Part shown: piece by piece, positions 1 to 64,000 of the stretch
Position numbering within the stretch: position 1 is the stretch's first letter
How the letters are laid out: each line of letters starts with the position of its first letter
From: Methanocaldococcus lauensis
GTDB lineage: Archaea > AGJL01 > Methanococci > Methanococcales > Methanocaldococcaceae
Assembly: GCA_902827205.1 (NCBI GenBank)
Contig: LR792634.1
Location: 868,001 to 932,000, forward strand
Direction of reading: 5' to 3'
Length of the DNA: 64,000 bases
Translations under genes and position numbers: made by a program
The notes under the pieces: generated by a model
What the model saw: the letters and a program-made list of their open reading frames with translations, nothing else
The model's database searches: none
Told to the model about the DNA's origin: nothing

Positions 1-413
1 CTGTTATCGCTAAAAATAGAAACATCAATGTAGTTGAAAATACTACATCAGAAGAAAAATATGGAAATGCTATTAAGATAAATGCTGAAAGTAATAATAA
101 AAAGTTTTCAATTGTTGGAAGTATAATAAACAATAAGCCAGTTATCTTAGAAGTAGATGGATATGAAGTTAATTTTATTCCAGAAGGTGTTTTAGCAATT
201 ATTAAACACATAGATAGACCTGGCACAATTGGTAAAGTTTGTATAACTCTTGGAGATTATGGAATAAACATTGCAAGTATGCAGGTTGGTAGAAAAGAAC
301 CTGGAGGAGAGAGTGTAATGTTGTTAAACTTAGATCACACAGTTCCTGATGAGGTTATAGAGAAAATAAAAGAAATCCCAAATATTAAGGATGTGGCAAT
401 AGTTAATTTATAA
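1..413 (+). CDS. serA: D-3-phosphoglycerate dehydrogenase, C-terminal part (partial)
   Basis: The window opens inside this gene; the reading frame starts at base 3 and about 136 residues remain before TAA at 411-413. The visible part is the regulatory end of phosphoglycerate dehydrogenase, which oxidises 3-phosphoglycerate in the first step of serine synthesis. It holds the end of the intervening (ASB) domain, with SIINNKPVILEVDGYEVNF, followed by a complete ACT domain that begins near IKHIDRPGTIGKV and contains NIASMQVGRKEPGGE. ACT domains of this family bind serine. The catalytic and NAD-binding domains lie upstream of the window. The gene converges with the membrane-protein gene ending at 418, with only four bases between the stop codons. 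Confidence 0.85.
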   Translation, partial: VIAKNRNINVVENTTSEEKYGNAIKINAESNNKKFSIVGSIINNKPVILEVDGYEVNFIPEGVLAIIKHIDRPGTIGKVCITLGDYGINIASMQVGRKEPGGESVMLLNLDHTVPDEVIEKIKEIPNIKDVAIVNL

Positions 414-417
414 AAAA

Positions 418-1008
418 TTAAACTTTAATTTCAAATTTTTTAATTTCGTCAATATGCATTCTTTCTTTTAAAAACTCTTTTGGTATTAAATATAAATATT
501 TTGGCTCATAAGGTTCTCCTTTTAATCCTAAAATAACTGCATTAATATTTTCAGGATAATTTAGTTTTATAATTTCATTAATTGGATATGTTTTTTTAAA
601 TATAGGATATACTTTGTATCCTTTAAAGTATATTCCATCCTCTTTTAACTCCGCCCCTACATTTTTCAGATAATATATAAAGGTTTTTGTAGTTTCATCT
701 AAGTTATCTAAATTATTTAAGGAAATATTTTTTAGTTTATCTGAACTATCCTCTATCTCTATCCTCTTACCAAAGTTTATTTTTACATAGCCATTATTTG
801 AAACATCTTCAATTTTTATCTTCTTTCTCTTAATTTTATACCATATTTTTTTGAAAAAACCTTTTACTTTGTATTTAAACAAAATATAGATTAAAAATAC
901 CCCCAATATTACTAAAAATAAAGGTAGCATCAATATAGCTAATATTAATAGAATTAAAAATATTATAAAACCTTCTAAAATTCCCAATCTATAAACTTTA
1001 ATTTTCAT
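418..1008 (-). CDS. Hypothetical membrane-anchored protein
   Basis: A 196-residue protein that I cannot assign to a family. The N-terminal 50 residues contain a long hydrophobic stretch (about residues 11-46, rich in I, L and F), probably two closely spaced membrane segments or one hairpin. A very basic stretch ([15 protein letters not shown]) follows, consistent with a cytoplasmic boundary. The remaining 130 residues are soluble and mixed, with no recognisable catalytic motif. The ATG is preceded by GAGGGATTTAT, and the start overlaps the end of the upstream PP-loop gene by 11 bases, so the two are translationally coupled. A role linked to the PP-loop protein is only an inference from this coupling. 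Confidence 0.7.
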
Positions 1009-1882
1009 ATAAATCCCTCAAAGATTTTTTAATTAATCTTACATATTCCTCCTTTTTTGGAACTACGATAATTTTTTTAGATGGGAGTTTTATTGACGCC
1101 CTAAAATTATATTTTTTTGCAACATCTGTAACTATTTTGTTGTATTTATATAGCTCATTAAATAAATCTTCACTTAATTTTACATCTTCATCAGCATACT
1201 GCAAACAACAACCCTCCCTCCAAAAACCAAACTTGTCTCCAACTTCATGTGCCTTTTCTATTTCAATATTGTAGTATTTCATCAAATTTAAAACATCCTC
1301 ATAAGATAATCTTATTAATGGTCTAAAAAATAAAATTTCCTTATCTTTACCTTTACTATACTTTTGAGGAACTGGTGTGAGTTCCATTTTGTTATAAACT
1401 ACTTTTCCATAAACTTCTCTCAAATAGTTCATTACTGCCCCAGAAACTTTTTCAAGAGCAGAGTCTCCTGTCATAATGATTCTAATTCCCCTCTCTTTTG
1501 CTATATCTACTGCCTTATCTTTCATTATATTTTTGCATATTCTACAGATACTACTTCCTTTAGCTCCTTTAATCCTTTTTAGCAATTCGTTAGTTATATC
1601 GTAATAAATGACTGGGATATTGTATCTTTGAGAGATTTTTTCAACCATTTTTTTTGAGACATCCCAACTCCATTTATGGTAAAAATGTATTAATGCATCT
1701 ATTTTTAGATTTAAATCTTTAGCTAAAGCTATTGCAGTTGAAGAATCCTTTCCACCACTTGCCATAACTACAATTTTTTCATTTAAGATATTCCTTTCTT
1801 TAAATTGCTCAATAATATCTTTTTTTAATTCATCCAAATTATTTAACTTTCTCTTATTTTTTGTCCATTCTGAAAACTCCAT
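998..1882 (-). CDS. PP-loop superfamily ATPase, probable RNA or cofactor sulfur-transfer/adenylating enzyme
   Basis: A 294-residue PP-loop enzyme. The ATP-pyrophosphatase motif SGGKDSS is at residues 42-48. A CxxC pair (C113, C116 in SICRICK) and a vicinal pair (C225, C226 in [10 protein letters not shown]) could carry a persulfide or a metal or Fe-S centre, as in tRNA thiolation enzymes of the TtcA/NcsA and MnmA groups. PP-loop proteins adenylate their substrate; here the substrate is not known. It lies 13 bases after the frameshifted tRNA methyltransferase in the same direction and overlaps the next membrane-protein gene, so a three-gene operon is likely. The tRNA context fits a tRNA thiolation role, but this is inference. 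It could also be a biosynthetic sulfurtransferase. Confidence 0.75.
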
Positions 1883-1894
1883 ATTTTCACTATT

Positions 1895-2954
1895 TTATAT
1901 CTTCCTATAAACATGAATATGCCTTATAAGTCCCTTATGAATGTATATCTTATAAAGACTTTCTAATTCCATATCATTAAGGTCTATTTTTTTAGGATAG
2001 GCAAAAACAAAATATCCATTCTTTTTAATGACATCTGGAAGTATTTTTAATATATTTTCAATTTCACCCTTCTTGGCTGTGGAAATCCCATAAGGTGGAT
2101 CTGTCACAATAGCATCAACTTTTTTTATTCCCAACTCACTTAAAAAATCTTTTACATGTTTAGCATCTAACCTCTTAACCTTTATTACTTTATTTAGTAG
2201 ATTATATTCTTCAAGGTTTATTAAAGTTCCAGAGGACATTCTCCAATCAATATCACAACCAATAAGTTTAGCCCCAATTAATCCCGCCTCAATTAAAAAC
2301 CCACCAGTCCCACAGAATGGGTCTAAAATAATATCTCCCTCTTTTACTCTTGCTAAATTTACCATAGCCCTCGCTAATTTAGGCAATATACATCCTGGAT
2401 GAAAATATTTTCTTAAATGAGGTCTATTTTTTTGAAAATATTCTCTATCTCTCATGCCTAATACATTTCCAATAATAAATGAATCCTTTAAGATAACTAC
2501 TCTAACTAATACATCTGGCTTAGTTAAATTTACTTTAGCATTAGTTTTTAATTTTATAATTCCTCCTATCTCTCTCAATCTTTAAAGAATCTATCTTTTT
2601 TGTAAAATCATCTTTATGTAGTTTTAAAACTCTAACAGCAAATGATTTATTTTCATCAATATCTTGATAATATTCAATATTGTCAATAAATGATTTAAAT
2701 GTATTAATAAAATCTTTTGTAATCTCGTCTATTAAGTTTATATCCCTATTTTCTAAATTATATCTAAAAATAACTCTATGTCCCTCATCTATATATCCAC
2801 TTCTCTTAATTATTTCTTTAACTGGGCTATTTTCAGTTAAAACATATCTCTTTAACCTCTCAACATTTCCTTTATATTTATATATGTCCAACAATGCCAT
2901 AAGCTCTCCATAAGGAAGTTCTTCATACTCTCCACTTAAAACATATCCAAACAT
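1895..2954 (-). pseudogene. tRNA (guanine(10)-N2)-dimethyltransferase (archaeal Trm-G10 type), frameshifted
   Basis: Two overlapping reading frames encode one protein. The first (2954 down to 2541) carries the N-terminal THUMP-type region, starting MFGYVLSGEYEELPYGE. The second (2578 down to 1895) carries the SAM-dependent methyltransferase domain, with DPFCGTGGFLIEA as SAM-binding motif I and the catalytic N-methyltransferase motif DPPYG. The junction falls in a (GA)4 run around 2570-2576. Adding one GA would join the frames as ...KIEREIGGIIK..., giving about 353 residues, near the expected family length. The enzyme dimethylates G10 of tRNA. Both halves look undecayed, so this may be a sequencing slip, a recent mutation or programmed frameshifting. 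Downstream genes follow closely in the same direction. Confidence 0.85.
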
Positions 2955-3009
2955 ATCAATCTCCTAAGTAGTTTTTTGATTTATTATAATATAGTTTTAA
3001 ATTAAAAAA

Positions 3010-4377
3010 TTAACTTCTATATTCTCCCTCTAACTTTAACATTGAATTTATTGCAATTATTCCAAATATCAGAGAAAAAATTCCAGATGTAAAGTCGCCA
3101 AATACTAAACTTATATATATTCCAAATATCCCTAAGCCCAAAATTACTGCAAATATGTATGCATAAGAGATATGACATACTAAAGACCTAAAAATAGCGA
3201 TTATTAAAGATTTTTCTCCTTTTCCAATACCTTGAAATAACGCTGATGTTGTTAATATAAAGGGAGTAAAGATTAAGTATAATGGAATAATCCTTAACGC
3301 CTTAACTAACTCCTCGTGAATTCCCATTGAAATTTTAGTATAAGTAAATAAATACGCTAATATTGGTGAGAATAGAACTATTAAAGAAACTATAACAATC
3401 TCCATTAAAACTCCTATCTTTATAGTGTAAAAATATGCTGTTTTTAGTTTTTTAAACTCTTTTGCTCCATAAGATGCTCCTAAAACTGATGTAGCACCAC
3501 TAGCTAATCCTAACATTGGAATAAATCCAAATTCAGTTATTCTCAATGCTCCTGTATATACAGCCAAATCTTTGCTGTCTCCAACTAACATAATTAACGA
3601 TGTCATTATAAAAAAAGATACTGCAACAGTTAAATCTATAAATGATGTAGGGAGTCCTACTCTAATTAAGTCAGAAATAATCTTTAAATCTGGTTTAAAA
3701 TTTTTTAAATTAACGGTAATGTAAGATGATTTTTTTATAAATAACTTATATGAAAGTATCAAAAGAGCTATAAAAACTGACAATATTGTGGCTATACTTG
3801 CTCCAATAATTCCTAAGTTCAGTTTGTAAATATATATTGGGTCTAAGATGATGTTTGAAACTGTCCCTACAATGCTCGCTATCATAACAATTTTTGTATT
3901 GCCCTCTCCTCTAAATATTCCATAAAGAGCGTCGCATAAATTAATTATAATAACTCCTAAAACTAAGATTTTAGAATATTCTACTGCCAAAGTTTTACAC
4001 AATCCATAGGTTCCCATTAAACTAAATATACTATTAAGATTTGGATAAACTAATATAATAAACAAAATCCCCATAATAATTGCCAAAACAATTCCATGAT
4101 TAGCCACTTTATTTGCCTCTTCTTTATTTCTTTCTCCTATTTTTCTTGATATTCCAGAACTTATTCCTATACTTAGACCCCAACTAATTGCATATACACT
4201 TATCAGTATAGGAAAACTCGCCCCTATAGCGGCTAATGCATTATATCCCAATCCAGAAACCCAAATACTATCTACTAAACTGTATATTGACTCAATAAAT
4301 GTTGCAACAATTATAGGCTTAGAAACATTAATAACTGCCTTTTTTGGATCATCTAAAAGTATTTTAACACTGTCCAT
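3010..4377 (-). CDS. MATE family multidrug/Na+-type efflux protein
   Basis: A 455-residue polytopic membrane protein with about twelve hydrophobic segments in the two-bundle layout of MATE transporters. Family-typical features are the N-terminal [24 protein letters not shown], broken here as [12 protein letters not shown] and GYNALAAIG, and the corresponding region in the second half ([18 protein letters not shown]). MATE proteins export cationic compounds using a Na+ or H+ gradient; the substrate cannot be told. The ATG follows a GGTGATAGTAA ribosome binding site. It is divergent from the tsr3 gene, with an 86-base promoter region between them, and it stands alone or leads into the frameshifted tRNA methyltransferase 56 bases downstream. 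Confidence 0.9.
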
Positions 4378-4463
4378 TTACTATCACCACAAAACAGTAA
4401 AGGATAAATATCACTTTCACATTTTAATTCTTTTTACTACACTCTAAAATCACTGTGATAAAA

Positions 4464-4976
4464 ATGCCCAAACTTTTCATATATCATGCAAACCAATGTA
4501 ATCCAAAAAAATGCACATCTCTAAAAATGGTTAAAATGGGTAATGCAATTTTATTAAAAAACCCTTATAAAGTTCCAAAAAACTCAATTATTTTAAATCC
4601 TTTTGCTGAAAAAGCAATATCTCCAGAGGATAAGAAAATCGTTGAAAAGTTTGGAATTACGGCCTTAGATTGCTCTTGGAAAGAGGCAGAATTAATATTT
4701 AAAAAATTTAAATTTAAAAATCAAAGAGCATTGCCATATTTAATTGCCTGCAACCCAGTAAATTATGGTAAGCCGTGTATGTTGTCAACCTTAGAAGCAT
4801 TTATCGCCGCACTATATATAACTAACTTTAAAGAGGAGGCACTAAATTTAACTGGATGTTTCAAATGGGCAGAAACATTTATAAATGTTAATTACGAACT
4901 ATTAGAAAGATATTCTCAGGCTAAAAATTCAACTGATATAATAAAAATTCAAGAAGAATATTTAAAAAATAAATGA
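4464..4976 (+). CDS. tsr3: 16S rRNA aminocarboxypropyltransferase Tsr3 (DUF367)
   Basis: The protein matches the Tsr3/DUF367 family, which transfers the 3-amino-3-carboxypropyl group from S-adenosylmethionine to a modified uridine of small-subunit rRNA. The N-terminal [16 protein letters not shown] (RLI-like/Tsr3 motif), [10 protein letters not shown] and [17 protein letters not shown] are characteristic. I place the start at ATG 4464 ([10 protein letters not shown]) because TGTGAT at 4454-4459 acts as its GGTGA-like ribosome binding site; the in-frame GTG at 4455 sits inside that site. The predicted length is 170 residues. The L40e gene starts ten bases after the stop codon, so the two ribosome-related genes are cotranscribed. 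Confidence 0.9.
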
Positions 4977-4986
4977 AGGTGAAACA

Positions 4987-5130
4987 ATGCCATTCGAAGA
5001 GGCAATGAAAAGATTATTTATGAAAAAAATATGTATGAGATGTAATGCAAGAAACCCATGGAGAGCTACAAAGTGTAGAAAATGTGGTTACAAAGGTTTG
5101 AGACCTAAAGCTAAGGAGCCAAGAGGATAA
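4987..5130 (+). CDS. rpl40e: Large-subunit ribosomal protein L40e
   Basis: A 47-residue zinc-ribbon ribosomal protein. The sequence starts [20 protein letters not shown] and has two CxxC pairs (ICMRCNAR and TKCRKCGY) that bind one zinc ion, followed by a basic tail ending KAKEPRG. Length and cysteine spacing are those of archaeal L40e. The ribosome binding site AGGTGA lies six bases before the ATG. It follows tsr3 by ten bases. About 210 AT-rich bases without a gene follow, which hold the promoter region of the next cluster. Confidence 0.95.
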
Positions 5131-5340
5131 ACGAATTATTTTTATTATTTTTCAAATCTTTTTTATTCTATCTTATTAATGTTTAAGTAAAATTGATAAA
5201 CATTGATGTGCTCTATTTTTAAATTTCATTCATATATAATAATATTATTATAAATATATTATTACGAAATCTGAACCATTATTTTATTATAGTATTTAAT
5301 TAATGTTAAAAATAAAAATATAATATAATGAGATGATACT

Positions 5341-6108
5341 ATGAAAAATATTTTAAAATTAGTTGTAGTGTCATTAGTTATTTTAGGAGTTTTTTTCTCT
5401 GGGTGTGTAACTCAAAATACGGAGAATACTCAGACGCAAAATATACAAAGTAATCAGAACAACAACCAGATAACTCCCCAAAATCAAAATATAATAAGTA
5501 TGTACAAAGGAAAAATAGTAGGAAATAATGGAGCAATAAATGATAGTTTAATGTGCAATATAATTATAGATATGCCCAAACAGACAATAAGTGAAGAAGA
5601 AAAAGAAGGATTAATTGAGATGAGAGAAGAGGAGAAATTGGCAAGAGATTTATATTTAACATTATACAATAAATGGAAATTGCAAATATTCAAGAATATT
5701 GCAAATGCTGAGCAAACTCACACAGATGCTATTAAATGTCTATTAAGAAAGTATAATATCACAGACCCAGTTAAAACTGATGAAGTCGGAAAATTCTCAA
5801 ATCCAAAATTTGAAGATCTATATAATAAGTTAGTTGAAGATGGAAGTAAATCAGTTGTTGATGCATTGAAAGTTGGAGCTACTATTGAAGATTTAGATAT
5901 AGCTGACTTACAACATTGGATAAATAAAACTGACAATGAAGATATAAAATTTGTTTATGAAAACTTAATGAAAGGTTCAAGAAACCATATGAGAGCCTTT
6001 ATAAGAATGTTAAAACAATATGGTGCAAACTATACTCCTCAATATATAAGTAAAGAAGAGTTTGAGCAAATAATAAATACTCAAACTGAGAGAGGTTATG
6101 CCAAATAA
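5341..6108 (+). CDS. DUF2202 ferritin-like lipoprotein
   Basis: A 255-residue exported protein. The signal is lipoprotein-like: MKNILKLVVVSLVILGVFF, then SGC with C22 as the probable lipidated cysteine. A Q/N/T-rich linker (residues about 24-55) precedes a four-helix DUF2202 domain. That domain carries acidic and histidine residues in ferritin-like positions: EEEKLARDLY, NAEQTHTDA and KGSRNHMRAF. DUF2202 proteins are predicted diiron or ferritin-like proteins of unknown activity. The gene opens a four-gene run with a cysteine-rich exported protein and two polyferredoxin membrane proteins, so a redox role at the outer face of the membrane is inferred. The 210-base upstream gap contains several TATA-like stretches. 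Confidence 0.8.
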   Translation: MKNILKLVVVSLVILGVFFSGCVTQNTENTQTQNIQSNQNNNQITPQNQNIISMYKGKIVGNNGAINDSLMCNIIIDMPKQTISEEEKEGLIEMREEEKLARDLYLTLYNKWKLQIFKNIANAEQTHTDAIKCLLRKYNITDPVKTDEVGKFSNPKFEDLYNKLVEDGSKSVVDALKVGATIEDLDIADLQHWINKTDNEDIKFVYENLMKGSRNHMRAFIRMLKQYGANYTPQYISKEEFEQIINTQTERGYAK

Positions 6109-6119
6109 GGTGAGGTAAT

Positions 6120-6752
6120 ATGAAAAAGTTATTTACTATTTTTTTACTTTTTTCGTTTCTTTTTTCAATATTAACATTATCTTTTGCATGGAATGACTGC
6201 CCCTATGGAAGAGTAAATTGCACATATCCAGGAGAATGTGGAAGGTATATAGATACTAATAATAATGGAATTTGCGACCACAGTGAGCCACCACCATCTA
6301 ATGTAGAAAATAATGAAAATAATAATATTGTAATAGAAGATAATACAAATAATGTAAATATTGAACTAACTGAGGAATTTATTAATGAATATGTGACTTT
6401 ATCAGGTAAAGAGTTAAGATTATACACTATTAAAGAAATTTGTGATAAATATGGAATAAATCCAAAATGTCTAAAAGAAAAATTAAATATTATTGATGTT
6501 TCTGATGATACTACATTTGATGAAATAAAAAAGATTTATGGAATTCCTCCAAGCGTAGTTAAGAAGGCAATAGTAGAATGTATGATTGAAGAGGGAAAAA
6601 TTAAATTAAATGTAACTCAAAACATATCAATCAATAATTTAAAGACAAATACTGTAAATGAAGAAAATAAGAATGAATCAATTATTGATAAAATAGTATC
6701 TTTCCTATTCTCAACGATAAATTTAAGAGATATTTTACTTGGGTGGTTATAA
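6120..6752 (+). CDS. Exported protein with Cys-rich Ca-binding-like motif and two HTH-like repeats
   Basis: A 210-residue protein with a cleavable signal peptide ([20 protein letters not shown], cut after SFA). The mature N-terminus has four cysteines in [15 protein letters not shown] and a calcium-loop-like [13 protein letters not shown]; this combination is common at the N-terminus of archaeal 4Fe-4S membrane proteins of the NapH type. Two short related helical repeats follow: [20 protein letters not shown] and [20 protein letters not shown]. The C-terminus ends in a hydrophobic helix ([20 protein letters not shown]). The stop codon abuts the ATG of the next polyferredoxin gene with no gap, so the two are coupled and probably form one membrane complex. 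The exact function is unknown. Confidence 0.7.
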
Positions 6753-7457
6753 ATGGATAAAATTCAGATATTGAGAAAAATATCTCAAATTTTCTTTTTT
6801 ATTTATTTTGTTTTCTTAACAAGTTTTTGTTTGTGCTTTTTTGGAATTATTGAGAAATTTATTTTAAAAGGAACTGTTGGGCAGTTGATTGTTAAATTAA
6901 TTATTATTGTTGTTTTAACTTTATTATTGGGGAGGGTATTTTGTGACTGGATGTGTCCATTGGGATTTTTGTTTGAATTATCCTATAAATTAAGAGTAAA
7001 GATTTTTAAGATAAAAAAACTTCCTAAGGTTGATGAGAAAATTCACAATAAATTAATATATTTAAGATATGTAGTATTAATACCTTCTTTAATATTAACT
7101 TACTATTTATCGACTTATGCCTTTTGTCAAGTTTGTCCAATTGGATTTTTAACTAATCTTTATGGAACAGTTATTTCTCTTATAATTTTAATTGTCTTTT
7201 TAATTATTTCTTTCTTTATTCCAATGGCTTTTTGTAGGTATTTTTGCCCATTAGGTGCATTTTTATCGATATTTTCAATAAAGCCAATATTTCAACTAAA
7301 AACAAATGATAACTGCGTTAAATGTAAGTTATGTGAGTTCAAATGCCCGATGCAAATAAAAATAACTAAAAATCTTGACCAAAAAGAATGTGTAAGATGT
7401 TTTGAATGTAAAAGTAACTGTAAAAAAGAAGGTTTATCATTTTCTTATAAAAACTAA
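6753..7457 (+). CDS. NapH/MauN-type 4Fe-4S membrane protein
   Basis: A 234-residue polytopic protein with about four to five membrane segments. Cysteine motifs are CDWMCPLGFLFEL and CRYFCPLGAF at membrane boundaries, CQVCPIGFL between them, and two ferredoxin-like clusters at the C-terminus (CVKCKLCEFKCPMQI and CVRCFECKSNC). This is the layout of NapH/YccM-type quinol or electron-transfer proteins, which pass electrons across the membrane through 4Fe-4S clusters. The C-terminal clusters should be cytoplasmic. The gene starts directly at the stop codon of the exported Cys-rich protein. It is closely related to the next gene and is probably a tandem duplicate. Confidence 0.8.
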   Translation: MDKIQILRKISQIFFFIYFVFLTSFCLCFFGIIEKFILKGTVGQLIVKLIIIVVLTLLLGRVFCDWMCPLGFLFELSYKLRVKIFKIKKLPKVDEKIHNKLIYLRYVVLIPSLILTYYLSTYAFCQVCPIGFLTNLYGTVISLIILIVFLIISFFIPMAFCRYFCPLGAFLSIFSIKPIFQLKTNDNCVKCKLCEFKCPMQIKITKNLDQKECVRCFECKSNCKKEGLSFSYKN

Positions 7458-7540
7458 TTATTTTATGAATAATTGGTTAAAAATCTTTTTATATTGTTAG
7501 AGATTTTAAATTTTTTTATTCTAATAAATATGGTGAAAAT

Positions 7541-8218
7541 ATGGACAAAATTCAAATATTGAGGAAAGTATCTCAAACATTCTTTTTTATAAGAGCATTA
7601 TTAACTGGTTTTTATTTAAGTATAATTGGCTTTGTTTGGAAATTTATTTTTGGATATGGTAACTTTTCTAATTTTAGAATTATAGCCATTATATTGGCAA
7701 TTATTGGTGGAAGAATATTCTGTGGATGGATGTGTCCTTTTGGATTCTTATTTGATTTAACATATAAATTGAGAGTAAAAATTTTTAAGATAAAAAAACT
7801 CCCAACGGTTCCAGAGTATATACACAATAAACTAAAATATTTTAAGTATTTTGTTTTAATTGTAGTTATTGTCTTAGGTTATACATTTGGATTTAAAGTA
7901 TTTACTGATTTATATTTATTATCATACTCATTGTTGATTTTATTTTTGGTTTTAGGCTTTATTTATCCAAGATTCTTTTGTAGATATGTTTGTCCAGTAG
8001 GGGCATTGTTAAGTATATTTTCAAGAATTTCTATATTTAAATTAATACTAAATAAAGATAAATGTGTAGGTTGTAAATTGTGTGAGAGAAAATGTCCAAT
8101 GCAGATAAAAATAGTAGATGTAGATGTTGATAAAATAAACCAGATGGAATGTGTAAGATGCTTTGAGTGTATGAGTGCGTGTAGAAAAGAAAGCTTATCA
8201 TTTTCTTATAAAAAATAG
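7541..8218 (+). CDS. NapH/MauN-type 4Fe-4S membrane protein, paralogue of the preceding gene
   Basis: A 225-residue protein that begins with nearly the same residues as its neighbour (MDKIQILRKVSQTFFFI). It keeps the CGWMCPFGFLFDL and CRYVCPVGALL boundary motifs and the two C-terminal clusters, CVGCKLCERKCPMQI and CVRCFECMSACRKE. It lacks the central CQVCPIGF motif of the first copy, so the two may differ in cluster content. GGTGAAAAT precedes the ATG, and an 83-base gap separates the copies. The duplication and divergence suggest either a heteromeric membrane complex or two alternative modules working with the DUF2202 lipoprotein. It converges with psmA, 20 bases away. Confidence 0.8.
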   Translation: MDKIQILRKVSQTFFFIRALLTGFYLSIIGFVWKFIFGYGNFSNFRIIAIILAIIGGRIFCGWMCPFGFLFDLTYKLRVKIFKIKKLPTVPEYIHNKLKYFKYFVLIVVIVLGYTFGFKVFTDLYLLSYSLLILFLVLGFIYPRFFCRYVCPVGALLSIFSRISIFKLILNKDKCVGCKLCERKCPMQIKIVDVDVDKINQMECVRCFECMSACRKESLSFSYKK

Positions 8219-8238
8219 TTATATTTTTATAATATTAC

Positions 8239-8997
8239 TTATTTTTTATTTTCATCTTTTTTTTCTTCTTTACTTAGTTTTTCTTTAACATTTTCGATAA
8301 TATTTTTTATTTTTTCAGTAGGCACTTTTTTAAATTGGGCATCTTTAATAGATATTATACATACATCTACATTTTCTGGTTTTATATCTTCATTAGCTTT
8401 TGTTAAAGCAGTAATAGCTAAATTTAAAGATTCATCTAAAGTTAAATCCTCCTTATATTCTTTTTCTAAGAACTCCATAACAACTGGTCTTCCACTACCG
8501 ATTGCCGTTGCCTTATACTCAATTAAAGCCCCACTTGGGTCTGTTTCAAACAATCTTGCTTCATCTTTATCAATCCCAGCGAGTAATAGTGAAACTCCAA
8601 ACGGTCTAACTCCTCCATGCTGAGTATATGCCTGCTTAATATCACAAATTTTCTTTGCTAACAATTCGATAGGAATTTCTTCACCATAAGTTAATCTATA
8701 AATTTGTGCCTCTAATCTTGCTCTGTCTATTAAAACTCTCGCATCAGCGACTAACCCTGATGTAGCTGCAGCAACATGATCATCAATTTGGAATATTTTT
8801 TCTATTGATCTAATTTTTACGAGTCTGCTTGTTATTCTCCTATCTACTGCTAACACTACTCCCTCTTTGCAAGTTATTCCTATCGCTGTAGTACCTCTCC
8901 TTACAGCCTCTCTGGCATACTCTACTTGATATAGTCTCCCTTCTGGACTGAATACTGTAATTGCTCTATCATAGGCACTGGGTGGAACCATTTGCAT
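8239..8997 (-). CDS. psmA: Proteasome subunit alpha
   Basis: A 252-residue 20S proteasome alpha subunit. The N-terminal A-type signature YDRAITVFSPEGRLYQVEYA follows the gate-forming residues MQMVPPSA. Further family motifs are GTTAIGITCKEGVVLAVD, HGGVRPFGVSLL and SGALIEYKATAIGSGR. Alpha subunits form the outer heptameric rings that gate access to the proteolytic chamber and bind the PAN ATPase. The C-terminus is a charged, lysine-rich tail (about the last 35 residues), as in related species. A TATA-like ATTAATATATAAAG (minus strand, 9044-9057) lies about 50-60 bases before the ATG. The gene is divergent from the HesB-like selenoprotein gene. Confidence 0.95.
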   Translation of the reverse strand: MQMVPPSAYDRAITVFSPEGRLYQVEYAREAVRRGTTAIGITCKEGVVLAVDRRITSRLVKIRSIEKIFQIDDHVAAATSGLVADARVLIDRARLEAQIYRLTYGEEIPIELLAKKICDIKQAYTQHGGVRPFGVSLLLAGIDKDEARLFETDPSGALIEYKATAIGSGRPVVMEFLEKEYKEDLTLDESLNLAITALTKANEDIKPENVDVCIISIKDAQFKKVPTEKIKNIIENVKEKLSKEEKKDENKK

Positions 8998-9043
8998 AAT
9001 TTTCCCTCCAATATAATTGTTATTAATGGCTGATAAAATTAAA

Positions 9044-9165
9044 CTTTATATATTAATAATTGTTTTTATTTTTTATTCTTTTCCTTCTATTGTTCATTAT
9101 TTGTATGTTGTGTTTGCAAACTATGATTGTGTATGATAGTGTCATAACCGTAAATTATATATATG
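9044..9165. promoter_or_regulatory. Divergent promoter region between psmA and the HesB-like selenoprotein gene
   Basis: Two archaeal TATA-like boxes face away from each other. On the minus strand, 9044-9057 reads ATTAATATATAAAG and serves psmA. On the plus strand, 9152-9165 reads AAATTATATATATG, about 50 bases before the ATG at 9212, and serves the selenoprotein gene. The bases between are AT-rich without a clear operator. The assignment rests on TATA-like sequence and spacing only. Confidence 0.5.
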
Positions 9166-9211
9166 AGAAGTTAAGACAAATAATAAATGTAAATAGTGAA
9201 GGTGATAATCA

Positions 9212-9499
9212 ATGAAGAAGGTAAATATATCAGATGAAGCTAAACAGTTTATCCTACATAAATTAAAAAAAGTAAATAAGGATACTATAATTATACACTT
9301 TGATGGTTTTGGGTGAGGAGGACCTAAATTTGGGATATCCATTGGACAACCAAACGAAAAAGATAAATTAATTTATGATAATGAATTTAAAATCTATATA
9401 GACCCTATCGCTGACCAATGGTTAGATGAAGTTACTCTTACTTTAAGAAGATCAATATTTGGAAAGTATATTAAAATAAAAGGTAGCGGAGAGTGCTAA
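9212..9499 (+). CDS. HesB/IscA-like selenoprotein with in-frame UGA (Sec35)
   Basis: A reading frame of 96 codons with ATG at 9212 behind GGTGATAATCA and TAA at 9497-9499. It is interrupted only by TGA at 9314-9316 (codon 35). Reading that codon as selenocysteine gives 95 residues, with FDGFG-U-GGPKFGIS around it and KGSGEC at the end. The position of U matches the first conserved cysteine of HesB/IscA Fe-S carrier proteins; C95 matches a C-terminal cysteine. An archaeal SECIS hairpin overlaps the stop codon. A HesB-like selenoprotein is known from M. jannaschii and related methanogens. The protein may act in Fe-S or redox chemistry; its precise role is not established. A standard ORF caller would split or miss this gene. 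Confidence 0.9.
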
Positions 9500-9527
9500 C
9501 TGGGAACCCTTTATGGGACCAGTTAGC
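9495..9527 (+). promoter_or_regulatory. Archaeal SECIS element
   Basis: The hairpin starts in the last sense codon of the selenoprotein gene and runs into its 3' end. The lower stem is GCUAACUGG (9495-9503) with CCAGUUAGC (9519-9527), nine pairs, plus U9494-A9528. The internal loop is GAA (9504-9506) opposite A9518. The upper stem is CCC (9507-9509) with GGG (9515-9517), capped by UUUAU. The GAA/A loop followed by a three-pair GC stem and a short loop is the described archaeal SECIS consensus. It directs selenocysteine insertion at the UGA 180 bases upstream. It ends six bases before the stop codon of the convergent acyl-CoA synthetase gene. Confidence 0.92.
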
Positions 9528-9532
9528 AATGA

Positions 9533-11632
9533 TTATTTTATTATTCTAACATCTCCAATACATCCTCCTTCTTTATCATTAAATACAAATACTGGGTTTA
9601 AATCTAACTCTTTAATCTCCTTATGTATATCCATAAATACTCCAATCTTTATTAAAGTGTCTATAATGAAGTTAATATCTTTTTTAGATCTACCTCTAAC
9701 TCCTTCTAAAACTTTGTATGATTTTAATTCTTTTAACATTTGTATAGCAAAATCTCTCGTTATTGGTGAAATTCCAAAACTAACATCCTTTAAAACTTCA
9801 ACAAAAACCCCACCTAATCCTACCATAATTACTGAACCAAATATATCATCTCTTTTTCCACCTACAATAATCTCTATTTTATCTCTATCTATAAACTCCT
9901 CAACTAAAACTCCTTCTATAATTAAATTATCAATATTGTTCTTTTTAGCATACTCTTTGGCATTGTTTATTAATTTTTTAAAAGCCTCTTTAGGATTTTT
10001 TGGATTTATTATTACTCCCCCAGCCTCTGTCTTATGCAATATTTGAGGAGAAACAATTTTCATCACACATTTACCTAATTTTTTGCAATACTCTAATGCT
10101 TCATCTTCATTTTTAGCTAAGTATCCCTTAGGAACTGGAAAACCATAAATAGATAGCAATTTTTTTGCATTATATTCATTAGGATTTTGTAATAGTTGAT
10201 TAATAATTTCTTTATTATTTTTAGTTATCTTTAAAAATTCTTCTTTAACTTTTTCTACATATTCGTCATAATCTTCTTTAACTTTTATTAAACTGTATTT
10301 GTATAATTTATAGAGGGCTTTAACACCATTTTCTGGAGTTAGGTATGCTGGAATTCCATTCTTCCTTAAATAACTTTTAGCCCCTTTAACTGAAACTCCT
10401 CCTACAAATGAGGTAATCAATGGCTTATTTTTTAAAGATCTGTGAGTATTTCTAACTTCTACTATTGATTTAGCAACTTCTAATGGCTTAGTCATTTCCT
10501 GTGGAGTTAAAATAACTAAAAGTCCTTTAATATTTTTATCTTCAGATAGAACTTCTATAACTTTTTTGTATCTTTCTGGTGTAGCATCTCCAATTATATC
10601 TAATGGGTTTGATATATTGGCAGAAGGTGGGAGAATATCTTTAAGTTTATCTACTGTTGTATCTTCAAAATTTGGCAATTTCATATTATAATCAACACAA
10701 CTATCTGCCGCTAAGACACCAAAGCCCCCAGCGTTTGTTATTATTCCAATATCGTTAGAATCTATAACTGGCTGAGTTGAGAATAAATGAATTAGATCAA
10801 CTAACTCCTCAAATGTATATGCTCTAATAATTCCAGATTCTTTAAAAGCAGCTTCATAAACAACATCCTCTCCAGCTAATGAACCTGTATGAGATTTTGC
10901 CGCCTTTTTACCCATTTCAGTCCTTCCAGATTTTAGAGCAATTATAGGTTTCTTTTTAGACAATTCTTTAGCAACCTTTAAAAATCTCTTATCTTTTAGT
11001 CCCTCAATATATAAAACAACTAATTTTGTATCCTCATCATCTTTAAAATATTCCAATAAATCACTTTCTTGAATATCTACTTTGTTTCCAATGCTAACAA
11101 CCTTAGAAAATCCTATATTCAACAATGGAGCAATGTCTAATATGGCATTTAAAACAGCCCCACTTTGTGAAATTATTGATATATGTCCTTTTGGTGGAAA
11201 TATTTTTGCAAATGTAGCATTAAGGTTTATTTGAGTGTTCATTATACCCAAACAATTAGGACCTATAACTCTTATATTATATCTTTTTGCAATTTCTTTA
11301 ATTTTCTTCTCTAATTCATAATTTCCTACTTCTGAAAATCCTGCTGTAATTATTACAGCCCCTTTAACTCCTTTTTTTCCACACTCCTCTAATACTTTAG
11401 GAACTACAATATTTGGAACTACTATAACTGCTAAATCTATCTCATCATCAATGTCTAAAACTGACTTGTAGCATTTCATTCCAAAGATTTCATCATATTT
11501 TGGATTTATAGGATAAACTTTTCCATTAAAATCTTTTAAGTTTTTCATTATTGCATAACCAACTTTTCCTTCAATTTTTGAAGCTCCAATGACAGCAACT
11601 GATTTAGGATAAAAAATGTATTTTAAACTCAT
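9533..11632 (-). CDS. Acetate/acyl-CoA ligase (ADP-forming), fused alpha-beta subunits
   Basis: A 699-residue enzyme that interconverts acyl-CoA, ADP and Pi with the free acid, CoA and ATP. The order is a CoA-binding Rossmann domain (residues about 1-130, FYPKSVAVIGASKIEGKVGY), succinyl-CoA-ligase-like domains with GPNCLGIMN, SQSGAVL and GFGVLAAD, and a C-terminal ATP-grasp domain from about 460 (GFPVPKGYLAKNEDEALE, KTEAGGVIIN). The alpha and beta parts are one chain, as in the methanogen enzyme. SHTGSLAGED holds the histidine region expected to be phosphorylated. In methanogens the enzyme is thought to use acetyl-CoA or aryl-acyl-CoA for ATP synthesis or acid activation. It converges with the selenoprotein gene and has its own 168-base AT-rich promoter region upstream. 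Confidence 0.9.
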   Translation of the reverse strand: MSLKYIFYPKSVAVIGASKIEGKVGYAIMKNLKDFNGKVYPINPKYDEIFGMKCYKSVLDIDDEIDLAVIVVPNIVVPKVLEECGKKGVKGAVIITAGFSEVGNYELEKKIKEIAKRYNIRVIGPNCLGIMNTQINLNATFAKIFPPKGHISIISQSGAVLNAILDIAPLLNIGFSKVVSIGNKVDIQESDLLEYFKDDEDTKLVVLYIEGLKDKRFLKVAKELSKKKPIIALKSGRTEMGKKAAKSHTGSLAGEDVVYEAAFKESGIIRAYTFEELVDLIHLFSTQPVIDSNDIGIITNAGGFGVLAADSCVDYNMKLPNFEDTTVDKLKDILPPSANISNPLDIIGDATPERYKKVIEVLSEDKNIKGLLVILTPQEMTKPLEVAKSIVEVRNTHRSLKNKPLITSFVGGVSVKGAKSYLRKNGIPAYLTPENGVKALYKLYKYSLIKVKEDYDEYVEKVKEEFLKITKNNKEIINQLLQNPNEYNAKKLLSIYGFPVPKGYLAKNEDEALEYCKKLGKCVMKIVSPQILHKTEAGGVIINPKNPKEAFKKLINNAKEYAKKNNIDNLIIEGVLVEEFIDRDKIEIIVGGKRDDIFGSVIMVGLGGVFVEVLKDVSFGISPITRDFAIQMLKELKSYKVLEGVRGRSKKDINFIIDTLIKIGVFMDIHKEIKELDLNPVFVFNDKEGGCIGDVRIIK

Positions 11633-11800
11633 ACATTATCCCCCACAGAACTTGGTAAAATTTTTATACTATTTTCACTTTATTTTTTCTTATCCTACAT
11701 TTATATTGGTTATAGTATATAAAATTAAATTTATTTAAAGATTTAAAATAAAAAATTTAATTTAAAATACAAAACACGAGAATTTTAGGGGGTGGTTTCA

Positions 11801-11950
11801 TTGAGATTAAAGGCAATAAAAATAACAAACAGATATGGAACATTCTTCATGTGTCCAAGATGTGGAAAATTGTTTAAATACTCTAAGGATTATACTAAGC
11901 ATGTTAATAAGGCTCATAAACATTTATTTAAAAAAAATAAGGAAGAATAA
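11801..11950 (+). CDS. Small C2H2 zinc-finger protein
   Basis: A 49-residue protein from a TTG start (11801) behind a strong GGGGGTGGT ribosome binding site at 11788-11796. The sequence [20 protein letters not shown] leads into a single C2H2-type finger: C18-x2-C21-x12-H34-x4-H39. The C-terminal tail is lysine-rich. Small archaeal C2H2 proteins of this kind are probably nucleic-acid or protein binding; the function is unknown. It lies between the promoter region of the acyl-CoA synthetase (divergent) and the convergent 102-residue protein gene, with eight bases between the stops. It is too short for a usual ORF cut-off. Confidence 0.8.
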
Positions 11951-11958
11951 ATAAAATT

Positions 11959-12267
11959 TTATTCTTTATACACAAGGTTTCCTTTTTCATCTTCAACTAT
12001 TTTTGGATGCAATTTTAAAAAAGATTTTATTGCTGGGGATATATTCCATTCTATGCCATAAATAAGTTTGTCCCAATTTTCAATAAATCTTTTTTTACCT
12101 AAAACCTCATCTAATTTTCCACTCAATTTTTTAATAACTATTTTGTCCTTACTAAAACTTTTTATTTTATAAACTCCTCTTTTAGTTTTTGAATAGAATA
12201 TTTTATCTTCATCATAATAACTTTTTGCTATTTCTAACAACTCTCCCCAAACCTTTTTAGCCCTCAA
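11959..12267 (-). CDS. Hypothetical protein
   Basis: A 102-residue, lysine-rich, probably cytoplasmic protein without a family that I recognise. The N-terminus MRAKKVWGELLEIAKSYYDE is helical, followed by short strand-like segments (RGVYKIKSFSKDKIVIKKLS) and a C-terminal part with tryptophans (ENWDKLIYGIEWNISPAI). The start is TTG at 12267, placed because GGTGATATT precedes it directly. It is divergent from truD, with about 83 bases between the two starts. The clean frame and good ribosome binding site support a real gene. No function is inferred. Confidence 0.65.
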   Translation of the reverse strand: MRAKKVWGELLEIAKSYYDEDKIFYSKTKRGVYKIKSFSKDKIVIKKLSGKLDEVLGKKRFIENWDKLIYGIEWNISPAIKSFLKLHPKIVEDEKGNLVYKE

Positions 12268-12350
12268 AATATCACCAATTGATTTTTAATTTTAATAATT
12301 TATAAATGCCTGCAAATATAAAATCTTTATTTAATAATTTGGTGATTATT

Positions 12351-13646
12351 ATGTATATCTTAATAAAGAAAAGAAAAGAAGAAAGTGAGAAAAATTTAAA
12401 AGAAAAATTAAAAAAATACAGAAAAAAATTAAGAGACAGTAGAATTAAAGAAAAACTAAAAGAGATGCCTTTAAATATGAACAAATATTTGTCTAACTTA
12501 TACACTGGAGGAGAAATTAAAAAGTATCCAGAAGATTTTATTGTTGAGGAAATAACTCCCGAAGGAATTATTTTAGAGGTTGGTAAAAGTATAAAATTTA
12601 AAGATGAGGAAAATTGGAAAGGAAATTACATACATTTTACATTAGAAAAAAGAAACTGGACGACTTTGGATGCGATTAGAGAAATAGCCAATAGAGTTGG
12701 AAAGCAAAGAAAACATTTTGGATTTGCTGGAAATAAAGATAAATATGCCATAACTACTCAAAGAGTAGGTTGTTTTAATGTAAAGTTGGAAGATTTAATG
12801 AAAGTTAAAATTAAGGGCATTGCGTTGAGAGATTTCCAAAAGACAAATAAAAAAATAAGATTAGGAGATTTGTGGGGAAATAGATTTACTATAAGAGTTA
12901 GAAATCCAAAGATTAAAGGAGAAGAGTTAGAGAAAACTTTAAATGAGTTGTGTAAATTAAAATACTTTCTAAATTACTATGGAATTCAGAGATTTGGAAC
13001 TACAAGACCTATAACTCACATAGTTGGAAAATTTATAATAGAAAGAGATTGGGAATCTGCTTTCCATTTATATTGTGGGACTCCATTACCTTATGATGAT
13101 GAGAAATCAAAATTAGCGAGGGAATTAGTAGATGAAGAAAACTTTAAAGAGGCATATAAAAAATTTCCAAAATGTTTCTTTTATGAGAGGAGAATGATTA
13201 AAGCATATATGGAAACTAAAAATTATAAAGAGGCATTTCTATATTTGCCTCCATATTTAAGATGTATGTTTATAAATGCATATCAATCCTATCTTTTTAA
13301 TGAAATAATAAATAAAAGATATGAATATGGTTTTGAACCTTTAGAGGGAGATATATTAATTGACAATATCCCAACTGGGGCGTTATTTGGATATAAAACA
13401 AAATTTGCCTCTGGAATACAAGGAGAGATTGAAAGAGAAATTTATGAAAGAGAATATTTAAAACCAGAAGACTTTAAAATTGAAGATTTTGGCTCGTTTA
13501 TAGGAGATAGAAGAAAACTTGTAGAAAAGATATACAATATGAAATATTGGATTGAAAATGATAGTTATGTTTTACAGTTCTGTTTAAAAAAAGGCTCTTA
13601 TGCCACATCTGTTTTAAGAGAGTTTATAGAAAAAAAGATTAAATAA
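12351..13646 (+). CDS. truD: tRNA pseudouridine synthase D
   Basis: TruD isomerises uridine 13 of tRNA to pseudouridine. The catalytic region HFGFAGNKDKYAITTQRVG carries the conserved aspartate of the GxKDrxAxT motif. Other TruD features are NRFTIRVRNP, NYYGIQRFGT and FINAYQSYLFNEIIN, with the TRUD insertion domain between. I place the start at ATG 12351 (MYILIKKRKEE), giving 431 residues, because GGTGATTATT at 12341-12350 is its ribosome binding site; the longer frame from 12306 begins near the TATA box (TTTATAAATG, 12299-12308). The extra N-terminal 40 residues are a basic helical extension also seen in related archaea. Confidence 0.92.
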   Translation: MYILIKKRKEESEKNLKEKLKKYRKKLRDSRIKEKLKEMPLNMNKYLSNLYTGGEIKKYPEDFIVEEITPEGIILEVGKSIKFKDEENWKGNYIHFTLEKRNWTTLDAIREIANRVGKQRKHFGFAGNKDKYAITTQRVGCFNVKLEDLMKVKIKGIALRDFQKTNKKIRLGDLWGNRFTIRVRNPKIKGEELEKTLNELCKLKYFLNYYGIQRFGTTRPITHIVGKFIIERDWESAFHLYCGTPLPYDDEKSKLARELVDEENFKEAYKKFPKCFFYERRMIKAYMETKNYKEAFLYLPPYLRCMFINAYQSYLFNEIINKRYEYGFEPLEGDILIDNIPTGALFGYKTKFASGIQGEIEREIYEREYLKPEDFKIEDFGSFIGDRRKLVEKIYNMKYWIENDSYVLQFCLKKGSYATSVLREFIEKKIK

Positions 13647-13651
13647 AAAAT

Positions 13652-14152
13652 TCACTTTTTGATTTTTAAGAAATCTCCTAATGTGAAGCCTTCTTCATCT
13701 CCACTACCATAGTATGTTCCAACATCTGATACATTTTCAGTTAAGGTTATTTTTAATTCTTTTTCTAATATTTTAATTTCTTTTTCATTTGGCTCCAATT
13801 CATACCTTTCAAATTTGTGTAAAGTTGATGCTTTCATTTTAAGTTTTTTTGCGAGTTCTTCAACACTCAATCCCAATTTTTCCCTTGCTCTTCTTATAAC
13901 ATCACCATAATCTTCTCTTAACATTGGCAAACTGTCTAATAAATCTCTCGTTCTTCTCTTTTTAACTACATTTTTAGAGTATGAAGATGTTGTAAATGAT
14001 GTAACTGTTGAAGGTTTTTTACCAATTCTTGAATATGTTTTTGGACTCTTTCCAAATTTTGCACAAACCTTACAAACTTGCATTTCAGTCCCTTCAATTC
14101 TTACAGTATATAGTTTATCTACAAGTTTTCCGCACAACTCACACATTTTCAT
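13652..14152 (-). CDS. Multiprotein bridging factor 1 homologue (MBF1-type zinc ribbon plus HTH)
   Basis: A 166-residue protein. An N-terminal zinc ribbon ([18 protein letters not shown], then [12 protein letters not shown]) is followed by a basic linker (about residues 40-75) and a helix-turn-helix domain, [20 protein letters not shown] with [15 protein letters not shown]. This is the archaeal form of MBF1, a coactivator or translation-linked factor in eukaryotes and associated with the small ribosomal subunit in archaea. The start is ATG 14152 (MKMCELCG), with GAGGG eight bases upstream; the upstream in-frame TTG at 14167 lies within that leader. It converges with truD, five bases away. Confidence 0.9.
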
Positions 14153-14256
14153 AATACTATCCCTCAAAAGTTTAATAACATTTATATACTAAGTCATTGG
14201 ATATTTTTATTTAACTACTTTTAATCTTTTGTCTATATATTGATTGTGGTGAAATT

Positions 14257-14433
14257 ATGGAGAGGGAAAAGTTAATAAAGAAACTTCTTCACACTATGCA
14301 TCACACAGAGGAGCATTTTGAATCAATAATTAACCAATTAAAAGACATAGGCTTAGATACTGAGGAATATGATGATTTATATAAAAAATTAAAAGAGATA
14401 AATGAAAAGATTAAAAAAGATCTTAATATTTAA
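14257..14433 (+). CDS. Small helical protein of unknown function
   Basis: A 58-residue protein (MEREKLIKKLLHTMHHTEEH and on) with ATG at 14257 behind GGTGAAATT. It is entirely helical in appearance, with a heptad-like pattern and clustered histidines (HTMHHTEEHF) that could bind metal. The C-terminal half is [16 protein letters not shown]. No family recognised. It lies alone between the MBF1 gene (divergent) and cobY, and codon use and ribosome binding site look like real genes. Confidence 0.65.
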   Translation: MEREKLIKKLLHTMHHTEEHFESIINQLKDIGLDTEEYDDLYKKLKEINEKIKKDLNI

Positions 14434-14550
14434 TAAAAAATCCTTTCCATAGATATCGGTTTATATAACCTATGTTATTAACCACAATATGCTTTATAAA
14501 GATAAAATTATCTACTAACAAAAATACAAAGCGAAATAAAGTGGATTAAA

Positions 14551-15183
14551 ATGGATGCTCTAATTATGGCTGGCGGTAAAGGATCGAGGATGGGATACAT
14601 AGAGAAACCATTAATTAAAATAAAAGATAAACCACTAATATCTTATGTAATCCAACCTTTATTAGAGTCAGATAAAATAAACAAAATATATATTGCTACA
14701 TCGCCAAATACTAAAAACACAAAAAAATTTATTATCTCAAATTATAAAGATTATAAAAATATTAAAGTTATTGAAACTTCTGGTAATGGCTATATAGAAG
14801 ACTTAAATGAGTGCATAAAATATTTTTCAAAACCATTTTTAGTAGTAAGTTCTGATTTAATTAATCTAACATCAAAAATTATTAATAGTATAGTGGATTA
14901 CTTTTACTATGTTAAATCTAAAAATCCAGAAATTGAGTCATTATCTGTAATGATTCCAAAAAATATATATAGTAAATATACAAATCCAACAATAGATTTT
15001 AATGGCTTAATCCCAGTAGGAATAAATATACTGTCTCCAAAGAGTGGATATCAAAAAGAGAAGATTATGGTCATTGACGAACTAATAATTAATGTTAATA
15101 CACCTGAAGATTTGAAATTTGCTGAAAATTTTTTGAAAAAAAGATGGATGAAGGGGGATTATGGAAATTATAAGAAGAGATAA
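14551..15183 (+). CDS. cobY: Adenosylcobinamide-phosphate guanylyltransferase CobY
   Basis: A 210-residue nucleotidyltransferase that transfers GMP from GTP to adenosylcobinamide phosphate in the archaeal cobalamin pathway. The N-terminal GTP-binding motif MAGGKGSRMG is at residues 6-15, followed by EKPLIKIKDKPLISYV. GYIEDLNECI, FLVVSSDLINL and VMIPKN are close to what I recall of M. jannaschii CobY, as is INVNTPEDLKFAE near the C-terminus. The last 20 residues (KKRWMKGDYGNYKKR) extend past the usual end and overlap the start of the PRC-barrel gene by 23 bases. That makes translational coupling likely and may reflect a shifted stop codon. The start ATG has a weak ribosome binding site. Confidence 0.9.
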   Translation: MDALIMAGGKGSRMGYIEKPLIKIKDKPLISYVIQPLLESDKINKIYIATSPNTKNTKKFIISNYKDYKNIKVIETSGNGYIEDLNECIKYFSKPFLVVSSDLINLTSKIINSIVDYFYYVKSKNPEIESLSVMIPKNIYSKYTNPTIDFNGLIPVGINILSPKSGYQKEKIMVIDELIINVNTPEDLKFAENFLKKRWMKGDYGNYKKR

Positions 15184-15445
15184 AATGCCTGCAAAATTAT
15201 TATTTGGAAGAAATGTAATAGGTAATATGGGAAGTATTATTGGAGTAGTTAGAGATATTATATTCGATGAAAAAATAGGAAAATTGGTTTCTTTAGAAAT
15301 TGAACCTTCTGAAAATAGTCCAATAAATGTAGAAGAGGGAAAGTGTGTTTTAATTCCTTATAGGCTCGTAACTGCGGTTAAAGATGTTTTTGTAATAGAT
15401 GAAAAGAACTTAAATAAAGTAACTATAAAGCCCTCTACTCGTTAA
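15161..15445 (+). CDS. PRC-barrel domain protein
   Basis: A 94-residue protein with a single PRC-barrel beta domain: LLFGRNVIGNMGSIIGVVRD, then FDEKIGKLVSLEIEP and LIPYRLVTAVKDVFVID. PRC barrels of this stand-alone archaeal type occur with RNA-processing and cell-division proteins; no specific role can be given. The ATG at 15161 has AGGGGGATT directly upstream, within cobY. A second candidate ATG (15185, MPAKLLFGRN) has a weaker site and would remove the eight-residue MEIIRRDK leader. Eight of the nine domain strands are visible. dapF follows 24 bases later. Confidence 0.8.
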   Translation: MEIIRRDKMPAKLLFGRNVIGNMGSIIGVVRDIIFDEKIGKLVSLEIEPSENSPINVEEGKCVLIPYRLVTAVKDVFVIDEKNLNKVTIKPSTR

Positions 15446-15469
15446 AAATCTATTTTTGTGGTGCATAAT

Positions 15470-16357
15470 ATGGAATTTACAAAGATGCACGCTCTTGGAA
15501 ATGATTATATAGTTATTAATGAATTTTACGGAGAGAAAGTTAAAGAAAATGATAAATCGCAATTTTCAAGGAAAATATGTAGGAGAGGTTTTTCCGTAGG
15601 AGGAGATGGAGTTATATTCATACAAAAGCCAACATCTGATGAATACGATGTAAGATTTAGGATTTTTAACAGTGATGGCTCTGAGGCTGAGATGTGTGGA
15701 AATGGTATAAGATGCTTTTCAAAGTATGTTTATGAGAGAATTATTAAAAAAAATCCTTTAAAAGTAGAGACTAAGGGAGGTTTAAGAATCTGTGAAATGG
15801 AAATTGAAGATGATGAGGTTAAAAAAGTTAAAGTTTATATGGGAGTTCCAAAATTTAAATTAAAAGATATTCCAATGAAAATTGAAGGTTATAAAGAAGA
15901 TGATGAATTTATAGATGGAGAGTTAAAATTAAAAAATCCTTATCTACCAAAAGTTAAATTGAGTGTAGTTAATGTAGGAAATCCTCACGCAGTTATATTT
16001 GTTGAAGATAATAACATTGACCTAAATTTTGTTAAGAAATATTTAAATGTTATTGGAAAAGAAATTGAAAATCATCCTGTATTTCCAGAGAGAATTAATG
16101 TCCATTTTGTAGAGGTTTTAAATCCTAACGAGATTAGAATTGTTACTTGGGAGAGAGGAGCTGGATACACAACAGCGTGTGGAACAGGAACTACGGCTTC
16201 AGTTATTATAGCTCACAAACTTGGTAAAACAAAGAATAAGGTTTTAGCACACTTAGATGGAGGTAATTTGGAGATTGATATTAAAAACGATGGAGTTTAT
16301 ATGATTGGAGATGCCGTAATTGTATATGATGCTAAATTAATAAATATTGGCTGGTAA
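15470..16357 (+). CDS. dapF: Diaminopimelate epimerase
   Basis: DapF interconverts LL- and meso-diaminopimelate in lysine synthesis. The two catalytic cysteines are visible in EMCGNGIRCFSKYV and TTACGTGTTAS. The start motif FTKMHALGNDYIVIN and NVGNPHAVIFVED are typical. The start is ATG 15470 (MEFTKMH), preceded by GTGGTGCATAAT; two in-frame GTG codons at 15458 and 15461 are part of that ribosome binding site. The product has 295 residues. It works downstream of DapL (36533-37789, same window), which makes LL-diaminopimelate. The next gene starts three bases after the stop. Confidence 0.93.
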   Translation: MEFTKMHALGNDYIVINEFYGEKVKENDKSQFSRKICRRGFSVGGDGVIFIQKPTSDEYDVRFRIFNSDGSEAEMCGNGIRCFSKYVYERIIKKNPLKVETKGGLRICEMEIEDDEVKKVKVYMGVPKFKLKDIPMKIEGYKEDDEFIDGELKLKNPYLPKVKLSVVNVGNPHAVIFVEDNNIDLNFVKKYLNVIGKEIENHPVFPERINVHFVEVLNPNEIRIVTWERGAGYTTACGTGTTASVIIAHKLGKTKNKVLAHLDGGNLEIDIKNDGVYMIGDAVIVYDAKLINIGW

Positions 16358-16360
16358 ATT

Positions 16361-17218
16361 ATGGAAGATTTTAAAACAGATGTTGTTGTAGAATATAAAG
16401 GGAAGGTAATAACTCCAAACCAAATAAAACTTTTAAAATCTTTGCAAAAAACTAAATCACAGAATGAAGCGTCTAAATTGTTAAATATAAATCCATCCTC
16501 TTTTAATATTCAGTTGAAAAGGTTAGAAAAGAAATTGGGAGTTAAACTATATTACTCTACTCCAAATGGGACTATTTTAACTGAGGATGGATTAAAAATT
16601 TTGGAAATTTATGAATTTAGTAAAAAAAGATTAAACAATAGCTTTTTTACTGTCTCTGGATTTGTTAGTGGAGAAATTGCTAAAATATTATTTGAAAATC
16701 CAATAATAACATCTTTTGACAATGCCTTAAAACTATTAAAATTAAACTTTGTAGATATATTGGGAGTTGATGACAGTTACTGGGTTTTTAGATTAAATGA
16801 TGAAAGATTCTTGAAGTCAGAGATTGGAAATTTTGATTTTAACATATTCTTAGTTGTCTATGACCACTTTGTGATGGTTAGTAAAAAAGAGTTTGACTAC
16901 AAAAATTTAGTAGGAGTTAGATATAGTTCTCATAGAATAGTTTATAATATCTTAAAGAAAGAAGGAATAAATTTTAAAGTAAAAATTAGGACTAAAAATC
17001 CTTTTAAGGCAATAGAGTTGGTTAATGAAGGTTACAGCTTATTTTTAAACGAAAGTTTATTAAAATATGTTGATGACAGTTTTAATGTTGAATATCCCAA
17101 ATTCTATGAAAAAACTATACATGGAATAAACTTTATAAGTTTAAATAGGGAGATAAAATTAGATAAAGATTACATTAAAAAAATAAAAAAATTAGGTTTT
17201 AAGTATGAATGTATTTGA
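16361..17218 (+). CDS. LysR/ModE-type winged-helix regulator with periplasmic-binding-protein-like domain
   Basis: A 285-residue regulator. Residues about 20-75 form a LysR/ModE-like winged helix (NQIKLLKSLQKTKSQNEASK, then NPSSFNIQLKRLEKKLG and TEDGLKILE). The C-terminal 190 residues have the pattern of a substrate-binding domain (ILGVDDSYWVFRLND, VVYDHFVMVSKKEF, GYSLFLNESLLKY). The ligand is unknown; ModE-like proteins sense oxyanions and LysR proteins small organic molecules. It starts three bases after dapF and overlaps the following methyltransferase gene by 14 bases, so it belongs to the same operon. Whether it regulates that operon cannot be seen. Confidence 0.75.
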   Translation: MEDFKTDVVVEYKGKVITPNQIKLLKSLQKTKSQNEASKLLNINPSSFNIQLKRLEKKLGVKLYYSTPNGTILTEDGLKILEIYEFSKKRLNNSFFTVSGFVSGEIAKILFENPIITSFDNALKLLKLNFVDILGVDDSYWVFRLNDERFLKSEIGNFDFNIFLVVYDHFVMVSKKEFDYKNLVGVRYSSHRIVYNILKKEGINFKVKIRTKNPFKAIELVNEGYSLFLNESLLKYVDDSFNVEYPKFYEKTIHGINFISLNREIKLDKDYIKKIKKLGFKYECI

Positions 17219-17813
17219 TAAATTTGCTGAGGAATACGATAGATGGTTTGATGAAAACCCTTTAATTTACAATGCAGAAATTGAGTGTTTAAAGAGGCAT
17301 ATACCAAAAGGTAAAGGTTTAGAAATTGGTGTAGGCACTGGAAGATTTGCAAAACCATTTAATATAAAGATTGGAGTAGATATATCAAAAGAAATGGCTA
17401 AGATTGCTGAAAAAAGAGGAATAAAAGTAATTATTAGTAGTGGAGAGAATTTACCTTTTAATGACGAAGAATTTGACTTTGTATTAATAAATACTGTTTT
17501 GGAGTTTGTAGAAGATCCTAAAAAAGTTTTAGAGGAGGCAAAAAGAGTTCTAAAGAAGGGAGGGAAAATTATAATAGGAATCATAGATAAAGATAGTTAT
17601 TTAGGGAAAATTTATGAGGAAAAAAAGAAAAAAAGTAAATTTTACAAAGATGCAAAATTTTTATCTGCAAAAGAAGTTATAGAGTTCTTAAAAGAACTAA
17701 AATTTAAAAATATAAAGGCAACTCAGACACTTTTTGAAGATGAATATAGAAAATATGAGATTAAAGAAGGTTATGGGGAAGGTGGCTTTGTAGCAATATC
17801 TGCATATAAATAA
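17205..17813 (+). CDS. Class I SAM-dependent methyltransferase
   Basis: A 202-residue UbiE/BioC-like methyltransferase. Motif I is KGLEIGVGTGRFAKP (residues about 38-52), the acidic residue after strand 2 is in IGVDISKEMAKIAEKRG, and motifs II/III are FDFVLINTVLEFVEDP and ILEEAKRVLKKGGKIIIGII-like sequence. The N-terminus VFDKFAEEYDRWFDENP is typical of small-molecule or protein methyltransferases in this family; the substrate is unknown. The start lies 14 bases inside the upstream regulator gene (ATG within TAAGTATGAATG). The hel308 gene follows 15 bases later. Confidence 0.82.
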   Translation: MNVFDKFAEEYDRWFDENPLIYNAEIECLKRHIPKGKGLEIGVGTGRFAKPFNIKIGVDISKEMAKIAEKRGIKVIISSGENLPFNDEEFDFVLINTVLEFVEDPKKVLEEAKRVLKKGGKIIIGIIDKDSYLGKIYEEKKKKSKFYKDAKFLSAKEVIEFLKELKFKNIKATQTLFEDEYRKYEIKEGYGEGGFVAISAYK

Positions 17814-17828
17814 ATTTGAGGGATTTTA

Positions 17829-20800
17829 ATGGAAAAAGTTTTAAATGTTTTGAAGGATTTTGGTATAAAAGAACTTAGACCTCCTCAAAAAAAGGCATTA
17901 GATAGAGGTTTATTAGATAATAAAAATTTTCTGATTTCTATCCCAACTGCCTCTGGAAAAACGCTAATTGGAGAAATGGCATTAATAAATCATCTTTTAG
18001 ATGAGAACAAAAAACCAACTGGTAAAAAAGGAATATTTATAGTTCCATTAAAGGCATTAGCATCAGAAAAATATGAAGAATTCAAAAATAAATATGAAAA
18101 GTATGGTTTAAGAGTAGCGTTATCAATTGGAGATTACAGTGAGGAGGAAGATTTAAGTAATTACGATTTGATTATAACCACTGCAGAAAAACTTGACTCT
18201 CTTTGGAGGCATAAAATTCCTTGGATTAATGATGTTTCAGTTGTAGTTGTTGATGAAATTCATTTAATCAATGATGAATCGAGAGGAGGGACGTTAGAGA
18301 TTTTATTAACTAAATTAAAGGAATTGGATATTCAAATTATTGGCTTGTCTGCCACAATTGGAAATCCTGAGGAATTGGCAGAATGGTTGAATGCTGAACT
18401 TATAGTTGATGATTGGAGACCAGTTGAGTTAAAAAAGGGGATTTATAAAGATGGAGTTATAGAGTATTTAAATGGAAATTGTAAGAGGATAAAAGTTGAA
18501 AATAATGATATATACAGTTTAGTAGTTGATTGTATAAAAGATGGGGGATGTTGTTTAATATTTTGTAATACGAAAAAAGGGGCGGTTAATGAAGCAAAAA
18601 AATTAAATTTAAAGAAATTTTTAACAGATGAAGAAAAGATGAAATTAAAGGATATTGCTGAAGAGATTTTATCAATATTAGAACCACCAACTGAAATGTG
18701 TAAAACCTTGGCTGAATGCATTTTAAATGGAGTAGCATTTCATCACGCTGGTTTAACCTATCAACATAGGAAAATTGTTGAAACTGCTTTTAGAGAGAGG
18801 TTAATTAAGGTTATTTGCTGTACTCCTACACTCTGTTTAAATGCAAATACTGAAATATTACAAGAAAGTGGATTTAAAAAGATTACAGACTTGAATAAAA
18901 ATGAAAAGGTATTTGCATTGTGTGGAAAGGAAATAAAACCAGTTAGCGGATGGAAAATTCACAAAACTCCACAGCATGAGTATAATATTGTTGTAAAAAC
19001 AGTAAATGGATTAGAAATTACTACAACTCCTAACCATATATTTTTAGTAAAGAATGAAAAAGAGATTCGTGAAAAAGAAGCAAGGGAGTTAAAAGTTGGA
19101 GATTATGTGGCAACTGTTGATAAGATAAGAATTAAGGAGAAAGATATTGGTTTATCTAATGGAGACCTTTACTTCATTGGATATTTTATAGGAGACGGCT
19201 ACACAGGAGTTATAGAGAAAAATGTGTTTAAAGGCTGTCCTGACCTTGCATTTAATCCAAAATATCCACCAAATTTTGATGACTCTGAACTTCACAAAAA
19301 ATATTTTTTGAAATGTAGGATATCAAAAGGTGTTGCTCATTATAGATATTCAAAAAAGCTAAGAAAAATTTTTAATAAATTAAATTTACTCACAAAAGAT
19401 AACAAAAATATTGATGCATTTTGTAATCTTCCGTTGGAAAAGTTATCATACCTTATTGCAGGATTGTTTGATAGTGATGGATATATAAAAAATAGAAAAA
19501 ATATCGAGTTTTACTCAATATCTGAAAAGCTTATCAAGAAGTTGCAGTTTGTATTATTAAGATTTGGAATTCACAGTAGTATTAGAAAAAAGAAAACTAA
19601 ATGTAAAGACATTTATGTATTGACAATTAGAGACTTTATAAGTATAAAAAGATTTTATGAAAATATTCCACTAAGGCATAAGGAAAAAAGAAGAAAATTA
19701 GGAGAAATTATAAAAAGTAAAGAAATATCTAAAAAAGAATGTTATGATGGAGATATATATTGGAGTAAAATTAAGGAAATTAAAAAAATAAAAGTAAATG
19801 ACAAATATGCTTACGACATAGAACTGCCTGATGATGGGAGTAATAGCCATTATATTGTGGCAAATGGGTTTATAGTGCATAATTCTGCTGGAATAAATTT
19901 GCCTTGTAGAAGAGTTATAGTCAAAGATTTGATGAGATATACAAATAGAGGTTTAAGATATATTCCAATTATGGAAGTTCAACAGTGCATAGGCAGAGCT
20001 GGAAGACCTGGATTAGATCCTTATGGTGAGGGAATAATTATAGCAAAAGGTGATAGAGATTATTTGAGGGCGTATCAGATATTAACCCAAAAGCCAGAGC
20101 CAATATATTCAAAACTGTCAAATCAGGCTGTGTTAAGAACTCAACTTTTAGGATTAATATCTACTGGATATATTAAGGATGAGTATGATTTAGAATCATT
20201 TATAAGAAATACATTTTATGCTTATCAATATGGAAATTTAAGAGAGGTTGCTAAAAATATTTACGAAGTAATTAATTTCTTAGAAGAGAATGAGTTTATT
20301 GTTGATTTTGTTCCAACAGAATTAGGAAAAAGAATTTCTGAACTTTATATAGATCCATTGTCTGCCAAATATATTATAGATGGATTAAAAGAGATGGAAA
20401 AAGAGGAAGATTTATATTATTTATACTTAGTTTCAAAAACCTTAGAGATGAGACCAAATTTAAGAGTTTATAGATCTGAAGAGTTAAATCTAATCAGTGA
20501 AATGGAATATTTGGGTATAAAAAACTTTGATATAGAAGATTTAGAGGCGTTTAAAACTGCAAAAATGCTTTATGATTGGATTAATGAAACTCCAGAAGAG
20601 AAAATTTTAAATAAGTATAAAGTTGAGCCAGGAATTTTAAGATACAAGGTAGAAAATGCTGTTTGGATTATGCACGCTTTAAAGGAAATAGCTAAGATAC
20701 TAAATAAAAATACTGAGGTTCCTGAAAAGTTAGAGATAAGATTAGAATATGGGGCTAAAGAGGATATTATTGAGCTATTAAACATAAAATATATTGGAAG

Positions 20801-20954
20801 AGTTAGAGCAAGAAAATTATACAATGCTGGAATTAAATCTATCGATGATATAATAAATAATCCTTCAAAAGTCGCTCAAATTATTGGAGAAAAAATAACT
20901 AAAAAGATTTTAAATGAGTTGGGAGTTAAATATGGACAGCAAAAATTATTATAA
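17829..20954 (+). CDS. hel308: ATP-dependent DNA helicase Hel308, with intein
   Basis: A 1041-codon frame: a 691-residue Hel308 helicase interrupted by a 350-residue intein (residues 336-685). Helicase motifs are TASGKTL (Walker A, 40-46), DEIH (142-145), GLSATIGNPEELAEW, and after the intein SAGINLPCRRV and QCIGRAGRPGLDP. The C-terminal ratchet domain and a helix-hairpin-helix near KYIGRVRARKLYNAGI are present. Hel308 is a superfamily 2 3'-5' helicase that acts on stalled replication forks. Its start ATG has TTTGAGGGATTTT upstream. M. jannaschii Hel308 also has an intein at this motif, as I recall, so the insertion site is ancestral. The neighbouring methyltransferase is 15 bases upstream. 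Confidence 0.93.
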   Translation: MEKVLNVLKDFGIKELRPPQKKALDRGLLDNKNFLISIPTASGKTLIGEMALINHLLDENKKPTGKKGIFIVPLKALASEKYEEFKNKYEKYGLRVALSIGDYSEEEDLSNYDLIITTAEKLDSLWRHKIPWINDVSVVVVDEIHLINDESRGGTLEILLTKLKELDIQIIGLSATIGNPEELAEWLNAELIVDDWRPVELKKGIYKDGVIEYLNGNCKRIKVENNDIYSLVVDCIKDGGCCLIFCNTKKGAVNEAKKLNLKKFLTDEEKMKLKDIAEEILSILEPPTEMCKTLAECILNGVAFHHAGLTYQHRKIVETAFRERLIKVICCTPTLCLNANTEILQESGFKKITDLNKNEKVFALCGKEIKPVSGWKIHKTPQHEYNIVVKTVNGLEITTTPNHIFLVKNEKEIREKEARELKVGDYVATVDKIRIKEKDIGLSNGDLYFIGYFIGDGYTGVIEKNVFKGCPDLAFNPKYPPNFDDSELHKKYFLKCRISKGVAHYRYSKKLRKIFNKLNLLTKDNKNIDAFCNLPLEKLSYLIAGLFDSDGYIKNRKNIEFYSISEKLIKKLQFVLLRFGIHSSIRKKKTKCKDIYVLTIRDFISIKRFYENIPLRHKEKRRKLGEIIKSKEISKKECYDGDIYWSKIKEIKKIKVNDKYAYDIELPDDGSNSHYIVANGFIVHNSAGINLPCRRVIVKDLMRYTNRGLRYIPIMEVQQCIGRAGRPGLDPYGEGIIIAKGDRDYLRAYQILTQKPEPIYSKLSNQAVLRTQLLGLISTGYIKDEYDLESFIRNTFYAYQYGNLREVAKNIYEVINFLEENEFIVDFVPTELGKRISELYIDPLSAKYIIDGLKEMEKEEDLYYLYLVSKTLEMRPNLRVYRSEELNLISEMEYLGIKNFDIEDLEAFKTAKMLYDWINETPEEKILNKYKVEPGILRYKVENAVWIMHALKEIAKILNKNTEVPEKLEIRLEYGAKEDIIELLNIKYIGRVRARKLYNAGIKSIDDIINNPSKVAQIIGEKITKKILNELGVKYGQQKLL
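18834..19883 (+). mobile_element. Intein in hel308, with LAGLIDADG endonuclease domain
   Basis: The intein begins with Cys (CLNANTEILQESGFKKI) after the extein TPTL and ends YIVANGFIVHN before Ser of SAGINLP. It has 350 residues. Splicing block B is TTTPNHIFLV and block F/G is the C-terminal ELPDDGSNSHYIVANG region. The two LAGLIDADG motifs are YFIGYFIGDGYTG and YLIAGLFDSDGYI, each with the acidic residue expected for an active homing endonuclease. The nucleophile +1 is Ser. The insert sits in the conserved TPTLSAGINLP helicase motif, typical of inteins in nucleotide-binding sites. It is shorter than the roughly 500-residue intein I recall from M. jannaschii. Confidence 0.92.
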
Positions 20955-21029
20955 AAAGAACAAAATTTATATATTGGATTCTTGTAATATACTACTACTA
21001 AATAATAAAATATTAAACAAAAATAAAAA

Positions 21030-22253
21030 ATGGAGGGAGAGAAGATTAAGGCAATCTTAATTTTAAGAAAAGATCATAAAAATGATAATAAAAGTATGGA
21101 GGAATTGGTAGAATTAGCAAGTGTTCTTTATGAGCCTGTGGAAACAGTAATTCAAATAAGAAAACCAGATCCAAAATATCAAATTGGTAGTGGATTAGTA
21201 GAAAAGTTATCTAAAAAAATTAAAGAAAAAAATATTGACATTGTTATATTTGGAAATAAATTAACTCCTTCACAAAAATACAACTTAGCAAAAAAATTTA
21301 AAGTAGAGGTTATTGATAAGATTGAACTTGTTTTGAGAATATTCTATAAGCATGCGAGAACTAAAGAGGCACAATTGCAGGTTAGATTGGCAGAGTTGCA
21401 GTATGAACTACCAAGGGCGAGGGAAAAGGTAAGATTGGCTAAGATGGGAGAACAGCCGGGATTTGGAGGTTATGGAGATTACGAAGTTGAAAAATACTAT
21501 CAAAAAATAAAAAGAGAGATAGTTAATATAAAAAGAAAATTAGAAAAGGTTAAGGAGCATAGAAAAATAACAAGAAAAAGTAGGGAAAAATTTGATTCCG
21601 TTGGATTAATTGGTTACACAAATGCAGGAAAAACAAGTTTATTAAATGCTTTAACTGGAGAAAGAAAAGAAGCAAAGAATCAAGTTTTTACAACATTAAC
21701 TACAACTACAAGGGCTATAAAGCATATTAAAAGAAAAATATTGGTTACTGATACTGTTGGTTTTATAGATGATCTACCACCATTTATGATTGAGGCGTTT
21801 TTATCTACAATAGAGGAAAGTGCAAATAGTGATGTAATATTAATTGTTGTAGATGCCTCTGATGAGATTGATGAAATTAGAAGAAAGTTAAAGGTATGTC
21901 ATGAAATTTTAAGTAAAATTAACTGTAAATCTCCTATAATAACTGTATTTAATAAAGTAGATAAAATAACTGAAAAAAAGAAGAGGTTAATTTTAGAAAA
22001 GTTAGACAGATACATTGTAAATCCTATATTTGTGTCTGCAAAGTATCACATAAATATAGATTCATTAATTGATATTATTATGGATAAGTTAAATCTTTCA
22101 ATTGGAACAATAGAAACAGATAATCCTAAATTAGTATCTTACTTATATGAAAACACTGAAATTATTGAGGATATTATAGATGATAATAAGCATATTATAA
22201 CATTTAGAGCAAAAGAAAGAGATGTAAATAGAATTTTAAAAGTGGCTAATTAA
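21030..22253 (+). CDS. hflX: GTPase HflX
   Basis: A 407-residue HflX GTPase of the OBG-HflX group, which binds the 50S subunit and acts in ribosome recycling or rescue. The N-terminal HflX domain contains KPDPKYQIGSGLVEKL and DIVIFGNKLTPSQKYNLAK. A coiled helical linker follows (RLAELQYELPRAREKVRLAK and GQPGFGGYG-like sequence). The G domain has LIGYTNAGKTSLLNALTGE (P-loop), DTVGFIDDLPP (G3) and NKVD (G4). The start ATG at 21030 is followed at once by GGAGGGAGA, a Shine-Dalgarno-like stretch inside the coding region; no other start is evident. A TATA-like TTTATATA lies about 60 bases upstream. Confidence 0.9.
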   Translation: MEGEKIKAILILRKDHKNDNKSMEELVELASVLYEPVETVIQIRKPDPKYQIGSGLVEKLSKKIKEKNIDIVIFGNKLTPSQKYNLAKKFKVEVIDKIELVLRIFYKHARTKEAQLQVRLAELQYELPRAREKVRLAKMGEQPGFGGYGDYEVEKYYQKIKREIVNIKRKLEKVKEHRKITRKSREKFDSVGLIGYTNAGKTSLLNALTGERKEAKNQVFTTLTTTTRAIKHIKRKILVTDTVGFIDDLPPFMIEAFLSTIEESANSDVILIVVDASDEIDEIRRKLKVCHEILSKINCKSPIITVFNKVDKITEKKKRLILEKLDRYIVNPIFVSAKYHINIDSLIDIIMDKLNLSIGTIETDNPKLVSYLYENTEIIEDIIDDNKHIITFRAKERDVNRILKVAN

Positions 22254-22265
22254 AAGGTGATTAAT

Positions 22266-23108
22266 TTGGATATATTGAAAAATCTACCTGTTACAGATAA
22301 CCATATTCACGTTGATGATGTTAAGGGTTATGGAGCCATAAAAGTGGCTAAAATATTCTATAATGCTGGAGGAAAGGTAATGATAGTTTTAAACAAGCCA
22401 ACATTTGATGGAGATTTAACAAGATCAATGGATATTTTAGTTAGAGATGTAGAGAAAATAAATAAAGAAACTCCTGTTAAAGCCTTTGGATTGGTAGGAG
22501 TTCATCCTGCTGAATTATCTTATCTAATGAAATTTATGAGTTTGGAGGAAGCAAAAGAAAAAATTATTAATGCTTTGAATTATGCAAAAAAACTTGTGGA
22601 AGAGAATGATTTTATTGTAGGTATTGGTGAAGTTGGAAGGCCACATTATAAAGTTAATGAAGATGTTTGGAAAACTTCAAATGATATTTTAAAATATTGT
22701 ATGTCTTTGGCGAAAGATTTAGACTGTGCTATACAGATTCACGCGGAGAGTTCTACAGAAGAGCAATTTAAGGAGTTTTCTGAAATGGCAAAAGAAGTTA
22801 ATTTAAATCCTGAAAGAGTTGTGAAACATCACTGTGGAAATATGGTAGTAGAAGGAGAAAAGTATGGTATATTTCCATCAATTTTAGCTTCAAGAGTTAA
22901 TGAGGATGTTGTTAAAAAATCTCTAAGATTTGTAATGGAAACTGACTATATCGACGATTTAAAGAGACCTGGTGTTGTTTTGGGGATAAAAACAGTTCCA
23001 AGAGTTACAAGAAAGTTACTTGAAAAAGGAGTTTTAGATGAAAATAAGGTTTATAAAATTCATAAGGAAAATATAGAAAAGATTTATAAGATTGATTTAA
23101 ACTTTTAA
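22266..23108 (+). CDS. TatD-related metal-dependent hydrolase
   Basis: A 280-residue TIM-barrel hydrolase of the archaeal TatD-like group. Candidate metal ligands are in NHIHVDDVKGYG, IGEVGRPHY, IQIHAES, VKHHCGN and ETDYIDDLKRPG, in TatD order. TatD proteins are Mg2+-dependent nucleases in bacteria; archaeal members are uncharacterised. The likely start is TTG at 22266 (MDILKNLPV), because GGTGA at 22256-22260 is its ribosome binding site; a GTG at 22257 is inside that site. It starts 12 bases after hflX ends, so the two are cotranscribed. It converges with the MIP18 gene, six bases away. Confidence 0.85.
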   Translation: MDILKNLPVTDNHIHVDDVKGYGAIKVAKIFYNAGGKVMIVLNKPTFDGDLTRSMDILVRDVEKINKETPVKAFGLVGVHPAELSYLMKFMSLEEAKEKIINALNYAKKLVEENDFIVGIGEVGRPHYKVNEDVWKTSNDILKYCMSLAKDLDCAIQIHAESSTEEQFKEFSEMAKEVNLNPERVVKHHCGNMVVEGEKYGIFPSILASRVNEDVVKKSLRFVMETDYIDDLKRPGVVLGIKTVPRVTRKLLEKGVLDENKVYKIHKENIEKIYKIDLNF

Positions 23109-23114
23109 GTTTAT

Positions 23115-23405
23115 TTACTTTTTATCTTCTTTTAACATTTCATTAATCTCTTTTTCCATAATGTGCCCTTCTACTATAACATCAACATTTTTAACTCCTT
23201 CTAAGGATTTAACAGCATCTTTTGCTTGAAATGCCATTGCCATAACACTCATACAGGCAGGATTAGTTGGAATTAATTTAAATTTAACATTTCCTTCTTC
23301 ATCAACTTCTAAATCTCTAACTAAGCCCATATCTACAATACTTATTCCCATGTGTGGGTCTGCAACTGTTTTTAGAGCCATTATAACATCTTCTTTAGTA
23401 ACCAT
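23115..23405 (-). CDS. MIP18/SufT family protein (DUF59)
   Basis: A 96-residue MIP18 family protein. The conserved DPHMGISIVDMGLVRDLEVD (with the DP pair near residue 16) and the reactive-cysteine region LIPTNPACMSVMAM match the family. MIP18/SufT proteins assist Fe-S cluster assembly. The C-terminus is a helical tail ending EMLKEDKK. It has its own upstream region: 416 AT-rich bases before CRISPR array 1, without another gene. The ATG is at 23405 with GAGGTGTAATT-like sequence upstream. Confidence 0.85.
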   Translation of the reverse strand: MVTKEDVIMALKTVADPHMGISIVDMGLVRDLEVDEEGNVKFKLIPTNPACMSVMAMAFQAKDAVKSLEGVKNVDVIVEGHIMEKEINEMLKEDKK

Positions 23406-23558
23406 AATTACACCTCATTTTTTATTTTTAATTTATGGATACCCTTATAAATATTTTATTTGGGTTGTTTTAATGTTTTAAATATTGTGGAAAATATAAA
23501 GATTTCTTTTAAACTATTATGTAAGTATTATCTCATTTTATATACCTTTTTTATATAA

Positions 23559-23860
23559 TTTAAAATTTATTCATAATAATTAATACCAATCTTGGAAATT
23601 TTTAGGAAATATAATAATAAATCATAAAAAAATTAAATTTTTCTTATTATATATTAAGATTCTATAAATATTTAGAATTATTATAATGATTTTTTGATAT
23701 TTTTATTATTTTGTAATAAAAATTTTAGAATTTACCGAGAGTCGTTATTACTTTTAAAATATATGTAAATATAGAAATCTATGGATTTTTATGATACTAA
23801 AATAAAATTAAAAATTTAAATGTTTCCATCCCCTTAGGGGTCTGAGTTTTAAACCCATAG
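23559..23860 (+). repeat. Left arm of a 302-bp perfect inverted repeat (CRISPR array 1 trailer)
   Basis: This segment is identical, base for base by eye, to the reverse complement of 62289-62590. It is AT-rich for its first 260 bases, has no coding capacity, and ends with a variant CRISPR repeat (23822-23854) and the first bases of a palindromic element. Identity stops at 23559 and at 23860 on both arms. It is the leader-distal flank (trailer) of CRISPR array 1. The rest of the gap to the MIP18 gene (23406-23558) is AT-rich without a visible feature. Confidence 0.95.
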
Positions 23861-23931
23861 GGCTCCGCCCTATTGGGATACCCGGGATGCATTGCCTCGC
23901 AATGCTCGGCAATGCCTCTTAATTAATATTA
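23822..23931 (-). repeat. Detached terminal CRISPR repeat and composite palindromic element
   Basis: The repeat copy at 23822-23854 has GAGTTTTAAAC instead of GATTTTAGAC and is the last, degenerate repeat of the array. It is followed by a 77-bp composite element. Its first hairpin is ATAGGGC-TCC-GCCCTAT (23857-23873), then a GGGATACCCGGG link, then GCATTGC (23889-23895) that can pair with GCAATGC at 23899-23905 or 23909-23915, and an end GCCTCTTAATTAATATTA. The same unit, 78 bp, sits at the same place in array 2. It separates the terminal repeat from the array proper. Confidence 0.85.
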
Positions 23932-24929
23932 TTTTCCCCTTAGGGTCTGATTTTAGACTATCAGTATTGATGTTAATTATATGTGTTCGAGAGGAAATCA
24001 TTTTCCATCCCCTTAGGGGTCTGATTTTAGACGTTTTTAATCTACTATTAGCATTAATAAACAAATTATGTTTCCATCCCCTTAGGGGTCTGATTTTAGA
24101 CACTTCATGTATTTTGCCTAAAATTCCAGTTTCTCTGACTTCGTTTCCATCCCCTTAGGGGTCTGATTTTAGACTTGTATGCCCAAGTATGAAATCTATC
24201 AAATATTGGTTTCCATCCCCTTAGGGGTCTGATTTTAGACAAGGACTTGGAGTGACATCAGTAACATCAGAAGATAAAAAAGTTTCCATCCCCTTAGGGG
24301 TCTGATTTTAGACGCGATGAATTAATTAAATGTGCTGTAATATCTGACGAGTTTCCATCCCCTTAGGGGTCTGATTTTAGACGGAGAACATGAAACTAAA
24401 AGAAGAAGTAGCTGAACTAAGGTTTCCATCCCCTTAGGGGTCTGATTTTAGACGGGTGATTTCGCAATGGTTAATAGATATAACAGTGTAAGTTTCCATC
24501 CCCTTAGGGGTCTGATTTTAGACTATAGTCTTCTATAATCTTTCAAAGCGAGCCACAAGTGTTTCCATCCCCTTAGGGGTCTGATTTTAGACTAGACAGT
24601 TTCTTTATTCCTTACTACAATGCATTAAACAGTTTCCATCCCCTTAGGGGTCTGATTTTAGACAAAAAAGATAATGAACTTGCTGATTTTGATGACTTGT
24701 TTCCATCCCCTTAGGGGTCTGATTTTAGACTGAAAGGGGATACTGGATATTATGGGAACTGCTAGTTTCCATCCCCTTAGGGGTCTGATTTTAGACAGTC
24801 TATTATACCAAATGTGTCTGTTGTTATGTCGTTTCCATCCCCTTAGGGGTCTGATTTTAGACATATTTACTCAAATAATTGGCTATGTTATTGGTTTGTT
24901 TCCATCCCCTTAGGGGTCTGATTTTAGAC
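23932..24929 (-). CRISPR. CRISPR array 1, 15 repeats, 14 spacers
   Basis: There are fourteen near-identical 32-bp repeats at 24001, 24070, 24143, 24209, 24282, 24351, 24422, 24492, 24561, 24632, 24699, 24765, 24831 and 24898. One truncated repeat lies at 23932-23958. On the plus strand each begins GTTTCCATCCCCTTAGGGG and ends TCTGATTTTAGAC; the copy at 24001 starts with T. Spacers are 34-42 bp. Read on the minus strand the repeat ends ATGGAAAC, the usual 5' handle of archaeal crRNA. With degenerate repeats on the left and an AT-rich leader on the right, transcription runs right to left. No cas gene is in the window, so the array depends on machinery elsewhere. ORFs here with repeated LRGWK-like peptides are artefacts. 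Confidence 0.97.
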
Positions 24930-25300
24930 AGGGCATAATTTGAAGAAATAAACTTTTAAAATTACTTTATTATGCTTCTTTGTTAGGGGGTTATAGTTTG
25001 GAGGGTCAGTAACCCTTGTTATTTATATACCTCCGAACTTATATATAAACTTTTCTATTTTTATTTATTTGCTTAAAAATCCTTTAAATTTTTAATATCA
25101 ACCTTTTTATCGGGGAAAATTGAAGATAAAAATAAACTATCAAAATCTCCTAAAAATCTCAATAATTTAATAAAACCAAATATTCAAATTAATCAAAATA
25201 GACGACCCTCCGAAATTTAATAAAATCTTTTAAAATTTAAAAATATTAAATTAAAATCCTCTAAATCAAAAAATAACAATTTTTAGCAAGGGAGGAGAGA
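24930..25300 (-). promoter_or_regulatory. Leader of CRISPR array 1
   Basis: The sequence abuts the newest repeat and is nearly the same as the leader of array 2 (61830-62200). It is AT-rich with short GC motifs: TTGGAGGGTC (24998-25007), CCTCCGAAC (25030-25038) and GACCCTCCGAA (25204-25214), the first and last being inverted copies of each other. Minus-strand TATA candidates are GTTTATATATAAG (25038-25050) and GGTATATAAATAAC (25018-25031), oriented into the array. It holds no ORF. Leader function is assigned by position and conservation between the two arrays. Confidence 0.85.
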
Positions 25301-25318
25301 TTATAAAAAAGAATATAT

Positions 25319-25481
25319 TGTTTCGATTGGTGGATTTTATGCCTATAGAGATACTGTTGCTGTTTATAATCTGATAAAAAGATTTCTGGAACTGTTTCCG
25401 TTCAGTCCAAAGTCTAATGAACCTACAGAGAACTTGGTAATCTCGATGAATCTGTAGGTTGAGAACGACCCATTTCTATAG
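25319..25481 (+). pseudogene. Remnant of an IS200/IS605-type TnpB (OrfB) C-terminus
   Basis: Translation reads GGFYAYRDTVAVYNLIKRF, then LELFPFSPKSNEPTENL, to TAG at 25455-25457, with VENDPFL before the next TAG (25479-25481). The pattern CxxCGFxAxRDxVAxxNL is the end of the TnpB zinc ribbon and last RuvC motif. The second cysteine is lost to one extra G in the sequence at 25327-25334, so the remnant is frameshifted and starts only within the zinc ribbon. The rest of the element is gone. It lies directly beside the leader of CRISPR array 1. The remaining bases to the MEMO gene (25482-25561) show nothing further. Confidence 0.65.
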
Positions 25482-25561
25482 CTATCAGTTTACCATAAAT
25501 TAAATTATTATTAATTTATTTTATTAATGCTATGAAAATAGGAAACGGATAGAATAAACTT

Positions 25562-26425
25562 TTATTCAACTATTGCTGATGCATAGCCTACAACTGAGGA
25601 ATAGTCTCCAGTAATATCCCCAGAAGTATAATAACATAATAACTCTGATTTTGTAGCTCCTAAAATTTTCATGGCTCTTAACATTGCTATTACTGGTCCA
25701 TATCCACACATTGATATATTATAGTTTATAACATCTTCATATAGGTCTTTTTCATTCATTTCCAATATGTGTTTAATTACTATAGCATCCTTTTTTGAAG
25801 CTATTTCTTGCGGTTCATAATGGCTTAGATCTGAAGAGGCAATTATTATAACTCTTCTATTTAACTCTTTGGCAATCTTAGCTATAAAATATCCAACCTC
25901 TACTGCTGTTTCGTAATCTTGAAACATCATACATATTGGAACTATTTTAAACTTGGCAATGTTTAACAATTCCAAGTGCTTTAAAAATGGCAATTGAACC
26001 TCAATAGAATGCTCATTCAAATGAGCAGTTTCATCTAAATCAACAATTTCACATTTTCTCCAAAGCTCTTCAACAAATTCCTCGTCACATTTTACATCTC
26101 CCAAAGGAGTTTTCCAAATCCCATCCATTACACTAACTCCTGAACCTAAGCCAGTATGATTAGGTCCTAAAATAACAGCGGTAATATTTTCAAGGTTGTC
26201 TACTCTTTTTGATAGTTCATAATATGAATGTGCCATTACTGGACCAGAGTATATATATCCTGCGTGAGGACAAAGTATTCCAATAGGTTTTTTATAACTT
26301 CCATGAACTGGCATAGATTTTGGTCCAAACTTATGCAAATAGCACTGTTCAATTAATTCAATAAGTTCATCAGGATGAGATGGATAAAACATACCAGCAA
26401 CTGCGGGATATCTTATATTAACCAT
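25562..26425 (-). CDS. MEMO family protein
   Basis: A 287-residue MEMO1-like protein, of the dioxygenase-like fold (related to LigB-type extradiol dioxygenases). Characteristic sequence includes [19 protein letters not shown] at the start, [50 protein letters not shown] and [10 protein letters not shown]. Histidines in these motifs correspond to the metal-site residues of the fold. Archaeal MEMO proteins have no proven reaction; the human protein is a copper/iron-binding redox protein. The ATG follows GGGGGATAAAT. It is transcribed in the same direction as the ADTH synthase-like gene upstream, 100 bases apart. Confidence 0.92.
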
Positions 26426-26525
26426 ATTTATCCCCCAATATTTTAGTAAAGTAAAAATCTTTATTAAATATATTAATATAAAAAATATAAAAAGATAATT
26501 ATTAAAGTTGAATCTATAAAAAATA

Positions 26526-27347
26526 TTATTTCCTCTTAATCTCTTTTAAAGCCTCTTCAACATCAGCATTTTCATGGACAATCTTACAAACAGCCCTCGT
26601 TATCCCTACGACATCATCGTGTTGGAATATATTCCTTCCAACAGCTACTCCCACAGCCCCTGCATCTATGGCATCTTTTATCATTTGTAAAAATTCTTCA
26701 TCTGTATTAGTTTTTGGACCTCCAGCAACTACTACTGGAGCTGGACATCCCTTAACTACATCTCTAAATGAATCGATATCTCCTGTATAACTTGTTTTAA
26801 TAATATCTGCTCCTAACTCAGCCCCTAATCTTGCTGCATGAGCAACTAATTCAGGATCTCTCTCATTTTGAATATGTTTTCCTCTTGGGTACATCATAGC
26901 AATTAAAGGCATTCCCCAGTATTCACAGGTTTCTGCTATCATCCCCAAATCTCTGTATGCCTCCCAGTCTTCATCTGAACCTACATTTACATGAACTGAA
27001 ACGGCATCTGCTCCCATTCTAATAGCTTCTTCAACTGTTGTAACAATAACTTTCTTTAATGGATTTGGTGATATTGAAGTTCCAGCTGATAGGTGAATAA
27101 TTAATCCAATATCTTTGCCATAGCCTCTATGACCATGTCTAACAATTCCTTTATGTAATAGAACTGCATTAGCTCCTCCTTCAGCTACATCATTTACAGT
27201 TTTCTTCATATCTATTAATCCCTTAATTGGACCATTTGACACTCCGTGATCCATTGGAACAATTACTGTTCTTTCACTATTTTTGTTGAATATTCTTTCC
27301 AACCTTACAAGTTTTCCAAGATTTTTAATATCTGCAAATAATTTCAT
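26526..27347 (-). CDS. 2-amino-3,7-dideoxy-D-threo-hept-6-ulosonate synthase (class I aldolase family)
   Basis: A 273-residue class I (DhnA-type) aldolase. The N-terminal [20 protein letters not shown], then [13 protein letters not shown], and the Schiff-base lysine region [11 protein letters not shown] are clear. [18 protein letters not shown] and [11 protein letters not shown] form the phosphate site. In methanogens this family makes the aromatic amino acid precursor ADTH from aspartate semialdehyde and a deoxyketohexose phosphate; M. jannaschii has two paralogues, one of which may act as fructose-bisphosphate aldolase, so the assignment is by resemblance. It is divergent from the phosphomannomutase-like gene, as in M. 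jannaschii. Confidence 0.85.
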
Positions 27348-27472
27348 ATTATCACATTTTTAGTAGTTTTTTGTTTTAACCTATATATTAATATATTATT
27401 AAAATAAAAGTAGTTATACCCATAGAAAAATGTTGCTCATTAATATTTAAAATTTATGTTTATGGTGATTAG

Positions 27473-28810
27473 ATGGTATTTAAGGCGTATGATATTAGAG
27501 GAGTTTATGGTAAAGATTTAGATGAAAAATTTGCATACTCCTTAGGAAAATGCTTAGGAAAAAAATATGAAGATAAAAATATATTAGTTGGAAACGATGT
27601 AAGAATTGGTTCTAAAAAACTACTACCATACTTTATTGTAGGTTTAAAGGAACATTCAAATGTTTATTATGCTGGAACTATATCAACACCATTAATGTAT
27701 TTTGGAACTAAAGACAAATATGATTTGGGAGTAATATTGACAGCTTCTCATAATCCACCAGAATATACTGGATTTAAGATGTGTGATAAAAAAGCTATTC
27801 CAATATCTCCAATTGAGGAAATTAAGCCAATATTTAAAGAGTATAAGTTAAATGATAAGATAAAATTAAATGCAGAAAATCTAAATTTGGATGATTTTAA
27901 AGTTGATATTATAAAAGATTACAAAAAGTTTTTTTTAAATAGGTGTAGTTCATCAGATGTAAAAATAGCAGTTGATTTTGCTAATGGCTCTACAACAATT
28001 GCTGAGAAAGAAATATTATCAGAATTATTTGAAAATGCTATTTTTATAAATGACTATCCTGACGGAAATTTTCCAAGTCATCAGCCAGACACTTTAAAGA
28101 TGGAATGTTTAAAAGATATAATAAAGGCTGTTAAAGAAAATAACTGTGATTTGGGATTAATCTTTGATGGAGATGGGGATAGATTAGGAATTGTTGATGA
28201 AAATGGAGATGTATTAAGAGGGGATATTTTAACTGCAATAATAGCAAAAGAAATTTTAAAAGAAAAGCCAAAATCTAAGATTGTCTATGATTTAAGATGT
28301 TCCAAAATAGTTCCAGAAATTATTAAAATGTATGGGGGAATTCCAATAAAGAGTAGGGTAGGACATTACTTTATTAAAAAGTTAATGCATGAAATAGATG
28401 CAGAATTTGCTGGAGAGTTGAGTAATCATTTCTACTTTAAAGAAATTGGATATTTTGAAAGTCCTTTATTAGCTTTAAACTATATTTTAAAGGCTATGGA
28501 AGAAGAAAATAAAAAATTATCTGAATTAAATAAAGTATATAATCAATATTCGCATAGTGGTGAAATAAACTTTAAAGTAAGAGACCAAAAATATATAATG
28601 GAAAAAATAAAAGAACACTTTAAAAATTGCAAAATTGAAGAGTTGGATGGAATTTCAGTTTATTGTAAAGATTTCTGGTTTAATTTAAGACCATCTAATA
28701 CAGAACCTTTATTGAGATTAAACTTAGAGGCTGACAATGAAAATATAATGAAGGAGAGGGTAGAAGAAATTAAAAACCTTATTGAGAAATTTAATAGAGA
28801 ACTATTGTAA
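27473..28810 (+). CDS. Phosphomannomutase/phosphoglucosamine mutase
   Basis: A 445-residue alpha-D-phosphohexomutase. Motifs are FKAYDIRGVYGKDLDEKFAY at the start, the active-site serine loop TASHNPPEYTGFK, the Mg2+ loop DGDGDRLG, the sugar-specificity loop GELSNHFYFKE, and the phosphate loop RPSNTEPLLRLN. The enzyme moves phosphate between C1 and C6 of mannose or related sugars. GELSNH suggests mannose or glucose specificity rather than glucosamine, but this is not decisive. The ATG follows GGTGATTAG. It stands alone as a transcription unit. Confidence 0.92.
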   Translation: MVFKAYDIRGVYGKDLDEKFAYSLGKCLGKKYEDKNILVGNDVRIGSKKLLPYFIVGLKEHSNVYYAGTISTPLMYFGTKDKYDLGVILTASHNPPEYTGFKMCDKKAIPISPIEEIKPIFKEYKLNDKIKLNAENLNLDDFKVDIIKDYKKFFLNRCSSSDVKIAVDFANGSTTIAEKEILSELFENAIFINDYPDGNFPSHQPDTLKMECLKDIIKAVKENNCDLGLIFDGDGDRLGIVDENGDVLRGDILTAIIAKEILKEKPKSKIVYDLRCSKIVPEIIKMYGGIPIKSRVGHYFIKKLMHEIDAEFAGELSNHFYFKEIGYFESPLLALNYILKAMEEENKKLSELNKVYNQYSHSGEINFKVRDQKYIMEKIKEHFKNCKIEELDGISVYCKDFWFNLRPSNTEPLLRLNLEADNENIMKERVEEIKNLIEKFNRELL

Positions 28811-28911
28811 TAATTTATTTAAATTTATTAAAAATTATCTTTAAAAAGTAAAAGTTCAATTATAAATTTTCTATAAAATTGCATTTGCATTTTATTTTTA
28901 TCAGTGATAAT

Positions 28912-29286
28912 ATGGACAAAGAACAGTTAATGAAACTACATCAATTTTTTGTTTATGTTGTAAAAGAAATTAGTGAAGATAATAATTTAAATAAAGATTG
29001 TGATGAATTACTTAAATTGTATGAAATGTTAGATATTAGACCGCATCATATTCATAGACTTAAAAATGAGCAAAAGGCGGCAATATTACTATTATCTGCC
29101 TATGTAGCTAAATTTTTAGCTAATAATTTAGATAATGTCCCAGAAAATTTGTCAAAGAAACTTAAAGAGAATGCTATTAAACACTTAATTATTTGTAAAA
29201 AAGAAGATATATTAAAAAAGATTGGTGCCTTAGAAAATGATGATGTTAAAATAGAAAAAGAGAATGAAGAAAAAATAAAAGAATAA
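28912..29286 (+). CDS. UPF0058 family protein
   Basis: A 124-residue protein of the archaeal UPF0058 type, with the typical [20 protein letters not shown] start and a helical body ([20 protein letters not shown]). UPF0058 proteins are small HTH-like or metal-binding proteins of unknown role; the HHIH cluster could bind metal. The start is ATG 28912 behind AGTGATAAT, rather than the upstream in-frame ATG at 28879. The C-terminal tail is lysine- and glutamate-rich ([12 protein letters not shown]). guaA (ATPPase subunit) starts 13 bases after the stop, so the two are cotranscribed, as in M. jannaschii. Confidence 0.8.
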
Positions 29287-29299
29287 AGGTGAATATATT

Positions 29300-30232
29300 A
29301 TGTTCAATCCGCAGAAATTTATCGAAGAGTCAGTTGAAGATATAAAAAAACAGATTGGAAATAGAAAGGCAATAATTGCTTTAAGTGGTGGAGTTGATAG
29401 CTCAGTAGCAGCTGTATTAACACATAAGGCAATTGGAGATAAATTAACTGCAATATTTGTAGATACAGGTTTAATGAGAAAGGGAGAGAGGGAAGAAGTT
29501 GAAAAAACATTTAGAGATAAGTTAGGATTAAATTTAATAGTTGTTGATGCGAAAGATAGATTTTTAAATGCTTTAAAAGGTATTAAAGATCCAGAAGAAA
29601 AAAGAAAAATTATTGGAAAATTATTCATTGAAGTTTTTGAAGAAATTGCTGAAAAAATTAAGGCAGAGGTTTTAGTTCAGGGAACTATTGCTCCAGATTG
29701 GATTGAAACCAAAGGAAATATAAAGAGTCATCACAATGTAGCTTTACCTCATGGAATGGTTTTAGAGGTTGTAGAGCCTTTAAGAGAGTTATATAAAGAT
29801 GAAGTTAGATTGTTAGCAAAAGAACTTGGTTTGCCAGATAGTATTGTATATAGACAACCATTCCCTGGGCCTGGATTGGCTGTAAGAGTTTTAGGAGAAA
29901 TTACTGAGGAAAAGTTAGAAATATGTAAAGAGGCTAATGCAATAGTTGAAGAAGAGATTAAAAAAGCAAAGTTAGATAAAGATTTATGGCAATATTTTGC
30001 TGTAGTTTTAGATTGTAAGGCTACTGGAGTTAAAGGGGATGTTAGGGAATACAATTGGATTGTTGCTTTAAGGATGGTTAAATCTTTAGATGCTATGACA
30101 GCCCACGTCCCTGAACTACCTTTTGATTTATTAAAGAGAATTAGTAAAAGGATAACTTCTGAAATTCCAAATGTAGCAAGAGTTGTATTTGATATAACTG
30201 ACAAACCTCCAGCAACTATTGAATTTGAATAA
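29300..30232 (+). CDS. guaAb: GMP synthase, ATP pyrophosphatase subunit (subunit B)
   Basis: A 310-residue subunit that adenylates XMP and aminates it to GMP with ammonia supplied by a separate glutaminase subunit. The PP-loop is [20 protein letters not shown]. The C-terminal dimerisation domain has [17 protein letters not shown] and ends PPATIEFE, complete for the family. The split of glutaminase and synthetase into two genes is the archaeal pattern; the glutaminase subunit is not in this window. The start ATG follows AGGTGAATATATT. guaB (43483-44973) supplies XMP. Confidence 0.95.
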
Positions 30233-30239
30233 TTATATG

Positions 30240-30971
30240 TCATAATTTACGTTCAATTTCTAATTCTAATAACTTTATTACTTCTTTTAAATTAATATAT
30301 CCCTTATAAAGAGCAGAGCCTATAACTACCCCATAAACTCCAATATCTTTTAAAATCTCAATATCTTTTAATGTTGTAACCCCACCAGAATAGATAATTG
30401 GAATATCTGTATTTTCAATTAAATCTTTAACTATATCTATATTAATTCCCTTCAATAATCCTTCAACATCAACATTTGTAAATAAAATATATCCTACTTT
30501 ATCTTCAAATTCTTTAATAACTTGGATTGGAGTTTTATCTATTGTCTCTTTCCAACCTTTAACTGCCACTTTACCATTTTTACATTCAACTGCCAAAACA
30601 ATTTTATCTCTACCAATCTCATTAGTTAAAATATCTACAAAATCTGGCTCTAAAATTGCCTTAGTTCCTAATATAATTCTATCAACTCCCATATTTATTA
30701 ATTCTTTAGCAACTTCTAAACTCCTTATACCCCCTCCAACTTCTACTGGGACATTGACAGATTTTACAATCTCCTTAATAATATCTCTATTATTCCCACT
30801 TCCTAATGCGGCATCTAAATCTATAATATGCAAATACTCAGCTCCTTCATTAACAAACTTTTTTGCGACTTCCACAGGATTATTAATTTCTAAATGCTTT
30901 TTATTTGGATCCCCTTGAATTAATTGAACGCATTTTTTGTCTTTTAAATCAACTGCTGGAATTACTATCAT
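30240..30971 (-). CDS. hisA: HisA (ProFAR isomerase)
   Basis: A 243-residue TIM-barrel isomerase that opens the ribose ring of ProFAR in histidine synthesis. The N-terminal IPAVDLKDKKCVQLIQGD carries catalytic Asp8; the second aspartate is in LFTNVDVEGLLKG. The phosphate sites VEVGGGIRSLEVAKELI and IYSGGVTTLKDIE are typical. It converges with guaAb, with seven bases between the stop codons, and starts six bases after the rimI-like gene. The ATG (30971) is preceded by TGGTGATTTAAA. Confidence 0.93.
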   Translation of the reverse strand: MIVIPAVDLKDKKCVQLIQGDPNKKHLEINNPVEVAKKFVNEGAEYLHIIDLDAALGSGNNRDIIKEIVKSVNVPVEVGGGIRSLEVAKELINMGVDRIILGTKAILEPDFVDILTNEIGRDKIVLAVECKNGKVAVKGWKETIDKTPIQVIKEFEDKVGYILFTNVDVEGLLKGINIDIVKDLIENTDIPIIYSGGVTTLKDIEILKDIGVYGVVIGSALYKGYINLKEVIKLLELEIERKL

Positions 30972-30977
30972 TTTAAA

Positions 30978-31448
30978 TCACCATAATGAGATTATTAACA
31001 CTCCTTTAGCATTTGGTTTCTTTTTTATCATCAATATGGCATCTTCTCCATCTTCATAATATTTTGGAAGTAATCTCCTATCTTTATAACCCATTTTATA
31101 ATAAAATTTTCTTGCGATAATGTTGGAAACTCTAACCTCTAAGACAATATAATTACAGTTTGCCACATTAAAATAGTAATCTTCCAAAGTTTTTAATAAA
31201 CTCTTACCTATTCCTTTGCCCCTAAACTCTTTTTTTACAGCAAGAGAAACGATATGCCCATTACCCCAATCCATACTTCCTAATATATAGCCAACAACTT
31301 TTCCATTAATTTCGGCAACATAAAAACAGTTTGGATACATAGCCCATAATCCTAAAACTAATTCAGTAGGATATGGATTTTTAAAAGATTCTCTTTCTAT
31401 TTCTTCAACATCTTCTAAATCTTTGGTCGTAAATTTTCTAATTATCAT
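30978..31448 (-). CDS. rimI: GNAT N-acetyltransferase, RimI/Naa type
   Basis: A 156-residue GNAT acetyltransferase. The acetyl-CoA motif is AVKKEFRGKGIGKSLLKTLE (Q/RxxGxG/A); LEVRVSNIIARKFYYKMGY is the RimI-type substrate segment, with YYEDGEDAILMIKK near the end. Archaeal members acetylate protein N-termini and ribosomal proteins. The start is ATG 31448 (MIIRKFTTKDLEDVE). It forms an operon with hisA (six bases downstream) and probably with ogt, 18 bases upstream. Confidence 0.88.
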   Translation of the reverse strand: MIIRKFTTKDLEDVEEIERESFKNPYPTELVLGLWAMYPNCFYVAEINGKVVGYILGSMDWGNGHIVSLAVKKEFRGKGIGKSLLKTLEDYYFNVANCNYIVLEVRVSNIIARKFYYKMGYKDRRLLPKYYEDGEDAILMIKKKPNAKGVLIISLW

Positions 31449-31466
31449 ATTCCCACTAAAATTAAT

Positions 31467-31964
31467 TTAATTTTTTCTCATTTTCATTAATCGCTCTTGT
31501 TCTAATATAAATTTTTTCTTTTCTACTCCATAAGAATATCCACCCAAAGAATTTTTAGATACAACTCTGTGGCAAGGTATTATTAAAGGTAAAGAATTTC
31601 TTTTTAAAGCCATTCCTACAGCTCTTGGAGATGTATTTAGTTTTTTAGCAATGTCTCCATAACAAATAGTTTCTCCAAATTCAATATTCTTAACAATCTC
31701 CAAGACTTTTTTAGTAAATTCTGGAACTTCCAATTTGTAATTTATTATATTTCTCGCTTCTTTATCATCCATTTTTCCAAGGTATAATTTTAATAAAATT
31801 TCAGCAGTTTCTAAATATTTGCCCTCTGGATTTTCTATAATCTTTCCATTAAAAAATTTAAATATTTCCTCTTTTCTCAAAGGAATTGTATTCCTAGCTA
31901 ATTGATTACCTTTAAATACCATCCCAATGAAATAATCTTCAATATGAACTATATAATATTTCAT
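31467..31964 (-). CDS. ogt: Methylated-DNA-protein cysteine methyltransferase
   Basis: A 165-residue DNA repair protein that removes alkyl groups from O6 of guanine by transfer to its own cysteine. The active site is PLIIPCHRVVSKNSLGGYSY, with the acceptor Cys in PCHRV. The recognition helix precedes it (KKLNTSPRAVGMALKRN, with the arginine finger). The N-terminal domain is the short archaeal form. It is divergent from tpiA, with a 25-base gap between starts, so promoters overlap. The gene leads the ogt-rimI-hisA group. Confidence 0.93.
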   Translation of the reverse strand: MKYYIVHIEDYFIGMVFKGNQLARNTIPLRKEEIFKFFNGKIIENPEGKYLETAEILLKLYLGKMDDKEARNIINYKLEVPEFTKKVLEIVKNIEFGETICYGDIAKKLNTSPRAVGMALKRNSLPLIIPCHRVVSKNSLGGYSYGVEKKKFILEQERLMKMRKN

Positions 31965-31989
31965 AAATATCCCCTTAATGGTGAAATGA

Positions 31990-32649
<660 letters not shown>

Positions 32650-32650
32650 A

Positions 32651-33898
32651 TTAAGTTCCTTCTCTCCAATCTTCTAAATACCTTTTTTGCTCCTCAGTTA
32701 GTTCATCAATTTCTATTCCCATAGATTTTAACTTTAATTTTGCTATCATTAAGTCCTGCTCATAGGGAATGTTATAAACCTTTGGCTCTAATTTTTCATG
32801 GTTTTTTAAAATATACTCTGCCGCCAAAGCCTGATTTGCAAAACTCATATCCATAACTTCACATGGATGCCCATCTGCACATGCTAAATTAACTAACCTA
32901 CCCTCTCCGAGGAGATATATTTTTTTATCTCCTAAATCATACTCAGTTACGCAGTTTCTTACTTCTTTTATTGATTTTGCCAACTCTTTTAAGTGTTGTT
33001 TATTAATTTCATTATCAAAGTGTCCAGCATTTGCCAAAATTGCCCCATCCTTCATTTTCAATATATGCTTCCTTCTGATAACATCTTTACATCCAGTTGT
33101 AGTTATAAATATATCTCCTATTTTTGCTGCTTCATCCATTTTCATAACTCTAAATCCATCCATTCTCGCCTCTAACGCTCTTATTGGATTTACTTCGGTA
33201 ACTACAACCTCTGCTCCCAGACCTTTAGCTCTCATTGCTACTCCTCTACCACACCATCCATATCCAGCTACAACAACAGTTTTTCCAGATATTAACAAAT
33301 TTGTAGATCTTAAAATACCATCTAAGGCACTCTGCCCAGTTCCGTATCTATTGTCAAATAGATGTTTTGTATAAGCATCATTTACATCCATAACTGGAAA
33401 TTTTAACGCCCCTTCTTTTTCCATAGCTTTCAATCTAATGATTCCAGTAGTTGTCTCTTCACAACCTCCCATTATCTTGTCTAAGAGCTCAGTTCTCTTT
33501 GTATGCAACAAAAATATTAAATCACAACCATCGTCTATAACAATATCTGGTTTATGATCTAAAACTTTATTTAAATTCCTATAATATTCTTCAATAGTTT
33601 CTCCTCTCCAAGCATATACGTGCATTCCTTTTTTTGCACATGCTGCTGCTACATCATCTTGTGTAGATAATGGATTACATCCAGTTATAGCAATTTCTGC
33701 CCCTCCCTCCATCAAAGTCTCTGCCAAAACAGCAGTTTTTGCCTCTAAATGCAAAGCCATACCTATTGTTATTCCTTCAAATGGCTTCTCTTCTTTAAAT
33801 CTTTTTCTAATTAAACCCAAAACAGGCATGTGCCTTTTAGCCCACTGAATTTTTTTCTCTCCATCTTTCCAAAGATTTATGTCTCTAACTTCATACAT
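32651..33898 (-). CDS. S-inosyl-L-homocysteine hydrolase (AhcY family)
   Basis: A 415-residue member of the S-adenosylhomocysteine hydrolase family. NAD-binding [18 protein letters not shown] and the conserved [46 protein letters not shown] and NAGHFDNEI segments are present. In M. jannaschii the orthologue prefers S-inosylhomocysteine, after a deaminase converts SAH; this assignment follows that enzyme. The start is ATG 33898 ([10 protein letters not shown]), preceded by GGGTGAAATCA; an in-frame GTG at 33907 is inside that site. The shortened C-terminus lacks the bacterial-type tail. It recycles the product of the many SAM methyltransferases. Confidence 0.88.
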
Positions 33899-34006
33899 TG
33901 ATTTCACCCATTCTAATTTTGTTTTTTATTCAAACTATTAATTACAAAACCTTTATATGTAAATGGATAACATTATTACCTTGAATAATATACTTTTGGT
34001 GAAAAA

Positions 34007-34357
34007 ATGAGTGGTCTAATTGGAATTATAATCTTAATAGGTGTAGGTATATTAATAGGATATATACTATTCGGTAGAAAAAAAGAAAAAGTAGTATATG
34101 TTCAAGGTAATCAAAATGTCCCAACTGTTAGGAGTAGTCCCATAATTTATAGAAGCAGTAATGGAAGTAGTTCCGGAAGTAATTTATTAGGAACTGCTGC
34201 AGCTGTTGCTGGAGGTGTTATTGCTGGGGAGTTAATCGCTGATGCTGTTGAAGATATGTTGGATGGGGATGTTATTGAAAATATAGAGGAGTCAATTGAA
34301 AATGCAGGAGATTATGTTGAGGATGCATTTGATGACTTTGGTGAAGATATTTTTTAA
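34007..34357 (+). CDS. Small membrane-anchored Gly/Ser-rich protein
   Basis: A 116-residue protein with one N-terminal membrane segment (residues about 3-22, LIGIIILIGVGILIGYILF), then GRKKEKV as the cytoplasmic-side anchor. A serine-rich linker (IIYRSSNGSSSGSN), an alanine/glycine helix (LGTAAAVAGGVIAGELIAD) and a strongly acidic C-terminus follow. This is a general layout and gives no function. The ATG follows TTTTGGTGAAAAA. It is divergent from the SIHH gene and converges with the UPF0280 gene, with three bases between stops. Confidence 0.65.
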   Translation: MSGLIGIIILIGVGILIGYILFGRKKEKVVYVQGNQNVPTVRSSPIIYRSSNGSSSGSNLLGTAAAVAGGVIAGELIADAVEDMLDGDVIENIEESIENAGDYVEDAFDDFGEDIF

Positions 34358-34360
34358 ATT

Positions 34361-35095
34361 TTAATAAACATCAAACAACTCTCCCAAAGTTACTTTTTTA
34401 TCTGTCTTAACTAACTCTGGAATTTTTCCTTTAATCCCTACTTTATCTTTAATAACAACAAAAACTCCATCTATTTTGTCAATTTCATCTGCCCTCTCTA
34501 AAGCGTTAAATATCATTTCCTCCACATCTCTACCTCTTGAAGCGTTACATATTGATGTTGCTGCGGCATCCGCTATGGCAGAACTTTTGGCAAAAACAGT
34601 TACAGCATCAGCCTCACCAAAACTTATGGAATGCCCTACGGTTGCTGATGAAGTACAAACACCATAAATATTTTTGATTTTCTCTTTTTTTAATTTAAAT
34701 CCAACTTCTCCAGTAATTTTAGAATTTCCAGCATATAATCCAACTACAATATCTTTTTTACTTCTTAAACAAATATCTCCACCATTTTCAGCGATAATAT
34801 TTTTAGCATTTATATTTTTAACAACCATTTCAGATATTGCTCCAGCAACGCTTGCCATTGGACCAACATTTGCTATTAATCCAGCCATAGCCATTAACTT
34901 TACAATTTCTGGAGCATCATCTTCCACATAAATTGGAGTGTATGATGTTAAAAAGAGATTATTTTTTAATATATATCTTTCTAATTCTAATCTATTTTCC
35001 ATTATAATGTCTTCGGCTATTTTGAAATATTTAATATCATCAACCTTTAAAAGAATGTTTGTCTCTTTAATAATAATTCTTTTTTTGAACCACAT
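34361..35095 (-). CDS. UPF0280 family protein (ApbE-like)
   Basis: A 244-residue archaeal UPF0280 protein. Typical are LMAMAGLIANVGPMASVAGA, ENGGDICLRSKKD, GVCTSSATVGHSISFGEADA and AIADAAATSICNASRGRDV; this arrangement resembles ApbE FAD:protein flavin transferases. No member of the archaeal group has an assigned reaction that I know. GGAGGAGTAAT precedes ATG 35095 and lies in the end of bioB, whose stop is one base downstream of that start. The two genes are tightly coupled. Confidence 0.8.
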   Translation of the reverse strand: MWFKKRIIIKETNILLKVDDIKYFKIAEDIIMENRLELERYILKNNLFLTSYTPIYVEDDAPEIVKLMAMAGLIANVGPMASVAGAISEMVVKNINAKNIIAENGGDICLRSKKDIVVGLYAGNSKITGEVGFKLKKEKIKNIYGVCTSSATVGHSISFGEADAVTVFAKSSAIADAAATSICNASRGRDVEEMIFNALERADEIDKIDGVFVVIKDKVGIKGKIPELVKTDKKVTLGELFDVY

Positions 35096-35096
35096 A

Positions 35097-36104
35097 TTAC
35101 TCCTCCAAATTATAAAAATTTAAAATCATATTTAAGTCATCATCTAAGTTTCTTCCTTTTGTTGTTAAGTAGTTTCCAACCATTAAGCCATCTAAAGCCA
35201 TTAAGGCATAGGATTGATAATCTTTTAAATTATATATTCTTCCACCCGCAAGCCTTATTTCAGTGTATGGTATAATTATCTTAAAAATTGCAATTGACTT
35301 TAAAATTTCTGGAATACTTATTACCTTTATAACTCCACTTTTTATTTTTTCATAAACCTTAGTGCCTTCAATAGGATGAAGAATGTTTATTGGGACACTA
35401 TCAACATTTAACTCTTTAAGTTCAAAAGCTAAACTTATTCTATCATATAAACTCTCTCCTAATCCAAGTATTCCGCCACTACAAACTTCCAATCCAATTT
35501 TTTTCGCCTCTTTAATAACTTTAACCTTATCTTCATAAGAATGAGTAGAACATATATTTTTAAAGTAATTTTTTGATGTCTCTAAGTTGTTGTGAATTCT
35601 AACATCTAACTTTCTTAATTCTTTTAATTTTTCTTTATCTAACAATCCTAAGGAACAACACACTTTTAGGCAGGTTTCTTCTTTTATTAGTTCAATAGAT
35701 TCAACAATTTCTGTAAATTCTTCATCATTAATTTTTTTACCACTAACAACTATGCTAAATCTTTCAATTTTTAACTTTTTATTTTTATATTTACTTTCAA
35801 TTTTGTTATTCTCAATTTCAATTTTTTTAGCGCATTCTAAAATTTCTCTTTTTGATTTTAAGGGATATATGGGAATTTTACATTTATTGTGAATTGATTG
35901 AGAGCAAAAAATACAATCTTCTGAGCACTTTCCACTTTTAGCGTTCATTATTGAACATAGTTTAATATTTTTGTTTATTTTACTTTTTATTTTAAAAGAT
36001 AAATATAATAAATCAATTGCACTAAAATTGTTATAAAGGTATAAAGCGTCTTCAAAACTTATTCTATTTTTTAATGATTTTTCTAAATAATCTAAGATTT
36101 CCAT
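35097..36104 (-). CDS. bioB: Biotin synthase-type radical SAM enzyme
   Basis: A 335-residue radical SAM protein of the BioB type. The 4Fe-4S motif CxxxCxxC is C60, C64, C67 in SGKCSEDCIFCSQS. Further BioB sequence is VCSGGILGLGESLYDRISLA, PINILHPIEGTKV and EIRLAGGRIYN, and the N-terminus ISFEDALYLYN. BioB inserts sulfur into dethiobiotin. Other biotin genes are not next to it; birA is at 45354-46073. The protein is rather divergent, so another BioB-like reaction is possible, and methanogens have such paralogues. The following UPF0280 gene is coupled to it. Confidence 0.75.
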   Translation of the reverse strand: MEILDYLEKSLKNRISFEDALYLYNNFSAIDLLYLSFKIKSKINKNIKLCSIMNAKSGKCSEDCIFCSQSIHNKCKIPIYPLKSKREILECAKKIEIENNKIESKYKNKKLKIERFSIVVSGKKINDEEFTEIVESIELIKEETCLKVCCSLGLLDKEKLKELRKLDVRIHNNLETSKNYFKNICSTHSYEDKVKVIKEAKKIGLEVCSGGILGLGESLYDRISLAFELKELNVDSVPINILHPIEGTKVYEKIKSGVIKVISIPEILKSIAIFKIIIPYTEIRLAGGRIYNLKDYQSYALMALDGLMVGNYLTTKGRNLDDDLNMILNFYNLEE

Positions 36105-36122
36105 ATTGTTCCCTATAATAAT

Positions 36123-36452
36123 TTATCTTAAAAACTCTCTATAGTATTTTTCTGCAATGTCTCCAAAAATTGGAAATTTATATTTTTCTCCATTGTATGC
36201 TTTAAACATTCCAACAATCCATAAGATTATTATAGCAATATTTATTAATGCTGAAATTATCCATCCAATAATTGGGATCTTAGAAATAATTATATTTATT
36301 ATGCTTAATGACAAAAATGTTATGAATGACTGCATAGCGTGAAATCTAACAAAATCATCCTCTTTTTCTAACAACAGGAATATTAATCCGCTAATCCAAA
36401 ATAATAAATAAGATAAAGCTCCTTCTATATTTCTATCTAATCCTAATGCCAT
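36123..36452 (-). CDS. DUF4870-type small membrane protein
   Basis: A 109-residue membrane protein with three predicted helices: SYLLFWISGLIFLLLE, the segment around SFITFLSLSIINIIIS, and NIAIIILWIVGMFKAYNG. The central DDFVRFHAMQSF loop is typical of the DUF4870/Tic20-like family, whose function is unknown. The start is ATG 36452 (MALGLDRNIEG) behind TTGGTGATAAAT; 26 in-frame codons upstream are not likely to be translated. It lies between bioB and dapL on the same strand, 18 bases before bioB. Confidence 0.8.
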   Translation of the reverse strand: MALGLDRNIEGALSYLLFWISGLIFLLLEKEDDFVRFHAMQSFITFLSLSIINIIISKIPIIGWIISALINIAIIILWIVGMFKAYNGEKYKFPIFGDIAEKYYREFLR

Positions 36453-36532
36453 ATTTATCACCAAACAGTAAAACAATAGACTTATGAACAATAAAATTTT
36501 AATAATGAAGTAAAAGTTAAAAATCTGCAAAA

Positions 36533-37789
36533 TTATTCAAATTCTAAGTTCAAATCCTCTAATCTTCTCTTAAATTCTTCTAAAACTATATCTTCATACT
36601 TCTCTTCTGTTGTAGGATTTCCATTTTCATCTTTTGCCACGAAGCATGCGGCTAATCTTAAATAATGTCCTGCATCATCCCAAGGAACTGTTGAAATAAG
36701 CTTCTCTTTAATTAAATATTGCGAAAAATCTTCAGCAGTTTTAAATTCTATTCCATTAGCCTTTATTGGTGATTTAACATACAAGTAGAATGTTCCACCT
36801 GGCATCCTTGCATTAAAGCCAACTTCATTTAATATCTTAACCATCTTTCTTAACCTTCTCTCATATTTTTTTCTAACTCTTTCAGTTATTTCTGGGTGTT
36901 GTAAGCAGTATATTCCTGCCTTTTGTATTGGAATAAATTGCCCACTGTCAAAGTTGTCTTTAACTGTTGCAAAAGCTTTAATAATTAACTCGTTACCTAC
37001 TAAAAATGCTAATCTCCACCCAGTCATGTTAAATGCCTTTGAAAAACTGTGAATTTCAACCCCAACCTCTTTTGCATCTTTAACTGATAAAAATGATAAA
37101 GGCTTTCCATCATAAACTAATGCCCCATAAGCGGCATCTTGAACAACTATAACTTCATTTTCAAATGCAAAATCTACAACTTCCTTATAAAATTTCTTTG
37201 TAGCCTGTGCCCCAGTAGGATTGTTAGGATAATTTAAATATAATATCTTTGCTCTCTTCTTAATATCTTCTGGAATACTATCTAAATCTGGCAAGAAATC
37301 ATTTTCTTCTAACAATGGAAGATTATAAACTTCTCCTCCATACCACTTTGTGTGGGTTGCTGTAACTGGATAGCCAGGAACTGTCATTAAACAAATATCT
37401 CCTGGGTTGATAAATGCTGAAGTTATATATGCCAATGCTGGCTTTGAACCCATTGAGTGTATAACTTCATTTACTGGGTCAATATCCTTAACTCCATAAA
37501 CCTTTTCCATATATGGAGGGACAGCATCTTTTAACTCTTGAATTCCATTATCTGCATAACCTCTATTTTCCCATTTTTTAGCCTCTTCACATAAAACTCT
37601 TATAACCTCTGGGTCAGCCATTTCATCAGGTTCTCCAACACCCATATCAATTAATTCCATATCTGGATGTTTTCTCATTGCTTCTTGCTTAGCCCTTTTA
37701 ATTTTTTCAAACTTGTAAATTACTTCCTCCTTACCAAACTTTTTTCCTCCAATTCTTTCAGCAAATAAATTTTGTATATAACTCTCCAT
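36533..37789 (-). CDS. dapL: LL-diaminopimelate aminotransferase
   Basis: A 418-residue PLP enzyme that converts tetrahydrodipicolinate and glutamate directly to LL-diaminopimelate in lysine synthesis. Fold-type I motifs are present: DMGVGEPDEMADPEVIRVL, YLNYPNNPTGA, VVQDAAYGALVYDG, and the PLP lysine region HSFSKAFNMTGWRLAF. The C-terminus contains ISTVPWDDAGHYLRLA. The archaeal DapL2 type has this length. It feeds DapF (15470-16357) in this window. The 212-base gap upstream is AT-rich and holds the promoter. Confidence 0.9.
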   Translation of the reverse strand: MESYIQNLFAERIGGKKFGKEEVIYKFEKIKRAKQEAMRKHPDMELIDMGVGEPDEMADPEVIRVLCEEAKKWENRGYADNGIQELKDAVPPYMEKVYGVKDIDPVNEVIHSMGSKPALAYITSAFINPGDICLMTVPGYPVTATHTKWYGGEVYNLPLLEENDFLPDLDSIPEDIKKRAKILYLNYPNNPTGAQATKKFYKEVVDFAFENEVIVVQDAAYGALVYDGKPLSFLSVKDAKEVGVEIHSFSKAFNMTGWRLAFLVGNELIIKAFATVKDNFDSGQFIPIQKAGIYCLQHPEITERVRKKYERRLRKMVKILNEVGFNARMPGGTFYLYVKSPIKANGIEFKTAEDFSQYLIKEKLISTVPWDDAGHYLRLAACFVAKDENGNPTTEEKYEDIVLEEFKRRLEDLNLEFE

Positions 37790-38001
37790 ATTCTCACCAA
37801 GTAATGTTTTATTAATATTTTTTATTTAACACTCATTAAAGTTAATATTTCATAAATGTTGAATAGTTTTAAAAAAATAGGAGTTTAAAGAAGTTTATAA
37901 ATCTTTCGTTAAAGATACACTTTAAAAAACACATCAAAGACAACCAAAGTAGTACATAATTCCTTTTCTTATCTCTTAATAAGTAGATTAAATAAATAAA
38001 A

Positions 38002-38519
38002 TCATACTTTATTTCTTTTTACAGTTGTAGTAATTTCCTTTCTATAATTAATTTCAGTTTTATTTTTATTTTCTGAATTTTGTAATTCTTTGTTAATTTC
38101 ATTAATTAAAAAATTTGCAAGTTCTTTTAAAGGGTCTATTAAGTAAGGTAAAACACCAATAAGTTCATTCTCAGTAATAATACCAATGATTTTTCCATTT
38201 TTTGTTATAGGTATTTTTGATACTTTATATTTTTTCATTAAGTCTAATGCTTTTTCAATTGGTGCATTTGGTGAAAGAGTTATGATAATTTCTGTAGCAA
38301 TTTCCTTAACCTTAGTAGATTCTGGAGATTTTTTTTCTAAAACAGTATGTTTAATAATATCGGATATAGTAACAACTCCAATATAATTATTCTCTTCATC
38401 AAGAACAATACAATATTTTTTCCAGTATTTATCATTTTTTTCATTGCGTTATATACAGATAATTGACTACTAACAAATAGGGGCTCTGACATTGCTATTT
38501 CAACAGGAACATCTATCAT
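38002..38519 (-). pseudogene. CBS-domain pair protein, frameshifted
   Basis: Two frames together encode one protein of about 173 residues. The start is ATG 38519 (MIDVPVEIAM), preceded by GGTGGGTTTATT. The first frame runs through VYNAMKKMINTGK and then leaves phase. The second frame reads YCIVLDEENNYIGVVTISDI and on through KKYKVSKIPITKNGKIIGII to the end. The junction is an A6 run at 38416-38421 (T6 on the plus strand); A7 would restore the frame. Two CBS motifs are visible, which normally bind adenosine nucleotides or SAM. The C-terminal tail is charged and helical. Both halves look intact, so an error or a recent mutation is likely. Confidence 0.8.
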
Positions 38520-38654
38520 AATAAACCCACCAAAAATTACAATCAATTATATTTTAAAATAATATTTTACTAACTAATAATGTTTATCTACAATCATTAT
38601 ATATATTTGTGAGGAGAGTGAATTGTATATTCTCAAATGTGTAAAAATCTGTGT

Positions 38655-38691
38655 TTGTTAATTAATTTTGTTAATTAATGGGTATATAAAC
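38655..38691 (+). promoter_or_regulatory. mfnA promoter with tandem 12-bp repeat
   Basis: TTGTTAATTAAT occurs at 38655-38666 and again at 38668-38679, directly before a strong BRE/TATA-like GGGTATATAAAC (38680-38691). The ATG of mfnA lies 23 bases further on. The repeats abut the basal promoter and could be a regulator site; they could also be chance in AT-rich DNA. Confidence 0.5.
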
Positions 38692-38713
38692 TAAGCTAGT
38701 GTAAGGGAGAGTT

Positions 38714-39895
38714 ATGCAAGAAAAAGGGGTTAGTGAAAAAGAAATTTTTGAAGAATTAAGTAAATATAGAGAACTGGATTTAAAGTATGAGGATGGAAAA
38801 ATATTTGGCTCTATGTGTTCAAATATTCATCCAATTACAAGAAAAATAGTAGATATGTTTTTAGAAACTAATTTAGGAGACCCCGGATTATTTAAAGGAA
38901 CTAAACTGTTGGAAGAGAAGGCAGTAAAATTGTTGGGAGAGTTGTTAAATAATAAAAATGTCTATGGGCATATTGTTAGTGGAGGTACAGAGGCTAATTT
39001 AATGGCTCTCAGGTGTATAAAAAATATATGGAGAGAGAAAAAAAGAAAAGGTTTAACAAAAAATGAGCATCCTAAAATAATTGTTCCAGTAACTGCCCAT
39101 TTTTCATTTGAAAAAGGAAGAGATATGATGGATCTTGAATATATTTACGCTCCTCTTAAAAAAGATTATACGGTAGATGAAAAATTTGTTAAGGATGCTG
39201 TTGAAGATTACGATGTAGATGGAATAGTAGGAATTGCAGGAACTACTGAATTTGGAACTATAGATAATATAGAAGAACTTAGTAAGATAGCAAAAAATAA
39301 TGAAATATATATTCACGTGGATGCCGCTTTTGGGGGATTGGTAATTCCTTTTTTAGAGACAAAATATAAGAAAAAAGGTGTTAATTATAAATTTGATTTT
39401 TCTTTGGGAGTAGATTCAATAACTATTGACCCCCATAAAATGGGTCACTGCCCTATACCAAGTGGAGGAATCTTATTTAAAAACATCAATTATAGAAAAT
39501 ATTTAGAAGTCAATGCCCCTTACTTAACAGAAACTAAGCAAACTACTATTTTAGGAACAAGGGTAGGTTTTGGTGGGGCTTGCACTTATGCCGTTTTAAA
39601 ATATTTAGGGAAAGAAGGGCAAAGGAAAATAGTTAGCGAGTGTATGGAAAATACATTGTATTTTTATAAAAAATTAAAAGAAAATAGTTTTAATCCAGTA
39701 ATTGAGCCAGTATTGAATATTATTACAATTAAAGATGAAGATTATATAGAAACCTGTAAAAAGCTTAGAGAGAAAGTAATATATGTTTCAATTTGCAGTT
39801 GTGTCAATGCTTTAAGAATTGTTATAATGCCTCACATCAAAAAAGAACATATAGATAATTTTATTGAAATGTTGAAAAGTATAAAGAGGAAGTAA
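38714..39895 (+). CDS. mfnA: L-tyrosine decarboxylase (methanofuran synthesis; also aspartate decarboxylase in some species)
   Basis: A 393-residue group II PLP decarboxylase. The PLP lysine is in TIDPHKMGHCP, and SGGTEANLMALRCIKN, HVDAAFGGLVIPF and GTTEFGTIDNIEELSK are family motifs. MfnA makes tyramine for the coenzyme methanofuran and in some methanogens also beta-alanine from aspartate for coenzyme A. Length and sequence match the archaeal form. The start ATG follows AAGGGAGAGTT. It is followed by L31e and eIF6, the order I recall for M. jannaschii. Confidence 0.93.
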   Translation: MQEKGVSEKEIFEELSKYRELDLKYEDGKIFGSMCSNIHPITRKIVDMFLETNLGDPGLFKGTKLLEEKAVKLLGELLNNKNVYGHIVSGGTEANLMALRCIKNIWREKKRKGLTKNEHPKIIVPVTAHFSFEKGRDMMDLEYIYAPLKKDYTVDEKFVKDAVEDYDVDGIVGIAGTTEFGTIDNIEELSKIAKNNEIYIHVDAAFGGLVIPFLETKYKKKGVNYKFDFSLGVDSITIDPHKMGHCPIPSGGILFKNINYRKYLEVNAPYLTETKQTTILGTRVGFGGACTYAVLKYLGKEGQRKIVSECMENTLYFYKKLKENSFNPVIEPVLNIITIKDEDYIETCKKLREKVIYVSICSCVNALRIVIMPHIKKEHIDNFIEMLKSIKRK

Positions 39896-40004
39896 ATAAT
39901 TTTTAATGATTTTTAAATTGATACCGTAATCTTTAAATATACTATTTTAATATGTCTTATGGTAAGAACTTTTATATTTTTTAACTATTTTGGAGGTGTT
40001 GATA

Positions 40005-40253
40005 ATGGAAGAGAGAATATATACTATTCCATTGAGAGATGTTATAAACAAATCTGTTAGAACTAAAAGAGCCCCAAGAGCTATAAAAAAGATTAAGAGA
40101 TTCTTAATGAGACATATGAAGGCAGAAATTGTTAAGATTGATAATGAATTAAATGAGAAGATTTGGGAGAGAGGTATTCAAAAACCTCCTGCAAGAGTTA
40201 GAGTAAAAGCAGTTAAAAAGGATAATGTAGTTATTGCTACTCTTGCAGAGTAA
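40005..40253 (+). CDS. rpl31e: Large-subunit ribosomal protein L31e
   Basis: An 82-residue protein, [20 protein letters not shown], then [20 protein letters not shown] and [17 protein letters not shown]. The start is ATG 40005, six bases after a strong GGAGGTG; the upstream in-frame ATG at 39990 would place the ribosome binding site inside the gene. It is followed 27 bases later by eIF6, which acts on the same ribosomal subunit. Confidence 0.95.
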
Positions 40254-40280
40254 ATTTATTTTTATTAAAAAGTGATAATT

Positions 40281-40961
40281 ATGATAATAAGAAAATACTT
40301 TTCAGGAATTTCAACTATTGGAGTATTAGCAATGACTACTGAAGACATAACCTTATTACCAATATTTCTTGATAAAAATGATGTTAAAGAAGTTTCTGAA
40401 GTTTTAAAAACTAAATGCCTCCAAGTTAATATAGGAGGTAGTTCTCTACTTGGTTCTTTGTTAGTTGGAAATAAATATAGCCTATTATTACCAAAAATTA
40501 TAGATGATGAAGAATTAAATATAATAAAAAATTTTTTAAAAGAAAATGATTTAGATTTGGATATTAAAATTATAAAATCAAAAAACACTGCCTTAGGCAA
40601 TTTAATTTTAACTAATGATAGAGGAGCATTAATTTCTCCAGAATTAAAAGAATTTAAAAGAGATATTGAAGATGCCTTAAATGTTGAAGTTGACGTAGGA
40701 ACTATTGCTGATTTACCAACAGTTGGAAGTAATGCAATAGTAACTAACAAAGGATGTTTAACTCATCCATTGGTTGAAGAGGATGAACTTGAATTTCTAA
40801 AAAACTTATTTAAAGTTGAATACATAGGAAAAGGAACAGCAAATAAAGGAACTACATCTGTTGGTGCCTGTATAATTGCGAATTCTAAGGGAGCAATAGT
40901 TGGAGGAGACACAACTGGGCCAGAACTTTTGATAATTGAAGATGCCTTAGGATTAATTTAA
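40281..40961 (+). CDS. eif6: Translation initiation factor 6
   Basis: A 226-residue aIF6, a five-bladed pseudo-symmetric protein that binds the 50S subunit and blocks premature joining. Repeats of the blade motif are visible in NIGGSSLLGSLLVGNK, KNTALGNLILTNDRGAL, LPTVGSNAIVTNKG and TSVGACIIANSKGAIVG. The start is ATG 40281 (MIIRKYFSG) with GTGATAATT before it; a GTG at 40272 belongs to that site. It is cotranscribed with L31e. It converges with trkH, 53 bases away. Confidence 0.94.
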   Translation: MIIRKYFSGISTIGVLAMTTEDITLLPIFLDKNDVKEVSEVLKTKCLQVNIGGSSLLGSLLVGNKYSLLLPKIIDDEELNIIKNFLKENDLDLDIKIIKSKNTALGNLILTNDRGALISPELKEFKRDIEDALNVEVDVGTIADLPTVGSNAIVTNKGCLTHPLVEEDELEFLKNLFKVEYIGKGTANKGTTSVGACIIANSKGAIVGGDTTGPELLIIEDALGLI

Positions 40962-41014
40962 ACTTTTCTTTTTTATTTTGCCTATAATTATTTTTTTATT
41001 TAATTTTATATTTT

Positions 41015-42457
41015 CTATTTTTTATTGCATTTTTTAGATAATTTCTGAATTTTTAATGATAATGATGCAAGTAAAACAAGTACTGGTATAAATTCTAATC
41101 TACCAACCCACATTCCTATAATTCCTGCGATTTTCCCAATTGTAGGAGTTTTTAAGGTAACAACACCTAAAGACATTCCAATGTTTGAAACAAAAGAAAC
41201 TGCATCAAATATAGATTTGTATGGACCACAACCTAAGAATATAAATGTTGATGCTATAAAAAATGAGGTTATTCCATATAAAAAGAATATTACAAATGCT
41301 TCTCTAATTATTTTATAATCCAATTCAATATTATCAAGATGTTCATAAATTACTGCTGATTTTGGATATATAACCTCTTTTATTTCATAATATAGTGCCT
41401 TCAATATAACTAAGAATCTAATTATCTTAACCCCTCCAGTTGTTGTTCCTGCTCCTCCCCCTATAAACATTAAAAATATAATTAAAAATAAAGAAAGATT
41501 TGATAAATTAGCAATATTGATAGTAGTAAATCCTGTAGAAGTCATAGCAGAAACTACTGTAAATAAAGAGTCTATTATAGATATATGGTCTTTTATAGAA
41601 ATTATTATTGAGACAATAGTTATAACAATTATAGCATACTTAGTCTGAATATCATTAAAATACTTTCCAGTTAATATCCTATGATGAATTGAAAATGATA
41701 TAACCCCTCCTACCATCATTATACATATCATAACAATTTTTGCTAAATCGTTGTATGGAAAACTGTAGTTGCTTATACTCATTCCTCCAGTACTAATTCC
41801 AGTCATCGTTAAATTTATAGATTCCCAAAAACTTAAGCCTGATAAATATAATAAGAGAATTCCTAAAATCGTATATAATGTATATATCCATACAATAGTT
41901 TTTATTGTACTTATAGCACTTGGCATTATTCTTTCTTGCCTTGCCTCAGAGGAATATAAAAGATAAGCGACAGTTCCAGATCTTGCTAAAACAAGGGCTG
42001 ATAAAACTAAAATTCCAACCCCTCCAATCCACTGCTGAAAACTTCTCCAAAATAAAATTGATTTTGGTAAAACTTCTACATTAGTAATTAATGTCATTCC
42101 TGTTGTAGTCCAAGCAGACATACTTTCATAAACTGCATCTACATAGGAGAAATATGGAATAGATAGATATAAAGGGATAGCCCCAATTAAAGAGGCTATT
42201 AACCAAGCTAATGCAGATGCTATCATACTGTGATGTAATTTTAAATTTCTTGGCTTTGTAATTTTTTTCAATATGCAACCAAAAATAGTAAAAAAGATTC
42301 CTGGAACTAAAAAATTAAAAATAGTATTTTCATTGTAATAAAAGGCAATAATACAAGGAATTAAGGTAAATAATCCTATAACAGCAATAATCCCTCCCAA
42401 TATATTTAATATCCCCTTAATATCTTTTTTATTTAAAATATCCAACATTTCACCCAT
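41015..42457 (-). CDS. trkH: TrkH-type potassium uptake protein, membrane subunit
   Basis: A 480-residue membrane protein of the TrkH/KtrB/HKT family that conducts K+. The four pore loops are recognisable: [42 protein letters not shown] and [14 protein letters not shown]. About eight to ten membrane helices lie between them, and [17 protein letters not shown] follows the third loop. TrkH works with a cytosolic NAD-binding TrkA subunit, not seen in the window. The start may be ATG 42457, overlapping the upstream gene by eight bases, or a codon at 42448 or 42445 just after GGTGA; this cannot be decided here. Confidence 0.9.
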
Positions 42458-43235
42458 TATTAATATACTTCAAGATACCCACATCTTTATATTCTAACAC
42501 CAAAACTAAATATCTTAATAAAAATAACCTTACTTTTTTATCTTCAACATACAAATATGAAATCACATATTTCCTTTTTTTAGTTTGTTGTATTACTTGT
42601 TTTATTACCAATACGGGTTTTAAATATCCATTAACTTCTTTTTCTTCTATTTCAATATCTTTTATATTGCTGAATATGTCATATATTATTGCTCTATTAT
42701 CTTTCAGAACTTTAACTACTAACTTATATTTAATTTTTACAATAAACTCTTCCTTAATACGCTCTTCAGTAAATTTTAAATATCCTTCTTCCCATTCTTT
42801 ATTTTTATTTTCTTCAATATCATAAATTATCTTGACTTCCTTGTTATTTAATAATAAATAAAACAACCTTCTTAAAAAGTTAATAATGGGAGTTTTTCCA
42901 TATATTGATGTTTCTGGAGCAAAACCTATTATTATATCCCCTAATTTATCCGATTTAACAACAATTGAAGAATGATACTTGATATCTTCTAAAGACTGTT
43001 TAGCACTTTCAATAACCTTTTTTGGTAGTTTATAACCAATGTCTTCAATATTTTCAATCCCTACTTCAAACTTGTCATCCGAAAATTCAAATATAATTTT
43101 ATCCTCATATAGTATTATTTCTAACAAGTCCCATTTTATTACTGGTTTTTCTAAGGTTTGGGGAGTAATTAATACTCCCTTACCTGAGAATCTTGCAATT
43201 TCCGATGATTTGCCTTCTATACCTTCTATATTCAT
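42450..43235 (-). CDS. Protein of unknown function, possibly CheF-like
   Basis: A 261-residue soluble protein. The layout and the segment [20 protein letters not shown], then [11 protein letters not shown], and [20 protein letters not shown] are reminiscent of archaeal CheF-type adaptors, but the likeness is weak and no chemotaxis gene is nearby. A central helix and a beta-rich C-terminal half ([20 protein letters not shown]) follow. The start is ATG 43235 ([13 protein letters not shown]) behind GGTGAATGAT. Its stop TGA lies at the start of trkH, so the two are coupled. A regulatory role for TrkH is a reasonable but unproven inference. Confidence 0.5.
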
Positions 43236-43358
43236 ATCATTCACCACAATCATTATAAAAAGTTATTAAAGTTAAAAAGTTAATGTTAATGTTTGTTTAA
43301 ATTAATATTTCAAATTATATTACATCATTAATTATCATTTAACGCTTTATATATTTAC

Positions 43359-43393
43359 CTCCTTATGTAATATTAATTAGTATTAATAAGGAG
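43359..43393. promoter_or_regulatory. Palindromic operator-like sequence upstream of guaB
   Basis: CTCCTTAT (43359-43366) and ATAAGGAG (43386-43393) form an exact 8-bp inverted repeat, with ATTAAT-containing DNA between. A TATA-like CTTTATATATTTA (43345-43357) precedes it, and a second TATA-like AAAGTATATATAATCC (43427-43442) lies between it and guaB. The site could control guaB or the divergent CheF-like/trkH pair. It also could be a chance palindrome. Confidence 0.45.
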
Positions 43394-43473
43394 TTAGGGC
43401 TCAATTGTTTATAAAATCACATAAAATAAAGTATATATAATCCCTCTCTAAATATAGTTAAAAAGGTTGATAA

Positions 43474-44973
<1,500 letters not shown>

Positions 44974-45059
44974 ATCTTTAAATCTTTTAATTAATCTTTT
45001 TATATATAAAAACTTAATTTTTTTAATCTAAATCTAAAATTATTTTCAAGGGGAGTCTT

Positions 45060-45347
45060 ATGAAGCCAACATTAATATTTTTAGGAATTATTTTAATGTT
45101 TATCGGATTCTTTATTATTACTTTGGGATTAATACTACCAAGTTCTCAGATACAAGAAAATCAGAATCACGAAAAATATAATAATGAAAATGAAAAAAGT
45201 AATGTGGAATATTCTGGAATTATAATGATAGGTCCAATACCAATAGTATTTGGTAATTCTCCAGGGTTAATTATACTCTCTATATTGATAACAATATTAA
45301 TGATTGTCTGGATATTTTTATTTGCTTTTGGAATAAGAATAAAATAA
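45060..45347 (+). CDS. DUF131 family small membrane protein
   Basis: A 95-residue protein with two membrane helices: TLIFLGIILMFIGFFIITLG near the N-terminus and LIILSILITILMIVWIFLF near the C-terminus. Between them lie a polar Q/N-rich loop and the family-type segment SGIIMIGPIPIVFGN. This resembles the archaeal DUF131 family; its function is unknown. The ATG follows AGGGGAGTCTT. It converges with birA, six bases away. Confidence 0.75.
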   Translation: MKPTLIFLGIILMFIGFFIITLGLILPSSQIQENQNHEKYNNENEKSNVEYSGIIMIGPIPIVFGNSPGLIILSILITILMIVWIFLFAFGIRIK

Positions 45348-45353
45348 AAATTT

Positions 45354-46082
<729 letters not shown>

Positions 46083-46161
46083 TCAATTATTCTATAATTT
46101 TATTTTTTCAAAATCAAATTTATAAATCTAACTGTCTTAAAACCTTTAAAGTATTCATTTA

Positions 46162-47745
46162 TTATTCATTCCAAAATTCATTATAAAATAGATCAAAATC
46201 TTGATTGTATTTTTTACCTATTTTTAAGGCAATTTCAGCCTTAGCTAATTCTCTCCCAAAATATGCGGCGTGATCTAACTTTTTTATTAAATTTAACCTT
46301 ATTGCAGTTTCATAAATCTCCTTTGGTTTCTTCCCTCTAATTATTAATGTAGGTTCTCTTCTTTTATTAAAATATATAGCTACAATCTCTTTATTTTTTC
46401 TATCAATTTCTATTTTAAAACTACCTTCGTCTAATATTTGTTTTTTATCCTCCTCAGCTTTGATTATTGGAACATTGTATCTATTAAATGTAAATTCCTC
46501 ATCAAATCTTTTATCTTTATAATTTATTAAATTAAATCCTAAATCTTTAGGTAATGAATTTCTCTTTTTAGCTAAAAACATCATTTTTGAAGCAATTTTT
46601 AACTCTTTTATAGAGAATTTGCATTTTGCACTGGATTCAGGAGTAAATAATATATTAGCATTAATTTCAGAGGCTATTGCCGATAATAATGCATTAACTC
46701 CATTACTATCAGCATCAAAAAGTTCAGTAACATTTCCTACACCAAAAAATAAAGGTATTTTATTCCTTTTTTTAAATTCTTTACAGGCAATTACACTCTC
46801 TATAAAGTTACATCCAAAGTTATTTATTGGCTCTAAAATAGGATCTGCAACTATTTTTTCTATCCCCTCATAAATCAATTTTTTTATAATCTCTTCTAAG
46901 GATTTAATTTTTCCCTCAATAGTTTCTGGAACATAGTTTATTTTATAGTTTGTTGGTAAAACAACTACTGCAGTGTCAGAATCTTTTAAATAAGGTAGTA
47001 ATTCATCTAAATTCCCTCCATCAACACTTAAAATCATATCTACTCCCAAATTTATTGCCTCTATTAATTCATTAGTGTTTAATGTATCTACACTAACTGG
47101 CTTATCAGTAATATCTCTAACAATTTTTAACATATCCTTAATTTTATCTCTGTTGTTTTCATTGCTAACCATTCCTAAATCTATCATATCAGCCCCACTT
47201 TCTAAGTAATATATTACTTTTTCCTCTAATTCTTTTTCATTTAGCCATGGAGCATGGACTATTTCTCCCAAAACTCTCATTGGGAATTTATCACCAACTT
47301 TTAAAGAACCAATTTTTATATCTCCTTCTCCCAGTTCTTGCTCTTCTGCTTTTTTTATCTCCTCCTCACATTTCTTTTTAATAATCTCTAAAAGTTGTAA
47401 ATCAGCATAATCCTTTGTAGAAAGTTTTATTTTATCTAAATTTTCTATAAGTAAAGGAAGATCTGAGGCATCTCTTGTAGATTTATAACATTTTATTCCA
47501 GTTTCCTCCTCAACTTTCTTTAAATCATGCCTTATCAATCCAGTAACTAACACAAAATCGTAAATATCTTTTAATTTTTTGCCTAATTTATCTTCTAATT
47601 TTTTGATTTCTTTAATTATTAAATTAGGAGTTAAAAAAGCGGCTACTGATATATTGGCGATATGAACATCAACAAACTCATATTTTTTTATAGCATTTTT
47701 AACTTTTTTTTCTGCCAACTTTCCAGTTATTATTAAGATTTTCAT
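46162..47745 (-). CDS. Dihydropteroate synthase-related protein
   Basis: A 527-residue protein of the archaeal DHPS-related family (TIGR00284 type). The N-terminal 160 residues are a specific domain (ILIITGKLAEKKVKNAIKKY) found in this family. The central domain from about 170 has pterin-binding-like features: HAPWLNEKELEEKVIYYLES, SGADMIDLGMVSN, KPVSVDTLNTNELIEAINLG and KIVADPILEPINNFG. The C-terminal part is a family-specific extension with KPKEIYETAIRLNLI. It may act in tetrahydromethanopterin synthesis, but its reaction is not proven. The start ATG 47745 follows TGGGGATATT. Confidence 0.8.
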   Translation of the reverse strand: MKILIITGKLAEKKVKNAIKKYEFVDVHIANISVAAFLTPNLIIKEIKKLEDKLGKKLKDIYDFVLVTGLIRHDLKKVEEETGIKCYKSTRDASDLPLLIENLDKIKLSTKDYADLQLLEIIKKKCEEEIKKAEEQELGEGDIKIGSLKVGDKFPMRVLGEIVHAPWLNEKELEEKVIYYLESGADMIDLGMVSNENNRDKIKDMLKIVRDITDKPVSVDTLNTNELIEAINLGVDMILSVDGGNLDELLPYLKDSDTAVVVLPTNYKINYVPETIEGKIKSLEEIIKKLIYEGIEKIVADPILEPINNFGCNFIESVIACKEFKKRNKIPLFFGVGNVTELFDADSNGVNALLSAIASEINANILFTPESSAKCKFSIKELKIASKMMFLAKKRNSLPKDLGFNLINYKDKRFDEEFTFNRYNVPIIKAEEDKKQILDEGSFKIEIDRKNKEIVAIYFNKRREPTLIIRGKKPKEIYETAIRLNLIKKLDHAAYFGRELAKAEIALKIGKKYNQDFDLFYNEFWNE

Positions 47746-47854
47746 AATATCCCCATTAAACAACTAAATTATTTATAAATATTAAATTACAAAGCTATAA
47801 ATAAAGATTTGACTAACATAATATAAATAAAAATTTGTTGTTTTGGGTGGAAGT

Positions 47855-48556
47855 ATGAAGTTTATTAAAAAGAATGATATTGATTTTGATGAACCACTAA
47901 TTATTGAAGCGTTTCCTGGAACTGGATTAGTTGGAAGTATCGCCGCCTATCAAATAATAAAAGAATTGAAATTAAAATACTTTGGATACTTTGAAATAGA
48001 GGGAATTCCTCCAATAACTACAATTGAAAATGGGACTCCCTATCCACCAGTAAGGGCTTATGCAAATAAAAATTTAGTTATACTCTTTTCAGATGTAATT
48101 ATACCACCAAACAGTATTAATAGATTAGCTGAATTAATAGTAAAAACTTTTTCAGATAATAAGCCAAAGTTATTCGTTTCACTTGGTGGATTAATTGCTG
48201 GGAAATCAGAAAAAGTTTTTGGAATAGCCAACAAAGAGAAATTATTGGAAAATTTAAAAAATTATGTTGAAATATTTAATTTTGGAGTTTTAGGAGGAAT
48301 TAGTGGAAATTTATTAATAAAATGTGATGATAACGGATTTGACGCTATTGCACTCTTGGCAGAAACTGTAGGAGTTCGTCCAGATCCAAGAGGAGGAGCT
48401 AATTTATTAGAAGTGTTAAATAAAATGTTTAATTTAAATGTTAATGTTGAGAGTTTAATCAAAGAGGCAGAAAATATAGAAAACAAACTCAAAGAATTGG
48501 CTGAACAACATTTAAAGATGATGTCTAAGAAAAAGGAATATCCTATGTATATCTAG
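47855..48556 (+). CDS. PAC2 family protein (proteasome assembly chaperone-like)
   Basis: A 233-residue PAC2 protein. The signature AFPGTGLVGSIAAYQIIKEL (near residues 20-39), GTPYPPVRAYANKN, FVSLGGLIAGKSEKVFGIAN and GVRPDPRGGANLLEVLN fit the archaeal family, whose members include proteasome assembly chaperones. The helical C-terminus (ENKLKELAEQHLKMMSKKKE) is also typical. It may assist assembly of the proteasome, whose alpha subunit is at 8239-8997. The start is ATG 47855 with GGGTGGAAGT upstream; an upstream TTG at 47843 is inside this leader. A GC-rich palindrome begins directly after its TAG. Confidence 0.85.
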   Translation: MKFIKKNDIDFDEPLIIEAFPGTGLVGSIAAYQIIKELKLKYFGYFEIEGIPPITTIENGTPYPPVRAYANKNLVILFSDVIIPPNSINRLAELIVKTFSDNKPKLFVSLGGLIAGKSEKVFGIANKEKLLENLKNYVEIFNFGVLGGISGNLLIKCDDNGFDAIALLAETVGVRPDPRGGANLLEVLNKMFNLNVNVESLIKEAENIENKLKELAEQHLKMMSKKKEYPMYI

Positions 48557-48890
48557 CCATAGAGGGGGTGAAACCCCCTCTATTGGTATACTTCCCCATT
48601 AGTTTGTATTTTTATTTCCATAGGGCTCTGCCCTATTGTTATACGCCGCATAGAGGGAAACCCTCTATTGCTCCATAGGAGGCTCCGCCCCCTATTGGTA
48701 TACCCCCGAATATTTGCCTTTTTGTTTAATTTTGGGTATCCCGAACCATAGGGGCGTAACCCCTATTGGTATACCCCAAAATTTTTTGATGAACCTTTTA
48801 GAAAAAGGTTCATACCAATAGGACGAAGTCCTATGGTTCGGATACCTGGGATGCATTATCTAGCTTCGCTCGATAATGCCTCTCAAATTA
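48557..48890. repeat. Cluster of GC-rich palindromic elements
   Basis: This gene-free stretch is packed with hairpins. ATAG...CTAT units lie at 48559-48583, 48620-48636, 48650-48668, 48675-48695, 48748-48766 and, in reverse orientation, 48818-48834. Two other hairpins are GAACCTTTT-AGA-AAAAGGTTC (48791-48811) and GCATTATC...GATAATGC (48853-48879). Cores differ (GAGGGGG, GGGC, GAGGG, GGGG, GGAC) but the two arms compensate. Flanks carry CCATAG and CTATTGGTATACC. The unit at 48748 sits in a larger palindrome with outer GGGTAT (48734-48739) and ATACCC (48771-48776). The base composition stands out sharply from the AT-rich surroundings. No ORF is present. Confidence 0.9.
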
Positions 48891-48942
48891 AATATCTAAG
48901 GAAGATAGAAATAATATTTCTATTGGGTTATTTGGTGAAATT

Positions 48943-49287
48943 ATGAGAGTATATGGAATATTTGGAATTAAAGAGAGTGCTATAAATGAGTTAATAGAAA
49001 ATCACATAAAAACATTCACTATAATAAATGCCTATAACTTAGAAACTTTAAAAAATCTAAAAGAAGGAGATTTTATTTTTATAACATCGACTTTAAAACA
49101 GGATTTAAGAAATGGTAGCGAAGGAGTATTATGTAAGGTTTTAGAAGTTTCAATAATTCCTCAAATTATTACTGGATTTGAAGAGAAGGAAGTAATTGCT
49201 GGGAGATTAAAGGTAGAAATGTTGGGCTTTGCAAAATGTTCTATAACTAATTCTGAATTCATTGAAATAAGATTTAGAACATTTTAA
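48943..49287 (+). CDS. Conserved hypothetical protein, possibly DUF473
   Basis: A 114-residue protein resembling the archaeal DUF473 family in start (YGIFGIKESAINELIENHIK) and in the strand-rich middle (EGDFIFITSTLKQDL, GVLCKVLEVSIIPQIITGFE). The function is unknown. The ATG follows TTGGTGAAATT. It lies between the palindrome cluster and the convergent helicase gene, with which its end overlaps by four bases. The position between the PAC2 and helicase genes agrees with the order I recall in M. jannaschii. Confidence 0.6.
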   Translation: MRVYGIFGIKESAINELIENHIKTFTIINAYNLETLKNLKEGDFIFITSTLKQDLRNGSEGVLCKVLEVSIIPQIITGFEEKEVIAGRLKVEMLGFAKCSITNSEFIEIRFRTF

Positions 49288-51257
49288 TTTATTTCTTTTT
49301 TATCTTCTTTTTGTTTTTTATACTCATTTTCTATTGATTTAGCCCATTTAATCATCTCATTATAAACTTTATCAGTTTTTAACAAATTCTCATTACCTAT
49401 TAAAATCAATTTCCTCTTAGCTCTTGTTATAGCCACATTTAACCTTCTCAAATCTTTTAAAAATCCAAAATTTTTTGTTCTTACAAATGATATAACAATA
49501 GCCTCATTCTCCCTACCTTGAAATCCATCTACCGTATTAACTTCTACATCTATATTATTCTCTTCAAACAACTTTCTCAAATATCTAACTTGGGCATCGT
49601 AGGGAGTAATGACATTTGTAGGAATTTTATACTTCAAAAGTTTTTTAACAACTTCTAAAATCTTCTCTGCCTCTTCTATATTGTAGTAAGAAGGAGATTC
49701 TTTATCTCTCCTTTCTAAACCATCAACATTTATAAACTGAACTGGAATTTCATTTATAATATCTCTATCTTCCTCATCAACTTCTTCCTCTTTGACTAAA
49801 TCCATTAATGTAATGTTTTTAACGCTTTCATCTGCCTCTAATTTATTGTCATAAAACATTCTATTTGGAAACTCCATAATTTTCTCATTCATTCTATATT
49901 GAATTTCCAATATAGATGAAAATTCAGGATATTTTTTTATTAATCTTTCAAATAAAGTCTTTTTTAATTCTTCATTCTCACTTAAAACTGTTGGTGGCAA
50001 CTGTTTATGATCTCCAGCCATAATTAATTTTTTTCCTTTAACTATTGGTATTAGACAGGAAGGTTCCATCGCTTGGCTTCCTTCATCAATAACTACAACA
50101 TCAAACTCCCATCCTTTTAATATTTCTGAGCCAGCCATTGAGTTTGTTGCAACAATAACATCTGCCTCACTTAAAATTTCATTTACAATTTTTTCAGTAA
50201 TATCTTCTAAATTGCTAATAATTTTTTTAATTTTTTTATTTCTTATAATCCACTCTGCCATACTGATAATTTTTTCTTTTGGAACTCCTCTATAATCTTT
50301 TCTTCTCTTAGCTACTTTTAATATCTGTTCATCACTCATTCCTCTTCTCCATCTTGGAGATGGTTTTAAAAATTTATCTCTATCTTCTTTAATTTCTTTG
50401 ATTTTTTTTCTTAAAGATAAAATTTCTTGATATTTTTCGTGATTTTCAATTAAGTAAGGTAATGAATGTTGAATTAAATCTTTTGAAATTCTCGTTGGAT
50501 GCCCTATTCTAACAACCTTTAAGTCAGGATATTTTTTAACTAAATATTCCAAAATGTTATCTGCCGCAATGTTTGAGTCAGCAGTAGCTAAAACCCTATG
50601 TTTATTAAATCTAACCTCCTGAACAATAACCTCAGTTAAAGTTCTCGTTTTTCCAGTTCCAGGGGGTCCATGAATTAAATATAAATCTTTACTTAAAACT
50701 GCTTTTTTAACAGCCAACTTTTGAGATTCATTTAAACTTTTGTCATAAAATTCTAATTCAATGTCTTCCCTAAAAGGTTTTTCTGGATGTTCAATTCCTA
50801 AAATTATATATGCTAATTTATCTCTCTTTTTTGCAAATTCTCTCAAGGCCTCTTTCATTCTCTTAAATGTAATGTCATTGACATATAAGTCAATTCTAAC
50901 TCTTTCTTTATAAACCCACTTTGGAACATCTACATCAAAGGCAACATCTATAAAGTTTTTTCCTACATAAATGACATTAGCGTATAAATCACTCTCCAAA
51001 GGGTTATTTTTACTTATTAAGACAACATCTCCGGGAGAGATTTCAGTTTTAAATGGTTTTTTCCTACCAAATCTAACAATTGTGCAACCTAAACTTTCTC
51101 CTAAGAATTTTCCTTTTAAATTTAAAATAGCCCTTCCAACATTTTCTCTCTTTTTTCCTAACCTAATTATCTCATTTTTATGAAAATCCATTTCACACTT
51201 TCTTTCAATTTCAATTAACTTCATAAACTTCTTTACATACAAATCTATTAAATTCAT
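49284..51257 (-). CDS. Superfamily 1 helicase, Upf1/SMUBP2-like
   Basis: A 657-residue helicase of the Upf1-like SF1B group. Motif I is IHGPPGTGKTRTLTEVI, motif II is VVIDEGSQAMEP, motif III is IMAGDHKQLPPTVLS, and motifs V/VI are DGFQGRENEAIVIS and LNVAITRAKRKLILIG. The N-terminal region forms a beta-barrel (GDVVLISKNNPLESD, then NVIYVGKNFIDVAF) with an alpha domain inserted between motifs Ia and II. It probably unwinds DNA or RNA; archaeal roles are not established. Of two adjacent ATG codons at 51260 and 51257, the second has better spacing to GGTGAT. The end overlaps the convergent DUF473-like gene by four bases. Confidence 0.85.
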   Translation of the reverse strand: MNLIDLYVKKFMKLIEIERKCEMDFHKNEIIRLGKKRENVGRAILNLKGKFLGESLGCTIVRFGRKKPFKTEISPGDVVLISKNNPLESDLYANVIYVGKNFIDVAFDVDVPKWVYKERVRIDLYVNDITFKRMKEALREFAKKRDKLAYIILGIEHPEKPFREDIELEFYDKSLNESQKLAVKKAVLSKDLYLIHGPPGTGKTRTLTEVIVQEVRFNKHRVLATADSNIAADNILEYLVKKYPDLKVVRIGHPTRISKDLIQHSLPYLIENHEKYQEILSLRKKIKEIKEDRDKFLKPSPRWRRGMSDEQILKVAKRRKDYRGVPKEKIISMAEWIIRNKKIKKIISNLEDITEKIVNEILSEADVIVATNSMAGSEILKGWEFDVVVIDEGSQAMEPSCLIPIVKGKKLIMAGDHKQLPPTVLSENEELKKTLFERLIKKYPEFSSILEIQYRMNEKIMEFPNRMFYDNKLEADESVKNITLMDLVKEEEVDEEDRDIINEIPVQFINVDGLERRDKESPSYYNIEEAEKILEVVKKLLKYKIPTNVITPYDAQVRYLRKLFEENNIDVEVNTVDGFQGRENEAIVISFVRTKNFGFLKDLRRLNVAITRAKRKLILIGNENLLKTDKVYNEMIKWAKSIENEYKKQKEDKKEIN

Positions 51258-51289
51258 CATATCACCATTAAAAATTATTCAAAATTAAT

Positions 51290-52591
51290 TTAAACTAACT
51301 CACCTACAATTATATTGTCTTTATTTCTCAAAATTCTCACTTTAACATTCCTTCCAATCAAACTTTGTTCATTTTTTACATTAATTATTTGAATTACTCT
51401 ATCTTTAGATACTCCTAAAACTTCTCCTTTAATTCTTCCATCTAAAACTACATTAGCTTTAATAACTTCTCCTACTTTAAAAGGATATGGCAGTCTTTTC
51501 CTTTTGTGAGTTCCAAAATCTTTTGGAGTTAATATTAATTTTACATTAATTCCCTTTTTTGCATAATCTAACTCATACTTTCTTAACAAATTATAAAACT
51601 TCTCAAAATCCCAAACTTTCATTTTTTTTGGTCTTCTACCAAATTGATAAACTCTACATAACTGACAACCTAAAATAGGGTCTTTTTTTCCAGTTATTGG
51701 ATTTATAATATTTTGAGGAATTTTTTGTTCTAATTCAACAGCATAGTCAATAACTCTTTTAAATTCTTCATCGTTTATGTTTGGCAACAAAAGAGGAGCA
51801 ATTAATAAATGAATTTTAGAATTTTTTATATACTCTGCAATGTCTAAAATTTTTTCTATTTTATAATCTCTCCTACCAGAGAGCATTTTTGCCATATTTT
51901 CATCTAAAGCATTTATAGACAAGTTTATTCTATGCAATCCTGCCTCTTCTAATTCATCTATTAATTTATAAGTTAATGTAGTTCCATTACTTTGCATTGA
52001 AACTATTCCTTTACCTTTTTTGTTAATCTCAGATAACTCCTGAACTAAATCGACTAAGGGATAATATAAAGAAGGTTCTCCCTGCCCATCTAAATGTGCC
52101 TCAATAAATTTATTTTCTTTAAATTCAACTATTTTTTTATAATTTTCAATTAAATACTCTAAATCTACATAATAATCATTTTTTCTGGTTTTTGAAAACT
52201 CTCCTTCATCAACAGAACAAAATATGCAGTTTAAATTACAACCACAATGTCCTCTAACCTGTATTATATTTCTTCCTCTATCAATCAATCCAAAAGCAGT
52301 ATGCCCAATCAAAGGGATTGGCTCATTTATATATATGGCTCTTCTTTTTGTTATCTTACTCTTCAAATTATTAGATATACTGTAAGAGATTAAGTTTAAA
52401 ATTCCAACCTTAATATTCTCTGCTCTTTTTGGATGGGCGTTAATTTTTATTATTGAATTTTCAATTTCAACCTCATTGTAGGGAATATCAACTTTAACTT
52501 TATAAATTTTATTGATTTCTAAAATTAAAGTATTTCCAATGTTTTTAACATCAGTAATCATCCTATATTTTGATAGATCTAAAATTACCAT
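51290..52591 (-). CDS. Radical SAM protein with C-terminal TRAM-like domain
   Basis: A 433-residue radical SAM protein. The 4Fe-4S motif CNLNCIFC (CxxxCxxC) lies in RGHCGCNLNCIFCSVDEGE. The barrel region includes AHLDGQGEPSLYYPLV and HRINLSINALDENMAKMLSG. Extra cysteines occur in KKDPILGCQLCRVYQFGRRP. The C-terminal 60 residues (GEVIKANVVLDGRIKGEVLG, then NEQSLIGRNVKVRIL) resemble a TRAM RNA-binding domain, which points to an RNA substrate. The reaction is unknown. The start is ATG 52591 with TGTGAGATT upstream. The helicase gene follows 30 bases later. Confidence 0.8.
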   Translation of the reverse strand: MVILDLSKYRMITDVKNIGNTLILEINKIYKVKVDIPYNEVEIENSIIKINAHPKRAENIKVGILNLISYSISNNLKSKITKRRAIYINEPIPLIGHTAFGLIDRGRNIIQVRGHCGCNLNCIFCSVDEGEFSKTRKNDYYVDLEYLIENYKKIVEFKENKFIEAHLDGQGEPSLYYPLVDLVQELSEINKKGKGIVSMQSNGTTLTYKLIDELEEAGLHRINLSINALDENMAKMLSGRRDYKIEKILDIAEYIKNSKIHLLIAPLLLPNINDEEFKRVIDYAVELEQKIPQNIINPITGKKDPILGCQLCRVYQFGRRPKKMKVWDFEKFYNLLRKYELDYAKKGINVKLILTPKDFGTHKRKRLPYPFKVGEVIKANVVLDGRIKGEVLGVSKDRVIQIINVKNEQSLIGRNVKVRILRNKDNIIVGELV

Positions 52592-52758
52592 AATCTCACA
52601 CAATATTTTAAATATTTACATTAATGAAAATAATGTTATAAATTTTAACTGCAAAATACAAAAAATTTTAAAATACTATCTAAAAATAAAACCCAATCAA
52701 CTTTTTAAATTTTAATTTTGAAAAAATAGAACAAACTAAAAAATTAAAATTACAAAGA

Positions 52759-52846
52759 TGGTGCGGGGGACGGGATTTGAACCCGCGAACCCCTACGGGA
52801 CCAGACCCTCAATCTGGCGCCTTTGACCTGGCTTGGCGACCCCCGC
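52759..52846 (-). tRNA. tRNA-Leu (anticodon GAG)
   Basis: An 88-base class II tRNA on the minus strand. The acceptor stem is GCGGGGG with CCCCCGC, then A and an encoded CCA (52759-52761). The anticodon stem CCAGA/TCTGG closes loop TTGAGGG, giving GAG at 52808-52810. A long variable arm (TCCCGTAGGGGTTCG region) is as expected for leucine. The T arm holds GGGTTCAAATCCC. A TATA-like sequence on the minus strand lies about 35 bases before the 5' end. Confidence 0.97.
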
Positions 52847-52875
52847 TCTCTATTAGGAAATTTTATTTTATAACC

Positions 52876-52911
52876 TCTATATATAAACCTTACGCCGAAA
52901 AATATATATAT
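52876..52911. promoter_or_regulatory. Divergent promoters of the tRNA-Leu and tRNA-Met genes
   Basis: On the minus strand GGTTTATATATAGAGG (52875-52889 region) serves tRNA-Leu. On the plus strand GAAAAATATATATATG (52897-52912) serves tRNA-Met. Both TATA boxes lie 30-40 bases before the mature 5' ends, the normal distance, and are separated by about ten bases. Confidence 0.75.
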
Positions 52912-52938
52912 GAGTTATTGAATTATACGATATTACGT

Positions 52939-53051
52939 GCCGAGGTGGCTTAGCTGGTTATAGCGCCCGGCTCATACGGATATCCCAGGCATTTACGCCT
53001 GGGTCCTGGGAAACCGGGAGGTCGAGGGTTCGAATCCCTCCCTCGGCACCA
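52939..53051 (+). tRNA. tRNA-Met (CAT), elongator type, with a 36-base intron
   Basis: The gene is 113 bases long including an encoded CCA (53049-53051). The acceptor stem GCCGAGG pairs with CCTCGGC. The anticodon stem is CCCGG with CCGGG (53014-53018) and the loop reads CTCATA-intron-A, with CAT at 52973-52975. The intron, 52977-53012, begins after position 37, the usual archaeal site, and contains a hairpin CCCAGGC-ATTTAC-GCCTGGG. Exon-intron pairing can form a bulge-helix-bulge for the tRNA endonuclease. The T arm is GAGGGTTCGAATCCCTC. The weakly A-rich acceptor of initiator tRNA is absent, which supports elongator. Confidence 0.95.
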
Positions 53052-53300
53052 TTTATTTTATTTTATATCATTATATTCGTTAATTTGAGTATTAGAATAT
53101 AACAATAAAATAAAAAGAAACACTAAAATATCTAAAAAAATTAAGGAGTTCTAAATAAATATCTTATTCTTAAATCCAATTGAAGAGACTATAATGCCAC
53201 AGAAGAGTTATTTAGTATGGAATGCTATAAAAAGAGTTTTATAATTTTTACTTCTATTTCTAAGTAGGTAATACTCCTTATTATGGTCCCATTCGTATTT

Positions 53301-53470
53301 GTTTCCATCCTTGTTTTAATAAACCCATAGGGGGCTCCGCCCCCTATTGGTATCCCGCCCCATAGGAGGATTCCACCCTCCTATTGGTATACCTCCCATA
53401 TTAAGCATGCTTTTTTAATTTAGGGTATAGGGCGTAGCCCTATGGCCATAGGGAGCGGAGCCCCCTATTG
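53301..53470. repeat. Truncated CRISPR-like repeat followed by four palindromic elements
   Basis: A truncated repeat, GTTTCCATCCTTGTTTTAAT then AAAC (53301-53324), runs directly into CCATAG of a palindromic element. Hairpins are at 53327-53347 (ATAGGGGGC-TCC-GCCCCCTAT), 53362-53384 (ATAGGAGG...CCTCCTAT), 53427-53443 (ATAGGGC-GTA-GCCCTAT) and 53448-53468 (ATAGGGAGC... with one mismatch). They share the GGTATACC-type flanks of the 48.6-kb cluster. Between 53052 and 53300 the DNA is AT-rich; a short reading frame ending in YLVWNAIKRVL (stop about 53242) is the only coding-like sign and is not called as a gene. Confidence 0.85.
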
Positions 53471-53496
53471 GTATACCCCATTTATTTTTAGTAATT

Positions 53497-53636
53497 ATCC
53501 TTGTTTTAATGGACAACCAATTCAAACTGTTTTAATGGACTAAGTATTCAAACACGGACAAGGAGAAATTATTGATATAAAAGGATTGAAATGGGACGGG
53601 TTTCCATCCTTATTTTAATGGACTAACGATTCAAAC
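53497..53636 (-). CRISPR. Decayed mini-CRISPR of a second repeat family
   Basis: One full 37-bp repeat at 53600-53636 starts GTTTCCATCCTTATTTTAAT and ends GGACTAACGATTCAAAC. Two partial copies lie at 53497-53527 (TATCCTTGTTTTAATGGAC start, ATTCAAAC end) and 53528-53553 (TGTTTTAATGGACTAAG start). One apparent spacer (53554-53599, 46 bp) separates the last two. On the minus strand the repeat ends GGATGGAAAC, like the two large arrays, so orientation is probably the same. The copies differ from each other at several bases and are degenerate. No cas gene is nearby. Confidence 0.7.
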
Positions 53637-54203
53637 CCTACCAACTATTGCTTATTTTATACTCGAACTCCTATATAAATCTTTCTTTTAACATCCGATT
53701 TTTCTGACTGCCTGATTATCAAAGTATTTATAAGAGTAAGAAAGGTTGTGCTAACTATTTATAAATCCAATACACAACCATAAACAAAAATCTCAATAAT
53801 CAAACCTTATTTTATATATTTAAAAATAAAACTAAACTTAAAATTATAAAAATAAAAATAAATAACTAAAATCTCTAAAAAATCTAAATTTTAATAAGAA
53901 AAAAATAGTAATACTTTTTATCAATTTTCTAGTACCAAATCCAAACAACCCCTTTATAAATGCAAGAAAGTAAAATTAAAAAATCTAATATATATACTAA
54001 AAACTTTATTTACAACATATTCTTTCTATTAACTCTAATATCCATAGGGAATTTCTCATTCTCAATAATATCAAAAATTAAATCAACAAATTTATTGGCT
54101 TCTTCAAAATCTTTTTGTTTAAAGTTGTTGTATTTTAGTTTTAATTTTTATAAAGTAGTGAATGTAATAAATAAAATAACGATTAAAATTTTATGGTGTA
54201 ACA
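53637..54203. other. Gene-poor AT-rich region, possible old leader and a coding remnant
   Basis: The first part follows the decayed repeats and could be the remains of their leader; CTATATAAAT (53671-53680) is a TATA-like sequence. On the minus strand, bases about 54150 to 54012 read through as QKDFEEANKFVDLIFDIIEN and on to KNML and a stop, with no start codon; this looks like a gene fragment of unknown family. The plus-strand 106-codon frame across 53960-54280 overlaps ubiX in another phase, has no ribosome binding site and is not accepted. The ubiX promoter should lie near 54150. Confidence 0.4.
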
Positions 54204-54755
54204 ATGAAAATTATAGTTTGTATAACTGGAGCGAGTGGCGTTATCTATGCAAAGAGATTGTTAGAAGTTTTAAAGGATAAAGTAGAAGTAGATTTAATTA
54301 TATCAAACTCTGCAAAAAAAATAATTAAAGAGGAGTTAAATATTGATTGGAAAGAATTAATAAAATTTGCCACAAATTATTATGAAAATGATAATTTTTT
54401 TTCACCAATTGCCTCTGGCTCTAATAAGTTTGATGTAGTCATAGTTATTCCTTGCTCAATGAAAACACTATCAGCAATTGCTAATGGATATTCATCAAAT
54501 TTAATAGTTAGAGTTTGTGACATTGCCTTAAAAGAGAGAAGAAAATTAATTATTATGCCCAGAGAAATGCCATTAAATAGCATACATTTAGAAAACATGC
54601 TAAAATTGTCAAATTTAGGGGCTGTAATAATGCCTCCTATTCCAGCGTTTTATCACAAACCAAAAAACATTGATGACATAGTTAATTTTGTTGTTGGAAG
54701 AGTTTTAGACATTTTAGGGATAGAAAATAATTTATTTAAAAGATGGGGTGAATAA
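54204..54755 (+). CDS. ubiX: Flavin prenyltransferase UbiX
   Basis: A 183-residue UbiX/Pad1-type protein. The flavin-binding start [20 protein letters not shown], the [20 protein letters not shown] region and [20 protein letters not shown] are the conserved parts, with [15 protein letters not shown] near the end. UbiX prenylates FMN to make the cofactor of UbiD decarboxylases. It is a complete family-length protein. GTGTAACA precedes the ATG. srp54 follows 32 bases later. Confidence 0.92.
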
Positions 54756-54787
54756 TTTTAAAAAATAAGAAAATAGTGGTGATATTT

Positions 54788-56143
<1,356 letters not shown>

Positions 56144-56286
56144 TTATTCCTATTTTCCATCTATTCCTACCTTATGGATGTATTTTATTGTTTTATTTTT
56201 TTATTTGAAAATATTTTATGAAAATTTTTATATGCTATATATTAAATACTTTCAAATAATCTAAAAATCTTTTAGAGGTTAGAATT

Positions 56287-57810
56287 ATGAAAACAATTCA
56301 GGAAATTAACGAAAAAATTAAAAAAGGAGAGGCAGTTGTAGTAACGGCGGAAGAGATGATAAAAATCGTAGAAGAGGAAGGTAGCAAAAGAGCGGCTGAT
56401 TATGTTGATGTAGTTACAACAGGAACATTTGGAGCAATGTGTTCATCTGGTGTATTTATAAACTTTGGACATTCGGATCCTCCTATAAAAATGCTAAAAA
56501 TATATTTAAACAATGTTGAAGCTTATGGTGGTTTAGCGGCTGTTGATGCATATATTGGAGCTTCTCAACCAAATGAAGATCCTGATATTGATATCAATTA
56601 TGGAGGAGCACATGTCATAGAGGATCTCGTTAGAGGAAAGGAAATTGAACTATATGCAGAAGGATATACAACAGACTGCTATCCAAGAAAAGATGTAAAT
56701 GTTAAGATAACTCTAAAAGATGTTAATCAGGCTATTATGGTAAATCCAAGGAATTGCTATCAAACATACGCGGCGGCAACAAACAGTAGAGAGGAGAAAA
56801 TTTATACTTATATGGGAATATTACTCCCAGAATACAGTAATGTTCATTACTCAGGGGCTGGGCAGTTAAATCCTCTACAAAATGACTATGATCCTCAGAC
56901 AAAATCATATAATACCATAGGTATTGGGACAAGAATATTCTTAGGAGGAGGAGTTGGATATATAATAGGGGAAGGAACTCAACATAATCCTCCATTTGGG
57001 ACATTGATGGTAAAAGGAGATTTAAAAACAATGGATCCAAAATTTGTAAGAGCCGCTACAATGCCAAGATATGGAAGCACTTTGTATATTGGAATTGGTG
57101 TTCCAATTCCTGTTTTAAATGAAAAAATTGCTGAAAGATGTGCAATTAAAGATGAAGATATTGAAGTGCCAATTTATGATTATGGAGTTCCAAGGAGAGA
57201 TAGACCATTAGTAGCAAAAACTAATTATAAAGAGTTGAGAAGTGGAAAAATAACTTTAAGGGTTAATATAGATGGAAAAGAAGTTGAAAAAACTGTAAAG
57301 ACGGGACCAGTATCAAGTTATAAAATGGCAAGGGAGGTTGCTGAAACACTAAAAAAATGGATTTTAGATGGAAGATTTTTGTTAGCTGAAAGGGTTGATA
57401 ATTTAGGAAGAGCTGAATGTAAGCCAATGAAATCTCCAATTACTTTAGTTAGAGATATACTAAGTAAGCCACCAATAGTTGCACCAAGTAACATAACAAT
57501 AATGGAAGCTGCTAAAATCCTAATAAAGCACAATATAAACCACTTACCAATAGTTGATGAGTACGGTAAATTAATAGGAATTATAACATCTTGGGATATT
57601 GCTAAGGCATTAGCACAAAACAAAAAAACTATTGAGGAAATTATGACAAGAAATGTAATTACCGCCTATGAAAATGAGCCTGTTGATCATGTAGCTAAAA
57701 AAATGAGTGAGCATAACATTTCAGGAGTTCCAGTTGTTGATGAAAATAGAGTAGTTGTAGGAATTATTACATCAGAAGACATTTCAAGACTATTTGGGGG
57801 GAAAAAATGA
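56287..57810 (+). CDS. DUF39 homocysteine biosynthesis protein with CBS pair
   Basis: A 507-residue protein. Residues about 1-375 form the DUF39 (HcyBio) domain ([42 protein letters not shown]-like [38 protein letters not shown]). A CBS pair follows ([20 protein letters not shown] and [20 protein letters not shown]). Published work on methanogens links this protein and the ferredoxin-like protein encoded next to it to homocysteine formation from aspartate semialdehyde and sulfide. Cysteines in the GAMCSSG and NCYQT segments may take part. CBS domains suggest control by SAM or adenosine nucleotides. The stop overlaps the start of the next gene (ATGA). Confidence 0.88.
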
Positions 57811-58202
57811 AGAAAAAAATATTCTATTGGACAGATTCAGAGCATATAAATAAACCAGTTATCTCTGACACTATTTTAAACACTGGAGTGAAAATAAATA
57901 TTTTAAAAGCAAAAGTAGAGCCACAAGAGGCATTTTTAATATTAGAGTTATTTGGTAGTAAAGAACAAATTGAAAAGGCGTTAGAATATTTATCAAAATT
58001 TGGAGAGATTGAAGAAATTTCTAAAGTTATAAAAAGAGATTTAGAAAAATGTGTTCATTGCGGATGCTGTATAACACAATGTCCATTAAATGTGATTTAT
58101 TTGGATGAAGATTATAATGTAGTTTTTAAAGAAGAGGAATGTGTTGGATGTAAAAACTGTATGAAAGCCTGTCCATTCAAAGCTATTGAGATTATTGAAT
58201 AA
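57807..58202 (+). CDS. NIL-domain ferredoxin, partner in homocysteine biosynthesis
   Basis: A 131-residue protein. The N-terminal 75 residues form a NIL domain ([20 protein letters not shown], then [19 protein letters not shown]), followed by two 4Fe-4S motifs, [18 protein letters not shown] and [18 protein letters not shown]. It shares the four-base ATGA overlap with the upstream DUF39-CBS gene. In methanogens this pair acts together in sulfide incorporation into homocysteine; the ferredoxin part probably supplies electrons or carries sulfur. The protein converges with the TPR gene, whose stop codon abuts its own. Confidence 0.88.
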
Positions 58203-58460
58203 TTATTTCTTTTTAATGTTACAATTAATGTATCTTTCTATTGATAAACCTATTATTAAGCATTCTCTTGCTTCTTCATATCTTCCTAAAATTCTTAATG
58301 CTAATGCTTTGTTATAATATGCATCTCTATAAAATGGATTTAATTCTATTGCTTTATTAAAATATTCTAATGCCTTTTTTACATCTCCTTTATTTCCAAC
58401 TTCAACGCCTTTTTTATAATAATAAATTGCCTTTTCATTATTATCTTTGTTATTTTCCAT
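58203..58460 (-). CDS. TPR-repeat protein
   Basis: An 85-residue protein with two clear tetratricopeptide repeats: AIYYYKKGVEVGNKGDVKKA and LEYFNKAIELNPFYRDAYYN, continuing into KALALRILGRYEEARECLI. TPRs mediate protein-protein contacts; the partner is unknown. The start is ATG 58460 (MENNKDNNEK) with TTTGGTGATAAT before it; the longer frame from 58538 is not supported. lysC ends 31 bases upstream in the same direction, so cotranscription is possible. Confidence 0.8.
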   Translation of the reverse strand: MENNKDNNEKAIYYYKKGVEVGNKGDVKKALEYFNKAIELNPFYRDAYYNKALALRILGRYEEARECLIIGLSIERYINCNIKKK

Positions 58461-58491
58461 ATTATCACCAAAACTAAAATTTATAAAGTAT

Positions 58492-60223
<1,732 letters not shown>

Positions 60224-60334
60224 GTTTCCATCCCCTTAGGGGTCTGAGTTTTAAACCCATAGGGCTCCGCCCTATTGGGATACCCGGGATGCATTGCTTC
60301 GCTACCGCTCAGCAATGCCTCTTAATTAATATTA
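60224..60334 (-). repeat. Detached terminal CRISPR repeat and composite palindromic element, array 2
   Basis: The variant repeat at 60224-60256 (with GAGTTTTAAAC) is the same as in array 1. It is followed by a 78-bp composite element: hairpin ATAGGGC-TCC-GCCCTAT (60259-60275), the link GGGATACCCGGG, and a second hairpin GCATTGCT...AGCAATGC, ending GCCTCTTAATTAATATTA. Compared with the array 1 unit, the two differ only inside the second hairpin. The shared unit shows that both arrays descend from one duplicated locus. Confidence 0.85.
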
Positions 60335-61829
60335 TTTTCCCTTAGGGGTCTGATTTTAGACCACATAATTTTGTTTTTAATAGTGAAGAAGAACTTAAGT
60401 TTCCATCCCCTTAGGGGTCTGATTTTAGACGGTTTAAGTATTTTATGTATATTTTCTAAGATCTCTTGTTTCCATCCCCTTAGGGGTCTGATTTTAGACA
60501 TTATGTATGTTTTTTGCCTTGTTGCTCCTGCTGTGAAGTTTCCATCCCCTTAGGGGTCTGATTTTAGACTATCGTGGAACTCATCTAATTTTTTATGTAT
60601 CTCAGGTTTCCATCCCCTTAGGGGTCTGATTTTAGACGTGTGTGTGTTCTGTGTTTCCAACCTCTGTGGCTGTATGTTTCCATCCCCTTAGGGGTCTGAT
60701 TTTAGACATGGTTTTAATTTTAATTTTAATTTTGGTTTTTGTTTGTTTCCATCCCCTTAGGGGTCTGATTTTAGACTTTTTATCAAAGGCTTCCTTGCCA
60801 TAACATCACCAAAAGAAGTTTCCATCCCCTTAGGGGTCTGATTTTAGACTAGACTATTGAACACAGTTAATTTCCTGCTTTCTAAAAAACTTTTTAAGTT
60901 TCCATCCCCTTAGGGGTCTGATTTTAGACCACATAATTTTGTTTTTAATAGTGAAGAAGAACTTAAGTTTCCATCCCCTTAGGGGTCTGATTTTAGACGG
61001 AATGAAATAAGGTTTCTAACTGGACATTTATGTTATGTTTCCATCCCCTTAGGGGTCTGATTTTAGACGAAAACCAAAAAGATATTTATTAACTGATAGA
61101 AAACTGTTTCCATCCCCTTAGGGGTCTGATTTTAGACGGACACCCAAAGGTTTTTTATAGTTTCAACATCTATGTTTGTTTCCATCCCCTTAGGGGTCTG
61201 ATTTTAGACTTCCAGATAGCTATTTTAAGACGAGAACCTTAGAGGAGTTTCCATCCCCTTAGGGGTCTGATTTTAGACATTAGAGCAAAAACCATTTGAC
61301 TTTGTAGAACTAGTTTCCATCCCCTTAGGGGTCTGATTTTAGACGTATAAACTGTAAAAAACAAAAAATAAATCTGAAGAAGAGTTTCCATCCCCTTAGG
61401 GGTCTGATTTTAGACTTTTAGTTCTTCTTGCAGTATGCTTATGTGGTATGCGTTTCCATCCCCTTAGGGGTCTGATTTTAGACTTTTCCGCCCTCGATAA
61501 CTGTTAATGAGCCTCCAGCGTTTCCATCCCCTTAGGGGTCTGATTTTAGACTGGTATAGTGCAACTTTCAATGGAAGTAGTTCAACAAAGTTTCCATCCC
61601 CTTAGGGGTCTGATTTTAGACAGCGGACTTAATATAAAAAATCTTTTATTAATCAAGAGGCGTTTCCATCCCCTTAGGGGTCTGATTTTAGACAAAATCT
61701 TTGCTAATGACGTTGCTTTTTTTAATGTGTTTCCATCCCCTTAGGGGTCTGATTTTAGACTTCCAGATAGCTATTTTAAGACGAGAACCTTAGAGGAGTT
61801 TCCATCCCCTTAGGGGTCTGATTTTAGAC
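60335..61829 (-). CRISPR. CRISPR array 2, 22 repeats, 21 spacers
   Basis: The array has the same 32-bp repeat as array 1. Full repeats start at 60399, 60468, 60538, 60606, 60676, 60745, 60818, 60898, 60967, 61037, 61106, 61178, 61247, 61313, 61384, 61452, 61520, 61590, 61662, 61729 and 61798; a truncated copy is at 60335-60361. Spacers are 34-48 bp. Counting from the leader, spacers 1 and 9 are identical, as are 13 and 21. No spacer of array 1 recurs here that I could see. The leader at 61830 places transcription on the minus strand. No cas gene is in the window. Confidence 0.97.
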
Positions 61830-62200
61830 AGGGCATAATTTGAAGAAATAAACTTTTAAAATTACTTTATTATGCTTCTTTGTTGGGAGGTTATAGTTCG
61901 GAGGGTCAGTAACCCTTGTTATTTATATACCTCCGAACTTATATATAAACTTTTCTATTTTTATTTATTTGCTTAAAAATCCTTTAAATTTTTATTATTA
62001 ACTTATTTATCGGAGAAAATTGAAGATAAAGACAATTAACTAAAATATCCTAAAAATCTCAATAATTTAATAAACTTAATTATTCAAATTCTTCAAAATA
62101 GACGACCCTCCGAAATTTGTTAAAATCTTTTAAAATTTAAAAATATTAAATTAAAATCCTCTAAATCAAAAAATAAAAATTTTTAGCGAGAGAAAAGATA
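61830..62200 (-). promoter_or_regulatory. Leader of CRISPR array 2
   Basis: The sequence is closely similar to the array 1 leader over about 370 bp. Conserved motifs are TTCGGAGGGTC (61897-61907), CCTCCGAAC (61930-61938) and GACCCTCCGAA (62104-62114), the first and last forming an exact 11-bp inverted repeat. TATA-like boxes on the minus strand point into the array. Differences between the two leaders cluster in the middle (about 61990-62090), while the ends and the GC motifs are kept. Confidence 0.85.
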
Positions 62201-62211
62201 TTATGAAAAAG

Positions 62212-62288
62212 AGGCATTGCTTCCTTTAGGAAGCAATGCATCGGGAGTATAGCAATAGAGGGTTTCCCTCTATGCGGTGTGGAGATCA
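62212..62288 (-). repeat. Composite palindromic element, inverted copy
   Basis: In reverse orientation relative to the elements at 23855 and 60257, this holds AGAGGCATTGC followed by hairpin GCATTGCTTCC-TTTA-GGAAGCAATGC (62214-62239), a short link, and hairpin ATAGAGGG-TTT-CCCTCTAT (62255-62273). The order (GCATT hairpin, link, ATAG hairpin) is the exact mirror of the array elements. It lies between the leader of array 2 and the right arm of the large inverted repeat. Confidence 0.85.
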
Positions 62289-62590
62289 CTATGGGTTTAA
62301 AACTCAGACCCCTAAGGGGATGGAAACATTTAAATTTTTAATTTTATTTTAGTATCATAAAAATCCATAGATTTCTATATTTACATATATTTTAAAAGTA
62401 ATAACGACTCTCGGTAAATTCTAAAATTTTTATTACAAAATAATAAAAATATCAAAAAATCATTATAATAATTCTAAATATTTATAGAATCTTAATATAT
62501 AATAAGAAAAATTTAATTTTTTTATGATTTATTATTATATTTCCTAAAAATTTCCAAGATTGGTATTAATTATTATGAATAAATTTTAAA
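62289..62590 (-). repeat. Right arm of the 302-bp perfect inverted repeat
   Basis: This segment is the exact reverse complement of 23559-23860. It includes an inverted copy of the variant terminal CRISPR repeat (about 62295-62327) and the AT-rich trailer that follows it. There is no array attached to this terminal repeat. The arm ends 78 bases before topA; the bases between carry the topA promoter region. Confidence 0.95.
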
Positions 62591-62668
62591 AATGTGTATG
62601 CATAAAGAAAAGTAAATTAATATAATATAGTTTTTCCATACTAATTTAAAATATTATTTTGTGAAACT

Positions 62669-64000
62669 ATGAGTGTTTTAATTATTTGTGAAAAGCCAAG
62701 TGTTGCTAAAAAAATAGCCAATGCTTTGGGAAAACCTAAGAAAAAAACTATCTATAATGTTCCATACTACGAATTGGAAAGAAATGGAAAAAAAATTATT
62801 GTTGCGAGTGCAGTTGGGCATTTATTTACGCTTGTTGAAAAAAACAATACTAAATTTGGACATTATCCTGTTTTTAATGTAAAATGGGCGCCAGCAAGTG
62901 TTGAAAAAGGAAAAAAATATGTTGATAACTATATAAAGGCATTAAAAAAACTTTCTAAGGAGGTAGATGAAATATATATAGCAACAGATTGGGATATTGA
63001 GGGAGAATTAATAGGTTTTCACGCATTGAAATACTGTTGTGGTAAGACAAAGGCTAAGAGAATGAGATTTTCCTCATTAACAAAAAATGAAATTATAAAA
63101 GCGTTTGAAAATCCTGATGAAATAGATTATGGTTTAGTTGATGCTGGAGAGAGTAGGCATATCATAGATTGGTATTATGGAATAAACTTATCAAGGGCTT
63201 TAATGAATGCTATTAAGGCAGTAAATCAATGGAAAACAATGAGTGTTGGTAGAGTTCAAGGACCAGCATTAGCTTTTTTAACTGAGAGAGAGTTGGAAAT
63301 TAAAAAATTTGTTCCAAAGCCATACTGGGTTATTGAGGCATTATTAAAGGATAATTTAAAGGTAATACATGAAAAAGAGAAATTTTGGGACGAAAAAGAA
63401 GCTAAAAATGTTTATGAAAAAGTAAAAAATGAAAAGTTTGGGAAGGTTGTAGAGATAAAAAGAACTGTGAGAAAGATAAAGCCACTCCCTCCTTTTGACT
63501 TAGGAACTTTACAGAGAGAGGCATACAACTATTTTAAGTTTTCTCCAAAGGAAACCCAAGAAATTGCCCAAAGTTTGTATGAAAAAGGTTTATGTTTGCA
63601 TCCAGATACATTAATTTTATTACCTGATGGAGTTAAGAAAATTAAGGATTTGGATGAAGAAGGAAATATTTTATGTTTAAATAAGGATCTAAAATTAGCA
63701 AAATCAAAATATAAACTTTTAAAAAGAACAGTAAAAGAGAAACTAATAAAAATTACCTTAAATGATGGAACAGAACTTATTGCAACAAAAGAGCATCCAA
63801 TTTTGGTCTATAGGGATAAGTTAATATTTGTTCCTTCTGGAGAGTTGAAAGAAAATGAACAAGTAGTAACACTTAGTTATGGAGAGGTTTATATCCAAAA
63901 AATTAAAAAAATTGAAGAAATTAATTATGAAGGAGAGGTTTATGATTTAACAGTTGAAAAATACCACAACTTTATAGCCAATGGTGTAGTTGTGCATAAC
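62669..64000 (+). CDS. topA: DNA topoisomerase I (type IA), partial, with intein
   Basis: The gene starts at ATG 62669 (MSVLIICEKPSVAKKIANAL) behind GTGAAACT and runs off the window. The Toprim domain shows ICEKPSVAKKIA and the metal-binding DxDxEGE-type ATDWDIEGELIGFHALKY. Further type IA parts are ESRHIIDWYYGINLSRALM, MSVGRVQGPALAFLTERE and PPFDLGTLQREAYNYFKFSP. At codon 309 the frame passes from ...SLYEKGL into an intein. The catalytic tyrosine (in the SYPRTSS-type motif expected next) lies beyond the window. The enzyme relaxes negatively supercoiled DNA. Confidence 0.93.
   Translation, partial: MSVLIICEKPSVAKKIANALGKPKKKTIYNVPYYELERNGKKIIVASAVGHLFTLVEKNNTKFGHYPVFNVKWAPASVEKGKKYVDNYIKALKKLSKEVDEIYIATDWDIEGELIGFHALKYCCGKTKAKRMRFSSLTKNEIIKAFENPDEIDYGLVDAGESRHIIDWYYGINLSRALMNAIKAVNQWKTMSVGRVQGPALAFLTERELEIKKFVPKPYWVIEALLKDNLKVIHEKEKFWDEKEAKNVYEKVKNEKFGKVVEIKRTVRKIKPLPPFDLGTLQREAYNYFKFSPKETQEIAQSLYEKGLCLHPDTLILLPDGVKKIKDLDEEGNILCLNKDLKLAKSKYKLLKRTVKEKLIKITLNDGTELIATKEHPILVYRDKLIFVPSGELKENEQVVTLSYGEVYIQKIKKIEEINYEGEVYDLTVEKYHNFIANGVVVHN
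63593..64000 (+). mobile_element. Mini-intein in topA
   Basis: The intein begins with Cys (CLHPDTLILLPDGVKKIKDL) after LYEKGL and ends FIANGVVVHN, the last codon being the last three bases of the window. It has 136 residues. Block B is LIATKEHPILVY and block F is NYEGEVYDLTVEKYHNF. There is no LAGLIDADG endonuclease between them, so it is a natural mini-intein that can splice but not home. The next residue, needed as nucleophile (Cys, Ser or Thr), is outside the window. It interrupts the region just before the catalytic tyrosine motif. Confidence 0.9.

Follow-up and report, generated by a model that had tools for sequence, protein, structure and literature searches.

The closest described relatives of the gene characterized here are the HesB-like selenoproteins of methanococci. 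A HesB-type selenoprotein was predicted for M. jannaschii in 2005 (PMC1242214), and the family has been tabulated as TIGR01911, with the motif UxGP (PMC13188914). In M. maripaludis, the protein was identified through mutagenesis and 75Se labelling, its function was called unclear, and a disruption mutant still fixed nitrogen (PMC11097638); elsewhere the protein is listed as possibly involved in Fe-S assembly (PMC2933860).

Archaeal SECIS elements have also been dissected. Those of fruA, sps and vhuD, the canonical methanogenic examples, share a GAA/A kink-turn-like motif, GC clamps, an upper stem of 3-5 bp and a short A/U-rich loop. In M. maripaludis, the GAA/A motif together with about three basal pairs suffices, and the position is flexible enough that an element in the 5´ UTR works (PMC11881835). 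Reporters in which the SECIS directly follows the coding region likewise work unimpaired (PMC9622424).

We analysed a 64-kb stretch of the Methanocaldococcus lauensis genome (the window, meaning this whole stretch), which contains a gene that extends this already known selenoprotein family, as the preliminary description of the locus, which noted that such proteins are known in methanococci, had supposed. The gene resembles those of the same order, M. maripaludis MMJJ_08070 and the M. jannaschii prediction, in the place of the selenocysteine, the C-terminal Cys and the 3´ SECIS. In Methanocaldococcus the stop codon is part of the SECIS stem, whereas in several Methanococcus genomes the stem starts right after the stop; otherwise nothing essential differs. 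The canonical elements of fruA, sps and vhuD lie wholly in the 3´ UTR, in contrast to the window SECIS, whose basal stem extends back over the stop into the last sense codon. We found no mention of such an overlap in the open-access literature, and the novelty of this detail is thus not established. We are highly confident that the locus is a functional HesB-like selenoprotein gene in which UGA35 is read as selenocysteine by way of a 3´ SECIS overlapping the TAA, with the overlap most likely a matter of compaction.

A HesB-like gene with one in-frame UGA

The frame at 9212-9496 holds, as previously described, a single in-frame TGA, at codon 35, and yields 95 residues when that codon is read through (Table 1). 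It is flanked by a divergent gene for a proteasome alpha subunit (8239-8997) and by a convergent gene for an ADP-forming acyl-CoA ligase (9533-11632), with 33 nt separating the latter from the stop. The preliminary description had held that automated callers would miss the gene. A plain ORF listing does miss it; NCBI, however, maintains TIGR01911 specifically for this family, along with RefSeq records of its members (PMC13188914).

Table 1. Features of the hesB-like locus, in window coordinates
Feature	Position	Strand	Basis
Inverted repeat GATTGTG-N11-CATAACC, just 5´ of the TATA-like element; candidate site for a regulator	9125..9149	+	comparison, pattern search
TATA-like promoter element AATTATATATATG	9153..9165	+	position conserved across the genus
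Shine-Dalgarno-like GGTGAT ahead of ATG 9212	9201..9206	+	sequence; kept in most relatives
HesB-like selenoprotein gene, 95 sense codons including predicted Sec35, then TAA	9212..9499	+	frame, TIGR01911, fold, 33 copies
UGA codon 35, predicted to be read as selenocysteine	9314..9316	+	TGA in 33/33 copies; aligns with first conserved Cys of IscA/ErpA
Cys95 codon, C-terminal Cys, within SECIS stem	9494..9496	+	Cys kept in 32/33 genomes
Archaeal SECIS element	9494..9528	+	fold, covariation, covariance model, simulated-window comparison
TAA stop codon, within SECIS basal stem	9497..9499	+	sequence, fold and comparison with relatives

With Cys placed at position 35, the protein matched TIGR01911 (NCBIfam, HesB-like (seleno)protein) with 114.7 bits (E 2.3e-33; curated cut-off 66.35 bits). 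The same query barely passed the cut-off of Pfam Fe-S_biosyn (PF01521), and a whole-genome search with PF01521 did not recover the gene. An AlphaFold model built from 19 relatives reached a pLDDT of 94.5 and has the IscA fold, its closest solved structures being IscA 1r94 and SufA 2d2a (E 2e-5 to 4e-5, TM 0.74; Foldseek against 1r94 alone, E 2.2e-5, TM 0.74). In a sequence alignment, Sec35 falls on the first Cys of the GCSG motif of IscA-type proteins, and the UGA stands at the Cys site of the UxGP motif, giving U35-G-G-P, the same in 33/33 relatives. The protein thus shares with the A-type Fe-S carriers IscA, SufA and ErpA (PF01521) both their fold and the place of their first conserved Cys, but is only about 20% identical to them and has one terminal Cys in place of their C-terminal CxC. 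Across the relatives compared, the CxC motif is absent, the three conserved Cys ligands of IscA are not found, and the only conserved Cys/Sec positions are Sec35 and Cys95. Judged by its sequence, the gene product is a member of the HesB-like selenoprotein subfamily, and we infer that it may have a metal/Fe-S or redox role.

The hesB-like promoter carries the GATTGTG-N11-CATAACC pattern in each of the four genomes searched, and other sites are few in every one of them. A search for a regulon of this palindrome found, in the home genome, about as many sites as reversed-pattern controls gave, and we therefore name no regulator. Related RGTTGTG-N11-CACAACC palindromes (L070 and L073) occur in two other genomes, G006 and G013, some 300 bases past the gene of a small winged-helix-like protein, a proximity that may hint at a regulator link. 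Elsewhere in the window, tandem duplicate membrane-protein genes with Fer4_5 iron-sulfur domains occupy 6753-7457 and 7541-8218 (best segments 72-88% identical in DNA), and a tRNA gene at 52939-53048 carries a 38-nt intron-like insert in its anticodon arm; Rfam detects this gene, whereas ARAGORN in bacterial mode does not.

A SECIS element that overlaps the stop codon

The 3´ end of the gene folds, as the preliminary description had proposed, into a hairpin with the features of an archaeal SECIS: a GAA/A internal loop between two helices, a GC clamp and a short apical loop. The basal stem is 10 bp long; the kink-turn-like internal loop sets GAA 9504-9506 against A 9518; three C-G pairs join 9507-9509 to 9515-9517; and the apical loop has 5 nt. 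The limits given earlier, 9495-9527, are one pair too short. The outermost pair involves the first base of the Cys95 codon, and the other two bases of that codon are paired in the basal stem together with the stop codon, whose inclusion had been noted correctly. The core of the element lies 3´ of the stop. The segment 9490-9535 has an MFE of -20.5 kcal/mol (z -5.7), equalled by 0/200 shuffles. No second such element occurs on either strand of the window, and simulated windows matched to it in dinucleotide content held 0.04 per strand, none with a basal stem of at least 9 bp. A covariance model had its lone window match at this element (51.3 bits, E 2e-11), a site that is itself a training sequence of the model. 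A search of the window and of the hesB-like region with Rfam gave no SECIS family match.

The hesB-like gene is present, as one copy each, in 33/36 Methanococcales genomes, and some of the three genomes that lack it are incomplete assemblies. Every copy has exactly one internal TGA, at the codon-35 place, and none has Cys there. A 3´-end SECIS was recognised in 30 of the 33 copies (28 by one scan, L005 because its sequence is the same as that of L004, and L021 by eye with one mismatch), starting 172-203 nt past the UGA, and 177 nt past it in the window gene. When 18 copies, drawn from both families, are aligned, 95.7% of cells are paired and 10/13 pairs show two-sided changes; the covariation score is 0.646, as against 0.227 for shuffled alignments, and 0/500 shuffles reach it. 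Slid partners gave no more than 0.204. Thus neither outcome that the preliminary description had named as counting against it was observed: frame loss at codon 35, or decay downstream, is seen in no relative, and the hairpin is widely conserved.

The overlap itself is also conserved. In 18 genomes the stem extends over one or more bases of the stop codon (a single base in L027 and L028), and it does so in 11/11 Methanocaldococcaceae genomes that have the element, mostly as GC-TAAC paired with GTTAGC. Relative to the stop, the stem starts at -6 to -1 in Methanocaldococcaceae and at -4 to +17 in the wider order.

The genome of the window encodes three components of the archaeal Sec-decoding trait, a tRNA-Sec with anticodon TCA (72.3 bits), SepSecS (E 1e-182) and an intact SelB of 472 aa whose ORF is uninterrupted by internal stops. 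The subfamily assignment made earlier is therefore supported by the family model, the fold, the conserved TGA, the covarying hairpin and this machinery, and we infer that selenocysteine is inserted into the M. lauensis protein.

Two simpler accounts of these features were weighed. Were UGA35 an ordinary stop, which without recoding it would be, the product would be a 34-residue peptide and the remainder a decaying pseudogene or a re-initiated piece, a reading in line with the GGAGG-like sequence that follows the UGA. We consider this very improbable: the codons past the UGA are under strong purifying selection (dN/dS 0.04-0.05 for the window gene against two relatives, taken as example pairs), an in-frame ATG, GTG or TTG after the UGA is absent in the four genes checked, the UGA is kept in every genome that has the gene with a covarying SECIS downstream, and 75Se labelling is reported for M. 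maripaludis (PMC11097638). The hairpin might instead act as an intrinsic terminator or serve to stabilise the 3´ end, as its location there between convergent genes would allow, yet there is no T-run directly after it, and GAA/A does not vary among the 18 aligned copies, whose stems covary. The matches elsewhere of the covariance model built from that alignment, tRNA-like false positives aside, also speak against a terminator: in five genomes, the genome of the window among them, it found, besides HesB, the SECIS elements of VhuU, VhuD, SelD and FdhA (the last on the 5´ side), labels that are our reading of the flanking frames. The remaining matches resemble tRNA sequence and appear to be spurious; the model is of limited sensitivity, leaving several known selenoprotein genes unmatched at E up to 1. 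A role confined to termination or mRNA stability is thus hardly credible.

Relatives that keep UGA35 without a recognisable SECIS

Three genomes, G006, G013 and G007 (loci L011, L013 and L014), keep UGA35 and the downstream frame with no recognisable SECIS nearby; G007 appears to be the source genome of L003, a metagenome assembly of the same sequence. The aligned 3´ end of G006 is missing 16 bases from the upper hairpin, so that only a plain stem capped by a GGAA loop remains. The G013 and G007 sequences part from the others right after the TAA, and G013 has a different gene downstream. The covariance model, run with filters off over 12 kb of each genome, found nothing credible, and permissive scans for NAA/A or NAA/G hairpins over 12 kb gave no convincing relocated SECIS. 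The best candidate near the gene, a structure of -0.3 kcal/mol that surrounds the UGA and is confined to G013 and G007, was set aside as an unconvincing SECIS because its own MFE is not unusual (z -1.4). The same scan scored 11 elements at other selenoprotein genes at -9 to -23, but four Methanococcus elements at only -2 to -4, and it misses L021 and L048, which are seen by other means; energy alone is therefore not decisive.

The 60 codons past the UGA show 7 synonymous but 0 non-synonymous changes between G013 and G007 (P ~1e-5 under neutrality). Neither has an in-frame ATG, GTG or TTG after the UGA, and both retain SepSecS, SelB and SECIS elements at other genes. The full protein was therefore apparently made in this lineage after loss of the SECIS. 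The evidence from G006 is weaker, because the loss there may be recent or an artefact of cloning or assembling a hairpin. On the protein tree two changes are needed to account for the SECIS-less state, but a single origin is conceivable. Thus, either a 3´ SECIS is dispensable in some genomes or the elements of these genomes escaped recognition. That some Methanocaldococcus lineages read through the UGA despite SECIS loss, with a non-canonical element such as the weak hairpin around the UGA or with no cis element at all, is a tentative proposal that we think probably incorrect, and an undetected element is likelier than SECIS-free recoding.

Meaning of the overlap with the stop codon

In the model that we favor, the SECIS would recruit Sec-tRNA during decoding of UGA35, through SelB and a SECIS-binding factor, and selenocysteine would be placed where IscA-type proteins have their first cluster- or metal-binding Cys. 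Translation would then terminate at the TAA in the basal stem, and the overlap would reflect compaction of a very short 3´ region next to the convergent neighbor. Compaction is the most likely explanation because the kink-turn-like core excludes the stop codon, and the overlap could be tolerated because a first ribosome has already decoded the UGA by the time it arrives at the hairpin.

The overlap could alternatively be a regulatory switch, in which a terminating ribosome melts the SECIS, so that busy translation leads to less recoding by the following ribosomes (negative feedback). Consistent with this idea, all Methanocaldococcaceae with the element have the overlap, within a range of stem starts narrower than that of the order, and the terminal Cys codon and the stop remain paired. 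However, the element is close to the stop in every copy, and in many Methanococcaceae it does not overlap it; a SECIS starting a few bases later would be covered just as well by a ribosome at that codon. In G009 (L006), moreover, the C-terminal Cys has become Tyr (TGC to TAC), which breaks a basal pair. The preliminary description had reasoned that termination must open the element. The stop does lie in the stem, but the opening is a deduction that would apply as well to any stop within about 15 nt. Since nearby stops are equivalent in this respect, and a SECIS directly after a coding region works without impairment (PMC9622424), the overlap need not be regulatory, and we regard a switch as unlikely, if less so than an ordinary stop or a terminator. 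Rather than serving a special mechanism, the overlap is most likely a genus-conserved anatomical detail of a compact gene.

Among the hesB-like genes, the SECIS starts anywhere from 6 nt ahead of the stop's first base to 17 nt past it. This natural series and the SECIS-less relatives are ready-made test cases for the requirements of archaeal recoding.

Follow-up and report, generated by a model that had tools for sequence, protein, structure and literature searches.

Two CRISPR arrays in this DNA end, on the side away from the leader, in the same small palindromic element, which raises the question of whether the element is part of the CRISPR locus or has been inserted there. The window analyzed was the whole 64-kb stretch, positions 868001–932000 of the 1.48-Mb source genome (G000, contig C1). 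At array 1, a variant terminal repeat (TTTCCATCCCCTTAGGGGTCTGAGTTTTAAAC, 23823–23854, + strand) is followed directly by a 65-bp composite element of two hairpins (23855–23919, +). Hairpin A (CCATAGGGCTCCGCCCTATTGG, 23855–23876, +) has one bulged T and is joined by a link to hairpin B (GATGCATTGC..GCAATGCCTC, 23886–23918, +), after which an AT-rich tail (23920–23931, +) fills the space up to a shortened first repeat (TTTTCCCCTTAGGGTCTGATTTTAGAC, 23932–23958, +). The shortened repeat is continuous with the array, and normal spacers and repeats extend beyond it as far as the leader. The trailer of array 2 (60225–60361, +) has the same order, with a terminal variant repeat at 60225–60256, the element at 60257–60322, and a shortened repeat at 60335–60361 (all +). 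The sequence-only reading had placed the element exactly between the variant terminal repeat and the shortened repeat of both arrays, and this arrangement was seen at each (23823–23958 and 60225–60361). A further copy, reported beside an inverted trailer at 62212, was also found. This trailer is found immediately beyond the leader of array 2 (62210–62326, −) and comprises an inverted terminal repeat (62295–62326, −), a CCATAG remnant (62276–62294, −), and then a different, extra hairpin (GCATAGAGGG) with hairpin B (62210–62275, −); its outer flank matches that of the array 1 trailer.

Four occurrences of AAACCCATAG were found in the window, at 23851 (+), 53321 (+), 60253 (+), and 62289 (−), against 0.18 expected, and none of 100 shuffles reached four. 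In G000 as a whole there are 19, some of which are ordinary sequence without a hairpin. The occurrence at 53321 lies in a decayed second CRISPR repeat family, where A-type hairpins (53325–53356, 53360–53387, and 53446–53472) occupy a region at 53302–53514 (+), with a repeat remnant at 53302–53324 and a repeat copy from about 53495 (both +). The AAAC-CCATAG junction claimed at 53324 is present, but its AAAC matches the middle of the family-2 repeat (..TTTTAATGGAC..) and not the repeat end, which is ATTCAAAC. As this AAAC is mid-repeat, the identity of the junction is partly coincidence. Paralogous family-2 remnants with A-type hairpins were found at three loci (genome 352.6 kb, window 53300–53640, and genome 1191.0–1191.3 kb), with a matching flank of only about 14–20 bp, and these copies are an insertion separate from the family-1 trailers. 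The AAAC junction was rejected as a specific target, as many different sequences precede other copies of the element. The window also holds an intergenic cluster of these hairpin modules away from any CRISPR, at 48558–48884 (composite match at 48816–48883, +).

The unit consists of two imperfect hairpins, A then B. Hairpin A, of the form NCATAG..CTATTGN′, carries a single bulged T and leads into (G/T)ATACC; hairpin B contains one mismatch. Across 27 distinct copies, 97.7% of cells in the composite stems pair and the stems covary, with 33 double-change cells compared to 6.4 after shuffling; shifting the stem partner destroys the pairing. Further covariation was detected in hairpin A alone, over 25 variants. 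The same hairpin A also precedes alternative right-hand hairpins ending GGAGGTGTAAAT or GCCCCACTTT. Hairpin A is a constant left module that starts exactly at CCATAG, and the right hairpin B is interchangeable. Membership of a known structured RNA family was rejected, as an Rfam search returned no curated family and no match above threshold, yielding only CRISPR-repeat models below threshold and a single weak match to an sRNA.

Across G000, which was read in the stretches surrounding search hits, the trailer element was found in 7 of 10 family-1 arrays, at 138.8, 261, 293.6, 891.8, 928.2, and 1232.8 kb and, as hairpin B alone, at 824.5 kb, and additionally at three relics that have no array (9.1, 749.9, and 930.3 kb). 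The claim that four of four CRISPR-related ends carry the element holds inside the window but not genome-wide, where arrays of the same family at 64.5, 320.6, and 321.8 kb lack it. Junctions and tail are identical at 138.8, 261, 293.4, 293.6, 891.8, 928.2, and 1232.8 kb, which makes a single insertion followed by copying the simplest account of the family-1 trailers. At 293.4/293.6 kb (genome 293385–293634, L074), the series of terminal repeat, element, repeat, and spacer stands in tandem, spacer included. Element identity was 0.945 and 0.925 within a genome, slightly above the 0.912 of orthologous loci, and at one locus with a 97% identical flank a different element is present in G005, a genome of the same species. 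Because of these two observations, the sequences point to exchange of elements among trailers.

The element could instead be a functional CRISPR trailer that delimits the array or terminates the pre-crRNA and has been kept by selection. Its position at the end of the array transcript, with the leader on the other side, would suit such a role, as would its two strong hairpins and its presence at 7 of 10 arrays of G000 and at all trailers examined in another species (G009). However, the array at 320.6 kb, with 28 repeats and the same leader as the element-bearing arrays, has no element, and the element is kept in places where the array is gone. In G005, array 1 of the window has been lost together with its leader (about 23957–25476) and the trailer element has been kept, and two relics of G000 are full arrays in G005; the trailer element thus does not depend on the array, nor does it protect it. 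Trailers also mark the sites of lost arrays.

The dispersal of the element was counted by covariance model search in 14 genomes of the family, and then in the rest of the order. Between 9 and 64 matches per genome were found in 11 of the 14 family genomes, and 0–1 in the other three. Beyond the family, matches occurred only in one other genus, with none elsewhere in the order. Most copies genus-wide sit at gene or tRNA edges. G004, which we take to be M. jannaschii, has 64 model matches, yet none of its 12 CRISPR trailers carries the element, and the same is true of all 7 trailers in G010 (some of them contig fragments), though dozens of copies lie elsewhere in that genome. In G009, a similar element is present in all trailers examined, and by eye its flank resembles that in G000. 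Given this pattern, the CRISPR-trailer copy is an old, lineage-specific event and not a general CRISPR feature. The empty trailers of G004 and G010, alongside the same hairpin unit at genes and tRNAs across the genus, make a functional trailer very unlikely. A role in bounding the array, as suggested from the sequence, is contradicted by the trailers that lack the element in G004, G010, and three arrays of G000. The suggestion of a targeted insertion was right as to insertion, as the unit is mobile and makes long target duplications (described below), but not as to CRISPR targeting, given the location of most copies at gene or tRNA edges and the trailers without the element in G004 (0/12) and G010 (0/7). 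A viral carrier was also rejected, as no exact match to the element was found among viral contigs. Separately, we note model matches within about 100–200 bp of cas1 in three species (G004:C1:343792–343855, G011:C39:9009–9073, and G013:C1:2187–2236).

Outside CRISPR loci, long direct duplications of the target, imperfect in sequence, lie on either side of the element. In a first set, a flank duplication scoring at least 30 was found for 23 of 39 non-CRISPR composites, against 1.6% of mismatched flank pairs, with CRISPR loci left out. A fresh set, picked afterwards from the covariance model search, gave 28 of 41 with a flank duplication (24 abutting) against a 1.5% null, and included copies in another genus with 33 and 34 bp duplicated. 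The 35 independent events with an abutting duplication had a median aligned length of 42 bp (IQR 34–49, range 20–71), and in 31 of them the left copy ended ≤3 bp from the start of the element. No flank duplication was seen for roughly a third to two fifths of copies, which are old, nested, or mis-bounded. For 12 loci, the predicted empty site (left flank, one target copy, and right flank) was searched for in the family, and uninterrupted matches were found in other species for most of them. The site of L140 (G001:802456) is empty in G006 at 95% identity, with 33 bp duplicated, and that of L141 (G001:1208375) is empty in G006 at 94% and in G002, with 43 bp duplicated. The G004:459228 site is empty in G002 and G006 (35–50 bp duplicated), and the G004:1446312 site is empty in G001, G000, G006, and G011 (40–64 bp duplicated); at other loci, 27–64 bp are duplicated, depending on the relative compared. 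As their orthologous sites in other species are uninterrupted, these copies are insertions into formerly single-copy sequence. The G004 ortholog of the L141 site (L189, G004:C1:601700–602450) is itself briefly interrupted, with a duplication of about 67 bp of the query, and may have received an insertion independently in the same place.

Typically, what has been duplicated is ~40 bp at the beginning or end of a gene, or else the end of a tRNA gene; one target copy remains with the gene body and the other decays. Of the 28 independent events for which polarity could be decided, 26 have the intact gene on the side of hairpin B (p = 3e-6); polarity was judged by open reading frame length, and 7 events were undecided. 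In two longer multi-module insertions, one at tRNA-Ile and one at tRNA-Ala, the gene body is on the A side. The CRISPR copy follows the polarity rule, with the array next to hairpin B and the variant repeat, which has decayed, next to hairpin A. By analogy with the non-CRISPR sites, the variant and shortened repeats fit a target duplication, and we read them as its A-side and B-side copies, respectively. No empty orthologous CRISPR trailer was found in the related genomes examined, so the duplication at arrays is inseparable from the intrinsic repetition of an array.

We consider it highly probable that the element is a non-autonomous mobile hairpin unit of a genus-wide family, and that its presence in CRISPR reflects one ancient insertion, copied with the arrays. 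Insertion would leave the target, usually 30–50 bp at a gene or tRNA edge, on both sides of the element, an arrangement that suggests opposite-strand nicks about 40 bp apart (30–50 bp) followed by gap filling. In CRISPR, one ancient insertion may have entered the leader-distal repeat of an ancestral array, where the duplicated target would be the repeat, perhaps with a little flank. The variant terminal repeat would then be what decay has left of the outer target copy, and the truncated repeat would derive from the array-side copy; the whole trailer would have been copied and homogenized as arrays multiplied, outliving those that were deleted. The outcome set against the sequence-only reading, that most other arrays lack the element and that its four cases come from a single duplication, largely holds: the family-1 cases would be one insertion copied, and the family-2 case is separate.

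The long duplications could also have arisen through break repair, by filling of wide staggered ends or by template switching, which captured hairpin DNA with no dedicated enzyme. Duplications of variable length, variable filler at the B end, and AT-rich targets would all be consistent with repair, but the constant left end (≤3 bp in 31/35) and near-fixed polarity are unlike random capture, and we find this explanation possible but rather doubtful. Alternatively, Cas1-Cas2 or a Cas1-like integrase might place the hairpin unit into ordinary sites as an oversized “spacer.” As in spacer integration, where a repeat-length tract is duplicated on both sides with fixed polarity, this would account for long target duplications and fixed polarity (here 26:2, with duplications of CRISPR-repeat order), and Cas1 is encoded in all 11 element-rich genomes and missing from two of the three element-poor ones. 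Spacer integration, however, uses a fixed ruler and a repeat- and leader-specific target, whereas the element has diverse targets and duplications of 20–71 bp (median 42), not fixed near a 30-bp repeat. In addition, the inserted unit is longer than spacers, and G003 has two Cas1 genes and no elements, leaving this proposal decidedly unlikely. A broader version, in which a Cas1-Cas2-like or unrecognized archaeal integrase making ~40-bp staggered nicks mobilizes protein-free hairpin DNA chromosome-wide with nearly fixed polarity, is a long shot; if true, CRISPR trailers and ordinary gene edges would be targets of one reaction. IS200/IS605-type ends are imperfect hairpins with a bulge, which the imperfect hairpins and conserved bulge seen here resemble, and single-strand transposition of this type, or a REP/RAYT-like system, could act through a Y1 transposase in trans. 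That mechanism, however, is not known to leave a target duplication, and it seems scarcely credible here. The Y1 transposase was rejected as mobilizer on its distribution, as it is absent from G000 and found in only 2 of 14 genomes.

Some properties of our preferred mobile hairpin unit have precedents. The IS4-related IS1634 and IS1549 have long direct repeats of variable length, reported at 8–514 bp and mechanistically unexplained (PMC2266710), and long, variable target duplications were also found for the element. Unlike the element, each is a complete insertion sequence that encodes a DDE transposase. Matches to DDE_Tnp_1 were obtained in 5 of the 14 genomes, the one in G000 being degenerate and under the cut-off, and this IS4-type transposase was rejected as mobilizer because its genes do not track the element. 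The Yersinia palindromic sequence YPAL/RU-2 (PMC2229807) shares internal palindromes and variable target duplications with the element, but is 168 bp long, has duplications of 3–26 bp, and differs in lineage and sequence. The unit is also distinct from a MITE, as its ends are different internal hairpins, not terminal inverted repeats, and its duplications span 20–71 bp, not a short fixed length. It probably belongs to the palindromic repetitive elements of M. jannaschii (MJRE; Suyama, Lathe and Bork 2005, cited in PMC2229807), which are likewise short dispersed palindromic elements of the same genus and are also found fused into protein genes (PMC2229807). The link between the two lies in the published description of MJRE, not in a consensus sequence. 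A literature search that covered few subscription papers found no account of the long duplications at the target, of empty sites, of the polarity, or of copies in CRISPR trailers. Duplication of such a long target thus appears to be an undescribed property of an already known kind of repeat.

Most lists of short palindromic repeats of archaea offer no mechanism. For this family a mechanism becomes testable, thanks to its readable empty sites, constant left end, median duplication of 42 bp, and strong polarity, and the family explains how repeats of this kind can occupy the edges of genes and tRNAs and leave the gene undamaged. A warning also follows for CRISPR annotation, as degenerate “terminal repeats” and conserved trailers can be insertion scars and not functional parts.

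Finally, we note some minor features. At three arrays, elements lie just beyond the far end of the leader (window 62210–62275, genome 65467–65532, and G005:C1 847501–847529), inverted relative to the trailer copy and at a nearly identical leader position. By eye, window 62671–64000 holds a topoisomerase-like gene with an apparent intein (LCLHPDTLILLPDG.. followed by a splicing-domain-like stretch), and window 52938–53050 a probable intron-containing tRNA-Met with a CAT anticodon, which ARAGORN did not report.
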